From Candidatus Saccharimonadota bacterium (lineage in GTDB: Bacteria > Patescibacteriota > Saccharimonadia > Saccharimonadales > Saccharimonadaceae): a stretch of DNA of 44,364 nt. The translations under genes were made by a program, and so were the position numbers. The notes under the pieces are model-generated. The model saw nothing but the letters and a program-made list of their open reading frames with translations. It had not been told where the DNA came from and made no database searches. The DNA lies in assembly GCA_009783305.1 (NCBI GenBank), contig WRHJ01000002.1, positions 151,097 through 195,460 on the forward strand, read 5' to 3'. This document shows, piece after piece, positions 1 through 44,364 of the stretch. Every line of letters begins with the position of its first letter. The stretch's first letter is position 1.

Positions 1-765
1 GGGGATCACAAATACGTCGCCAGCCGCTGCCAACTTAGTAATTGCATCTACCGTCCACAACTCATCATCCAATCCTGTATTCTTCGGGATCAAATGTTCG
101 AAAACTTCCGGTGTCAACAGATATCGTCCATATGAAGTCAAATTCGATGGCGAATCTGCTGGCGTCTTTGGCTTTTCTACAATATGGCTCAAAGTTTTCT
201 TCTCTTTATCCTTCAGCGCGATCATGCCATATCGATTCCAAACCTCTTCAGGCATTTCCTGGGATGTAATGATTGCTTTGGCATCCGGATATTTCTCGTA
301 AGCCTCCATTAAAGTTTGCACATCACCTTGCTTTCCAATAATCAGATCATCACTGTAAAGTACTATAAATGCCTCATCTTTATCCAAATACGGCTTTGCG
401 CTCGCCACTGGTGAACCATTACCGTAGGGCAACACCGGATCTTGTTCAATCACAGTCACGTCGGCCATATCAAGCACCTGCTTTACCGATTCAAAACGAT
501 CAGTTTTACCTTGTGATTCTAGTTGTTTATAAACTTTTTCCACCGGATTGCCAAAATAGTCTTCATATACAGCCTTGCCCTCAGTCGTTGCCACGATAAT
601 GATTTCTCTAATCCCTGCCGCTACGCACTCTTCTACCACCAATTGCATTACTGGCTTGGCGCCCATCGGCATCATTGCCTTCGGTATAGTTTTCGTAATT
701 GGTAAGAACCGGCTCGCGAACCCAGCGTCGGTAATCACAGCCTTCGTCGGTTTTTTGTATGTCAT
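1..765 (-). CDS. galU: UTP-glucose-1-phosphate uridylyltransferase, C-terminus outside window
   Basis: Makes UDP-glucose from UTP and glucose-1-phosphate, feeding cell-envelope glycan synthesis in the cytoplasm. The 255 visible residues read as the nucleotidyltransferase fold: an N-terminal nucleotide-binding loop (AGFASRFLPITK, residues 14-25) followed by the IPKAMMP stretch, then EQDPVLPYGNGSP and the YSDDL metal/nucleotide site near residues 137-141, and a VEKP motif further on. The classical loop is G-x-G-T-R; here it is G-F-A-S-R, a conservative but unusual variant. The start is fixed by an AAGGAGATAACT ribosome-binding site directly before the ATG, and a TATACT box lies about 20 bp further upstream. 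It is the last gene of the minus-strand run after gatB (26 bp gap). The reading frame is still open at base 1, so the C-terminal part lies beyond the window. Confidence 0.93.
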   Translation of the reverse strand, partial: MTYKKPTKAVITDAGFASRFLPITKTIPKAMMPMGAKPVMQLVVEECVAAGIREIIIVATTEGKAVYEDYFGNPVEKVYKQLESQGKTDRFESVKQVLDMADVTVIEQDPVLPYGNGSPVASAKPYLDKDEAFIVLYSDDLIIGKQGDVQTLMEAYEKYPDAKAIITSQEMPEEVWNRYGMIALKDKEKKTLSHIVEKPKTPADSPSNLTSYGRYLLTPEVFEHLIPKNTGLDDELWTVDAITKLAAAGDVFVIP

Positions 766-791
766 AGTTATCTCCTTGAGACTTCAGTATA

Positions 792-2213
792 TCACGCGAG
801 ACGTTGCTTTATCAACTGATTGACAGTGCCAGGATTCGCCTTGCCGCCAGATTTTTTCATCACCTGTCCAACCAAGAATCCAATCGCTTTCATTTCGCCC
901 TTTTTCACGTCTTCTGCCGCTTTCGCGCACTCAGCCGTCGCCAGTACTTCGTCAATAATCTGCACCAAAGCCTCCTCGTCATTTTCCTGCAACAAATTCA
1001 TCTCTTTTGCCAGAGCACGCGGCGTTTTTTCAGTATTTTTCGCATCATACAGCGCCACAAACACTTCCTTGCCCGCGGTAGAGCTCAGTTCATTTTTCTC
1101 TACCATCTCAGACAACTCAGTCAACTCGGCTACCGTCGCCAACTCGAAATCTTTATCAACATTTTCTTCTGCCAGCAATAATCCGGAAAACCAATGTGCC
1201 ACCCGCACCGCCAATGCCGTACTTGCCTTCAATACTGCCGCCAATCTTTCAGTTAACAACGGATAATTCAAAATCGCCGTCATTTCCGACTCGTCCAGAT
1301 TCATCACTGCGAACAATTTTCGGTAATCACCCGGCAACAACGGCATCTCGGCTTTAATATCTTGCACAAACTGATCCGTCAAAACAATTGGCGGCACATC
1401 CGGTTCCGGCATGTAACGGTAATCCTGTGCATTTTCTTTGCTGCGTTGTCCAGTGGTTTTTCCAGTGTCATCGCTCCAACCTCGCGTTTCCTGTATCAGT
1501 TTCTCACCGTTTTCCAATGCCGCTATCTGTCGTCCATATTCATACTGCGCCGCACGCTCAATGCTCTTAAATGAGTTCAGATTCTTTATCTCAACGCGCG
1601 TCCCCAATTTTTCCGATCCCGCCGGAGCCACCGAAATATTTACATCAAAACGCATATTCCCGTGATACAAATTCCCATTTGAAACATCTACGTAACGCAT
1701 CAAACGATGCAATTCCTCACAATACAATCGCGCCTGTACCTCCGAGTGAATATCCGGCATCGACACAATTTCTATCAACGGTGTTCCCGCACGATTCAAA
1801 TCTACCAATGAATAATTATCGAAATGTGTTAATTTACCGGCATCCTCTTCCAAATGTGCATGCTCAATCCGCACTACTGACCCGTCTGGCAACTCTACCG
1901 AACCAGCACCAATAATCGGATGGAACATCTGTGTAATCTGGTATCCGCTTGGCAAATCAGGGTAGAAATAATGTTTGCGCTCAAAAGCTGAGATCAGACC
2001 AATTTCGCAATTCATTGCCAAACCAGCCCGCACCGCTTTTTCCACCGCCGCCTTATTCAACACTGGCAACGTTCCTGGCAGGGCATAGTTGCCGGGAGAG
2101 CAGCACTCGTTCGGTTCTTTATCTACCGCATCATTATTCACGCCAGAAAACAATTTCGTCTTTGTGTTCAGCTGCACATGGCACTCAATACCGATCGTCA
2201 TCTCATATTTCAT
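792..2213 (-). CDS. gatB: Aspartyl/glutamyl-tRNA amidotransferase subunit B
   Basis: Subunit of GatCAB, which converts mischarged Glu-tRNA(Gln) and/or Asp-tRNA(Asn) to the amide form. GatB holds the kinase/tRNA-binding part. Visible signatures: the N-terminal IGIECHVQLNTKTKLF, the Cys-containing NECCSPGNYALPGTLPVLN, the SGYQITQ and HLEEDAGKL segments, MRFDVNISV, and YRYMPEPDVPPI, followed by a GatB/YqeY tail whose last 130 residues include GFLVGQVMKKSGGKANP. At 473 residues it is normal length. It is translationally coupled to the preceding gene by a 4-bp ATGA overlap and is the last gene of a gatC-gatA-orf-gatB operon. Glutamine or asparagine charging probably goes by the indirect route in this organism, but the window does not show whether GlnRS or AsnRS is absent. 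Confidence 0.97.
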   Translation of the reverse strand: MKYEMTIGIECHVQLNTKTKLFSGVNNDAVDKEPNECCSPGNYALPGTLPVLNKAAVEKAVRAGLAMNCEIGLISAFERKHYFYPDLPSGYQITQMFHPIIGAGSVELPDGSVVRIEHAHLEEDAGKLTHFDNYSLVDLNRAGTPLIEIVSMPDIHSEVQARLYCEELHRLMRYVDVSNGNLYHGNMRFDVNISVAPAGSEKLGTRVEIKNLNSFKSIERAAQYEYGRQIAALENGEKLIQETRGWSDDTGKTTGQRSKENAQDYRYMPEPDVPPIVLTDQFVQDIKAEMPLLPGDYRKLFAVMNLDESEMTAILNYPLLTERLAAVLKASTALAVRVAHWFSGLLLAEENVDKDFELATVAELTELSEMVEKNELSSTAGKEVFVALYDAKNTEKTPRALAKEMNLLQENDEEALVQIIDEVLATAECAKAAEDVKKGEMKAIGFLVGQVMKKSGGKANPGTVNQLIKQRLA

Positions 2214-2632
2214 ATTGCCCCCAAATCTTTTAGCGCTTGTTTATACGTATTCAAAGCGTGTCTCGCCTGATTGTAATCCACCGAGAAGCCATGCTCGTGC
2301 GCAATCTGATTACGCAATTTATGCGCATACCACACAGCATTTAACTGCGAAAACTTCTCTTTGCCAATTTTCTTCAAGCGCTCACCCATATTCTTGCCCG
2401 GCGCGCCCATTTCGCACATTGCTCGATCCAGCAACTTATCGCCATTTACAATTGCCGCATTATGCGACAGTTCATTTTCGCGCGTCAGCATATTTTCAAT
2501 TTGCAAAAAATCGGATTGGTAATCTTCTTGGTTAAAAATCGTCCCACGCTTTTTGGTCGCCGAAACCGCAATAAAAACCAATATACCTACTATCAAAATC
2601 GCTGCTAGAAACATCACTAGTGAACTGTCCAT
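2210..2632 (-). CDS. Membrane-anchored protein inside the gatCAB operon, HEPN-like helical domain (tentative)
   Basis: A 140-residue protein with one N-terminal membrane helix (about residues 5-24), a KKR positive stop-transfer end, and a cytoplasmic helical domain. The segment WYAHKLRNQIAHE (about residues 99-111), followed by HALNTYKQAL, resembles the conserved R-N-x-x-A-H helix of HEPN/MNT-type helical domains. That is a pattern resemblance only. It overlaps the gatA stop by one base (TAATG) and the gatB start by four (ATGA), so it is expressed in fixed proportion with the amidotransferase. I know no standard GatCAB subunit of this kind. It may anchor GatCAB to the membrane or be an unrelated passenger. 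Function unknown. Confidence 0.8.
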   Translation of the reverse strand: MDSSLVMFLAAILIVGILVFIAVSATKKRGTIFNQEDYQSDFLQIENMLTRENELSHNAAIVNGDKLLDRAMCEMGAPGKNMGERLKKIGKEKFSQLNAVWYAHKLRNQIAHEHGFSVDYNQARHALNTYKQALKDLGAI

Positions 2633-3996
2633 TACATGGTCTCCTTTGCCAATTTCAGCAGAGAGCGATCACTGCATTGCGGGCCCACCAACTGCACCCC
2701 CACTGTCAAACCTTCCGTCGTCTCGCCAGCCGGCACAGAAATCGCCGGCAACCCTGCCATGCTTGGTGAAGCCAACATCAAATCTTCCAAATACATCTCC
2801 ATTGGATCGCCAGTCTTGGAACCCAGCTTAAAAGCCGTCGACGGCGTAGTTGGACAGAGCAGTACGTCAAATTTTTCAAACGCCCTATCGTATTCGGCCA
2901 TCAAAAGCGTTCGTGCCTTCTGCGCTTTCAAATAGTATTTTTCATACAATCCAGTCGACACTACATAATTCCCCAGCATAATACGCCGTTTATTTTCCAT
3001 CATCAATCCCTCATCGCGGCTGCGAGTATACAGATCATCCAAACCCTTCACATTTTCCGCCTGGCGGCCAAAACGAATACTATCAAAGCGCATCATCGTG
3101 CTCGCCAACTCTGCCGACTGCACCACATAATAAATCGCCAATCCATATTTCAGAGTCGGCATCTCAATCTCTGAAACCTCATGTCCCAACCCCTTCAATT
3201 TATCAATATAATCATTTGTACACTTCAAAACTTCACCGTCTGCGCTATTCATAAAATCTTTTATCACGCCCACTCGCAACTTTTTATTCTCCGGCTCAGC
3301 AGACCAAAAATCATCCAACGACGTCGCATCCGCTTCGTCGCGCCCAGCCATAACCCCCATCACCAAATCCGCATCATCAGCCGTCGTAGCAAAACAACCA
3401 ACCGTATCAATCGACGAAGACATCGCTATTACCCCGTAGCGGCTGACTGCCCCATAGGTCGGTCGAACGCCAATCACTCCGTTATATGCCGCCGGCTGGC
3501 GAATCGAACCGCCCGTATCAGTTCCGAGCGCAAATGGCACGATGCCCAGTGCCACTGCGACAGCAGAACCGCCACTGCTACCTCCAGCCGCACGTGTTTT
3601 GTCACGGCTATTCAGTGTCGGTCCAAAATAAGAGTTTTCGGTGCTCGCACCGTGCGAAAAGGCATCCATATTGGTTCGCCCTAAACAGATTGCATCTTCA
3701 GTCTCTAGTTTAGCCACGGCCGTAGCCGTAATCGGAGAACGAAAATTTTCTAACATTTTTGACCCGGCTGTCGTCTTGCCCTCAGGGCTCAAAAAATCGT
3801 CTTTCAGCGCATATGGCACACCAGCCAATCGCCCCACTTTCTCCCCGGCCGCAATTCGACGGTCAATCTCTTCAGCTTTCTTCAATGCCTCATCATTTAA
3901 GGATATAAAAACATTATATTCTTCAAATTCCTTCGCCTTATCTAGTGCCTTGCGCACCAAATCCACTGCCCTAGTATCTTTATCTGCAATTTTCAT
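2632..3996 (-). CDS. gatA: Glu/Asp-tRNA amidotransferase subunit A (glutaminase)
   Basis: Amidase-signature subunit that releases ammonia from glutamine for transfer to misacylated tRNA. The Ser-cis-Ser-Lys triad is complete: Lys65 in VPYALKDDF, the cis-serine Ser140 in the AAGGSSGGSA loop, and nucleophile Ser164 in DTGGSIRQPAA. The spacings of 75 and 24 residues equal those in characterised GatA and FAAH enzymes. At 454 residues it is somewhat shorter than typical (about 480), with the C-terminus ending soon after the GVQLVGP motif. The start overlaps the gatC stop by 4 bp (ATGA), and its own stop overlaps the next start, which is strong evidence for one transcript from the gatC promoter. 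Confidence 0.97.
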   Translation of the reverse strand: MKIADKDTRAVDLVRKALDKAKEFEEYNVFISLNDEALKKAEEIDRRIAAGEKVGRLAGVPYALKDDFLSPEGKTTAGSKMLENFRSPITATAVAKLETEDAICLGRTNMDAFSHGASTENSYFGPTLNSRDKTRAAGGSSGGSAVAVALGIVPFALGTDTGGSIRQPAAYNGVIGVRPTYGAVSRYGVIAMSSSIDTVGCFATTADDADLVMGVMAGRDEADATSLDDFWSAEPENKKLRVGVIKDFMNSADGEVLKCTNDYIDKLKGLGHEVSEIEMPTLKYGLAIYYVVQSAELASTMMRFDSIRFGRQAENVKGLDDLYTRSRDEGLMMENKRRIMLGNYVVSTGLYEKYYLKAQKARTLLMAEYDRAFEKFDVLLCPTTPSTAFKLGSKTGDPMEMYLEDLMLASPSMAGLPAISVPAGETTEGLTVGVQLVGPQCSDRSLLKLAKETM

Positions 3997-4280
3997 AATA
4001 TCTTCGGCACCTTCAACTGATGGTCTTTTACCGCTGGAGCCAGTGCCAACAAATCGTCACGATCTGCTTCAGCCTTTTCCAGCACATCTTCCCGCCATAC
4101 ATTTTGCATTTTAAACACCTGATAAGTCAACTCCACACCCTCCGTGTCCAACTCATCCAGCCGCGAAACATAGTCCAAAATATTGCCTAGATCTTTTTCC
4201 AAACCTTCAATTTCCGCATCAGAAAACGACAAACTAGACATTTTCGACAGATGCAAAATTTCCTCGCGAGTAATTGACAT
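3993..4280 (-). CDS. gatC: Glu/Asp-tRNA amidotransferase subunit C
   Basis: Small 95-residue stabilising subunit that wraps around GatA and GatB. It shows the usual pattern ITREEILHLSKMSSLSFSDAE, then a helix with NILDYVSRLDELDTEGVE, and a C-terminal tail with WREDVLEKAEADRDDLLALAP. It is the first gene of the gat operon. There is no Shine-Dalgarno sequence before the ATG; a TATAAT box ends 8 bp upstream, so the mRNA probably begins at or almost at the start codon. Confidence 0.95.
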   Translation of the reverse strand: MSITREEILHLSKMSSLSFSDAEIEGLEKDLGNILDYVSRLDELDTEGVELTYQVFKMQNVWREDVLEKAEADRDDLLALAPAVKDHQLKVPKIL

Positions 4281-4288
4281 ATAGACAA

Positions 4289-4294
4289 ATTATA
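4289..4294 (-). promoter_or_regulatory. -10 box of leaderless gatC promoter
   Basis: A perfect TATAAT on the minus strand ends 8 bp before the gatC ATG. With transcription normally starting 6-8 bp after the -10 box, the message would have no 5' leader. No purine-rich ribosome-binding sequence is present. Confidence 0.7.
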
Positions 4295-4328
4295 GCACAA
4301 GATATCCCGCCGAAGACTATTTTTCGCA

Positions 4329-4358
4329 GAAAAAAGAGCCGTCCTGAGCGACGACTCT
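4329..4358 (-). terminator. Rho-independent terminator after the hydrolase-like gene
   Basis: On the minus strand a 9-bp stem (AGAGTCGTC paired with GACGGCTCT, one U-G pair) with a 6-base loop is followed by a run of six T. It lies just after the stop of the upstream minus-strand gene and before the gatC promoter, so it separates the two transcription units. Confidence 0.85.
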
Positions 4359-4369
4359 CCTTATTTTCT

Positions 4370-5155
4370 CTATTTTCCGAATAAACCCAGTTCAATCAGC
4401 GCCGCCCGGTACTCTTCCGGGTAGTTGTTAATGCTGCCATGCTTGGCTTCAATTCGCACGATCTCGCACCCGGCGAAAAACTCTTCAATCACCGCATTGT
4501 TCAGCAGCTCATCTTGGTTACTGATCACAACCTTGGTCAGATCAGGATTATCCGGACAAGCCGCTGGCAACAGCCAGATAGCAGAGAACTGATTGATCAG
4601 AGTTTCCAGCGAATAGTCGTGCGTCGGCGGAGAATCTGCCAGGTTAAAAACCGGCACAAAGCTCAGCCACCCCAGCGCCACATTTAGCAGTTCGCCGACC
4701 ACGGAGGCCGAGATGCACGCCGCCTTCATGGGCGTATTCAGAAATTTCGTACCCATGCACGGGTTAATCGCATACAGCGTGTCGCTAGTGCGATTGCTGA
4801 TAAACTGCCCCACCTGATTACCTAACGAAATTGCTACAAACGTAACTTCCGTTCCTTCCGGCAACGCTCTCCGGTCCCTCATGATGTAGTTAACGAATTG
4901 GTTGGGCTGATAGCCCACATTGCTGAAATTGACAAACGTAATGCCCCCAACGATATCGTCCACAATCTTCGCGCTGGCCTCATCGGCTTGGCCCATGTTG
5001 CCGGCGATAATGTAGGTCATCCTATTGTCAGTTGTCTCGCGATAGCAGATCATGTTCGGTTTGCCATAATCCAAGACGCATATCGCCCTAAAAGCGATGC
5101 AGGACAAAATATTCATTGCCAAAAGTATTATTAACGCCTTCGCCAAAATACCCAT
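4370..5155 (-). CDS. Membrane-anchored alpha/beta-hydrolase-like protein
   Basis: A 261-residue protein with an N-terminal hydrophobic segment (about residues 3-22) that may be a signal anchor; a Cys near residue 18 gives only a poor lipobox. The rest fits an alpha/beta-hydrolase layout: a beta strand leading into VAISLGNQ (a degenerate G-x-S-x-G elbow with Ala in the first position), later VVISNQDELLNN where the acid residue would fall, and a late KHGSINNYPEEY histidine segment at the very C-terminus. No close family is recognised and activity is not proven. The ATG is preferred to the adjoining GTG because AAGGGGG sits at suitable distance. It has its own consensus promoter and terminator and is therefore monocistronic. 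Confidence 0.7.
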   Translation of the reverse strand: MGILAKALIILLAMNILSCIAFRAICVLDYGKPNMICYRETTDNRMTYIIAGNMGQADEASAKIVDDIVGGITFVNFSNVGYQPNQFVNYIMRDRRALPEGTEVTFVAISLGNQVGQFISNRTSDTLYAINPCMGTKFLNTPMKAACISASVVGELLNVALGWLSFVPVFNLADSPPTHDYSLETLINQFSAIWLLPAACPDNPDLTKVVISNQDELLNNAVIEEFFAGCEIVRIEAKHGSINNYPEEYRAALIELGLFGK

Positions 5156-5226
5156 CACGGGTTCCCCCTTTCAGAAAACATAAAAATAGTAACGAGCAAA
5201 AGAGACAAAAACTCCCTTATCCCCTC

Positions 5227-5255
5227 ATTATATCACACATTGCTCAAAAAGTCAA
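5227..5255 (-). promoter_or_regulatory. Consensus sigma-70-type promoter
   Basis: Minus strand TTGACT, 17-bp spacer, TATAAT. It points at the alpha/beta-hydrolase-like gene and would give a leader of about 65 nt with an AAGGGGG ribosome-binding site. Confidence 0.8.
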
Positions 5256-5267
5256 GATAGAACCCTG

Positions 5268-6809
5268 CTAGATCCCCGTTAACGGTTCAATATCCGCTCC
5301 GAGCGCCCGCAATTTCTTCGCAAAATCTTCATAGCCTCGCGCAATTGCATATGCATTTCGCAATACCGATTTGCCTGGCGCAGCTAGCATGGCTAGCAAC
5401 ACCACCATAGATGGCCGCAAAGCTGCCACCGCTACCACTTCCGCTGGCCGCCAATTAGTCGGCCCATGCACAAACACGCGGTGCGCATCCAGCAATTGTA
5501 CATTGGCGTTCAATCGCGTCAGCTCCGTGATATAAATCGCCCGATTTTCAAACACCCAGTCATGAATCAAAGTCTGTCCTTGCGCTGTCGCCGCCACCAA
5601 CGAGAAAAACGGCAAATTATCAATATTCAGACCAGGGAAAGGCATCGGATGAATTTTATCAATCGGTGCCACCAATTCAGACTCTTTTAGCGAAATATCC
5701 ACCAGTCTTGACCGGCCATTTTCCGCCAGATATTCATCCGACAGCTCAAATTTCAAACCCATGCTCTCTAAAATTGCCAATTCAATCTCCAAAAACTCAA
5801 TCGGCGCGCGCTCCACCACGATCTCCGACTTCGTCACGATCCCCGCCGCCAAGTACGACATCGCTTCAATCGGATCCTCTGCTGGCGCATAGGTTACATC
5901 CATATGGATTTTCTTTTTACCCTTGATTTGCAACGTAGTTGTGCCCACGCCCTTGATCTCCACGCCCAGCTTCTGCAGGTAAAAACACACATCCTGCACC
6001 ATATAGTTCGGACTCGCCCCCACCACCGTGGTCGTGCCAGGGCACAGCGCCGCCGCCATCAGGACATTTTCCGTCACCGTATCGCCGCGCTCCATCAAAA
6101 CAATCTTGCGATCGCCATCCCCCACATCCTCCACACTGGCTTCATAAAAACCAGAATTACAAACCGAATCTACCGACAAACCAAACGAGCGTAGTGCATG
6201 CAAATGCGGCTCCACCGTACGTGATCCCAGCGAACAGCCGCCCGCGTAGGGCAGGCTAAATTGCTTGAATTTATGCAGCAACGGGCCCATCAACATAATC
6301 ACCGAACGCGTTTTTCGTGCCGCTTCCACATCCAAAGCGTCAATCTGTAATTCGCGTGGTGGTATAATTTCTAGATCTCTTTTTCCGTTAATCCACTTTG
6401 TCTTGACGCCAATCGAGTTGAAAACTTCAATGATCCGAAAGACTTCTTCAATCCGCGCCAAATGTTTTAATGTTGTCTTGCCTTCGTTTAGCAAGCTCGC
6501 ACAGAGCAGCCCAACCGCCGCGTTTTTTGATGTATTGATAGTCACGCTGCCGCTGAGTTTTTTGCCGCCATTGATTCTGTACCCCTGTGAATTGCTGTCT
6601 GATATGGCGAGAATCTGCGTCCCCAGCGCCTTGCTGATTTTCTCAATCATCTCCAGCGACACATTCTGCCGCCCCTTTTCAATGCGGTTAATCGCCGACT
6701 GGCTGGTCCCCACTTTTTCCGCCAACTGCGCCTGCGTCAAGTTCTTCAATCCCCGCTCCCCCGCAATCACCTCCCCAATTTCTTTGTAATAATCTGATTG
6801 TTTTATCAT
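5268..6809 (-). CDS. murA: UDP-GlcNAc enolpyruvyl transferase with N-terminal HTH domain
   Basis: First committed step of peptidoglycan synthesis: transfer of enolpyruvate from PEP to UDP-GlcNAc. Residues 1-70 form a complete Cro/C1-type (XRE) helix-turn-helix (LTQAQLAEKVGTSQSAINRIEKGRQNVS split across helices 2-3). Residues 75-513 are the MurA/EPSP-synthase fold. The catalytic pair Lys95-Asn96 (TSKNAAV) and the catalytic Cys192 in AGGCSLGSRTVE are present, and an acidic residue sits in the PAEDPIEAMSY segment, so the enzyme should be active and fosfomycin-sensitive. Ordinary MurA is about 420 residues; the extra 70-80 are the HTH. The -10 box TATACT ends 6 bp before the ATG (leaderless). The fusion suggests that the enzyme may bind DNA, perhaps its own promoter. 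Confidence 0.95.
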   Translation of the reverse strand: MIKQSDYYKEIGEVIAGERGLKNLTQAQLAEKVGTSQSAINRIEKGRQNVSLEMIEKISKALGTQILAISDSNSQGYRINGGKKLSGSVTINTSKNAAVGLLCASLLNEGKTTLKHLARIEEVFRIIEVFNSIGVKTKWINGKRDLEIIPPRELQIDALDVEAARKTRSVIMLMGPLLHKFKQFSLPYAGGCSLGSRTVEPHLHALRSFGLSVDSVCNSGFYEASVEDVGDGDRKIVLMERGDTVTENVLMAAALCPGTTTVVGASPNYMVQDVCFYLQKLGVEIKGVGTTTLQIKGKKKIHMDVTYAPAEDPIEAMSYLAAGIVTKSEIVVERAPIEFLEIELAILESMGLKFELSDEYLAENGRSRLVDISLKESELVAPIDKIHPMPFPGLNIDNLPFFSLVAATAQGQTLIHDWVFENRAIYITELTRLNANVQLLDAHRVFVHGPTNWRPAEVVAVAALRPSMVVLLAMLAAPGKSVLRNAYAIARGYEDFAKKLRALGADIEPLTGI

Positions 6810-6815
6810 ACATAA

Positions 6816-6821
6816 AGTATA
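6816..6821 (-). promoter_or_regulatory. -10 box of leaderless murA promoter
   Basis: TATACT on the minus strand, 6 bp before the HTH-murA start codon, with no ribosome-binding site. The short region between murA and the upstream gene is where an autoregulatory operator for the HTH domain would have to lie. Confidence 0.6.
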
Positions 6822-6881
6822 TCACAAAATGCATACCTAAAGCCCATAAAAGCAACGTTTTGACTTTGACGACTGATTAAA

Positions 6882-7610
6882 TCAAATGCGCCCCATTCTT
6901 ACCGAGGCCGCACCATTAGTCTTGCTTATCAGTTCTAGGTTGATGATTCCGTCATCCGTTGCCTCAATCCAGGGAGCATCCTCATGAGATAGATTTGATA
7001 AAGATGTCGCAGACTCGTGTCCCAATTTTTCAATTATAATATCTATCATAATCTTGTCATCCTGCGAAAGACCATTGACTTCAACGCGAGGTAAGTATTT
7101 AGTTTGCATATAAGTAAAATAGATGCCTCGCACGCAGTCTAGCTCGTTTCCCCTAATCATTTCGTTTGTAATCGCCTGGAAAGATACTGGGACTGGTCCG
7201 TATTGCCTTTTCCAAAACTGTTCTCCTACAATCCCGGCACCGTTCCTTTTTAGAGCCAGAGTTTCTATGAAATAAATAAGCTTGTAAAAAACCGTTTCGC
7301 CAACATTGGGTCTTGCGCCTACCTCTCTAGCTAAATATAAAATGACATTCTTATATTTTATCTTATTCACCCCATCGGCGATTTTGTCGTTCGGAATTAT
7401 TTTTCTCATGCCAGACGATGTCCCGGTCAGCGTTTCCACTCGCTCGCCAAACAACTCGCTGATAGCGTTCAGCTCTGACATTGATGGATCTCTAATTCCA
7501 TCCTCCAGCTGCTTATATGCTGGCCGCGTCATATTCAACGCGCGCGCAGCATCTTCCTGACTTAAATCAGACGCGTCGCGCAGACTTTTTAGGTTGCTCC
7601 CTATACCCAT
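6882..7610 (-). CDS. XRE HTH-Panacea (DUF4065/GepA-like) regulator or antitoxin
   Basis: A 242-residue, two-part protein. Residues 1-65 are an XRE helix-turn-helix (LSQEDAARALNMTRPAYKQLEDG). After a linker, residues 80-200 show the Panacea/SocA-like pattern: VILYLAREVG, then FYKLIYFIETLALKRNG, FWKRQYGPVPVSFQAI, and a C-terminal segment ending with LSHEDAPW. Panacea domains are known as promiscuous antitoxin domains that pair with many unrelated toxins, and as adaptor-like antitoxins (SocA). The start is supported by GAGGAG before the ATG and a TATACT box. No toxin follows it in the same direction because murA is next. The only unexplained partners are the divergent three genes on the other side, so either this is a stand-alone regulator or the divergent operon is its partner. 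Confidence 0.85.
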   Translation of the reverse strand: MGIGSNLKSLRDASDLSQEDAARALNMTRPAYKQLEDGIRDPSMSELNAISELFGERVETLTGTSSGMRKIIPNDKIADGVNKIKYKNVILYLAREVGARPNVGETVFYKLIYFIETLALKRNGAGIVGEQFWKRQYGPVPVSFQAITNEMIRGNELDCVRGIYFTYMQTKYLPRVEVNGLSQDDKIMIDIIIEKLGHESATSLSNLSHEDAPWIEATDDGIINLELISKTNGAASVRMGRI

Positions 7611-7699
7611 ATCTGCTCCTCATTCATTTTATTATTGCCAGTATAGCACACAACTTCACATTACACCAAATTTTCGTATGATTTTTACCGTTTTAGTAT

Positions 7700-7727
7700 T
7701 TGATTTTTACAAAATATACTGTACAAT
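7700..7727 (+). promoter_or_regulatory. Promoter of the three-gene accessory operon
   Basis: TTGATT, 16-bp spacer, TACAAT, with transcription expected near 7734. It diverges from the HTH-Panacea promoter (TATACT on the minus strand near 7640), so a regulator bound between them could control both. Confidence 0.55.
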
Positions 7728-7733
7728 GAAATT

Positions 7734-7916
7734 ATCCGAAAGCCCCAAGGTGTGGGCACAAATCAGGGCTAACCGGACTAGGCCTAGTTAGCCCTAGAAT
7801 AGCCAAAACGCCAGCAACCGCTGACGTTGGGCATACAAGTTTGAAGTTCTCGTATGCCTCCATTCTAGCAAATATTATTGAGGGCGGTCAACTACCGCTG
7901 TAAGGAGGTAACCTTT
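7734..7916 (+). ncRNA. Structured 5' leader with four successive hairpins
   Basis: This 180-nt stretch has no ORF but folds by eye into four stems. First, AGGGCTAAC/GTTAGCCCT (7765-7773 with 7787-7795) enclosing the palindrome ACTAGGCCTAGT. Second, AACGCCAGC/GCTGACGTT (7807-7815 with 7820-7828), one mismatch and an AACC loop. Third, GGCATAC/GTATGCC (7830-7836 with 7852-7858). Fourth, GCGGT/ACCGC (7884-7888 with 7894-7898), ending next to the ribosome-binding site AAGGAGGTAACC. It could be a cis-regulatory RNA, an attenuator or a small RNA; it does not match any riboswitch class I recognise. Confidence 0.55.
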
Positions 7917-8279
7917 ATGGGTTCTAGTTCAAGGCGTAAGCCATCAGACACACTGCGGATTCAAAATCCGTTAAATATCAACACTAATGCAATTGGCACT
8001 AAGGCTACTGGCGGGGGAACAGGCGGCTCTCCGCCGCTGGATATTAACAACGCATGTCCGATCAAATTCCGGGTAGAGCTATCAAATCAGGATGTAGATG
8101 AAGGCATCGAGCTTATTCTGGACGAAAATTCCCTCATCGCACCAAATATTGGTGAAGTAGACAAAGTGAGCGCTCGCGTTGTCAAGAGGCTACGCACATG
8201 TTCGGTACTTGGCATTTCATACTCAATCACCACTGTCATTGACGGAGACGTACATTATGCCGAGTTCTTCCAATCATAA
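7917..8279 (+). CDS. Small protein of unknown function, first gene of accessory operon
   Basis: A 120-residue protein. The start is set by an excellent AAGGAGGTAACC site 4 bp before the ATG rather than by the longer upstream reading. Residues 1-45 are polar and glycine-rich (SSSRRK, then TGGGTGGSPP) and probably unstructured. From NACPIKFRVEL onward there is a compact beta-rich domain with one Cys in the first strand and one near RLRTCSVLG, and the pattern ends GDVHYAEFF. It vaguely resembles small accessory proteins with a C-P-x-x-F-x-V-x-L strand that I have seen beside mobile genes, but I cannot name a family. It overlaps the next gene by 23 bp, indicating translational coupling. Confidence 0.75.
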   Translation: MGSSSRRKPSDTLRIQNPLNINTNAIGTKATGGGTGGSPPLDINNACPIKFRVELSNQDVDEGIELILDENSLIAPNIGEVDKVSARVVKRLRTCSVLGISYSITTVIDGDVHYAEFFQS

Positions 8280-9318
8280 TTATGCGCAAACAACGCTGCT
8301 AGCATACGGTTTCTGCCAAGCCGATAGGATTTCTCCTCTGATCAGGGAAGAGGATAAATTGCTCGTGCGCTCCCGATGTCCCGGGAATCATCTGAATATG
8401 GTCGATTGTCACTGCGAGGATATCCATGACTTCATTGACGAGGTGAACGGATTAGATTTTGAGAACAAATCGGTTTCTGGACCACCCCCACTCGTAACCC
8501 AGAGCATCCCCATAGTTCCGAATGAGCTTTTTGATTATCCCTCCGAGACGATCCCTGATGAAATTGTAGGCATCAGGCTCGAGGATGTACTAAGCCCCAA
8601 GAAGCGGAGGAACAGCGCAAAGATTTTCCAGATCAGTGACGATGTGCGCGTTGACCTTTCGGCACTGGACAGGCCAATTTTCCATGGGAAAAAAGTAATT
8701 CTCTTTGCAACTGGCCCAGACGTCATTATCGAAGGGCTGTGGTGGCGCAGGAACGCGATTGATCTGTTTACAGAAATTGCAAAGGGAGGTTTCTATGCAG
8801 TGACTGGGATGAATTTCTCACTTTTCCTATACGAGTGCCCGCTCGGCCACTTGATTAACCTGAACAAATCATTAGTAGTCTGCGAAGAGCTCAGTCGTCT
8901 CGGCTTGTCAGTCTTACCGCACGTTTATGCCGTGAACGACACGCAAAGGGACATGTGGGTGGAATACCTACATTGTCGCCCCAATAATCGCACGGTGTTG
9001 ATTAACACTCAAATGCAACGGAACCGAGCCTCGATGCACGAAACCGAGAAGACCATTCTTGCACTACTCAATGGCACGTCCGTCAATATCATCGTAAATG
9101 GATATTTTCCAAGCGACCCAAAACTCGCATCAAACGTGCGCGTAATCCATGCAAGTCAGCAGGGGCTTAAGAAAAAGGAAATTATAGACAGCGCAATAAG
9201 GCGGCACTCGTCTATGGAGAGGCTAATTCTTGCTGATGAATGCAGCGGGCTAGAGGGGCTTGAGCTTTGTCCTCGCCCGCGAAGAGGTCGGCTATTTCCA
9301 GGGGCAAGCGATGTATAG
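8257..9318 (+). CDS. Unknown protein, distant resemblance to DUF4417-type phage/plasmid proteins
   Basis: 353 residues. The ATG chosen has GGAGA ten bases upstream and lies inside the end of the previous gene. An N-terminal Cys/His cluster (RSRCPGNHLNMVDCHCEDIH, about residues 30-49) could bind metal. The C-terminal half has alternating strands and helices: FHGKKVILFATGPD, then GGFYAVTGMNFSLFLYE, then LSRLGLSVLPHVYAVN, NNRTVLINTQM and SVNIIVNGYF. The order of a site where the substrate would lie (VTGMNFSL), a helix of family-like spacing, and a GLSVLPHVY strand reminds me of DUF4417, a TIM-barrel-like domain of mobile elements. This is a weak assignment. It is the central gene of the operon divergent from HTH-Panacea and a candidate effector. 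Confidence 0.7.
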   Translation: MPSSSNHNYAQTTLLAYGFCQADRISPLIREEDKLLVRSRCPGNHLNMVDCHCEDIHDFIDEVNGLDFENKSVSGPPPLVTQSIPIVPNELFDYPSETIPDEIVGIRLEDVLSPKKRRNSAKIFQISDDVRVDLSALDRPIFHGKKVILFATGPDVIIEGLWWRRNAIDLFTEIAKGGFYAVTGMNFSLFLYECPLGHLINLNKSLVVCEELSRLGLSVLPHVYAVNDTQRDMWVEYLHCRPNNRTVLINTQMQRNRASMHETEKTILALLNGTSVNIIVNGYFPSDPKLASNVRVIHASQQGLKKKEIIDSAIRRHSSMERLILADECSGLEGLELCPRPRRGRLFPGASDV

Positions 9319-9607
9319 TGTAGTTAAACAAATCAGCTACATAGTCCGTGCAGGACTCGCTTATCTTGTCATTAATGATTCGCCAATAGCCAAAGCCGAC
9401 ATGCTGAACGAGTTAATATGGCAAATCTTACCCACCTTCGCTATTTTGATGGTTGTCAGCTATTTTATCGCGGGTATTTTCTACAAGAGGGAAGATGACC
9501 TACCTGCACTGGGCGCATTTATCTACTTTTTGATCTACTGCGTTTTATTGGTAATAGTGTGGGTGGTTTTAAAAATTTTGACCGCATCCGGCATCATCCC
9601 ATTTTAA
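9311..9607 (+). CDS. Small two-helix membrane protein
   Basis: 98 residues with an amphipathic N-terminus and two clear membrane helices (ILPTFAILMVVSYFIAGIFY around residues 36-55 and FIYFLIYCVLLVIVWVVL around residues 70-87), joined by a short charged loop (KREDD). The ATG overlaps the preceding stop by 8 bp and has AGGGG upstream, so it is the third coupled gene of the operon. Small 2-TM proteins next to cytoplasmic enzymes are a common effector design in anti-phage and toxin loci. That is context only; nothing in the sequence proves it. Confidence 0.75.
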   Translation: MYSVVKQISYIVRAGLAYLVINDSPIAKADMLNELIWQILPTFAILMVVSYFIAGIFYKREDDLPALGAFIYFLIYCVLLVIVWVVLKILTASGIIPF

Positions 9608-9618
9608 TGTCTTCAATC

Positions 9619-9639
9619 AAAAAAACGCCCAAGGCGTTT
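9619..9639 (-). terminator. Rho-independent terminator of tRNA-Lys
   Basis: Perfect 7-bp stem AAACGCC/GGCGTTT with a 3-base loop, followed on the minus strand by a T-rich tail. It is placed just after the tRNA-Lys 3' end, and it may also stop plus-strand transcripts of the accessory operon weakly. Confidence 0.8.
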
Positions 9640-9655
9640 CTAACAGCATTGATTT

Positions 9656-9732
9656 TGGTGAGTCGGGTGGGACTCGAACCCACGACACCCAGATTAAGAG
9701 TCTAGTGCTCTAACCAGCTGAGCTACCGACCC
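9656..9732 (-). tRNA. tRNA-Lys (anticodon CUU)
   Basis: A full cloverleaf can be drawn on the minus strand: acceptor GGGTCGG/CCGACTC (one G-U pair), D arm with AGCTCAGCTGGTTAGAGC, anticodon stem CTAGA/TCTGG with loop CTCTTAA giving anticodon CTT, T arm with GGGTTCGAGTCCC, discriminator A and an encoded CCA. A TATAAT box lies about 18 bp upstream of the 5' end. It sits inside the accessory island; no integrase and no duplicated 3' tRNA end are visible nearby. Confidence 0.96.
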
Positions 9733-9818
9733 AAGATCAATGTATAGTAATTATACCATAGACCACCCTCAAGCGATAGGGGTTTAAGCATTTTCCTGCG
9801 CCACAGCCCCCTCCTATC

Positions 9819-12176
9819 TCAAAAAGCGTACAGTTCTTTTTGAAGGTTTATATAATTTTGTCGTATGTTTTCTGCAGCACCAAGCTTAGTCGTAGCATCT
9901 GACAAGGTGCGATATTTCAACTCAAGTAATCCGCGGAGATTTTCGAGCGATAGCTCATTCTCGCCAGCTTGCTCGTATGTGCCTAGTACGAAGTTAACAA
10001 ATTCTTTTTCGCCCTCGCTTAGTTGTTCAAAGTAATAATCTCGCATAAGACTGATTCGTTCGCGACGAGTTATCGTATCTCGCGCATAGGCAATATACCG
10101 CAAGACATCATAGACGTCGCTATCGGTCGCGTCGACTAGTTCCTTCAACGCTTCGAGTTTATCCTCGTCAAAGCCGTGCATTGCTAAGCCTTGCAGAAGG
10201 GATTTACGAGTCCGCGGGTTAGCCCATTTCTCTCGTAAATCATCCTCAGAGACGAACAGGTCCGGTAATTCCCCAAAAAGCTTCTCTAAAAACTCTTTTG
10301 ATGTTACTGGCTTGCCTTCAAAATAAAATCTCGTATTAACATCGTAAGTTATTTCTTGCTCTCGTTCACCTAGCTTGACGACAGTCTTCTCCTTTGGCTC
10401 TTTCGATTCGGAATCCCCTTCATATGATGGAATTGGTTCGTTAATCACTCCACCACAATTTGGATTATCTACTGGGCAATCTTGGGTAGGCGGTAATGGT
10501 TCGCCGTCCCATTCTGGGTCATTGAACATTTTATCGTTGCCATAGAAATCAACAATAGTGAAGTAATCTTTATTGTCAAAAATCCTCGTGCCACGCCCTA
10601 TGATTTGCTTGAACTCTGTCATTGAGCCAACTCGTCGCATCAGTACGATAAACCGCACATTACGAGAATCAACTCCTGTGGATAGCTTCCGAGAGGTGGT
10701 AACGAGCGTCGGGATTATCTTCTCGTTATCCCTGAACTGTCGCAAAAACTCATCGCCCACTTCGCCCTCGCTTGCTGTGATACGTACGCAATAGTCAGGG
10801 TTGCTGTTCGTCTTCAGCTTGTTCACGCTGTCGCGAATCATTAACGCGTGTTTCTCGTCATTACAGAAAATAATAGTCTTCTGTTCTGGATTGATTTGCT
10901 CAAGCATAATCCTAGTCAAATCTTCTTCTCGCTTTGGAATGTAAATTGCGCGGTTGAAATCATTCAAAGTATATTCTTTATCTGGGTCTACCTCTCCACT
11001 TTCGGCAATATCGCCATCACTCAGATGATAGGTGTCAAATGAAGTCGTAATCGATTTCATCTTAAATGGTGTCAAAAAGCCGTCTTCAATACCGTCTTTG
11101 AGTGAATAAGTATAGAGTGGTTCGCCAAAGTATTCATAGGTGTCGATGTTATCAGTACGCTTCGGTGTGGCGGTCATACCTAGATGTGTTGCACCAGAAA
11201 AATGGTCAAGTACAGCTCGCCAATTACCATCATTTGTCGCGCCACCACGATGACATTCATCAATAATAATCAGGTCAAAGAAGTCGCTTGGGTACTGCTT
11301 ATAAACTGGGTTGGCTGTTGGGGCAATTTCTTCTGTTTCGGTCTCTTCGCTAACTTCACCTGACAACATCCCGCTAATATCGCTCGTCATCGCCTGATAA
11401 ATTGAAAAGAAAATATTGCCGTTAGTCGGCACTTTACCGGCTTTGCGAATCTCCTTGCCCGAAATACGGATAATCTCGCTCTCAAGTGGATTGAAATCGC
11501 CCATCGCTTGTTCTATAAGAGCATTGCGATCTGCAAGAAATAGAATTCTTGGTCGACGATCATCACCTCGCTTATTCCAGCGAGTCTGGAAGAGCTTCCA
11601 AACTATTTGAAAGGCGATAAATGTCTTACCTGTGCCGGTCGCTAGTGTTAGTAAAGCACGATTAGCCCCACCAGCTATTTTATCAACGGCAAGGTTGATG
11701 GCGTTTTCCTGATAGTAGCGCGGTGAGTATTTCACTCGCTGAAATGCCTCGGTCGCAACTTTAAGTTGCATCGGTGACATGCCAGAAAAAGTCAAATCAA
11801 AAAGTTCTTCGGGTGCGTGATATTTTTCAATATGATCGCCTGTCCCCGTTTTCATATCAAAGAAATATACGCCATGTCCATTCGTCGAGTAAACATAGCG
11901 AATGTTAAGAACTTTAGCATAATCCTTTACCTGCTCTAGTCCTTCAGTGATTTCTTTACCTTCAGCTTTAGCTTCTACTATCGCGAGCTTCTGGTTCTTA
12001 TAGGCGAGGACATAGTCTGCTTTTTTGCGTTTTCCTCTTTGCCCTGCACCAATTAATCGACCGTCAGTGAAAGAATACTCCATTAAAACTTGGCTTCCGA
12101 GCGTTTCATTCACTCCCCAACCACTCGCCCGAATTTGTGGGCTTATTAGCTCAAATTTCGTGGTTTCTTCATTCAT
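9819..12176 (-). CDS. hsdR: Type I restriction enzyme, R subunit
   Basis: Motor and nuclease subunit of a type I restriction-modification system; it translocates and cleaves unmodified DNA when bound to the methyltransferase. The N-terminal PD-(D/E)xK nuclease is visible as Asp54 (KKADYVL) and Glu68-Ala-Lys70 (IVEAK). The helicase has Walker A ATGTGKT (residues 179-185), the DECH box (306-309) and MTATPKR, and a second RecA domain containing IIGRGTRIFD. The C-terminal 150 residues look like the EcoEI-type HsdR C-terminal domain. At 785 residues it matches EcoEI-like HsdR. All catalytic motifs are intact. It is last in the hsd operon but has a TATAAT box 11 bp before its ATG, so it may also be transcribed alone. 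Confidence 0.95.
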   Translation of the reverse strand: MNEETTKFELISPQIRASGWGVNETLGSQVLMEYSFTDGRLIGAGQRGKRKKADYVLAYKNQKLAIVEAKAEGKEITEGLEQVKDYAKVLNIRYVYSTNGHGVYFFDMKTGTGDHIEKYHAPEELFDLTFSGMSPMQLKVATEAFQRVKYSPRYYQENAINLAVDKIAGGANRALLTLATGTGKTFIAFQIVWKLFQTRWNKRGDDRRPRILFLADRNALIEQAMGDFNPLESEIIRISGKEIRKAGKVPTNGNIFFSIYQAMTSDISGMLSGEVSEETETEEIAPTANPVYKQYPSDFFDLIIIDECHRGGATNDGNWRAVLDHFSGATHLGMTATPKRTDNIDTYEYFGEPLYTYSLKDGIEDGFLTPFKMKSITTSFDTYHLSDGDIAESGEVDPDKEYTLNDFNRAIYIPKREEDLTRIMLEQINPEQKTIIFCNDEKHALMIRDSVNKLKTNSNPDYCVRITASEGEVGDEFLRQFRDNEKIIPTLVTTSRKLSTGVDSRNVRFIVLMRRVGSMTEFKQIIGRGTRIFDNKDYFTIVDFYGNDKMFNDPEWDGEPLPPTQDCPVDNPNCGGVINEPIPSYEGDSESKEPKEKTVVKLGEREQEITYDVNTRFYFEGKPVTSKEFLEKLFGELPDLFVSEDDLREKWANPRTRKSLLQGLAMHGFDEDKLEALKELVDATDSDVYDVLRYIAYARDTITRRERISLMRDYYFEQLSEGEKEFVNFVLGTYEQAGENELSLENLRGLLELKYRTLSDATTKLGAAENIRQNYINLQKELYAF

Positions 12177-12211
12177 ATTTCCTATAAATTATACCACAAA
12201 ACGCTTGACTT

Positions 12212-12664
12212 TTACAGCGTAAACGCCTCAGCAAGCACGGATTGTCTTAGTTCTATAATCTTTGCGAGCTTTTCTATATATAGCTCGTTGGCCCTATTCA
12301 CTCTAGCAAGTTTTCTGTCGAGTTTTTTTACAACCTTATCCTGCTCATTTAGCGCCGTATCTGGAAATGGAAAACGCCTTAAGTACCCCAAGCTTACAAA
12401 TCTTTGCGTTGAGCCGTTTGCTTCTTTTCCCATTTTGTCGGCCACGAAAGGTGACTGTAAATAATATTTTAAGTATTTGCTGCTCTGATTAGCTTTGCTC
12501 TTAAATAATGCGACATTCTTTATTGCAAAGTTCGGCTCATGCTCAATGATTATTGGGTTTCCGATAGTTCCAATCATAGCCATCAAAACATCTCCGACAT
12601 CAACCTTACTCCTGCCGTTAATCTTGGCGTAATCTTCTTCAGAAATGTATTTAACGTTGTCCAT
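12212..12664 (-). CDS. hsdS: HsdS second half (TRD2 and C-terminal repeat), out of frame with first half
   Basis: The second half of a type I specificity subunit. The ATG given is internal: the same frame is open further upstream to the AC repeat and there encodes LGDIFDVRDGTHDSPKY, the typical opening of a target-recognition domain, followed by SKNLRTGIL and this ORF's VKYISEEDYAKINGR. It ends with the paired conserved helix LNEQDKVVKKLDRKLARVN and the terminal IELRQSVLAEAF, echoing SILAEAF at the end of the first half. Without the opening of TRD2 this ORF alone is unlikely to be a working half-subunit. Removing one AC unit from the repeat joins it to the first half as a 387-residue HsdS, a normal length. 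Confidence 0.85.
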   Translation of the reverse strand: MDNVKYISEEDYAKINGRSKVDVGDVLMAMIGTIGNPIIIEHEPNFAIKNVALFKSKANQSSKYLKYYLQSPFVADKMGKEANGSTQRFVSLGYLRRFPFPDTALNEQDKVVKKLDRKLARVNRANELYIEKLAKIIELRQSVLAEAFTL

Positions 12665-12768
12665 AGATAAAATACCAGTTCTTAAATTTTTCGATGTGGC
12701 TAACGGAAATCCCCTTGCGTGATATTTTGGCGAGTCGTGCGTTCCGTCGCGAACATCGAAAATATCTC

Positions 12769-13377
12769 CTAGTCGGCGTGTGTGTGTGTGTCGCTATCGA
12801 GCTTGAACGCCTCGGCGAGAATGCTTTTCTGCAAATCTGCCACGTTTGCGATATTCTGCCGCAAAAGCTTCTCCGCCTTCGTAATTCTGCTCAAGCTTTT
12901 ATCCAACTTTGCCACAATCTTCCTCTGTTCCTCCATGCTCGGAATCGCGATCTCAATTTTTCCGATTTCAGCGGTTCGTAGCGATGGGTAAGACTGGTCA
13001 CCGAGCAAATCTTTTGCATCAATTTGTATCAGAAAATTATAGAGATATTTTGTATCAACTTTGGTAATGTCAGGCACAATTGTCGCTAGGTGACTAACAA
13101 CATAACCATCGATGCCCATAATCACCCGGTGATTCAGAAAGGTTGATGCCCCACTTTTCGGAAACAAAATCGTGCCTTTTGGGAAGAGTCGCAATCCTTT
13201 TATACCTTCATCATTAAGGAGATCCCTTGGCGTCTTTAAGTTGTCAGACAAATGAACGGCACCGACATCAGAAGTTCGGAAAAATGGGTACTTTCCGTTA
13301 ATAAATAACTCTTTTTTCTGTGGTGCGGGATTGCCGCTTGAAATGTCTGCAATTTCATGTAATTTTACAATCTTCAT
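12769..13377 (-). CDS. hsdS: HsdS first half (TRD1 and central repeat), stops just after an AC repeat
   Basis: DNA-specificity subunit, N-terminal part, 202 residues: a TRD with MKIVKLHEIADISSGNP, YPFFRTSDVG, FPKGTILFPKSG and then the central conserved helices PSMEEQRKIVAKLDKSLSRI and ANVADLQKSILAEAFKL. The last residues, DSDTHTHAD, are coded by the (AC)7 tract and its immediate flank, after which a TAG ends the frame. It starts 4 bp inside the end of the membrane-protein gene (ATGA overlap). As written it is a half-subunit; half-HsdS proteins can dimerise and give a symmetric recognition site, so the truncated form may still be functional with a different specificity. Confidence 0.9.
   Translation of the reverse strand: MKIVKLHEIADISSGNPAPQKKELFINGKYPFFRTSDVGAVHLSDNLKTPRDLLNDEGIKGLRLFPKGTILFPKSGASTFLNHRVIMGIDGYVVSHLATIVPDITKVDTKYLYNFLIQIDAKDLLGDQSYPSLRTAEIGKIEIAIPSMEEQRKIVAKLDKSLSRITKAEKLLRQNIANVADLQKSILAEAFKLDSDTHTHAD
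12778..12791 (-). repeat. (AC)7 dinucleotide repeat inside hsdS
   Basis: Seven perfect AC units on the coding strand (GT on the plus strand), lying exactly at the junction of the central conserved region and the second recognition domain. With 7 units the frame ends at TAG 6 bp later; with 6 or 9 units the frame runs on through TRD2. The placement and unit size are those of a slipped-strand contingency locus. Confidence 0.9.
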
Positions 13378-13820
13378 TTCTTACCATTCTTCTTTTTAAA
13401 TATAGACTTATTTTTACCTAGAGCTAAATACAGCGCAAGGAATATAGCTAAGAGATATACAAATACGGTGACAGCTTTCAAATCTTTAATAGCTTCTGTA
13501 ATACCTAATAAAATCCCGCCAGTTAAAAAACTCAGCAGAGTAATATTCACGGCACTATGATAAATTTCTAATAACTTTTCTGTTGTAATTCTTTTTCGCC
13601 ATGATTTTGGCATGAACAAAAACCGTCTACTATCGGCGTAGTATATCGCGACACAAATTAGATAAACAAACCATGTAACATTAGCTGCATTCAATATTAA
13701 CTTTATAGCAAACCAGAAGCCGTCATCACCGCCCGTAAAAATCTGCACCGCAATAGACATCGCCAAAACTGCGACAGCAATACTTAGGCGCATCTCATTA
13801 GGCTTATTCTGCTCAGGCAT
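13374..13820 (-). CDS. Four-helix membrane protein between hsdM and hsdS
   Basis: 148 residues with about four membrane helices (LSIAVAVLAMSIAVQIF; NAANVTWFVYLICVAIYYA; ITLLSFLTGGILLGI; VFVYLLAIFLALYLAL) and a strongly basic C-terminus (KNKSIFKKKNGKK). The ATG at this position is chosen over an upstream in-frame TTG. It overlaps the hsdM stop by 8 bp and the hsdS start by 4 bp, so it is locked into the restriction-modification operon. Membrane proteins are not a standard part of type I systems. It could tether the complex to the membrane, meet incoming DNA, or be a passenger. No family recognised. Confidence 0.8.
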   Translation of the reverse strand: MPEQNKPNEMRLSIAVAVLAMSIAVQIFTGGDDGFWFAIKLILNAANVTWFVYLICVAIYYADSRRFLFMPKSWRKRITTEKLLEIYHSAVNITLLSFLTGGILLGITEAIKDLKAVTVFVYLLAIFLALYLALGKNKSIFKKKNGKK

Positions 13821-15276
13821 CAATCTCTCCCAAAACCTTCGCGATCTCGTTATCGATTTTCTTGATCTTGTTCAAGATTTCTCTTGGTGATTTCAGCTCT
13901 TCGGCTTTAGTGACATTTGGGTTATTCACTCTGAGATCGAAGGTCTTTTTGTTGACTTCAGTAATATTAACTGTCCAGCTATTTTCGCTATCTACCCGAG
14001 ATTCGTACTTTTCGAGAAAATCTGACATATCGTCAATATTGAGTGGGGTTGTTTTACCGAGCGTACGACCAAGATTCAGCTGGTAGTAGAAGATATCTCT
14101 TGTTGGCTCGCCCTTTTTGAAGAATAGAACAACGGTCTTCACGCCAGTCGAACTATTTGCCGAGAATATACCGCTAGGCAAGTCTAAGACCGTGTGTAGA
14201 TTGAAGTTTGAGAGCAATTCTTTGCGAATCTGTGCTGTTGAGGTTTTCTCGGTATTTCCATTCGTGAGGAAGGTGTTCTTGATGACAATTGCTGACTCAC
14301 CGCCGATACGGAGTTTCTTCATGAAATGTTGCATAAAAAGCTCGGCAGTCTCGGAAGATTTAATAGTGAAGTTGCGCTGGACTTCTGCATGCTCACTGCC
14401 GCCAAACGGCGGATTAGCGAGAATGTAGTCGAAGCGATCTTTGTCTTGAATATCGTGAGTATCTTCGGCAAGCGTATTGCCTTCGACCATATTTGGAGAC
14501 TCCATGCCATGGAGAATCATGTTCATTGTTCCGATCAGATATGGTTCCGGCTTCTTGTTCTTGCCGAAAAACGTATCTTCCTTTAGAAAGCGAAGTTCGC
14601 TCGGGGTCTTTGCCTTGTCTCGGAGATATACATAACTTTCGGTCAAGAACCCAGCCGATCCCGCTGCGCCATCATAGATCGTTTTACCAAGCTTTGGATC
14701 TATAGCGAGTATCATTGCCTGAATTAGTGGACGAGGCGTGTAGAACTCGCCACTGCGACCAGCTCCGCCAAGTAATTTCAGGCGATCTTCGTACAAAGCC
14801 GACAAGTCGTCCAATTCTTCTTGCGTTTTGAACTCAAGCGGGTCAATCAGATCTAGGATTTCACGAAGATTGCGACCACTTTTAATTTTCTGTTCGATTT
14901 CAGAATAAATTACACCTATCTTATAGTGAACGCTTCTGGGGTCTTCGGTAGTAGACTTGAAAGATTTGAGGTACGGGAAGAGCTTCGTGTTTACGAATTT
15001 CATCAGGTCGTCGCCGACGAGCTGTCTACTTAAATCGGGTTTGCCGTTTGGGAGTTTTGGGCACGCCCATACATCCCAACTAAACTCTTCTTTGAAGGTC
15101 GGTTCGTATTGGCCACTTTTGAATACCGCTTCCTCTCGACGAGTATCCTCAAGGTCATCAAGATATTTGAGGAACAAAATCCAAGAAATCTGCGTTATAT
15201 AGTCGTTTGCACCGCTCGTACCTGCATCTTCAAGCAGTATATTATCAATTCGTTTAAACTGTTGCTGTATACTCAT
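13813..15276 (-). CDS. hsdM: Type I DNA methyltransferase, M subunit
   Basis: N6-adenine methyltransferase subunit that protects host DNA and forms the core with HsdS. The 487 residues comprise an N-terminal helical HsdM domain (about 1-150), the GRSGEFYTPRPLIQ entry to the catalytic domain (about 173-186), the SAM-binding motif DGAAGSAGF (202-210) and the catalytic NPPF at 288-291. The SAM motif has Gly-Ala-Ala instead of the more usual Pro-x-x-G start but is otherwise sound. It is the first gene of the hsd operon; TATAAT ends 10 bp before the ATG and no ribosome-binding site is visible. It is divergent from the tfoX-like gene. Confidence 0.96.
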   Translation of the reverse strand: MSIQQQFKRIDNILLEDAGTSGANDYITQISWILFLKYLDDLEDTRREEAVFKSGQYEPTFKEEFSWDVWACPKLPNGKPDLSRQLVGDDLMKFVNTKLFPYLKSFKSTTEDPRSVHYKIGVIYSEIEQKIKSGRNLREILDLIDPLEFKTQEELDDLSALYEDRLKLLGGAGRSGEFYTPRPLIQAMILAIDPKLGKTIYDGAAGSAGFLTESYVYLRDKAKTPSELRFLKEDTFFGKNKKPEPYLIGTMNMILHGMESPNMVEGNTLAEDTHDIQDKDRFDYILANPPFGGSEHAEVQRNFTIKSSETAELFMQHFMKKLRIGGESAIVIKNTFLTNGNTEKTSTAQIRKELLSNFNLHTVLDLPSGIFSANSSTGVKTVVLFFKKGEPTRDIFYYQLNLGRTLGKTTPLNIDDMSDFLEKYESRVDSENSWTVNITEVNKKTFDLRVNNPNVTKAEELKSPREILNKIKKIDNEIAKVLGEIDA

Positions 15277-15286
15277 AATTACTTTT

Positions 15287-15317
15287 ATTATACCTTATCG
15301 CTCCCATAAGTTATACT
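15287..15317. promoter_or_regulatory. Divergent -10 boxes of hsdM (-) and the TfoX-N gene (+)
   Basis: TATAAT for hsdM at 15287-15292 on the minus strand, and TATACT at 15312-15317 on the plus strand, 6 bp before the TfoX-N ATG. The two start codons are only 47 bp apart, so each promoter's upstream element overlaps the other gene's core promoter. Confidence 0.6.
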
Positions 15318-15323
15318 AACTCC

Positions 15324-15644
15324 ATGTCCTCCTCCCTCGACTTCGTCGAATACACCATGAACCAACTTGAAGGCATCGGCTCCCTCCGCCACCGCAGAAT
15401 GTTTGGCGAATTTTGCGTATATGTCAACGAAAAACCCATCGTCCTCATCTGCGACGACCAAGTTTACCTCAAAATCATCCCCGAACTAGCGGAAATCATG
15501 AGCAATGCCGAAACCGGCTTCCCCTACGAAGGCGCATCAGAAAGATACATCCTCGACATCGACGACCGCGACCTCGCCCGCGAAGCCGTCACCATCCTCG
15601 AACGCGCCACCCCGCTCCCGAAGCCGAAGAAGAAACGCTCGTAA
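15324..15644 (+). CDS. TfoX/Sxy N-terminal domain protein
   Basis: 106 residues matching the stand-alone TfoX_N domain: an N-terminal helix FVEYTMNQLEGIG, then HRRMFGEFCVYVNEKPIVLICDDQVYLKI, which is the typical MFG-x-x-x-y/c-x-g strand pair, and later GFPYEGASERYILD. It ends with a basic tail (KPKKKRS). TfoX/Sxy regulates competence in gamma-proteobacteria; single-domain versions are widespread and mostly of unknown role. A link to the comEC gene further along is speculative. The promoter is leaderless. Confidence 0.88.
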   Translation: MSSSLDFVEYTMNQLEGIGSLRHRRMFGEFCVYVNEKPIVLICDDQVYLKIIPELAEIMSNAETGFPYEGASERYILDIDDRDLAREAVTILERATPLPKPKKKRS

Positions 15645-15649
15645 CAAAA

Positions 15650-15753
15650 AAGATGCCCCTGGGTCAGATTCAGTCCCGTATGCATCTTCCTCACATTCTA
15701 CCACAAAATAAAGAAGACTTACCTTGTGTTATCCAACACTGCTAAGTCTTCAG
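15650..15753 (-). terminator. Two tandem hairpins after the CdiA-CT-like gene
   Basis: Reading on the minus strand, the first hairpin has a 9-bp outer stem GAAGACTTA/TAAGTCTTC and an inner GTGTT/AACAC stem (15711-15753) followed by a T-rich tail. The second has stem AAGATGC/GCATCTT with a 25-base loop (arms 15651-15657 and 15683-15689 approximately) followed by a run of T. They would terminate the minus-strand gene and, on the other strand, lie right after the TfoX-N stop. Confidence 0.65.
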
Positions 15754-15772
15754 TAGCCACATTATAACAAGT

Positions 15773-16144
15773 TTATTTTGATAATTCAATAATCTTCCCA
15801 TCCTTCCGTATCAGAATTAGTCGCTTTATATTCCTAGAAATCTTAAACTGTCGTTCAAGCTCTCGAGATATTTTGGTCATATGAAGTTTCGAACGCCGAG
15901 CATCAAATACTATATTTCGAGACTGCTTTGAAGCACGATAAAATTGATGCTGTATATTTCTCTTGCCTTTGCCAGTAGGGCTTTTTATTTCCCACTCCAC
16001 GTTACCAACAATAATATCAGCCGTCTTTTGTGTCCTGCGCGCAATAAATCTAACATTAGCCTTGAAATGTCCCGCCAAAATGCCAGCAGCAGTCAGTTCG
16101 TGCTGTTCAGGTAATGGTTTGCCGCCGGGAACTTCAATTTTCAT
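15773..16144 (-). CDS. CdiA-CT-like PD-(D/E)xK nuclease domain protein, orphan
   Basis: 123 residues from the chosen ATG, whose TAGAAT box ends 7 bp upstream (leaderless); a longer reading of 139 residues exists. It begins GGKPLPEQHELTAAGILAG, then ADIIVGNVEWEIKSPTGKG, a D...E-x-K nuclease signature (Asp in ADIIV, Glu-Ile-Lys in WEIKS), then HQFYRASKQSRNIVFDAR and ends LILIRKDGKIIEL. This arrangement is that of the C-terminal tRNase/nuclease domains of contact-dependent inhibition toxins and related phage/ICE proteins. There is no delivery domain and no neighbouring immunity gene. It may be a nuclease used inside the cell, a remnant, or a part of a mobile-element defence. Confidence 0.72.
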   Translation of the reverse strand: MKIEVPGGKPLPEQHELTAAGILAGHFKANVRFIARRTQKTADIIVGNVEWEIKSPTGKGKRNIQHQFYRASKQSRNIVFDARRSKLHMTKISRELERQFKISRNIKRLILIRKDGKIIELSK

Positions 16145-16247
16145 AACGACAATTCTACCGCGAGGCAACACTATAAGAAACCGCAACCTCAATCCAAAGC
16201 ATCATGCTCATGCTTTCTCCCCGCCACCGCACCTAGTATAACCATGC

Positions 16248-16253
16248 TATAAT
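16248..16253 (+). promoter_or_regulatory. -10 box of recA
   Basis: TATAAT at 24 bp before the recA ATG, leaving a short leader that holds a strong AAGGAGG. No LexA/SOS-box-like inverted repeat was recognised around it. Confidence 0.6.
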
Positions 16254-16277
16254 TAATCTCAGAAACAAGGAGGTACC

Positions 16278-17330
<1,053 letters not shown>

Positions 17331-17340
17331 AGACAATGCG

Positions 17341-17366
17341 AAAAGGCAGCCTTATGGCTGCCTTTT
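17341..17366 (+). terminator. Strong bidirectional terminator after recA
   Basis: Perfect 11-bp stem AAAAGGCAGCC/GGCTGCCTTTT with a TTAT loop. The terminal T run serves recA; the matching A run makes it usable by the converging minus-strand gene too. Confidence 0.92.
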
Positions 17367-17395
17367 ATGAAAAAAGAACTTAGGTAATTTGAACC

Positions 17396-17725
17396 TTATG
17401 GTTCGTCGTATAAGGCATCAAGAGGCACTTCGTATTTTCCCCCTATCAGGCTATGTCCCGAATTGACACCGCTCACGAACTGCACGGTGGCCGTCTTATC
17501 CCCTATTCTATGCATGTAACACAGCCATCCGCCTTCGGGCTTTTTCTGATTGTAGACTCGTCCCATTCCGAACGCTTTCGTAAGATCGCTATCATACAGC
17601 TTTATACTCTCGTCATCTCTGGAGACTATATCTCCATGGCGATTCTGCACGCCTTTGACTTCGCTAAGAAATTGACTTAGGCTCATGAGACACGAATAGC
17701 CGCCAACATTTACTTGGGTACGCAT
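17396..17725 (-). CDS. Hypothetical protein between recA and recX
   Basis: 109 residues, no recognised family. The start is fixed by GGAGGAGG nine bases upstream. It lacks a signal peptide; the sequence mixes polar and aromatic residues (VYNQKKPEGGWLCYMHRIGDK, TATVQFVSGVNSG) and suggests a small beta-rich fold, possibly SH3-like, in the last 60 residues. It is divergent from recX and converges on recA, sharing the recA terminator. Confidence 0.7.
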   Translation of the reverse strand: MRTQVNVGGYSCLMSLSQFLSEVKGVQNRHGDIVSRDDESIKLYDSDLTKAFGMGRVYNQKKPEGGWLCYMHRIGDKTATVQFVSGVNSGHSLIGGKYEVPLDALYDEP

Positions 17726-17777
17726 ATCGGTGCACCTCCTCCCCTAGTTTTTTAAATGAGCCTACCTGTTAGTATGT

Positions 17778-17787
17778 TACAATTATA
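17778..17787. promoter_or_regulatory. Overlapping divergent -10 boxes of recX and the hypothetical gene
   Basis: TACAAT at 17778-17783 reads toward recX; TATAAT on the minus strand at 17782-17787 reads toward the hypothetical gene. The two boxes share bases, so RNA polymerase can occupy only one direction at a time. Confidence 0.5.
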
Positions 17788-17797
17788 TCACAAAACT

Positions 17798-18445
17798 ATG
17801 GAAATTTCCACTATAAACTCAAAACCGCATAAGATCACGGCCATTAAGTCGCAGATAAAGAACCCCAATCGGGCTAATATCTTCATTGACGATGCCTTTA
17901 GTTTCTCCTTAAACATTTCTCAGCTTGCAGATTTTAAACTAAAGGTCGGGCAACAACTCGGTCAGGAAGAGTTCGATAATCTACGACAAGCCTCCGATTC
18001 GGGCAAACTTTATCAACGCACCCTCGAGTGGGCCTTAACTCGTCCCCGCAGCATCAAAGAGACCCGCGACTACCTTTTTCGCAAGCAAGCCAAAAATCCC
18101 GAACAAATCATAGATCAACTAATTGCCAAAAAATACCTCGACGACAAAAAGTTCGCCCGCGACTGGGTCGAAAATCGTCGCCTCGCTCGCGGTATCAGCC
18201 GCCGCCGCCTCGAACTAGAACTCCGCAAAAAGGGCATCAATGACCAAATCATCACCCAAGCCCTCTCACAATCATCCCGCGACGACGCCCAAGAAATCGC
18301 CAAGATTATCACCAAAAAGCGTGCCAAATATACCAATGATCCCCAAAAACTTATTCAATATCTGATTCGTCAGGGCTTTGACTATGAATCTGCGAAAACT
18401 GCGGTTCTCGAAATGGATTCACAAAATTCGGCGAAAACTCTTTAG
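17798..18445 (+). CDS. recX: RecA regulator RecX
   Basis: 215 residues, starting MEISTINSK; the longer upstream reading is rejected because it would run through the promoter. It contains the RecX tandem three-helix repeats: ALTRPRSIKETRDYLFRK, KYLDDKKFARDWVENRR with LARGISRRRLELELRKKGI, and a last repeat KLIQYLIRQGFDYESAKTAV. RecX binds and restrains RecA filaments. It is normally linked to recA and here is separated from it only by one hypothetical gene on the other strand. Its last 95 bp overlap the end of the convergent PRC-barrel gene. Confidence 0.9.
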   Translation: MEISTINSKPHKITAIKSQIKNPNRANIFIDDAFSFSLNISQLADFKLKVGQQLGQEEFDNLRQASDSGKLYQRTLEWALTRPRSIKETRDYLFRKQAKNPEQIIDQLIAKKYLDDKKFARDWVENRRLARGISRRRLELELRKKGINDQIITQALSQSSRDDAQEIAKIITKKRAKYTNDPQKLIQYLIRQGFDYESAKTAVLEMDSQNSAKTL

Positions 18446-18962
18446 CCTTCACCTCTTGCTTCACTTCAACTTTTTCATCTTCATTTTTCACCACAATTTT
18501 GTAGTCATCCACCTCCACAATTTGCGAACGATTAATCGTCAATTCAGGGTCCATCAACGCTTTTAGAGCCGGCCGCTTCACGATCAACTGATAAACTATA
18601 AAACTCGAGCTGTCCAGCGTATAATCCGCCACCTTCCCCAGCGCCTTACCCTTATTCGTCACCACTTTTAGACCAATCAATTTAAAATTCAACGACATTA
18701 CTTTATCGATCCGCACTACGTCCTCACGATTCACAAACTCGTCTGCCGAATCCACGATCATCCCGCTCGGCGCAAATTCACGCACGCTGCTCATGTCCAA
18801 AATATCACCAGCCTCGCCCTTAACCAGCGGCCCGCTCAAAGTATAACCAACCACTTTCAGCCCATCCGGATCAATAATTGGCTCCGTCGTTCGTGCAATC
18901 TCCCCGCCCACATGCAAGCTCAGCACTGGATATCCCAAAAGTTTCGAACCAGTCACTAGCAT
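18351..18962 (-). CDS. PRC-barrel domain protein
   Basis: 203 residues with two PRC-barrel-like segments: LLGYPVLSLHVGGEIARTTEPIIDPD with VVGYTLSG near the N-terminus, and LIGLKVVTNKGKALGKVADY followed by SFIVYQLIVK in the second. The C-terminal 45 residues are charged and unstructured (EDEKVEVKQEVKAKEF). PRC barrels are small beta-barrels found in RimM and photosynthetic reaction-centre H subunits; two-copy cytoplasmic proteins like this have no settled function. The 3' end overlaps recX antisense by 95 bp. AGAGG upstream of the ATG supports the start. Confidence 0.85.
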   Translation of the reverse strand: MLVTGSKLLGYPVLSLHVGGEIARTTEPIIDPDGLKVVGYTLSGPLVKGEAGDILDMSSVREFAPSGMIVDSADEFVNREDVVRIDKVMSLNFKLIGLKVVTNKGKALGKVADYTLDSSSFIVYQLIVKRPALKALMDPELTINRSQIVEVDDYKIVVKNEDEKVEVKQEVKAKEFSPNFVNPFREPQFSQIHSQSPDESDIE

Positions 18963-18985
18963 TTTTCTTATCTACCTCTTTCTGC

Positions 18986-18992
18986 CATAATA
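18986..18992. promoter_or_regulatory. Overlapping divergent -10 boxes of tilS and the PRC-barrel gene
   Basis: CATAAT at 18986-18991 points to tilS, ending 8 bp before its ATG (leaderless). TATTAT on the minus strand at 18987-18992 points to the PRC-barrel gene. They share five bases. Confidence 0.5.
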
Positions 18993-18999
18993 ATAGCAT

Positions 19000-19818
19000 A
19001 TGAGAAAAGTGCTAGCAATTTCCGGCGGTGTCGATTCGGTGTCCATGTTGCATATGATGCACAATGATCCAGACGTCATCGTGACGCATTTCAATCACGG
19101 CATCCGTCCCAACTCTGATGTCGACGAGGCCTTCGTCAAACAACTCGCCGAAAGCTACCATCTAACCTTTGTCTCCAAGAAAGAAAATCTTGGCCCCAAT
19201 TGCTCCGAGGCTCATGCCAGAAATCGCCGCTACGAATTCCTAAACCAAGTCTGCCAAGAGCATCAAGGCGAAATTTACACTGCCCATCATCAAGACGACC
19301 TCGTCGAAACTATCGCCATCAATATTCTGCGCGGCACTGGCTGGCGCGGCCTCGTCCCCCTCGACAATCCCAAAATTCATCGCCCGCTCATCAATATGAC
19401 CAAAAAAGACATCTACCAATATGCCACCAAGAGTAATTTAATCTTCCGTCACGACGCCACCAACACCGAAGATAATTATCTGCGCAATCGCATCCGCCAT
19501 GCGCTCATCAACTTCGACTCAAAACAACTTATCAAACTTTATGAAAATCAAAAAACCCTCAAAACAGAGGTCGATCAAATCCTCCAAAACGTCCTGCCCA
19601 AAAACCATATCTACGAACGCAGCTGGTTTGTATACCTCGACGACAACATTGCAACAGAAATCCTTCGCACCGGCCTCGCTGCCGTCAATCGTTCCGCCAC
19701 CCAGCCCCAACTCAAAGATTTTCTCGCTGCCATCCGCACTTACCAAACCAACAAAAAATTCAATCTCGGCAACAACTATCTCGTCACTATCACGAAAACC
19801 CAATTTAAGCTCGACTAG
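19000..19818 (+). CDS. tilS: tRNA(Ile)-lysidine synthetase, short form
   Basis: Modifies C34 of tRNA-Ile(CAU) to lysidine so that it reads AUA. The PP-loop SGGVDS is at residues 8-13, followed by VTHFNHGIRP, ARNRRYEFL, YTAHHQDDLVETIAINILRGTGWRGL and the RHDATNTEDNYLRNRIRH signature (slightly split across the text), all diagnostic of TilS. At 272 residues it holds the catalytic domain but only a minimal tail; long TilS proteins have two further C-terminal domains and about 430 residues. Short forms occur in other bacteria and are functional, so this is probably not a pseudogene. Confidence 0.93.
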   Translation: MRKVLAISGGVDSVSMLHMMHNDPDVIVTHFNHGIRPNSDVDEAFVKQLAESYHLTFVSKKENLGPNCSEAHARNRRYEFLNQVCQEHQGEIYTAHHQDDLVETIAINILRGTGWRGLVPLDNPKIHRPLINMTKKDIYQYATKSNLIFRHDATNTEDNYLRNRIRHALINFDSKQLIKLYENQKTLKTEVDQILQNVLPKNHIYERSWFVYLDDNIATEILRTGLAAVNRSATQPQLKDFLAAIRTYQTNKKFNLGNNYLVTITKTQFKLD

Positions 19819-19837
19819 TATGATATAATAAACCCAC

Positions 19838-21088
19838 ATGAAGATTCAACGCGAGGAAACCAATCTTCCCCTTTTTATTCTCGGCCTTGTTATTGTTGGC
19901 TTAATTTTCACCATCACTATGAAAGCTCTGCCTTCATTTGCCGACACCAAAAACTCTTCCAGTGCCATCGCCACCGGCCAACATTTCGTATCAGTTTATG
20001 ACAATGGTACAGATCAAACCGTCACCCTCAAAACCGACGCCAGCACCGTAACGGACGTCCTCGAAAGAGCAAATATCAGCATCGACACCGGCGACATCGT
20101 CGAGCCAGGCATGGACGAACTTTTGACCTCTGAAAATTTCCGTATCAACATCTATCGTGCCAAACCCGCTATCATCATCGACGGCATCAAACAATACAAA
20201 ATCATGACCGCCGCTTCTGCCCCCACCGAAGTCGTCAAAGCCGCCGGCATCACTCTTCTTGAAGCAGATGTTGTAAAAATTACAACACTAGATAATTTCC
20301 TTGAAGCCGGATTACCTTTTGCCTACACCGTAATCCGCGCCAAAACTATCAATTTCGACTTTTATGGTCAGGAATTAGTCGTCCGTACCGGTACCAACAC
20401 TATTGAAGAATTCCTAAATGAACGCAATATCTCCGTCACTTCTGCCGACTGGCTCTCTCTGCCGCTCGACACCAAAATTGAAGACGGCATGCAGCTCAAA
20501 CTTGCCCGACAAGGCAAAACCACCGTAACCGTTGATGAAGAAATTTCCTTCAGCGAGCAACTCATCTATGATTACGCCTACAACATGGGTTACCGCGCCA
20601 TCTCCAAAGTCGGCGTCGTCGGCAAAAAGGCCGTTACTTACGAAATCGAAATGAAAGATGGCCAAGAAATCTCCCGCAAACGCATCTCGGAAATCGTCAC
20701 CCAAGAACCTGTTACTCAGCAAATTACTGTTGGCGCCCGCACCATTGCCATGAATCCGCTCACCAAACAAATGGGCCGCAACCGCTACACCACCAGTACC
20801 GGAATTCTACGTGAAGAAACCTGGTATGACCTCGACATGAGTGGAGTCATGAAAATCAAACAACGCGAATGCGGTGGCAGCGCCACCTACACCGTCCGCG
20901 CCGACGGCGTCAAAGTTGACGAAGATGGCTATGTCATTGTTGCCGCCCATCTAGATTACTATCCCCGCTGCAGCCTAGTTGAAACCAGCCTTGGCCTAGG
21001 TAAAGTCTACGACACCGGCTCTTTCGCCAACTCAAATCCGGAACAATTCGATATTGCTACAGACTGGTCCAACTGGGACGGCCGTTAA
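19838..21088 (+). CDS. YabE-like wall protein: DUF348 repeats, G5 domain and 3D/DPBB-like end
   Basis: 416 residues. An N-terminal membrane anchor/signal (LFILGLVIVGLIFTITM, about residues 11-27) is followed by three DUF348-type ubiquitin-like repeats (VTLKTDASTVTDVLERANI; YKIMTAASAPTEVVKAAGI; LVVRTGTNTIEEFLNERNI), a G5 domain (about 225-300, KKAVTYEIEMKDGQEISRKR), and a C-terminal region ending in a DPBB/3D-like segment (VIVAAHLDYYPRCSLVETS then VYDTGSF). Such proteins act on or bind peptidoglycan. In Bacillus, yabE lies just upstream of rnmV and ksgA; here it directly precedes rsmA/ksgA with a TAATG overlap. Leaderless: TATAAT ends 8 bp before the ATG. Confidence 0.85.
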   Translation: MKIQREETNLPLFILGLVIVGLIFTITMKALPSFADTKNSSSAIATGQHFVSVYDNGTDQTVTLKTDASTVTDVLERANISIDTGDIVEPGMDELLTSENFRINIYRAKPAIIIDGIKQYKIMTAASAPTEVVKAAGITLLEADVVKITTLDNFLEAGLPFAYTVIRAKTINFDFYGQELVVRTGTNTIEEFLNERNISVTSADWLSLPLDTKIEDGMQLKLARQGKTTVTVDEEISFSEQLIYDYAYNMGYRAISKVGVVGKKAVTYEIEMKDGQEISRKRISEIVTQEPVTQQITVGARTIAMNPLTKQMGRNRYTTSTGILREETWYDLDMSGVMKIKQRECGGSATYTVRADGVKVDEDGYVIVAAHLDYYPRCSLVETSLGLGKVYDTGSFANSNPEQFDIATDWSNWDGR

Positions 21089-21924
21089 TGCTCAAAAACA
21101 AAAAGTCTCTCGGCCAAAATTGGCTTACAGACCGGAAAACATTACTAGAAATAGCTGAGATAGCTTACTTTGGGACACTTTCGAGTCACGACTCGAACGA
21201 GAGCGACGAGGCCTGTAACGACAGGCCCGAGGAGCGCTCCCAAAGTAAGCTATCTCATCTATGCCTAGAGATTGGTCCCGGTCTCGGAACTTTGACCAGC
21301 GCTTTGTTTAAGTACTTTGATCGAATCATCTCTGTGGAATTTGACGAAAATCTAGCAGCTAACCTGCCAAAATCCTTCCCTGGCAAAAATCTTGAAGTTA
21401 TCCATGCCGATATTCTGGATTATGACCTCGGCCAGCTACCAAAGGATTATGCCGTTGCCGGCAACATCCCCTACTACATCACCTCGCCCATCGTGCAGAA
21501 ATTTCTCCATGCCGAGAATAAACCTAGCAAAATCACTCTCCTAGTTCAAAAAGAAGTCGCACAACGTTTGGCCGCCGGACAAGGCGACTATTCAATTTTA
21601 GGTCTGTCTGCTCAGATCTATGCAAAAGTTTCTCTCGGACCGGTTATCAAGCGCAATTTATTCACCCCCCCGCCAAAGGTTGACAGCCAGGTCGTCATAC
21701 TCGAACCCAGAAGTAAACCCAAAGCTACCGAAAAAACTATGGCGCTAATCAAATTAGGCTTCAGCTCACCTCGTAAAAAACTCGCCACCAATTTGTCCGT
21801 TACTTTGCGCTTGCCGCGCAACGACATCTACGCCATTTTCAAACAACTCGGCATACCCGAAAACGCCCGCCCCGCTGATCTGTCAATCAACGACTGGGTC
21901 GAGCTGCACGAACTCGTAATATAG
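21088..21924 (+). CDS. rsmA: 16S rRNA dimethyladenosine transferase with in-frame palindromic insertion
   Basis: KsgA/RsmA dimethylates A1518 and A1519 of 16S rRNA in late 30S assembly. Family landmarks: KKSLGQNWLTD at residues 5-15, LEIGPGLGTLT for SAM binding, SVEFDENLA, VIHADILDYD, and the NIPYYITSPIV motif IV, then VQKEVAQRLAA, FTPPPKVDSQVV and a C-terminal LSINDWVEL. Between the first helix (LLEIAEIA) and LEIGPG there should be about 8 residues; here about 34 residues are coded by a palindrome (see the repeat entry). The frame is preserved and the remainder is intact. The insert would form a surface loop just before the SAM-binding strand. Start and stop are shared with the upstream gene (TAATG). 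Confidence 0.93.
   Translation: MLKNKKSLGQNWLTDRKTLLEIAEIAYFGTLSSHDSNESDEACNDRPEERSQSKLSHLCLEIGPGLGTLTSALFKYFDRIISVEFDENLAANLPKSFPGKNLEVIHADILDYDLGQLPKDYAVAGNIPYYITSPIVQKFLHAENKPSKITLLVQKEVAQRLAAGQGDYSILGLSAQIYAKVSLGPVIKRNLFTPPPKVDSQVVILEPRSKPKATEKTMALIKLGFSSPRKKLATNLSVTLRLPRNDIYAIFKQLGIPENARPADLSINDWVELHELVI
21156..21257. repeat. 102-bp nested palindrome inserted in frame in rsmA
   Basis: Outer inverted-repeat arms of 20 bp, perfect (TGAGATAGCTTACTTTGGGA at 21156-21175 and its complement at 21238-21257). Inside are two more perfect 7-bp hairpins, each with a 4-base loop: TTCGAGT-CACG-ACTCGAA and GGCCTGT-AACG-ACAGGCC, plus a GAGCG/CGCTC pair around the second. The length is a multiple of three and it contains no stop in the rsmA frame. 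The pattern is like the palindromic elements of Rickettsia that insert in frame in genes. No second copy was noticed in this window. Confidence 0.85.
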
Positions 21925-21925
21925 G

Positions 21926-21955
21926 TTGTCCACCACCGTTCGCTTATGTTAAAAT
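21926..21955 (+). promoter_or_regulatory. Promoter of the giant surface protein
   Basis: TTGTCC, 18-bp spacer, TAAAAT, giving a leader of about 40 nt that ends in a run of A followed by nine G at the start codon. Confidence 0.5.
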
Positions 21956-21993
21956 AAACCATAAGCATGCGTTTTTCATCAGGTCAAAAAAAT

Positions 21994-22002
21994 GGGGGGG
22001 GG
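21994..22002 (+). repeat. G9 homopolymer at the translation start of the surface protein
   Basis: Nine consecutive G immediately before the favoured ATG (22004). They also form the codons after an upstream in-frame ATG (21992). A change of tract length would alter the ribosome-binding spacing for the second ATG, or the frame for the first. Confidence 0.8.
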
Positions 22003-22003
22003 T

Positions 22004-25000
22004 ATGAATTCTCTTAGTTTTCGACGTTCATTTTTCCGTAATCTTTCTGTCTCATTAATCATTACTTTTGCCTTCTCATTACTTATCACTACTATAGTAG
22101 GCATTATCGTCAATCAACAATCTCCCACTAGCACTTCTGCTCTGCCTCCTACTCCAACTATCACCTGGCAAGGAGGCACAGACAGTAACTGGACTACTGC
22201 AAGCAACTGGGATACAGGTATTATTCCCGCAATTTCGGATGACGTACTAATTCCCTCGGCTAACGTTACTCTAGTTATAGCCAACGATACTGATCTAGAG
22301 ATTAATTCTCTTACTCTTACTGGTAACTCTATCCTGACTATTCAGTCTGTTAATACTGGTACTATCCTCCTCCCTGCTAATCCTATTACTACTAGGCTGG
22401 TAGTAGATACTGACATCTATCTAGAGGATACTAGCCAAATTACACATCCAACCAACACTGCAAATACCACCACTCCATATCAAATCAACCTAGATATTGG
22501 AGGACTCCTAAGCATCGACACTAACGCCAAAATTGACGTAGCGGGGAAGGGGTATGCAAGCGCACTAGCTGGCAACGCTAACCCAGGTAGCAGCGGTGCA
22601 AATAATGGAGCATGCGGTTATAACAGCGCTGTTGGCGGCCAATATGGTGGCCAAGGTGGTCAGCAAGGGACCTGCGCAGTTGCTGCTTCTTATGGCAGCT
22701 TTATAGCCCCAACTGACCTTGGTTCTGGCGGGCGTGGGGCTTCCGGTTCGTCTGGCGGTGGCGGCGGTAACGCAACTCCTTCCTCTACTGCCGGCGGTGG
22801 CGCCATTCGCATAAATGCCGACTCCGTTGTTTTAGATGGTTCGATTATCGCCGATGGCTTAAATAATGCTGATGGTAGCACAAACACTGGATCATCATTT
22901 GCTACAGGGGCTGGTGGCTCAATTTATATGACCGCTAATCAAGTCTCCGGTGCTGGTAATCTTCAAGCCAGTGGTGGCAACCTAACCAGTTCTCTTGTCG
23001 GTGGCAAATATGGTCCAGGCGGTGGAGGAAGAATTGCAGTTATTACAACCGGAGTAAATTCTCTCATGCCTTCTCAATACCAGGCCACATCCGGATCCAG
23101 AGGAGTAGGCGGTTACGCTAATACGTTGGCCGGAGCTGCCGGAACAATATACGTTGTTGATAGTACAGCCCCGCAAGGTATCCTCACCGTCTTCAATGCC
23201 GATCGTGCCGCTGTTGATTCTTCTGCCCGAACCACCGTCGGTTCCAGTTCTCCCTATCAATTTGATGAACTGGTTATCACGAACGGCAGTCGGCTAAATA
23301 TCACGGGAGATTTAGAGACAGGATCATATGTTTTTCAAGGCAACTACTCTCTTCTAAACCTATCTGGCTCATTTTCCTACACATCTTCGAATGATCTCAT
23401 AATTGACACTAATTATTTCTACCTCACCGTAGGCAGCATAGTTAATACCAATACTAATCTCATAGTTCAAAACTCCAGCAATAGTCCTAGTAGTACAGCT
23501 ACCGGTAACCAAATAGTCATCAATTCGTCTCAATCCCTCAATAGTGTAGACATCAATAATAATTCAGGAGTCTTCACTGTAACTGGAGCATTAACTGTAG
23601 CCCAAGGCATAGATATAATTGGCAATTCATCCACTAATACTATTTCAGGCAATCTTACTGTGGGCGAAGACCTCAGCCTTTCCGGCATCAGCGCCAACAA
23701 CATCAACGGCATTGCTTCTGTTGCAGATGACATCATCATCGCCGACGGCACCACTACTATGTGCTCAGTCACCGCCACGACTTCTGGATCAGGAGCTGGA
23801 CTCACCACTAGCCTAAATACCGTCAACATCAGCGCTACAAACCTTACTCTGAGCGGTAGTGCTGTGCTTACCCATTGCACTCATACGGCAACCACAACTA
23901 ATCTAAGCACTATAAATATTAATCTTTCTGACACCCTCTCTATTGCCTCCGGCGCCAAGATCGATACTGTAGGTAAGGGATATACGGGAACAACGGCTGG
24001 CAATTCTAATCCGGGAACTAGTGGCGGCAACAATGGTGCATGTACTGTTTCCGGCACTAGCACTGGTGCTGTCGGCGGCCAATACGGTGGTCAAGGCGGA
24101 GCAGCAGGTACTTGCGCTGCTAACATTGCTGGCCCTTACGGTAACTTTATGGCTCCTGTTGATCTCGGTTCTGGCGGGCGCGCTACCTTTGCTTCCGGAG
24201 GTGTTTCGTCAACTGCCGGCGGCGGTGCCGTTCGTATTAATGCTGATGTTGTTGTCCTTGATGGCGTTATTAATACTAGTGGTCTGGACAATACTACCGC
24301 TGGCTCCGCTGGCACCAACTCCTCTCATGCCGCCGGTGCTGGAGGCGCTATCTACATCACGGCAGGGCAGGTATCTGGGTCAGGTAATCTCATAGCTAAT
24401 GGCGGAAGTACTACTAGTGCCGTTAGTCTCGTCTATGGTCCCGGCGGCGGAGGACGCATCGCCATCATTACGACTGGTGTCAATTCGCTCACCACCTCGC
24501 AATACCAAGCTGCATCCGGATCTAGAGGTTACGGTGGTTATGGTGGCGCTCTTGCTGGTGCTGCAGGGACAATTTATACTTTCAATGGTTCATCGACCTA
24601 TGGCACACTCATCATCGGCAATGCCGATCACTCCGCAGCCAACTCTACCGCGCAAACAAGTACGGTCCCAGCCTCACTATATCAATATGACGAACTGGTT
24701 GTCATAGAAGGTGGTCGCCTCAACCTCAGCGGCGATCTCGAATTTACTACTTATGACTTTCAAGGCAACTATTCTGCTCTTACTGTCTCTGGGTCGCTTG
24801 CTTACCCAACTTCTCACGATCTCATTATAGATACTAATAATTTCTATCTCACATTAGGCAGCCTTACTGACCCAGACACCAACATTATTGTCCAGGATTC
24901 TACTAATATCCCTAGCAACATGTCTACCGGTAATAGGATAGCCATTAGTTCATCACAATTACTTAATAGTGTGGATTTCAACAGCAACTCAGGCGCCTTC

Positions 25001-28000
25001 ATAGTCAGCGGCAATCTTGCTGTTGCAGAAGGATTAAGTATAATAGGCAACTCATCCACCAACACCATCACTGGCAACATTGCAGTAGTAGACGACATCA
25101 TTATCTCTGGCAATTCATCTATCAATACTATATCTGGATTAGTTACGGCCACTAATTTTGGCATTTTTGGTACTTCTCATAACAGCACTATAAATAATCG
25201 CCTCATCATCGACGATGACGTTACCCTAACTGACGGTACGACAACAATCTGTTCAATTACGGCTTCCACCTCAGGATCAGGTACTGGGCTTACTACTTCG
25301 CTGAATACCACTAATGTCGATGCCACTAATCTTTATCTTTACGGCACTGCTATTCTTACGCATTGCACCAATACTGCCACCGCCACCAGTCTCAATACGC
25401 TCAATATCGAACTTTCCAACAATCTCTCTATTGCCTCCGGAGCGAAAATCGATGTAGTAGGAAAAGGCTACGCCGGAGTACTAGCCCCCAACGGTAATCC
25501 TGGTAATAGCGGCGCCAACAATGGCGCTTGTTACGTCGGCGGCGGTGCAGGAGCTGTTGGCGGTCAATATGGCGGTCAAGGAGGTATGTCTGGTAGTTGT
25601 ACTACAGCTGCCGGTACCTACGGCGACTTCATGGCTCCACTCGATCTAGGATCTGGAGGACGCGGCACATATGGTGTATCCGGCGGCGACGGACCCTTAT
25701 CGACTGCCGGCGGCGGTGCTGTTCGCATCAATGCCAACTCCGTTACTCTCAATGGGATTATTTCCGCTAGTGGTCTAGATAACCCCAACGGCTATAATGA
25801 TAGCCGCCACTCCTCCTCTGCCGGTGGGGGTGGGGCAATCTATATTACAGCTAGTCAAATTTCTGGAACAGGCAGTCTTCAATCCAACGGCGGCGGCACC
25901 ACTAGCGCCATATCTAATGGTGCCTACGGTCCCGGGGGCGGAGGGAGAATCGCAGTTATCACTACTGACGCCAACTCTCTCACTACATCACAATACTCGG
26001 CCGTGTCTGGAGCTAGAGGCGTAGGTGGCTATACTGGAGCTCTAGCTGGAGCTGCTGGAAGTATTTATATCTTTGACGGCTCTTCTACCTACGGTACACT
26101 CATCATCGGTAACGCCAACCACTCTGCTGCCAATTCTACAGCGCAAACCGGTGTGCCAACTTCTGCTCCACTTATTGAATACGACGAACTAGTTATTATT
26201 GAGGGCGGCAGACTCTCCCTCACTGGCGATCTAGAAGTTACCAGTTACGACTTTCAAGGTAACTATTCTGCCCTCACTGTCGGCGGCTATTTCTCCTACT
26301 TCACCACTAACGACCTCATATTAGACACTGACAATTTCTACCTCACATTAGGAAGTATTGCCAATACTAATACTAACCTTGTCGTCAAAAATTCTAGCAA
26401 CAATCCCAGTTACACGGCTACTGGTAACCGAGTAGTTATTAATTCCTCCCAATCGCTTAATAGTATAGATGTCAATAACAATTCCGGCATTTTTACAGCT
26501 AACGGTTCTCTTGTTGCAACTGAGGATATTATTATTTCTGGCAGTTCGTCTACTAACACCTTCTCAAATAATATTACTGCAGGCGGAAACCTAACGCTTT
26601 CCGGCATCAGCGCCAACAACATCAACGGCATTGCTTCTGTTGCAGATGACATCATCATCGCCGACGGCACCACTACTATGTGCTCAGTCACCGCCACGAC
26701 TTCTGGATCAGGAGCTGGACTCACCACTAGCCTAAATACCGTCAACATCAGCGCTACAAACCTTACTCTGAGCGGTAGTGCTGTGCTTACCCATTGCACT
26801 CATACGGCAACCACAACTAATCTAAGCACTATAAATATTAATCTTTCTGACACCCTCTCTATTGCCTCCGGCGCCAAGATCGATACTGTAGGTAAGGGAT
26901 ATACGGGAACAACGGCTGGCAATTCTAATCCGGGAACTAGTGGCGGCAACAATGGTGCATGTACTGTTTCCGGCACTAGCACTGGTGCTGTCGGCGGCCA
27001 ATACGGTGGTCAAGGCGGAGCAGCAGGTACTTGCGCTGCTAACATTGCTGGCCCTTACGGTAACTTTATGGCTCCTGTTGATCTCGGTTCTGGCGGGCGC
27101 GCTACCTTTGCTTCCGGAGGTGTTTCGTCAACTGCCGGCGGCGGTGCCGTTCGTATTAATGCTGATGTTGTTGTCCTTGATGGCGTTATTAATACTAGTG
27201 GTCTGGACAATACTACCGCTGGCTCCGCTGGCACCAACTCCTCTCATGCCGCCGGTGCTGGAGGCGCTATCTACATCACGGCAGGGCAGGTATCTGGGTC
27301 AGGTAATCTCATAGCTAATGGCGGAAGTACTACTAGTGCCGTTAGTCTCGTCTATGGTCCCGGCGGCGGAGGACGTATAGCTATCAACAATGGAGTCTGG
27401 ATCAGCAGTATCGATGCTAATCATGGCCTGCTGATTGGGGGTAACACTGTAACTATCACAGGAGGAGGCTTTGCTGATGGTACAGGAGTAATTGGCCCCA
27501 GCGGTACTGGTCCTACTGCCTTCTTCTTTGGAGGAAAGCCAGCTACTAACGTTGTCTTTCTGGATGAACATACAGCTACTATGAGAGTACCAGCTGGAGA
27601 TGCTCCTGGAGAAGTCGATGTCGTAGCTAGTAATAACAACAGTGATCTCGATGGCATTACACTCACAGGGAATATAACTGTAGCTGCCGGTACACGTGCA
27701 GCTGGAACTGGCACATCAGCAGAGGTAGGTACAATCTTCATGCGCAATTCCTTAGCCTTATCCGCCTATACCTACAATGATGCTACGATGGCTATCTACC
27801 TAGACGATATCTGTGCAGGAGTAGATGGACTAGTCCTTTCCATTACTCCACTACCAGGAGGAGGAGCTATCAGTAATGGCAGTTGTACAGCTAATGTCTT
27901 TTCAGGTGATCCTAATGGCTACAGTCTGTCTATCTCTACAGACGAGACTACCTGGGATATAGCCTATCCACTACAGCCTATAGGTGATGGCACAACTTCT

Positions 28001-28318
28001 GGCATCCTCAGTAACCCCATCGCTCTAACACCAGGTACTATAGGCTTTGCCTTTCCTACTACTCAGACTAACAGTACGGGTCTTGTCTCTTCAAACTTCA
28101 ATACTACCTATCCGATTGTGCACTCACTAGCCAGTGCCTCCCATACTAACCTCTATGCCCAAATCCCCACTCTCAGCAGTCCCCTTACCATTAAGACTAC
28201 CAATACGACTCATCCTAGTGGTGACTTTACTACACTCATCATAGGAGGCAATGCTAATATGACTATACCTACTGGAGAGTTTAGTTTTACGTTATTGTTT
28301 AGTGTTGTGGGGAATTAA
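22004..28318 (+). CDS. Giant secreted glycine/threonine-rich repeat protein with C-terminal IPT/TIG domain
   Basis: About 2104 residues. Residues 1-45 carry a basic N-terminus and a signal/anchor helix (SVSLIITFAFSLLITTIVGII). It is followed by a WQGGTDSNWTTASNWDTG segment seen at the start of many large surface proteins. Then come four modules of roughly 300-450 residues, each with the pattern SIASGAKID-x-x-GKGY, glycine-rich GGQYGGQGG, LGSGGR, TAGGGAVRIN, GAGGAIYITA, YGPGGGGRIA and a linker of short NNSG/SSTNT beta repeats, predicting a long beta-helix or stacked beta solenoid. After module 4 is an IPT/TIG domain (ISSIDANHGLLIGGNTVTI) and a final domain with NGYSLSISTDETTWDIAYP. No LPxTG or C-terminal anchor is seen. 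Modules 2 and 4 are identical over 779 bp. Likely a host-contact or attachment protein. Confidence 0.85.
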   Translation: MNSLSFRRSFFRNLSVSLIITFAFSLLITTIVGIIVNQQSPTSTSALPPTPTITWQGGTDSNWTTASNWDTGIIPAISDDVLIPSANVTLVIANDTDLEINSLTLTGNSILTIQSVNTGTILLPANPITTRLVVDTDIYLEDTSQITHPTNTANTTTPYQINLDIGGLLSIDTNAKIDVAGKGYASALAGNANPGSSGANNGACGYNSAVGGQYGGQGGQQGTCAVAASYGSFIAPTDLGSGGRGASGSSGGGGGNATPSSTAGGGAIRINADSVVLDGSIIADGLNNADGSTNTGSSFATGAGGSIYMTANQVSGAGNLQASGGNLTSSLVGGKYGPGGGGRIAVITTGVNSLMPSQYQATSGSRGVGGYANTLAGAAGTIYVVDSTAPQGILTVFNADRAAVDSSARTTVGSSSPYQFDELVITNGSRLNITGDLETGSYVFQGNYSLLNLSGSFSYTSSNDLIIDTNYFYLTVGSIVNTNTNLIVQNSSNSPSSTATGNQIVINSSQSLNSVDINNNSGVFTVTGALTVAQGIDIIGNSSTNTISGNLTVGEDLSLSGISANNINGIASVADDIIIADGTTTMCSVTATTSGSGAGLTTSLNTVNISATNLTLSGSAVLTHCTHTATTTNLSTININLSDTLSIASGAKIDTVGKGYTGTTAGNSNPGTSGGNNGACTVSGTSTGAVGGQYGGQGGAAGTCAANIAGPYGNFMAPVDLGSGGRATFASGGVSSTAGGGAVRINADVVVLDGVINTSGLDNTTAGSAGTNSSHAAGAGGAIYITAGQVSGSGNLIANGGSTTSAVSLVYGPGGGGRIAIITTGVNSLTTSQYQAASGSRGYGGYGGALAGAAGTIYTFNGSSTYGTLIIGNADHSAANSTAQTSTVPASLYQYDELVVIEGGRLNLSGDLEFTTYDFQGNYSALTVSGSLAYPTSHDLIIDTNNFYLTLGSLTDPDTNIIVQDSTNIPSNMSTGNRIAISSSQLLNSVDFNSNSGAFIVSGNLAVAEGLSIIGNSSTNTITGNIAVVDDIIISGNSSINTISGLVTATNFGIFGTSHNSTINNRLIIDDDVTLTDGTTTICSITASTSGSGTGLTTSLNTTNVDATNLYLYGTAILTHCTNTATATSLNTLNIELSNNLSIASGAKIDVVGKGYAGVLAPNGNPGNSGANNGACYVGGGAGAVGGQYGGQGGMSGSCTTAAGTYGDFMAPLDLGSGGRGTYGVSGGDGPLSTAGGGAVRINANSVTLNGIISASGLDNPNGYNDSRHSSSAGGGGAIYITASQISGTGSLQSNGGGTTSAISNGAYGPGGGGRIAVITTDANSLTTSQYSAVSGARGVGGYTGALAGAAGSIYIFDGSSTYGTLIIGNANHSAANSTAQTGVPTSAPLIEYDELVIIEGGRLSLTGDLEVTSYDFQGNYSALTVGGYFSYFTTNDLILDTDNFYLTLGSIANTNTNLVVKNSSNNPSYTATGNRVVINSSQSLNSIDVNNNSGIFTANGSLVATEDIIISGSSSTNTFSNNITAGGNLTLSGISANNINGIASVADDIIIADGTTTMCSVTATTSGSGAGLTTSLNTVNISATNLTLSGSAVLTHCTHTATTTNLSTININLSDTLSIASGAKIDTVGKGYTGTTAGNSNPGTSGGNNGACTVSGTSTGAVGGQYGGQGGAAGTCAANIAGPYGNFMAPVDLGSGGRATFASGGVSSTAGGGAVRINADVVVLDGVINTSGLDNTTAGSAGTNSSHAAGAGGAIYITAGQVSGSGNLIANGGSTTSAVSLVYGPGGGGRIAINNGVWISSIDANHGLLIGGNTVTITGGGFADGTGVIGPSGTGPTAFFFGGKPATNVVFLDEHTATMRVPAGDAPGEVDVVASNNNSDLDGITLTGNITVAAGTRAAGTGTSAEVGTIFMRNSLALSAYTYNDATMAIYLDDICAGVDGLVLSITPLPGGGAISNGSCTANVFSGDPNGYSLSISTDETTWDIAYPLQPIGDGTTSGILSNPIALTPGTIGFAFPTTQTNSTGLVSSNFNTTYPIVHSLASASHTNLYAQIPTLSSPLTIKTTNTTHPSGDFTTLIIGGNANMTIPTGEFSFTLLFSVVGN
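23678..24456 (+). repeat. 779-bp direct repeat, copy 1
   Basis: Copy 1 of a long direct repeat inside the surface-protein gene. By reading, and because translations in several frames are the same, it appears identical to the copy 2919 bp downstream. Similarity breaks sharply on both sides. Confidence 0.9.
26597..27375 (+). repeat. 779-bp direct repeat, copy 2
   Basis: Copy 2 of the direct repeat. The offset of 2919 bp equals 973 codons, so recombination between copies keeps the frame and would delete or duplicate modules 2-3. Beyond the 3' end, the sequence changes to the IPT/TIG region. Confidence 0.9.
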
Positions 28319-28338
28319 AGGGATGAAATCTCAAAAAC

Positions 28339-28367
28339 TTGAAACTTTTTAACATAAGCGTTAAAAT
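28339..28367 (+). promoter_or_regulatory. Promoter of the Pro/Ala/Glu-rich protein
   Basis: TTGAAA, 17-bp spacer, TAAAAT, about 45 bp before an ATG with an ACGGAGATAATACA ribosome-binding region. Confidence 0.65.
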
Positions 28368-28412
28368 AATTCCAAAGACAACCAAACAGATCAAACTAAC
28401 GGAGATAATACA

Positions 28413-29069
28413 ATGAATCCAGCTGCAAAAAATACCAATCCTGTACCAGAGCCAACTGGCGCAGCCACACCCGCTCCTGCTCCAGCAACACCAATCATAG
28501 AACCTGCTGACACCCTCTCCGCAACCGACGCTCCCGCTACTGATCTCTCCGCCGCCGATCCTTACACTGTTGTCATGCCAGCTACCCCGGCTGCCGCTAC
28601 AGCAACCGAACCAGTCGCTCCAGTCATCGATACAGTTGGTCCAGTCTCCGCTCTTGATGACGCTCCAGCCGAAAAAACTGAAGACACCACTTTTACCCCT
28701 GTCACTACAGCGGCAGACGAACCAGTGACCATCCCGGAACCAGCCTCAGAGCTTGCTTCAGAACCTGCTGCATCAGTTGCTCCAGAGGAACCAGAATCGG
28801 AGCCAGTTGTAGCCGAACCAACCCCAATCGAAGAACCAGTCGCTCCAGAACCAACAGAGACACCGGAGGTTGAACCTGCGCCTGAACCCGAGACTGCTCC
28901 TCCTCTCGACGCCGCTACTCTCGACGCTGCCGCTGCCGAACCAGCCCCAGTCGCTGCCCCTATGGCAGTAGCATCGAAAAAGTCCAACACGACCACCATC
29001 ATCCTAGTTGTCGTAGCCGTTCTTGCCATTGCTGGTGTTGCCATACTATTCATTATGCAGAATCTCTAA
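28413..29069 (+). CDS. Low-complexity Pro/Ala/Glu/Thr protein with C-terminal membrane helix
   Basis: 218 residues. Residues 1-185 are almost entirely Pro, Ala, Glu, Thr, Val and Ser with repeated EPAP/PEPT-like words and a strong negative charge. A short KKSN precedes a single C-terminal membrane helix (TIILVVVAVLAIAGVAILFIM). With no signal peptide, the acidic domain most likely lies in the cytoplasm (tail-anchored), although the reverse cannot be ruled out. Pro-rich regions of this type act as spacers or scaffolds. Its place right after the giant surface-protein gene, with its own promoter, is the only functional hint. Confidence 0.8.
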   Translation: MNPAAKNTNPVPEPTGAATPAPAPATPIIEPADTLSATDAPATDLSAADPYTVVMPATPAAATATEPVAPVIDTVGPVSALDDAPAEKTEDTTFTPVTTAADEPVTIPEPASELASEPAASVAPEEPESEPVVAEPTPIEEPVAPEPTETPEVEPAPEPETAPPLDAATLDAAAAEPAPVAAPMAVASKKSNTTTIILVVVAVLAIAGVAILFIMQNL

Positions 29070-29104
29070 TTCGACTTTCCCCAGATACCTGGTAAAATAA
29101 ATAT

Positions 29105-30523
29105 ATGACTAAAACATATATCGCTACCGCAATACCATACGTCAATGGCGCTCCGCACGTTGGACACGCCATGGATTTTCTCATCGCCGATACTTATAGA
29201 CGCTTTTTACTAGCACAGGGCGATGAAGTCCGCTTGCAAGCCGGTACCGACGAACACGGCAATAAAGTCTTCAAAAAAGCTGAGCAGGAGGGCGTTCCGG
29301 TCCAACAATTCGTCGATAAAAACGCTGCGCAGTTCAAAGAATTTATCCATCGCCTAGGCGTTGAGTATACTGATTTTATCCGCACTACCGACGAAGACCA
29401 TATTCGTCGCTGCCAATTGATTTGGAAACAACTCGAACCATATATTTACAAAGATACCTATGAAGGCTGGTACTGCGAAGGTTGCGAAGGTTTCGTTACT
29501 CAAACCGAATACGATGCCAATAATGGCGTCTGTCCAGACCACCAAAAACCCTATATCAAACTCAGCGAGGAAAACTACTATCTCCGCCTTTCGGATTTCA
29601 CTGATCGCATCAAAGAAGCCATCGAAACCGATGAAATGCGCATCGTACCCGAATCCCGCAAAAAGGAATTTCTCAATCTTCTTGCCGATGTCGCTGACGT
29701 CTCAATTTCTCGCCCCTCCAAGCAACTGTCTTGGGGCATCCCAGTACCAGGCGACGACACCCAAGTTATGTACGTATGGGTCGACGCCCTCGCCAACTAC
29801 ATCACGGTTCTCGGCTTCCCCGAAGAAGACATTTCTGACTGGTGGCCTGCCAAAGTTCAAGTCATTGGCAAAGACATCCTGCGTTTCCACGCCGGCATTT
29901 GGCCAGCCATCCTGCTTGGCGTTAATTTACCATTGCCCCATACCTTGCTCACGCACGGGCATATCACCGTCGACGGCGCCAAAATGTCTAAATCTGTCGG
30001 CAACGTCATTGATCCCATCGAAATCCTAGACAAACACGGCACCGAACCCTTTCGCTACTATTTCTTGCGCCACGTCCCCACTACCGAGGACGCCGATTTC
30101 AGCTGGGAAAAATTTGAATCTGCCTACAATGAACTTGCAAACGATTTAGGTAACCTTGTCCAACGTCTCAGTACCATGTGTCAAAAATACAGTATCGCCG
30201 GACAAGGATTAAGCGCAGGTCAAACCTCCGACAACAGATACGAAGACCTCATGCGCAATTTCGAATTTTCCAATGCCTTCAACCACGTTTGGTCTAAAAT
30301 TCAGGACATTAATAAAGCCATCGATGATGCCAAACCTTGGGAAATCGCCAAAACTGGCGACCAAGCTAAGCTCCAGTCCACACTAAGCGACATGGTCAAG
30401 GATTTACTCTCCGCTTCTCAATTGCTTGCCCCATTTCTTCCTGAAACCAGCAAGAAGATTGACGATATTTTCACTGCCGCCAAAATTACTCCACCCGCCA
30501 CCTCACTATTCCCCAAAGCCTAA
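29105..30523 (+). CDS. metG: Methionyl-tRNA synthetase
   Basis: Class I synthetase charging tRNA-Met. The HIGH box is HVGH at 18-21, the KMSKS box at 293-297, and the connective-peptide metal knuckle is C124-x2-C127 with C143-x2-H146. At 472 residues it lacks the C-terminal tRNA-binding (EMAP-II-like) domain of long MetRS forms; it ends soon after the anticodon-binding helices. Leaderless: TAAAAT ends 6 bp before the ATG. It converges with the next gene at a distance of 3 bp, leaving no room for a terminator between them. Confidence 0.97.
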   Translation: MTKTYIATAIPYVNGAPHVGHAMDFLIADTYRRFLLAQGDEVRLQAGTDEHGNKVFKKAEQEGVPVQQFVDKNAAQFKEFIHRLGVEYTDFIRTTDEDHIRRCQLIWKQLEPYIYKDTYEGWYCEGCEGFVTQTEYDANNGVCPDHQKPYIKLSEENYYLRLSDFTDRIKEAIETDEMRIVPESRKKEFLNLLADVADVSISRPSKQLSWGIPVPGDDTQVMYVWVDALANYITVLGFPEEDISDWWPAKVQVIGKDILRFHAGIWPAILLGVNLPLPHTLLTHGHITVDGAKMSKSVGNVIDPIEILDKHGTEPFRYYFLRHVPTTEDADFSWEKFESAYNELANDLGNLVQRLSTMCQKYSIAGQGLSAGQTSDNRYEDLMRNFEFSNAFNHVWSKIQDINKAIDDAKPWEIAKTGDQAKLQSTLSDMVKDLLSASQLLAPFLPETSKKIDDIFTAAKITPPATSLFPKA

Positions 30524-30526
30524 ATT

Positions 30527-32422
30527 TTACTTCATCCAGTATTTTTTGCCGCTCAGCAAATCATAATTAATCAACTCATATTCATACAGCGCCTTAGTCA
30601 CTTCGGGAGCCTCATTACCAAACCACGCATTAGCCAAAACCGGCGTTTCCACACAAACCGTATCCATCAAATAAAACAATTCTGGCTTCTTCGCCCCCAG
30701 CACATTAAACATTGCGTTGCTCAAACAATTTGGCGTCGTAATCGACAACTGTTTTTGTTTAGGCCCGCCAGTGTCAAAATTAGTATAAACAAAGTACGGC
30801 ACCAATCTCGCCAAATCTCGAATCTCTTTCACCGGATTATCATTTACCTGCGAAAAAATTCCCGCCGCATGATCACCAAAGAACAATACCACTGCCTTTT
30901 TTTCCGACTGATCTAATTCCGCCAGAAATTCCCCTAAATATTTATCAGAATTGTGCAGCATCTGGTAATATATCTCGAGCTCTTTACGCCGCCCTTCTTC
31001 AATGCTCATGTCCGTAATCGTAAAATCAGTCACAGCGTAGATGTCAGGATTATATGGCAAATGATTTTGCATCGTAATCAGCGTAATCACTTGATTTTGT
31101 TTAGAACTTTTTAATACGTCCAACACCTGCAAATACGCCGATCGATCATTTATATATTCTGACTTTCCCTCTTTTTCCTTATACTTCATCTCCAGCTCAG
31201 TAATAAACGTATCGTAGCCAAAATGATTCAGGGCAATATTGCGCTTGTACATTGACCCATTAAATGGATGAATCGCAGTAGTCTTAAAACCTTTAGCTTT
31301 CAGGAAAGATGCTACTGACGAAATCTCGCCTGCCCGCGGTATCAAATCTGTATAAGGCACCGTATTCGCCCAATAATTCGTCAGACCCGTCAAAGCTTCC
31401 ATCTCGACGTTCGCCGTCCCGCCGCCGTAATCCGTCGAATACATGTAGCCGCTCGCATACTTAGCCTGCATCTTGCGTAGAGTTGGCAACATCACTCGAT
31501 CGCTGCTATATGGATAAAAATCTCTAAAGCTATACCCACTATAAGAAATCGACGGGTCAAAGAACGATTCATTTAAAATTATGATCACATTAATATCTTC
31601 TTTGCCCAAATCGATTCTTTCGGCATTTGCTTTTTTCGCCAGCGCCTTATATTTAGCCAATATTTCCGCAATTCTTTCTTCGCTGTAACCTTCCGGTTCC
31701 TGCAGTTCAAACTTGCTCATGTTATATAAAAAGCCCAAAATAAAACCATTGTAATCATAGTTTCGCACTTGGTTCCAAGCCACCAGCTGCGTATTTAGCC
31801 AGCCAATATCTTCATACCTCTGTCCCTCATGATTCCTCACAAAATCTGTCAGACCCAAAAACAAAGCCGCGGATATTAATATCATCAACACTCGACTAGC
31901 AATCGCCCATCGCCTCCACCATTTTTTATACTTGCGGCGATGTTTCTTCAGATCGAACTTCTTCGTTGCCCAGAAATTCGCCAAAAACGTCAAACCCAGC
32001 ACCAATAAAATGGCAATTATCATCTGAATCAACGCCCCCATGTTGATAAATTTGGACAGACTCGCCGCCTCGCTTGCCAAAGCAAAATCTTCTGGCAACA
32101 ACGGAAAGCCGCGTACACTGAATTTATTAATATGCACATAAGTCAGCGCAATAATAAACGCCCACATCAGGCCAGCTGCCACTACCGGACGGCGCGTGAA
32201 TCCGGTCAAAAATATCAATATCAGCAGCATCAGCAGCACGTTATACCAAAAAACTAATGGTCTCCCCCACATAAACTCCCAAGTTCTATCAATATTGTTA
32301 ATAAAATATCGATACTGCAAAAACCAAGTTAGCGCTACTGCGGCTACCACCAAAAAAATTACTGTAAATATCATGAATTTCTTGTGCAAACCAAAATCCA
32401 GCTTCTTTAACTTATCTAACAT
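30527..32422 (-). CDS. LtaS-family membrane phosphoglycerol/sulfatase-like transferase
   Basis: 631 residues: about five N-terminal membrane helices (within 1-190), then an extracellular alkaline-phosphatase/sulfatase-type domain. The metal ligand Glu285 in IIILNESFFDPS, the probable nucleophile Thr336 in YGGGTANVEMEALTG, and the late FFGDHAAG metal site are placed as in lipoteichoic acid synthase LtaS (which has its nucleophile Thr in a G-K-T-S motif). It probably transfers phosphoglycerol or a similar group onto an envelope polymer. The exact substrate cannot be read from sequence. TAAAAT ends 9 bp before the ATG. Confidence 0.88.
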   Translation of the reverse strand: MLDKLKKLDFGLHKKFMIFTVIFLVVAAVALTWFLQYRYFINNIDRTWEFMWGRPLVFWYNVLLMLLILIFLTGFTRRPVVAAGLMWAFIIALTYVHINKFSVRGFPLLPEDFALASEAASLSKFINMGALIQMIIAILLVLGLTFLANFWATKKFDLKKHRRKYKKWWRRWAIASRVLMILISAALFLGLTDFVRNHEGQRYEDIGWLNTQLVAWNQVRNYDYNGFILGFLYNMSKFELQEPEGYSEERIAEILAKYKALAKKANAERIDLGKEDINVIIILNESFFDPSISYSGYSFRDFYPYSSDRVMLPTLRKMQAKYASGYMYSTDYGGGTANVEMEALTGLTNYWANTVPYTDLIPRAGEISSVASFLKAKGFKTTAIHPFNGSMYKRNIALNHFGYDTFITELEMKYKEKEGKSEYINDRSAYLQVLDVLKSSKQNQVITLITMQNHLPYNPDIYAVTDFTITDMSIEEGRRKELEIYYQMLHNSDKYLGEFLAELDQSEKKAVVLFFGDHAAGIFSQVNDNPVKEIRDLARLVPYFVYTNFDTGGPKQKQLSITTPNCLSNAMFNVLGAKKPELFYLMDTVCVETPVLANAWFGNEAPEVTKALYEYELINYDLLSGKKYWMK

Positions 32423-32495
32423 CGTCCCTATATTTTAACACATTTCCCCAATATTTTTTCGGCAAGCTCATGCTTGCTTGTCTTTTTACAGCTAT

Positions 32496-32501
32496 TAAAA
32501 T
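32496..32501 (+). promoter_or_regulatory. -10 box of leaderless comEC
   Basis: TAAAAT ending 7 bp before the ATG chosen for comEC, with TTGCTT 16 bp upstream. It excludes the longer reading that would begin inside the promoter. Confidence 0.55.
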
Positions 32502-32508
32502 TCGCGCC

Positions 32509-33966
32509 ATGCGTTATCTTTTTCTGCACCGCATCCACCCATCTTTCATCATCATTTTATTTTCTATCGGTACCATAGTCGGTATTATTCTTGGATTCGT
32601 ATTTGAACTCTGGATATTCAACTCTCCTATTTGGCTATTTGTCAGCCTCATCTTATTAATTATCAATTTCCGTTTTCCTCTTGCAGCTACGTTATGTCTT
32701 GCCATCCTCGCTGGTATTATTATTGGTAGTTTCCGTATTTCCCTAGACATCGGCGACCGCCAATATGTCGCTCAGTTCTTCGAACAAGATGTCAAAGTCA
32801 CCGGCATTATTTATGAAGATCCCGAAACTGACGGCGGTACCACAACTTTGCGTATTGGCAATCTTACTTTCGGTGACGAACAACAGTCCAAAGCAGTCGC
32901 CGGAAGTCTTTACGTCAAATTCTATGGCCGCAAAAATCTCGAACGTTCTCAAAAAATTACCCTATCCGGCAAATTATTCACCGGCTTCGGATCCTTTGTT
33001 GGCGCCATGTATAACCCAAAACTTTTAGAAACCTCCTACCCAGATCCACCCGACTTAGCCCTGGGATTTCGCAATAACTTTGCCAATCTAGTCAGGCAAT
33101 TCATCAAAGAGCCCGAAGTCGATTTATCATTAAGCTATCTTCTAGGGCAGAGAAGAACCCTGCCCGGACACCTGCTCGACGCTCTAAAAATTGTCGGGCT
33201 CACCCATGTCATTGTCGCCTCAGGTTTTCACCTCTCAACTCTAGTCGGTTTATCGCGGAAACTTTTTAAACGCATTTCTCGTTCCGCCGCTCTGTTTGGT
33301 GGCATACTGCTTATTTTTATCTTCATATCCATCGCCGGATTTACGCCCAGCATGGCTCGTGCCGGACTAGTTTCTGGCTTATCGCTTATTGCCTGGTTTT
33401 TCGGCCGCAAATTCCATCCCGTCAAACTCTTGCTCATCGTCGCTAGCGTCACTTTGTTTATTAATCCTTTCTACATCCAAGACCTCGGCTGGCTGCTCTC
33501 GATTCTATCATTTACCGGCATCTTAATAGTTGCGCCAATATCTACGGCTTACTTCTACGGCGAAACCAAACCTAGTTTCGTTGCCAACATCGTCATCACC
33601 ACTATGGCTGCCCAAGTTTACTGTCTGCCTCTCCTACTTTTTCTTTTTGGCACTTTCTCTATTGTCAGTATTTTTGCCAATATTTTGATCTTGCCCACCA
33701 TACCAGCAACCATGCTCCTCACTTTTATTGCCGGCGTTACGTCTTTTCTCCCGCCCGTCGCTGGTCTTATCGGTTGGTTAGCTGCCAAATTACTTGCCTA
33801 TCACATCTTCATTGTAGAATTTTTCAGCAATCTCACTTGGGCGCTGGTCGAAATCCCAACCAACAATCCCTGGCTCCTCCTCTCGTACGTGCTGATTTTA
33901 TTGCCCCTAATCTATATGCAGCGCAAGACCAAGTTTCGCTTCATTGATTTTAATATGATAGAATAA
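32509..33966 (+). CDS. comEC: ComEC/Rec2 DNA-uptake channel
   Basis: Inner-membrane channel that brings single-stranded DNA into the cell during natural transformation. 485 residues: membrane helices, an OB-like soluble loop (VTGIIYEDPETDGGTTTLRIG) and the Competence domain, including LLGQRRTLPGHLLDALKIVGLTHVIVASGFHLS (read in two pieces) and TPSMARAGLVSGLSLIAW. The metallo-beta-lactamase domain found at the C-terminus of longer ComEC proteins is missing; it ends after the last helices with a basic RKTKFRF tail. CPR organisms depend heavily on scavenged nucleic acid, which makes an active uptake channel plausible. Confidence 0.9.
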   Translation: MRYLFLHRIHPSFIIILFSIGTIVGIILGFVFELWIFNSPIWLFVSLILLIINFRFPLAATLCLAILAGIIIGSFRISLDIGDRQYVAQFFEQDVKVTGIIYEDPETDGGTTTLRIGNLTFGDEQQSKAVAGSLYVKFYGRKNLERSQKITLSGKLFTGFGSFVGAMYNPKLLETSYPDPPDLALGFRNNFANLVRQFIKEPEVDLSLSYLLGQRRTLPGHLLDALKIVGLTHVIVASGFHLSTLVGLSRKLFKRISRSAALFGGILLIFIFISIAGFTPSMARAGLVSGLSLIAWFFGRKFHPVKLLLIVASVTLFINPFYIQDLGWLLSILSFTGILIVAPISTAYFYGETKPSFVANIVITTMAAQVYCLPLLLFLFGTFSIVSIFANILILPTIPATMLLTFIAGVTSFLPPVAGLIGWLAAKLLAYHIFIVEFFSNLTWALVEIPTNNPWLLLSYVLILLPLIYMQRKTKFRFIDFNMIE

Positions 33967-33997
33967 TAGGCAGTTAACCATAAGGAGTAAAACAAGC

Positions 33998-34585
33998 ATG
34001 GAACCCCAAGATGACAACACAACTCAATTTACCGGAACCCCCCAGAGTGAAACACCAGCTTTTTCTGAAGCCAAAACCACTGGCAAAGGCATCAAGGTTT
34101 TCGCTGTCTTTTCCATCTTTCTGATCATTGCTCTCGCTGCCGGACTGACTTTCTTTTATATGAAGTCTGACGAAAATAGTAAAAAAGTTGATGATTTGCA
34201 GGCTAAGATCGATGCCAAAAATGAAGAATTAAACAATCTCAGAGAAACGGCTATGTCAGAAATCGACTTTAGCGTCTTCTACGATGCTATGGCTACGGCC
34301 GGTATTTCCGAAGATGTTTACCTAATTGCTACTGATGAATCTTTCATCAAGACCAGCGCAGACGACAATTTCCAAATTGCTAGGTTTATTGCAGACGAAC
34401 CGGAAGGATCGGGCTGGATAGCTTTCTTCTACCGCGCCTTGCCTGACGGCGACTGGGTATTTTCTGACTTCAGCGGCAACGGCCTTGCGTCCTGCGAGGA
34501 TCTTACAGAAGAAGAAATCGCTGCCTTTGACGGCATTGTTGAATGCTTTGCGGGAGAAGATGAGACAGGAGAAGACGCAGAGTAG
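33998..34585 (+). CDS. Membrane-anchored protein with coiled coil, unknown function
   Basis: 195 residues: a polar N-terminus (about 30 residues), one membrane helix (VFAVFSIFLIIALAAGLTFFY), then a short coiled coil (KKVDDLQAKIDAKNEELNNLRET) and a C-terminal extracytoplasmic domain ending in a Cys-containing acidic tail (two Cys: ASCEDL and VECFAGE). A clear AAGGAG ribosome-binding site precedes the ATG. It follows comEC by 31 bp and may share its transcript. No family recognised. Confidence 0.8.
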   Translation: MEPQDDNTTQFTGTPQSETPAFSEAKTTGKGIKVFAVFSIFLIIALAAGLTFFYMKSDENSKKVDDLQAKIDAKNEELNNLRETAMSEIDFSVFYDAMATAGISEDVYLIATDESFIKTSADDNFQIARFIADEPEGSGWIAFFYRALPDGDWVFSDFSGNGLASCEDLTEEEIAAFDGIVECFAGEDETGEDAE

Positions 34586-34617
34586 CCAATATTCTGGAAT
34601 TGTGGCATAATCTTCGC

Positions 34618-35031
34618 ATGATTATCCGCTCCGAACAAGACATGATAGCCTTCGGCTCTGAAATAGCCGAAGGTCTTGTTTCTCCCATCACTGTTGAACT
34701 GATTGGCGATATTGGCGTTGGTAAAACTACTTTAGTCAAAGGCATTGCCAAAGGCCTAGGCATTACCGAAGACGTCACGTCGCCTTCTTTTACACTTTCA
34801 AAAATCTACCACAGCCCAAACCAGCCAACTACTGTGACGCACTTTGATTTTTACCGCCTGACCAACCCCGGAATTATGCAAGAAGAACTTAGCGAGTCAA
34901 TTAAAGATCCTAGCACAATCACCATTGTTGAGTGGGCATCCACCGTCAAAAACGTCTTACCAAAAAATCATATCGAAATCTTTATTCATTATAATGATGA
35001 TAACACCCGCACCGTGGAGATAAAAAAATGA
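34618..35031 (+). CDS. tsaE: tRNA threonylcarbamoyladenosine biosynthesis ATPase TsaE
   Basis: ATPase of the TsaBDE complex that places t6A at position 37 of ANN-decoding tRNAs. 137 residues: Walker A GDIGVGKT (30-37), then VTSPSFTLSKIY, and the HFDFYRL motif, all standard for TsaE. The ATG is chosen because CATAAT ends 6 bp before it; an upstream in-frame ATG would fall in the -10 region. Overlaps tsaB by 4 bp (ATGA). Confidence 0.94.
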   Translation: MIIRSEQDMIAFGSEIAEGLVSPITVELIGDIGVGKTTLVKGIAKGLGITEDVTSPSFTLSKIYHSPNQPTTVTHFDFYRLTNPGIMQEELSESIKDPSTITIVEWASTVKNVLPKNHIEIFIHYNDDNTRTVEIKK

Positions 35032-35360
35032 AACTTTACCTCGACACCTCCACGCCTAAGACCATTTTAAAACTCGATGACCAAACCTATAAATGGGAAT
35101 CCAACCGCACCCTCGCTAAGGACCTGCTTAAATTTATCCACGACAAACTACTCGACAACCAAAAAGACTGGCGGGATATTACGGAACTGCATTTTTTCAT
35201 TGGCCCCGGCAGTTTTACCGGACTGCGCATTGGCGCTACTATTATCAATACGTTAGCGCATGAACTAAAAATTCCCATCTTCGATCAAGACGGCAATCGA
35301 CTTGAAATTGCCATCCCCAAATATGGCAAGCCCGCCAATATCACTAGCCCAAAAAAGTAA
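35028..35360 (+). CDS. tsaB: TsaB-like protein, short form
   Basis: 110 residues matching the N-terminal ASKHA half of TsaB: LYLDTSTPKT at the start, then HFFIGPGSFTGLRIGATIIN, the diagnostic GPGSFTGLRIG loop. Normal TsaB is about 220 residues; here the second half is missing and the frame ends cleanly after SPKK with no evident continuation in other frames. TsaB has no catalytic role itself but scaffolds TsaD and TsaE, so a reduced version may suffice. Coupled to tsaE by ATGA. Confidence 0.85.
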   Translation: MKLYLDTSTPKTILKLDDQTYKWESNRTLAKDLLKFIHDKLLDNQKDWRDITELHFFIGPGSFTGLRIGATIINTLAHELKIPIFDQDGNRLEIAIPKYGKPANITSPKK

Positions 35361-35367
35361 ATCATGC

Positions 35368-35460
35368 TATAATCAAGCAGGAAAATTTAATTTTTGAAAC
35401 ATTTGTTAACCCGCTGGTATAGAGAAAAATACCAGCAAACAAACAATCAGGAAGGACTAT
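35368..35460 (+). promoter_or_regulatory. rny promoter region and 5' leader with hairpin
   Basis: Two candidate promoters: a TATAAT at 35368-35373, and TTGAAA with 18-bp spacer and TATAGA (35394-35423). A perfect 8-bp hairpin GCTGGTAT/ATACCAGC (35413-35420 with 35429-35436) lies in the leader of the first and overlaps the -10 box of the second. The ribosome-binding site is GGAAGG before the ATG. RNase Y is known to be autoregulated in some bacteria; whether this hairpin matters is open. Confidence 0.5.
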
Positions 35461-36978
35461 ATGGAAATAGTTATAGCAATTATCGCCGTTGTTGTTGGTG
35501 CCGGCGCGGGAGCTGGCGGTATCTTCGCTTACAACAAGAAGAAAGAAAAAGGCGGTAAAAATAAGGCCGATGATTTAATTCGCAAAGCCAAAAACGAAGC
35601 TTCTGACATCGTTTTGAGTGCCAAAAAAGAAGCCAACCAAATCGCCGAAAAAACGAAAGTAGAAGAAAGCGATCGCCGCAAAGAATGGAAGAAAACTGAA
35701 AATCGTCTTGTCGAACGCGAGAACGCTTTAGACAATAAACTCGACCAGCTCGATAAAAAATCCGAAAACCTTCGCAAACAAGAAACGCAACTCGAAGAAC
35801 TCAAAGATCAGATTCGTGAAATCAAAGTCAAAGCTCAAGAGAAACTCGAAAAAATCGCTGGCCTAAGTAAAGCTGACGCCAAAGAAAAACTGATCCAAAT
35901 GACTGAAAAAGATATTCGACAAGACTTAATGGACCTCGTTACCAAGGAACAAAAAGCCCTCTCCGAGAATTCTGACGAAACCGCCGAAGCTATTTTACTT
36001 ACCGCCATGGAACGCATGAGCAGTGAAGTCACTGCCGATCGTACCATCACCGCACTCAAATTACCGGATGATGAAATGAAAGGCCGCATTATCGGCAAAG
36101 AAGGCCGCAATATACAGGCTTTGCAACGTGCCACTGGCGTCGACGTTATGGTCGACGATACTCCAGGCATGGTCGTACTTAGCTCCTTCGACCCTATTCG
36201 TCGTCAGGTTGCTCGCTATGCGCTAGAGCGCCTCATGAAAGACGGTCGTATCAACCCATCTTCCATTGAAGAGTCCGTTACCAAAGCCGAACGCGAAATC
36301 GAAAAAGAAGTCGTCCGTGCCGGAGAAGATGCCGCTCGCGAAGTTGGCGTCGTTGGTATTCCACGCGAAATTCTCCACCTGCTCGGTGAACTCAAATTCC
36401 GCACTAGCTATGGTCAAAACGTGCTCCTGCATAGCATCGAAATGGCACACATCGCCGGCATGATTGCCGAGGAAATTGGCGCCGATAAACGCATTACTAA
36501 AACTGCTACACTGCTCCATGACATCGGTAAAGCTGTTACTCATAAAATCGAGGGCAAACATGCCGAAATTGGCTCTGAACTCGCCAAGAAATATGGTATG
36601 AGCGATGCCATCGTCCACGCTATGGCCGCCCATCACGAAGACGTTGAAGCCACTTCTCCGGAAGCTATTATTGTTAAAATCGTCGACTCCATTTCTGCTG
36701 CTCGACCTGGCGCCCGTAATATCAGCGCCGAAAACTTTGCCGAACGCATGCGTGATCTCGAAAACATTGCCACTGGATTCCCAGGTATCGACAAAGCTTA
36801 TGCCATTGCGGCTGGCCGTGAAATTCGCGTCATTGTCGAGCCCAAACAAATTGACGATCTTTCAGCTCTTAAGCTCGCCCGCGACATTGCCAATAAAATT
36901 GAAGCCACTATGCAATATCCAGGCGTCATCAAAGTTAACGTCATCCGTGAAACTCGCGCCATCGAATACGCCAAGTAA
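35461..36978 (+). CDS. rny: Ribonuclease Y
   Basis: Membrane-bound endoribonuclease initiating mRNA decay. 505 residues: N-terminal membrane helix (about 3-23), a long coiled coil (about 30-150, Lys/Glu-rich), a KH domain with GKEGRN (212-217), and an HD phosphohydrolase domain with the catalytic pair His353-Asp354 in LLHDIGKAV, plus AAHHEDVE downstream. All domains are in the expected order and length. Expressed from its own promoter(s) after tsaB; the downstream tRNA-Pro has its own TATAAT. Confidence 0.97.
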   Translation: MEIVIAIIAVVVGAGAGAGGIFAYNKKKEKGGKNKADDLIRKAKNEASDIVLSAKKEANQIAEKTKVEESDRRKEWKKTENRLVERENALDNKLDQLDKKSENLRKQETQLEELKDQIREIKVKAQEKLEKIAGLSKADAKEKLIQMTEKDIRQDLMDLVTKEQKALSENSDETAEAILLTAMERMSSEVTADRTITALKLPDDEMKGRIIGKEGRNIQALQRATGVDVMVDDTPGMVVLSSFDPIRRQVARYALERLMKDGRINPSSIEESVTKAEREIEKEVVRAGEDAAREVGVVGIPREILHLLGELKFRTSYGQNVLLHSIEMAHIAGMIAEEIGADKRITKTATLLHDIGKAVTHKIEGKHAEIGSELAKKYGMSDAIVHAMAAHHEDVEATSPEAIIVKIVDSISAARPGARNISAENFAERMRDLENIATGFPGIDKAYAIAAGREIRVIVEPKQIDDLSALKLARDIANKIEATMQYPGVIKVNVIRETRAIEYAK

Positions 36979-37000
36979 TTATGGTATAATATAGCGCAGT

Positions 37001-37076
37001 CGGGGCGTGGCGCAGTTGGTAGCGCGCGCGGTTCGGGACTGCGAGGTCGCCTGTTCAAGTCAGGTCGCCCCGACCA
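37001..37076 (+). tRNA. tRNA-Pro (anticodon CGG)
   Basis: Acceptor CGGGGCG/CGCCCCG, D arm around GGCGCAGTTGGTAGCGC, anticodon stem CGCGG/CTGCG with loop TTCGGGA (anticodon CGG), T arm GCCTG-TTCAAGT-CAGGT, discriminator A and encoded CCA. TATAAT at 36985-36990 is just 10 bp before the 5' end. The stop codon of the convergent gene lies 2 bp after the CCA. Confidence 0.96.
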
Positions 37077-37078
37077 AA

Positions 37079-38599
37079 TTACAATCTGTAATCAATCACA
37101 TAATCAACATCTGCCGTTCGCGACAGCTGCAGCGCCTGATAAGGCGCTTGATTTATATTCACGTCCAAAATCATATTTTGTAACGTTCGGAAACCCTCAC
37201 GCGGGAATTCTAGATCTCCTTTTTTCGGCAAGCTCCCCACGAACCACACTATTTCATGCTCTTCCAAAAATGCATCCAGATCCGTAATCTTCCCCAGACT
37301 ATACCACTGAAGTGGTCTATGTGACCCCCACTCGTATGTTACTAATTCATCCACAAAATATACCGGGTGCTCTTCGGTGCCATAAAATGCCAAATCATAG
37401 TACAGCCACTCAGAATTACTAATAATTGGTTGCCCAACTTCCGAATTCAACACCACGTATTCGAACAGCGACTTAGCATCTGAACGGCTATTCGTCACAA
37501 AATTAAAGTTACCCACACTATAAACATTTACCACTCCCACCACCGATGCCCCAATAAATACTACTGCCAACAACACTGGCACAATTTTTCTCCTAAACTT
37601 TATAGTCATTATGCCTATGCCCACAATCAATGCCAAACAAATCATCGAATAAATTGTATAGCGATCCACAAACATTGGCGTAAATGGCGGCATCGATACC
37701 AGCAGCAACAACACTGGCGGCACAAATGCCATCAATTTCAAAACCATTGCCTTCCTATCCAATTTACGCACCAAAAATATCAAACATCCTAAAAGTACCA
37801 GCATAAATACCAGCAACCATCCAGTCGTATCGGTACTGTTCCGATACAAAAATGACATTGTAGCGTAATCAGTCACCGTAGTCATATTCGGTGCTGCAAT
37901 CCAGAACCCCTTCTGCACTTCATTACTCTGTGCCAGAAAAGCCGGCAGCCAGGGTATATACAAAACTACCGCCAAAACATAACTCATAATAATATTTTTC
38001 TGAAAAATCTTTTTACGATAAACGTAAATCAGATACGCCAAATGCGCCAAGAAAATCAAAGCCGTAAAATAGTGCGTCCACATACCCAGCGCCATCAAAA
38101 CGCCATAAATTATCCAATATTTGCGCTTTTTCGTGTCAACTGCCAACTGTAATACATAAGTCGAACCAAAGATGATCGCTGCCGCCATTGTATACATCCG
38201 CATTTCTTGTCCATAGCGAATCAACATCGGCGACACAGTCATCAGAAATGTCGCCAACAGCGCTGGTTTCACACCAAACTTACGCTTCAACCATTGCCAA
38301 GCAAACACAATCGCAATCGCACCAAAGAATACCGACATAAACCTCATACCGAAATCCGTGCTACCAAAAATTCCCGACCAAAGTTTCAGCAGAAAATAAT
38401 AAAGCGGAGGATGCACATCCGCCGTTGTCATACTCCAGATCTGGCCAGGGTCAAATCGCGTCAAGTACGCCCCATATGATTCATCAAACCAAACCGACTG
38501 CCGCAGATTTACGGCGCACAATACAATATACAATATCCCGAACACTGTAGGAGCCAAAATTTGTATTTTACGTTCATGTTTTTGCCAAAATGCCTTCAT
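37079..38599 (-). CDS. GT39-like (Dol-P-Man/ArnT family) integral membrane glycosyltransferase
   Basis: 506 residues with about 11 membrane helices. The extracellular loop after helix 1 carries the family's acidic motif (SVWFDESYGAYL), followed by DVHPPLYYFLLK and later YGQEMRMYTM, all characteristic of the PMT_2/ArnT-type GT-C fold that uses polyprenyl-phosphate sugars. It probably glycosylates surface proteins or lipids. The ATG given is preferred over the one 7 codons upstream because TATAGT ends 6 bp before it (leaderless). Ends 2 bp from a tRNA gene on the other strand. Confidence 0.87.
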   Translation of the reverse strand: MKAFWQKHERKIQILAPTVFGILYIVLCAVNLRQSVWFDESYGAYLTRFDPGQIWSMTTADVHPPLYYFLLKLWSGIFGSTDFGMRFMSVFFGAIAIVFAWQWLKRKFGVKPALLATFLMTVSPMLIRYGQEMRMYTMAAAIIFGSTYVLQLAVDTKKRKYWIIYGVLMALGMWTHYFTALIFLAHLAYLIYVYRKKIFQKNIIMSYVLAVVLYIPWLPAFLAQSNEVQKGFWIAAPNMTTVTDYATMSFLYRNSTDTTGWLLVFMLVLLGCLIFLVRKLDRKAMVLKLMAFVPPVLLLLVSMPPFTPMFVDRYTIYSMICLALIVGIGIMTIKFRRKIVPVLLAVVFIGASVVGVVNVYSVGNFNFVTNSRSDAKSLFEYVVLNSEVGQPIISNSEWLYYDLAFYGTEEHPVYFVDELVTYEWGSHRPLQWYSLGKITDLDAFLEEHEIVWFVGSLPKKGDLEFPREGFRTLQNMILDVNINQAPYQALQLSRTADVDYVIDYRL

Positions 38600-38646
38600 C
38601 CCTCTACTATACCACAACACAACGTGCTATAATGACCACTGTTAAT

Positions 38647-38721
38647 CGGGGCTTGGCGCAGTGGTAGCGCGCACGGCTGGGGGCCGTGAGGTCGCAAGTT
38701 CAATCCTTGTAGCCCCGACCA
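38647..38721 (+). tRNA. tRNA-Pro (anticodon GGG)
   Basis: Acceptor CGGGGCT/AGCCCCG, anticodon stem CACGG/CCGTG with loop CTGGGGG (anticodon GGG), T arm with GTTCAATC, encoded CCA. TATAAT at 38628-38633 lies 13 bp before the 5' end. The next tRNA-Pro begins 11 bp after it, so both are on one transcript. Confidence 0.95.
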
Positions 38722-38732
38722 CAATTTATTAT

Positions 38733-38808
38733 CGGGGTTTGGCGCAGTTGGTAGCGCGCCGCGTTTGGGACGCGGAGGTCGCTGGTTCGAGTCCAGTAAC
38801 CCCGACCA
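38733..38808 (+). tRNA. tRNA-Pro (anticodon UGG)
   Basis: Acceptor CGGGGTT/AACCCCG, anticodon stem CCGCG/CGCGG with loop TTTGGGA (anticodon TGG), T arm CTGG-TTCGAGT-CCAG, discriminator A and encoded CCA. Second gene of a tRNA-Pro pair. Confidence 0.96.
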
Positions 38809-38823
38809 CAGCCAAGATCAACC

Positions 38824-38852
38824 TTGACTTTTTTGGATTTAAGGCGTATAAT
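38824..38852 (+). promoter_or_regulatory. Consensus promoter of the secreted protein/sipW pair
   Basis: TTGACT, 17-bp spacer, TATAAT, starting 15 bp after the tRNA-Pro CCA. The leader of about 40 nt ends in AAAAAGGAAAAAGTT before the ATG. Confidence 0.85.
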
Positions 38853-38900
38853 GAGGGATATAAGGTCATAAAAACAAACATCATTAAAAAGGAAAAAGTT

Positions 38901-39668
38901 ATGAAAAAGGCAGTCAAGGCATCAGTTGCCGTCGGATCATTGCTAATGGCGATAGCCATCGTCACCGTAGGCGTGATATCGCTACTAAGCGATATTGTAA
39001 CCAATAACGGGCTGTTTAAAGCCGTACCGAATACTAGCGGACTGGAATTGGACATCGGCGGTAGGTACGAAATGTATAGAGGAGGCAGCAATTATGAAGG
39101 TGTCGTTACCGAAAGTGGTGGATATATCGAAATGGCGCCCGGAGACATCATGGTGCTCAAAGCGACCATTACAAGTTATGGCCCCGCCAGCGCGTGGGTA
39201 AGGGACATCCTTGATTACGGAGGTTCAAACGTTGATTCATTTCTCCGTTATGGTTGCGGTGAATTAACGGTAGAAGATTTTCTGCAGCCTACCTTTGAGG
39301 AAGATCAAATTAGCGTTGGCTGCATGGCCGAACTCAGCGGGGACAGTGGACAATGGACTGGCACAGTACGTACCCCCACCCAAGTACTAAATGGTATTTC
39401 CGAAACAGAAAATGACAGCAACGCCCCGGGCCCACTAAAACTGGACACCAACTACTCAAGCGACCTATTCATCGGCACCACCAGTTACGAGGCAATTTTC
39501 ACCGTTTGGTTCGATCCAGATATTGCTACCTCCGGTAACGAAATTATTTGGGTCGTCCTAAAAACAGAAGCGATGCAATATCGTGAAAACAATAGCCACG
39601 TGCCAATGAACTATAACGACGTAGACTGGCAAGAAGTGGTGCTATTACCGGTAGGCATCATCTATTAA
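38901..39668 (+). CDS. Secreted protein, probable substrate of the adjoining SipW-type peptidase
   Basis: 255 residues. N-terminal signal: MKKAVKAS, hydrophobic core VAVGSLLMAIAIVTVGVISLL. The mature part has no recognised domain; it is beta-rich with two Cys pairs in the middle (RYGCGEL and VGCMAEL) and a segment with YEAIFTVWFDPD that resembles the beta-sandwich of TasA/CalY-type secreted proteins in general character only. The longer upstream frame is rejected because it runs across both tRNA-Pro genes. The peptidase gene follows without a gap, the arrangement expected for a dedicated SipW substrate. Confidence 0.8.
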   Translation: MKKAVKASVAVGSLLMAIAIVTVGVISLLSDIVTNNGLFKAVPNTSGLELDIGGRYEMYRGGSNYEGVVTESGGYIEMAPGDIMVLKATITSYGPASAWVRDILDYGGSNVDSFLRYGCGELTVEDFLQPTFEEDQISVGCMAELSGDSGQWTGTVRTPTQVLNGISETENDSNAPGPLKLDTNYSSDLFIGTTSYEAIFTVWFDPDIATSGNEIIWVVLKTEAMQYRENNSHVPMNYNDVDWQEVVLLPVGIIY

Positions 39669-40208
39669 ATGCGTAAGAGCAAAAAAGGCTGGCTACTCAA
39701 CATAGCAGTCATAATGGCGGTACTGACTTTAGTCAGTGCCGTCATTTTTGTTTTGCTAGCAGACGCACGAGAGGCATTTATCTTTGGATACAAACCAGTA
39801 TTAGTCACCAGTAAATCAATGGAACCAGAATATCTGGTAGGGGGTTTTGTTCTCGTAGGACGCTCCGAGCTAAATGAGATCGAGCGAAAAGATGTGATAC
39901 TTTTTAGAAGTAGCGACAAATTGATACTTCACAGAGTTATAGAAGTCCGCAGCGACGCGTTAATAACACAAGGCGACGCCCTCAGTGAACCAGACGGCAG
40001 CGTCGTGACGGCAGATGAGTTACTCGGCAAAGTAGTTTGGCATACCAACATAACTGTAGGTTGGACTTGGCAGGGAGCAGCCATATGGTTCGGGATAATC
40101 ATCGCAGTAGTGGCGCTATTCGCTATCGCAGCAATGAACTGGAAACACGTACGAGCCTGGATCAAAAATAAGAAAAATGGACCAGACTCAGGACTATCAA
40201 TTAATTAA
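39669..40208 (+). CDS. SipW/ER-type signal peptidase I
   Basis: 179 residues. N-terminal helix (about 9-30), catalytic Ser50 in TSKSMEPEYLVGG, then a His88 in LILHRVIEV in place of the Lys of bacterial type I enzymes, and GDALSEPDGS near the third conserved box. A Ser-His dyad marks the archaeal/ER/SipW class, which in Bacillus processes TasA. A second membrane helix (AIWFGIIIAVVALFAIAAM) follows near the C-terminus. The ATG abuts the stop of the secreted protein. Ends overlapping the convergent AEC gene by 4 bp (TTAA). Confidence 0.9.
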   Translation: MRKSKKGWLLNIAVIMAVLTLVSAVIFVLLADAREAFIFGYKPVLVTSKSMEPEYLVGGFVLVGRSELNEIERKDVILFRSSDKLILHRVIEVRSDALITQGDALSEPDGSVVTADELLGKVVWHTNITVGWTWQGAAIWFGIIIAVVALFAIAAMNWKHVRAWIKNKKNGPDSGLSIN

Positions 40209-41131
40209 ACTAAATATAGCGAGATTATAATTGGCAAAGTTATTACCGACATCAACGTCGAAACTGCCACTAGCTCCGATGACTCGATCTCGTTGCCGCC
40301 ATATTTTTTTGCAAATAGCGCCAAAGAGGTTGCCGTTGGCAATGCCTGAATCAACGTGCATATTATTACTACCTCAGTCGGGAAGTTCAGTCCCACCAAC
40401 AGAAAGTATGTTACCGTCGGCCCCAATACCAGCTGAATTACCGCCGTTAAAAACAATCGCCACTTGCGGATCAGTGTCAGGAACTTCGCATGCGACAGTA
40501 TAAATCCAATGCAAATCAAAGACAAAGGCGTCATCGCGCTCCCAACTAAAGTCGCACCATCCGCTATCACGTTCGGCACTTGGATCCCCACCAAGAACAC
40601 CAACATGCCCAGCAGCACGGCAATAATATTCGGATTCAACACCGTATCGCGCACCAATCGCCAAGACAACTTCCGCTCAAACAAAAACACTCCATAAGAG
40701 AACAGGGCAATATTAAAAGCAATTATAAAACCACTATATGGTACCAGCCCAGCTTGCCCGAAAGTTGTCGCAATAATTGGATATCCCAAAAAAGTCGCAT
40801 TATTAAAAACCAACGCGAATTGCGATTCGTACCCAATTTCGCCCTTATAAAACCATTTATTAAACACCACTTTCGCCACTACAATCAGCGCCAACAATAC
40901 CAGTGCGCCACCCGCCATCCCCGCCAAAAACATATTCAAAGACTCTTCCGAATAAGTATTCGGAAATGCCGTGAACAACGCCGCCGGCATAAATACCATC
41001 AGCAGCAAATTCACAATCTGCCCATTGGTCTTGTCTGAAATCCACTTCAACTTGCCCAGCAAAAACCCTAAAGCAATAATTAGAGCTATCGTCCCCAATC
41101 GCGCATAAAATTCACCTAATTCTATATCCAT
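40205..41131 (-). CDS. AEC (auxin efflux carrier) family transporter
   Basis: 308 residues with about ten membrane helices. The pattern of two inverted 5-TM halves, LLMVFMPAALFTAFPN in the first and LSLICIGFILSHAKF followed by LIQALPTATSLALFAKKYGGN in the second, is that of AEC/MdcF-type permeases, which move small organic acids or similar solutes. The specific substrate is unknown. TAGAAT ends 6 bp before the ATG, so the message is leaderless. Confidence 0.9.
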   Translation of the reverse strand: MDIELGEFYARLGTIALIIALGFLLGKLKWISDKTNGQIVNLLLMVFMPAALFTAFPNTYSEESLNMFLAGMAGGALVLLALIVVAKVVFNKWFYKGEIGYESQFALVFNNATFLGYPIIATTFGQAGLVPYSGFIIAFNIALFSYGVFLFERKLSWRLVRDTVLNPNIIAVLLGMLVFLVGIQVPNVIADGATLVGSAMTPLSLICIGFILSHAKFLTLIRKWRLFLTAVIQLVLGPTVTYFLLVGLNFPTEVVIICTLIQALPTATSLALFAKKYGGNEIESSELVAVSTLMSVITLPIIISLYLV

Positions 41132-41147
41132 ATGCTTATTCTATCAT

Positions 41148-41173
41148 ACAAAAACAGCCCCCGAAGGGACTGT
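41148..41173 (-). terminator. Terminator of the small conserved protein gene
   Basis: On the minus strand, ACAGTCCC-TTCG-GGGGCTGT (8-bp stem, one G-U pair) followed by TTTTT. TTCG is a very stable tetraloop. It also lies just upstream of the AEC gene promoter. Confidence 0.88.
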
Positions 41174-41193
41174 CCCTGTAAATACCAAGGGTA

Positions 41194-41400
41194 TTATTTT
41201 TTCTTGGAAACAGTCAAGAAACCGTTGCGTGGGTTTTCATTGACTACGCGATCTGCTGGCAGATCAGTTGGGGTACCTTTTGCATTTTTTTCCACCTTTG
41301 CAAAGAAGTAAATGGTCTGAGGCTTGCCACCGCGAAGCGTTACCTCGGTCTTGTGCAGGTAAAACGTAACACCCTTTGAATTAGTATGTTTGTAAGCCAT
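41194..41400 (-). CDS. Small basic protein, conserved type in CPR-like genomes
   Basis: 68 residues, Lys/Thr-rich: MAYKHTNSKGVTFYLHKTEV, then RGGKPQTIYFFAKVE and a C-terminal DRVVNENPRNGFLTVSKKK. It appears to be one compact beta-sheet domain with a positive face, and from memory closely similar proteins occur widely in Saccharibacteria-like genomes; no function is known to me. It has an excellent GGAGGAAAG site and its own promoter and terminator, so it is probably well expressed. A nucleic-acid-binding role is only a guess from its charge. Confidence 0.82.
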   Translation of the reverse strand: MAYKHTNSKGVTFYLHKTEVTLRGGKPQTIYFFAKVEKNAKGTPTDLPADRVVNENPRNGFLTVSKKK

Positions 41401-41430
41401 TCTAGCTTTCCTCCGTTAGTTTGTACTTTC

Positions 41431-41460
41431 ATCTTATGACTAAGGTTATAGAGGTGTCAA
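41431..41460 (-). promoter_or_regulatory. Promoter of the small basic protein gene
   Basis: Minus strand TTGACA (consensus -35), 18-bp spacer, TAAGAT, leaving a leader of about 25 nt with GGAGGAAAG. Confidence 0.65.
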
Positions 41461-41466
41461 GGGGTT

Positions 41467-42168
41467 TTATCTCTTTTTCAATAAAATAAGCGCAATTCGC
41501 AGTACGCACCAGATGACAAAGCGTATCAAAATTACAACAATCAGTATAATACACGCCAAGATTGCCAACCCTGACCAAGAGAAAGCCCAGATTGGCGAGG
41601 CAAAGTCTCGCCTATATAACACTGTTGGCGGGATCATCGCTCTCTGAAAGTCCTCGATCTCTTCCATCTCTGGGAATTTCGCCAACTCCCGGCTCATACA
41701 CTCTATATATTGTCTGTTGAACCCCCAACCATATCGTCTTGCCAACTCATCACAGACCTCCGCCGCCTTCTTATAAACATTGCCATGCGGATTCTCGCCG
41801 GCATTTTCCAACGCCGCCTCCGCCTCCGCCAACGCCGACTTGGCCTTCCGTATATATTGTTGCTCCAGATAAAACGGTCCCGTGCCAAACACCACTCGCT
41901 CCACCCCATTTTCTTCAATCAGGTTTATCACAATATGCGAAAACGTATATTCCTTCAATCCCATCAAAGCGCTCAGGATCTCCTCGTCACTACCGTCTTT
42001 ATCTGCCTGGATAACCGCATCGCGCAACTCCACCATGCCAATATGATCAAATCGCAACAAAGTCGCCGTCAAAAACATCAAAGGTATCAAAATCAAGATC
42101 AACTTCCAAGTTCGTACCCGAAAAATCGATTTGAGCGCCTGCTTTATTTTATTTCTTTGGCCACCCAT
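41467..42168 (-). CDS. Two-helix membrane protein with extracytoplasmic helical domain
   Basis: 233 residues: basic N-terminus, membrane helix 1 (LILILIPLMFLTATLL, about 23-38), an extracytoplasmic region of about 140 residues rich in Ala/Glu helices (KAKSALAEAEAALENA, EVCDELARRYGW), and membrane helix 2 (LAILACIILIVVILIRFVIW), ending in a basic tail. Both ends therefore lie in the cytoplasm. No family recognised. It shares a 10-bp promoter palindrome with murC on the other strand and may be co-controlled with wall synthesis. Confidence 0.78.
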   Translation of the reverse strand: MGGQRNKIKQALKSIFRVRTWKLILILIPLMFLTATLLRFDHIGMVELRDAVIQADKDGSDEEILSALMGLKEYTFSHIVINLIEENGVERVVFGTGPFYLEQQYIRKAKSALAEAEAALENAGENPHGNVYKKAAEVCDELARRYGWGFNRQYIECMSRELAKFPEMEEIEDFQRAMIPPTVLYRRDFASPIWAFSWSGLAILACIILIVVILIRFVIWCVLRIALILLKKR

Positions 42169-42173
42169 AATGG

Positions 42174-42183
42174 TATAATTATA
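42174..42183. promoter_or_regulatory. Palindromic TATAATTATA serving as -10 box for two leaderless genes
   Basis: The palindrome reads as TATAAT on the plus strand (6 bp before the murC ATG) and as TATAAT on the minus strand (9 bp before the ATG of the membrane-protein gene). The two start codons are 17 bp apart. Each gene's -35 region must lie inside the other gene's first codons. Confidence 0.7.
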
Positions 42184-42185
42184 AC

Positions 42186-43430
42186 ATGAACGTCTACTTT
42201 TCTGGGATATCTGGCACCGGCATTGGTCCGCTTGCCGAGCTGGCCGTCGACGCTGGCTTCACTGTATTCGGCTCCGATCGCGCCGAAGGTGTCATTACTA
42301 AAGATCTCAGACAAAAGGGCATTGATTTGAAGATTGGCGACCAAGACGGCAGTTTTTTACGCCAAAAATACGAGAACGAAGGCATCGACTGGTTCGTCTA
42401 CACTTCTGCCTTGCCCTCTGACCACCCTGAATTATTGCTTGCCAAAGAACTTGGCATCAAAACCACCAAACGTGACAGCTTCCTTAGTCACATCATTGCC
42501 GAGCACAAACTCAACCTCGTCGCCATTGCTGGCACTCATGGCAAAACCACTACCACCGCCATGATTATCTGGGCTTGCCATAAACTTGTCTTGCCCATCA
42601 GCTATCTCGTCGGCTCTTCCTTGCCTTGGGCTGCCTCTGCAAAATACTCAAAAACCAGCAATTTTTTCGTCTATGAGGCCGACGAATACGACCGCAATTT
42701 TCTAGAGTTCCACCCCTGGCTCAGTATCATCACCACCGAAACCTACGATCACGCCGACACCTACAAAACTCCTGCCGAATATCGTGAAGCCTTCGCAGAA
42801 TTTAAAAACCACAGCGAACATGTCATCTCTACCATTGACGCTCTGCCGGTCACTGGACTTACCCTCGCAGGCGAACTCCGTCGCTACGACGCTCAGCTCG
42901 CCTTCTCCGCCGTCTCCATGATGGCGCTCGAAATGAACGCCTGCCTCAGCATCAAATCCAGCGACATCATCAGCGCTCTCAACTCTTTCCCCGGCGCTGG
43001 TCGCCGCTTTGAACAAATTGCTCCCGGCGCCTACAGCGACTACGCCCATCACCCCGAGGAAGTCGCCGCCACTGTCGCCATGGCCCGCGAACTCGTCGAC
43101 CGCGACAAATATGCCGGGCTTATCGTCGTCTACGAACCTCATCAAAACACCCGTCAGCATCAGGTCAAAGACAATTACAAAGAAGCTTTCGCTGGCGTTG
43201 ATAAACTATTTTGGCTCCCCACCTACCTCACTAGAGAAGACCCCAAACTAAAGACTATCACTCCCAAAGATTTCATCGCCAAACTCGACCATAAAGACAT
43301 CGCCGAGCCAGCCGAAGCTAACGATCAACTAGCCCAGACTCTCAAGGATCTCCATGCCAAAAATAACCTCATTATCCTCATGACCGCCGGCCCCGCCGAC
43401 ACCTGGTTCCGCCAGATCTTTACCCCTTAA
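42186..43430 (+). CDS. murC: UDP-N-acetylmuramate-L-alanine ligase (MurC-type)
   Basis: Adds the first amino acid to UDP-MurNAc. 414 residues with the three Mur-ligase domains: the N-terminal Rossmann part with GISGTGIGPLA (7-17), the ATP-binding P-loop GTHGKTTTT (116-124), and EADEYDRNFLEF followed by ETYDHADTY, with DYAHHPEEV in the C-terminal ligase domain and EPHQNTR. The combination of G-x-S-G-x-G at the N-terminus and D-Y-x-H-H-P points to MurC, with Mpl (the recycling ligase) as the alternative. It is a little shorter than usual MurC (about 450). Leaderless start. Confidence 0.88.
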   Translation: MNVYFSGISGTGIGPLAELAVDAGFTVFGSDRAEGVITKDLRQKGIDLKIGDQDGSFLRQKYENEGIDWFVYTSALPSDHPELLLAKELGIKTTKRDSFLSHIIAEHKLNLVAIAGTHGKTTTTAMIIWACHKLVLPISYLVGSSLPWAASAKYSKTSNFFVYEADEYDRNFLEFHPWLSIITTETYDHADTYKTPAEYREAFAEFKNHSEHVISTIDALPVTGLTLAGELRRYDAQLAFSAVSMMALEMNACLSIKSSDIISALNSFPGAGRRFEQIAPGAYSDYAHHPEEVAATVAMARELVDRDKYAGLIVVYEPHQNTRQHQVKDNYKEAFAGVDKLFWLPTYLTREDPKLKTITPKDFIAKLDHKDIAEPAEANDQLAQTLKDLHAKNNLIILMTAGPADTWFRQIFTP

Positions 43431-43433
43431 AAC

Positions 43434-43462
43434 TTGACAAAACATAAGAAGTTTGATATAAT
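43434..43462 (+). promoter_or_regulatory. Consensus promoter P1 upstream of the CBS-domain gene
   Basis: TTGACA, 17-bp spacer, TATAAT: a perfect match to the bacterial housekeeping consensus. It would give a leader of about 38 nt. It starts 4 bp after the murC stop. Confidence 0.88.
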
Positions 43463-43495
43463 GAAGAGATAGGGCTATTTTTGCCTAAATTATAG

Positions 43496-43501
43496 TATAA
43501 T
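43496..43501 (+). promoter_or_regulatory. -10 box P2, leaderless, of the CBS-domain gene
   Basis: A second TATAAT ends 6 bp before the ATG. P1 would produce a leadered message and P2 a leaderless one from the same gene. Confidence 0.6.
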
Positions 43502-43507
43502 TACTTT

Positions 43508-44143
43508 ATGTCTCCACTATTTTTCAAACTAATGGCAAAAATAGTGAAATCTCTTGACCCGAAATTCGAAAAATATCGCCCCAAAAAGGAGGCCTACTCT
43601 CCAGAAACCAAACAAGAACTAATCGACGTGCTAGCTCGCACGCCCAAAGATGTCCTCAGCAAAGAAGAACGCAAAGTCATCGCCGCCGCCATGTCCTTCT
43701 CCGAAAAACCCGTTAGCTCAATCATGTTGCCCAAAAGCAAAATGACCTTCGTCCACGAAAACGATTTTCTCGGCCCGCTCACCCTCAGCAATCTTTACAA
43801 ATCCGGTTTTGAACATTTTCCAGTCATCGGCGCCTCCGGCCGCATCACCGGGCTCCTCCACACCCAGCAGCTCAACAGTTTAAAAATCAAAGAAACCGAC
43901 CGCGCCCTCAAATATCTCGACGAAAATGTCTACTATATTAGAAATGATCACACTCTCGAAATGGCTCTCGCCGCCTTCCTCCGCACCAACTGTCATTTTT
44001 TCATCGTGATTGATCGCGCCGAAAATTCCGTTGGTCTCATCACTTACGACATGGTTGCCGAAATGATGCTCGGCAAACCCATCATCGATGATTTCGATGC
44101 CGACCTCCACGTTTCCGCCGTTGCCCACCGCGAGAAATTATAA
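43508..44143 (+). CDS. CBS-pair domain protein (CorC/CNNM-like, without membrane domain)
   Basis: 211 residues: an N-terminal helical region (about 1-60), KPVSSIMLPKSKMTFV as the typical entry to a CBS pair, the first CBS repeat (FEHFPVIGASGRITGLLHTQQL) and the second (NDHTLEMALAAFLRTNCHFFIVIDRAENSVGLITY). The P-V-x-x-I-M-x-P-x-x-x-x-x-x-V entry is that of the hemolysin-C/CorC family, which normally has a CNNM membrane domain before it and a CorC_HlyC domain after it; both are absent. It is probably an adenylate-sensing regulator. Which transporter it serves cannot be seen. Confidence 0.85.
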   Translation: MSPLFFKLMAKIVKSLDPKFEKYRPKKEAYSPETKQELIDVLARTPKDVLSKEERKVIAAAMSFSEKPVSSIMLPKSKMTFVHENDFLGPLTLSNLYKSGFEHFPVIGASGRITGLLHTQQLNSLKIKETDRALKYLDENVYYIRNDHTLEMALAAFLRTNCHFFIVIDRAENSVGLITYDMVAEMMLGKPIIDDFDADLHVSAVAHREKL

Positions 44144-44176
44144 TACAATAAACATAAGTAATTTAGGAGTCCCGTC

Positions 44177-44364
44177 ATGGCATTACTAAGCCGATCCGAG
44201 AGAGAGAGAGAGAGAGACTAAAAGCACCAACTCTGCTTTTGACAAACCAGCTTTATCGCAGAGAAAACCTGTTTCAGTCAGGGTTTTCTCTGGAGTCGCT
44301 ACGTTTGTCAAAAACAGAGTTGGTGCTTTTACTATATTTCTTTCTTGTTTTGTTTTTGCCTTTA
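44177..44364 (+). CDS. Possible phase-variable ORF, currently frameshifted, cut by window end
   Basis: AGGAG precedes an ATG whose frame codes MALLSRSERERERD and stops at TAA within the last codons after a (GA)10 tract. TATAAT at 44139-44144 can serve as promoter. Both other frames are open from the repeat to the end of the window. With 8 or 11 units the frame reads TKSTNSAFDKPALSQRK, then VRVFSGVATFVKNRVGAFTIF, which looks like a basic N-terminus plus a signal/membrane helix. With 9 or 12 units it reads a Leu-rich sequence ending TELVLLLYFFLVLFLPL. The former looks more protein-like. Product unknown. It may be a surface protein continuing beyond the window. Confidence 0.5.
44198..44217 (+). 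repeat. (GA)10 dinucleotide repeat near an ORF start
   Basis: Ten perfect GA units, seven codons after an ATG with an AGGAG ribosome-binding site. Length changes shift the frame exactly as in other contingency loci. Confidence 0.95.
44219..44331. repeat. 113-bp nested inverted repeat at window end
   Basis: Outer arms of 29 bp with one mismatch (44219-44247 and 44303-44331; left arm starts TAAAAGCACCAACTCTG). An inner 11-bp perfect stem CAGAGAAAACC/GGTTTTCTCTG lies at 44259-44269 and 44282-44292. The hairpin-in-hairpin design is like that in rsmA although the sequence is different. It overlaps the possible coding region after the (GA)10 tract; as RNA it would be a long stem followed by T-rich sequence and could also act as a terminator for the CBS-domain gene. 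Confidence 0.85.

Follow-up and report, generated by a model that had tools for sequence, protein, structure and literature searches.

The hsdS gene of a type I restriction-modification operon in a Candidatus Saccharimonadota genome is interrupted, as assembled, by an (AC)7 tract between its two recognition domains, and it is probably a contingency gene in which slippage of this tract switches the product between a full HsdS and a dimerising half-HsdS with altered site specificity. All positions given without a contig name refer to the window, i.e., the whole stretch of 44,364 nucleotides that was analysed. The interruption had been described in an earlier note made from the letters alone, and the coordinates, reading frames and domain matches obtained here agree with that description.

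The interrupted hsdS gene and its operon

The gene lies wholly on the minus strand, so that its upstream (5') half is found at the higher coordinates. The 5' half (12769..13377) starts at the ATG at 13377, reads through seven AC units (ACACACACACACAC on the minus strand, 12791-12778) and stops at a TAG 6 bp past the tract (12771-12769), as the earlier note had read it; the product of this assembled allele is a half subunit of 202 amino acids with the C-terminus KLDSDTHTHAD. The 3' half (12212..12778, minus strand) is in frame only with 6, 9 and so on AC units. When the AC count was varied in silico, six units gave a joined HsdS of 387 amino acids, the length claimed in the earlier note for the loss of one unit, and nine units (the alternative gain of two) gave full read-through at 389 amino acids. 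With 7 or 10 units the product had 202 or 204 amino acids, and with 8 or 11 units it had 242 or 244 and ended in a tail in the wrong frame (about 40 residues with eight units). The tract is a perfect tandem repeat in coding sequence whose unit number alters the frame, as in SSR-controlled phase-variable genes. The only stop in the frame of the 3' half is its own terminator, compared with 16 and 14 stops in the other two frames.

Both halves belong to the Methylase_S family (PF01420; E-values of 3.4e-16 for the 5' half and 1.3e-6 for the 3' half) and match HsdS profiles (PADLOC Specificity_I at 1e-24 for the 3' half). Each contains one recognition domain followed by a conserved helix (central in the 5' half, C-terminal in the 3' half), which is the arrangement of a type I HsdS, and the two are joined only in the frame with six or nine units. 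In PDB sequence alignments the first conserved helix of the half subunit extends to residue 191, corresponding to residue 203 of 5ybb, and the second recognition domain begins at 5ybb residue 217; the AC tract encodes the linker between them and thus sits where the first conserved helix gives way to the second recognition domain, as in NgoAV. The AlphaFold model of the 202-aa half (pLDDT 72, based on only four aligned sequences) consists of a domain, a long helix (residues 148-197) and a loose tail, with the helix ending at residue 197 just ahead of the tract-encoded THTH, and its best PDB folds were the HsdS proteins 1yf2 and 5ybb.

The hsdM, hsdS and hsdR genes form one cluster and carry the family-specific domains of type I restriction-modification systems, the order on the minus strand being hsdM, an ORF for a hydrophobic protein of 149 amino acids, hsdS and hsdR. 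The hsdM gene (13813..15276, minus strand) encodes a full-length type I N6-adenine methyltransferase of 487 amino acids (PF02384 at 1e-53, HsdM_N, and PADLOC MTase_I at 7e-140 over the full length), and hsdR (9819..12176, minus strand) encodes an intact restriction subunit of the EcoAI/FtnUII family with 785 amino acids (NF046051, 790.7 bits at a cut-off of 550, residues 1-784). The hydrophobic ORF (13374..13823, minus strand), which was taken from the ORF list and its translation, overlaps hsdM by 11 nt and hsdS by 4 nt and had no family match in profile searches; relatives have different ORFs at this place. The operon is flanked by a tRNA-Lys gene (9656-9732) on one side and, on the other, by a small ORF for a 139-aa protein with a CdiA_C domain (PF18451; 15773-16192, minus strand) followed by recA. 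Elsewhere in the window there are two tandem tRNA-Pro genes (anticodons ggg and tgg; 38647-38808, plus strand), which are about 80% alike, and a third tRNA-Pro gene (37001-37076).

In the search of the genome PF01420 matched only the two halves of this one hsdS. Switching by inversion (recombination), which depends on inverted repeats and at least two copies of hsdS, was therefore rejected. Neither this HsdS nor a closely related HsdM was present in the 44 further genomes of the genus that were searched, which suggests that the operon arrived horizontally. In viral contigs neither the HsdS half nor HsdR had any relatives.

Tract length, relatives and competing readings

The expectation for an (AC)6 run was 0.02 in the shuffled 44-kb window, and the repeat census of the 788-kb genome, which covered AC, AG and G runs by pattern matching, found (AC)7 once, at the hsdS tract. 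Any dinucleotide run of at least seven units occurred in 3 of 20000 Markov-simulated hsdS genes. When the same peptide was recoded synonymously 20000 times, 58 of the resulting sequences kept such a run, and the repeat is thus not forced by the HsdS sequence.

Four other genera of the family have an HsdM with 70-74% identity to the one described here. In G110 (locus L018), which belongs to another genus and has a 70% identical HsdM, an intact HsdS of 370 amino acids carries (AC)6 at the homologous codons (LQKSILAEAFKLDSDTHT... in the present genome, LQKSILHKYLSADDSTHTH in G110); single-sequence AlphaFold prediction of this protein gave no usable model (pLDDT 39). The hsdS of G113 is intact as well and has ACGCAC at the homologous place, G066 encodes a different HsdS, and in G155 the gene is cut by the contig end. 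The comparison of AC counts among related genomes, which the earlier note had proposed, hereby yielded six units in another genus versus seven here and no dinucleotide run above four units in 24 other related hsdS genes; within the genus the allele seen is the one assembled hsdS with seven units, from one strain, the other 44 genomes having no such HsdS for a comparison of lengths. Among 394 genomes of the family, a pattern of an AC run following the conserved helix matched no more than two, the present one and G110, and among 380 genomes of the phylum it gave, besides the present genome, only one match, by chance (this match, in G721, lies in an ORF for a membrane protein of 494 amino acids and was rejected as an hsdS). 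The tract common to both genera could reflect common descent of a THTH linker without selection for slippage. The second recognition domain of G110 (L018:6009-6524) is 41% identical to the first one of the G113 HsdS (L036:5861-7051) and is, to judge by this identity, a recognition domain that has moved between the two positions.

In the proposed switch, slipped-strand mispairing during replication would change the number of AC units in hsdS. Alleles with six or nine units would supply the two-domain HsdS (387 or 389 amino acids) for methylation and restriction at an asymmetric bipartite site. Alleles with seven units, as assembled, or ten would supply the half of about 202 amino acids, made of one recognition domain and the spacer helix. 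Two copies of this half would associate and guide HsdM (and HsdR) to a bipartite site that is palindromic. Eight units would add to the same half a wrong-frame tail of about 40 residues. Seven dinucleotide units make a short tract, and the switching rate could consequently be low. That the half subunit is active and dimerises, and that expression follows the frame, we infer from NgoAV and from an engineered half-HsdS; the half subunit of the earlier note, which may dimerise and read another site, is plausible by this analogy.

The tract might instead act as an on/off switch, the seven-unit product being unstable or inactive, modification and restriction being off, and HsdR being idle without a specificity subunit. 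The cut falls, however, at the position that yields active half subunits in natural and engineered systems, the half-subunit model keeps a complete domain and helix, and two of the three frames give the half subunit, not a very short product. We consider an on/off switch unlikely, although a half-HsdS need not always be stable, a half-S construct having been poorly stable in one study (PMC6158711), and although the 3' half cannot be supplied as a separate protein: no ATG, GTG or TTG stands ahead of its recognition domain, and its first downstream ATG (12664) lies inside this domain, such that a start there would drop about 37 residues.

In contrast to a switch of either kind, the frameshift might be fixed, with an AC count that no longer varies and a gene that is either a decaying pseudogene or a permanent half-HsdS. 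This is improbable given that the 3' half shows no further inactivating change across its 188 codons, that hsdM and hsdR are intact and that the change is one of a whole unit in a tract kept in frame by another genus (G110); the single assembled allele and the loss of restriction systems from reduced genomes speak for it. An assembly or sequencing error, in which the true count is six and HsdS is always full length, would fit the six units of the intact G110 gene and an intact frame only one unit away, but is very improbable because the contigs stop within about 150 bp of shared repeat sequence (ends of C2, C3 and C5), which suggests short-read data, because short reads seldom miscount a dinucleotide run of 14 bp, and because the tract would be a mutable site even with six units.

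Slippage tracts elsewhere in the genome and genus

A TIG/Fib_succ_major surface-protein family is present in at least four copies that have a (GA)10-11 tract 21 nt past the ATG, in both ON and OFF frames. The copy at the end of contig C2 (ATG at 44177) has (GA)10 (44198..44217, plus strand) and is OFF, with a TAA at once, and the copies at the end of C3 (C3:136814-136835) and the start of C5 (C5:148-169) have (GA)11 and open frames. The complete copy on C1, which encodes 743 amino acids with TIG domains and a Fib_succ_major match just below threshold, has (GA)10 (C1:104486-104505) and is out of frame from the ATG; an alternative start is possible at a GTG or a downstream ATG. Three of these four copies are found at contig ends, where the copies have sequence in common. 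Other contig ends (C1, C3, C4 and C5) carry C-terminal fragments of family members, which agree in their middle part and diverge at the C-terminus.

A poly-G9 tract (21994..22002, plus strand) begins in the start codon of an ORF of 2108 amino acids (21992-28318) that resembles a surface protein and had no Pfam match. According to the frame count the nine G are in frame, and 7, 8, 10 or 11 G lead to a stop within eight codons. The same leader as in the poly-G9 gene precedes a run of 16 G at C4:84-99, which was rejected as a proven gene because none of the G counts that were tried gave a long open frame and because the contig ends 84 bp away. In G013, a second species of the genus, poly-G9-10 runs begin at four ATG codons, of which three precede secreted-looking ORFs, again in ON and OFF frames; poly-G9 at the ATG of such ORFs was seen on L119 and L121 (421-431, 449 and 824 amino acids), some being in frame and others not.

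These tracts point to slippage as a habitual source of variation in the lineage and suggest that the second species uses its poly-G tracts in the same way. The GA and poly-G loci in ON and OFF frames strengthen the phase-variable reading of hsdS, and further slippage tracts in the same genome make a decayed gene or an assembly error less likely than a phase-variable locus. The phase-variable hsdS of the earlier note hence stands as far as its anatomy, the in-frame (AC)6 of G110 and these ON and OFF loci are concerned; that the bacterium switches in the living population, we infer. On balance we lean slightly towards a true phasome in this species, comprising the AC-controlled methylome switch at hsdS and slippage-controlled surface proteins (the (GA)n tracts in at least four paralogues and the poly-G tract of the 2108-aa protein). 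Such a phasome would let the cells of one clone diverge in surface and epigenetic state, perhaps as a means against host bacteria and phages. The set of slippage loci across the genome is more surprising than the hsdS tract itself.

Novelty and comparison with known systems

Most of the known contingency loci come from host-adapted pathogens whose genomes are larger. If the proposed switches are real, the presence of an NgoAV-like methylation system together with slippage-controlled surface genes in a Saccharibacteria genome of 0.79 Mb would mean that ultrasmall, probably episymbiotic bacteria also diversify clonally, which bears on host change, phage resistance and differences between cells in Saccharibacteria and is directly testable with Saccharibacteria cultures and with read sets that already exist. 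A search of the open-access literature for phase variation in Saccharibacteria, Patescibacteria and the candidate phyla radiation (CPR) found no such case, in line with the earlier note, the absence of reports being weak evidence because only open-access literature was covered. The nearest case from the CPR was a hypervariable repeat gene in a gracilibacterium (PMC6851277). Simple repeats are present in 7.9% of the hsdS genes in REBASE, and switching had been demonstrated in only two species when that survey was written, in the text of which Saccharibacteria are not named (PMC7394358). Both SSR-bearing hsdS genes and the split form (NgoAV) are therefore already known, and what is new is their setting in CPR bacteria.

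Inverting type I loci, in which several hsdS copies recombine with each other to bring about the switch (PMC7394358), have in common with the present locus a phase-variable HsdS specificity, for which a single hsdS with a repeat tract would serve here instead. The poly-G precedent in a Neisseria hsdS that the earlier note had named is correct and corresponds to NgoAV of Neisseria gonorrhoeae, in which poly-G slippage yields an HsdS of 208 or 410 amino acids with changed specificity (PMC9577141). The natural half subunit of NgoAV is active, and the two sites of the system are GCAN8TGC and GCAN7STCA (PMC9577141). NgoAV (hsdM-hsdS1-hsdS2-hsdR) resembles the present operon in having a simple repeat between the recognition domains, with hsdM and hsdR alongside, and in the sizes of the half and full subunits (202 and 387 amino acids here). 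The two differ in the tract, which is poly-G in NgoAV and an AC dinucleotide here, in the host, a proteobacterial pathogen versus a CPR bacterium, and in the hydrophobic ORF that separates hsdM and hsdS in the present operon; switching and the change of specificity have been demonstrated for NgoAV and are proposed here. A second parallel is the engineered CC398-1 HsdS, which was cut directly before its second domain and dimerises, methylates ACCN5GGT and restricts together with HsdR (PMC6158711). Its cut point is the place where the seven-unit allele stops, and whereas the CC398-1 half was made in the laboratory and contains no repeat, the present gene carries a natural tract at this position and its half subunit is predicted to be active.
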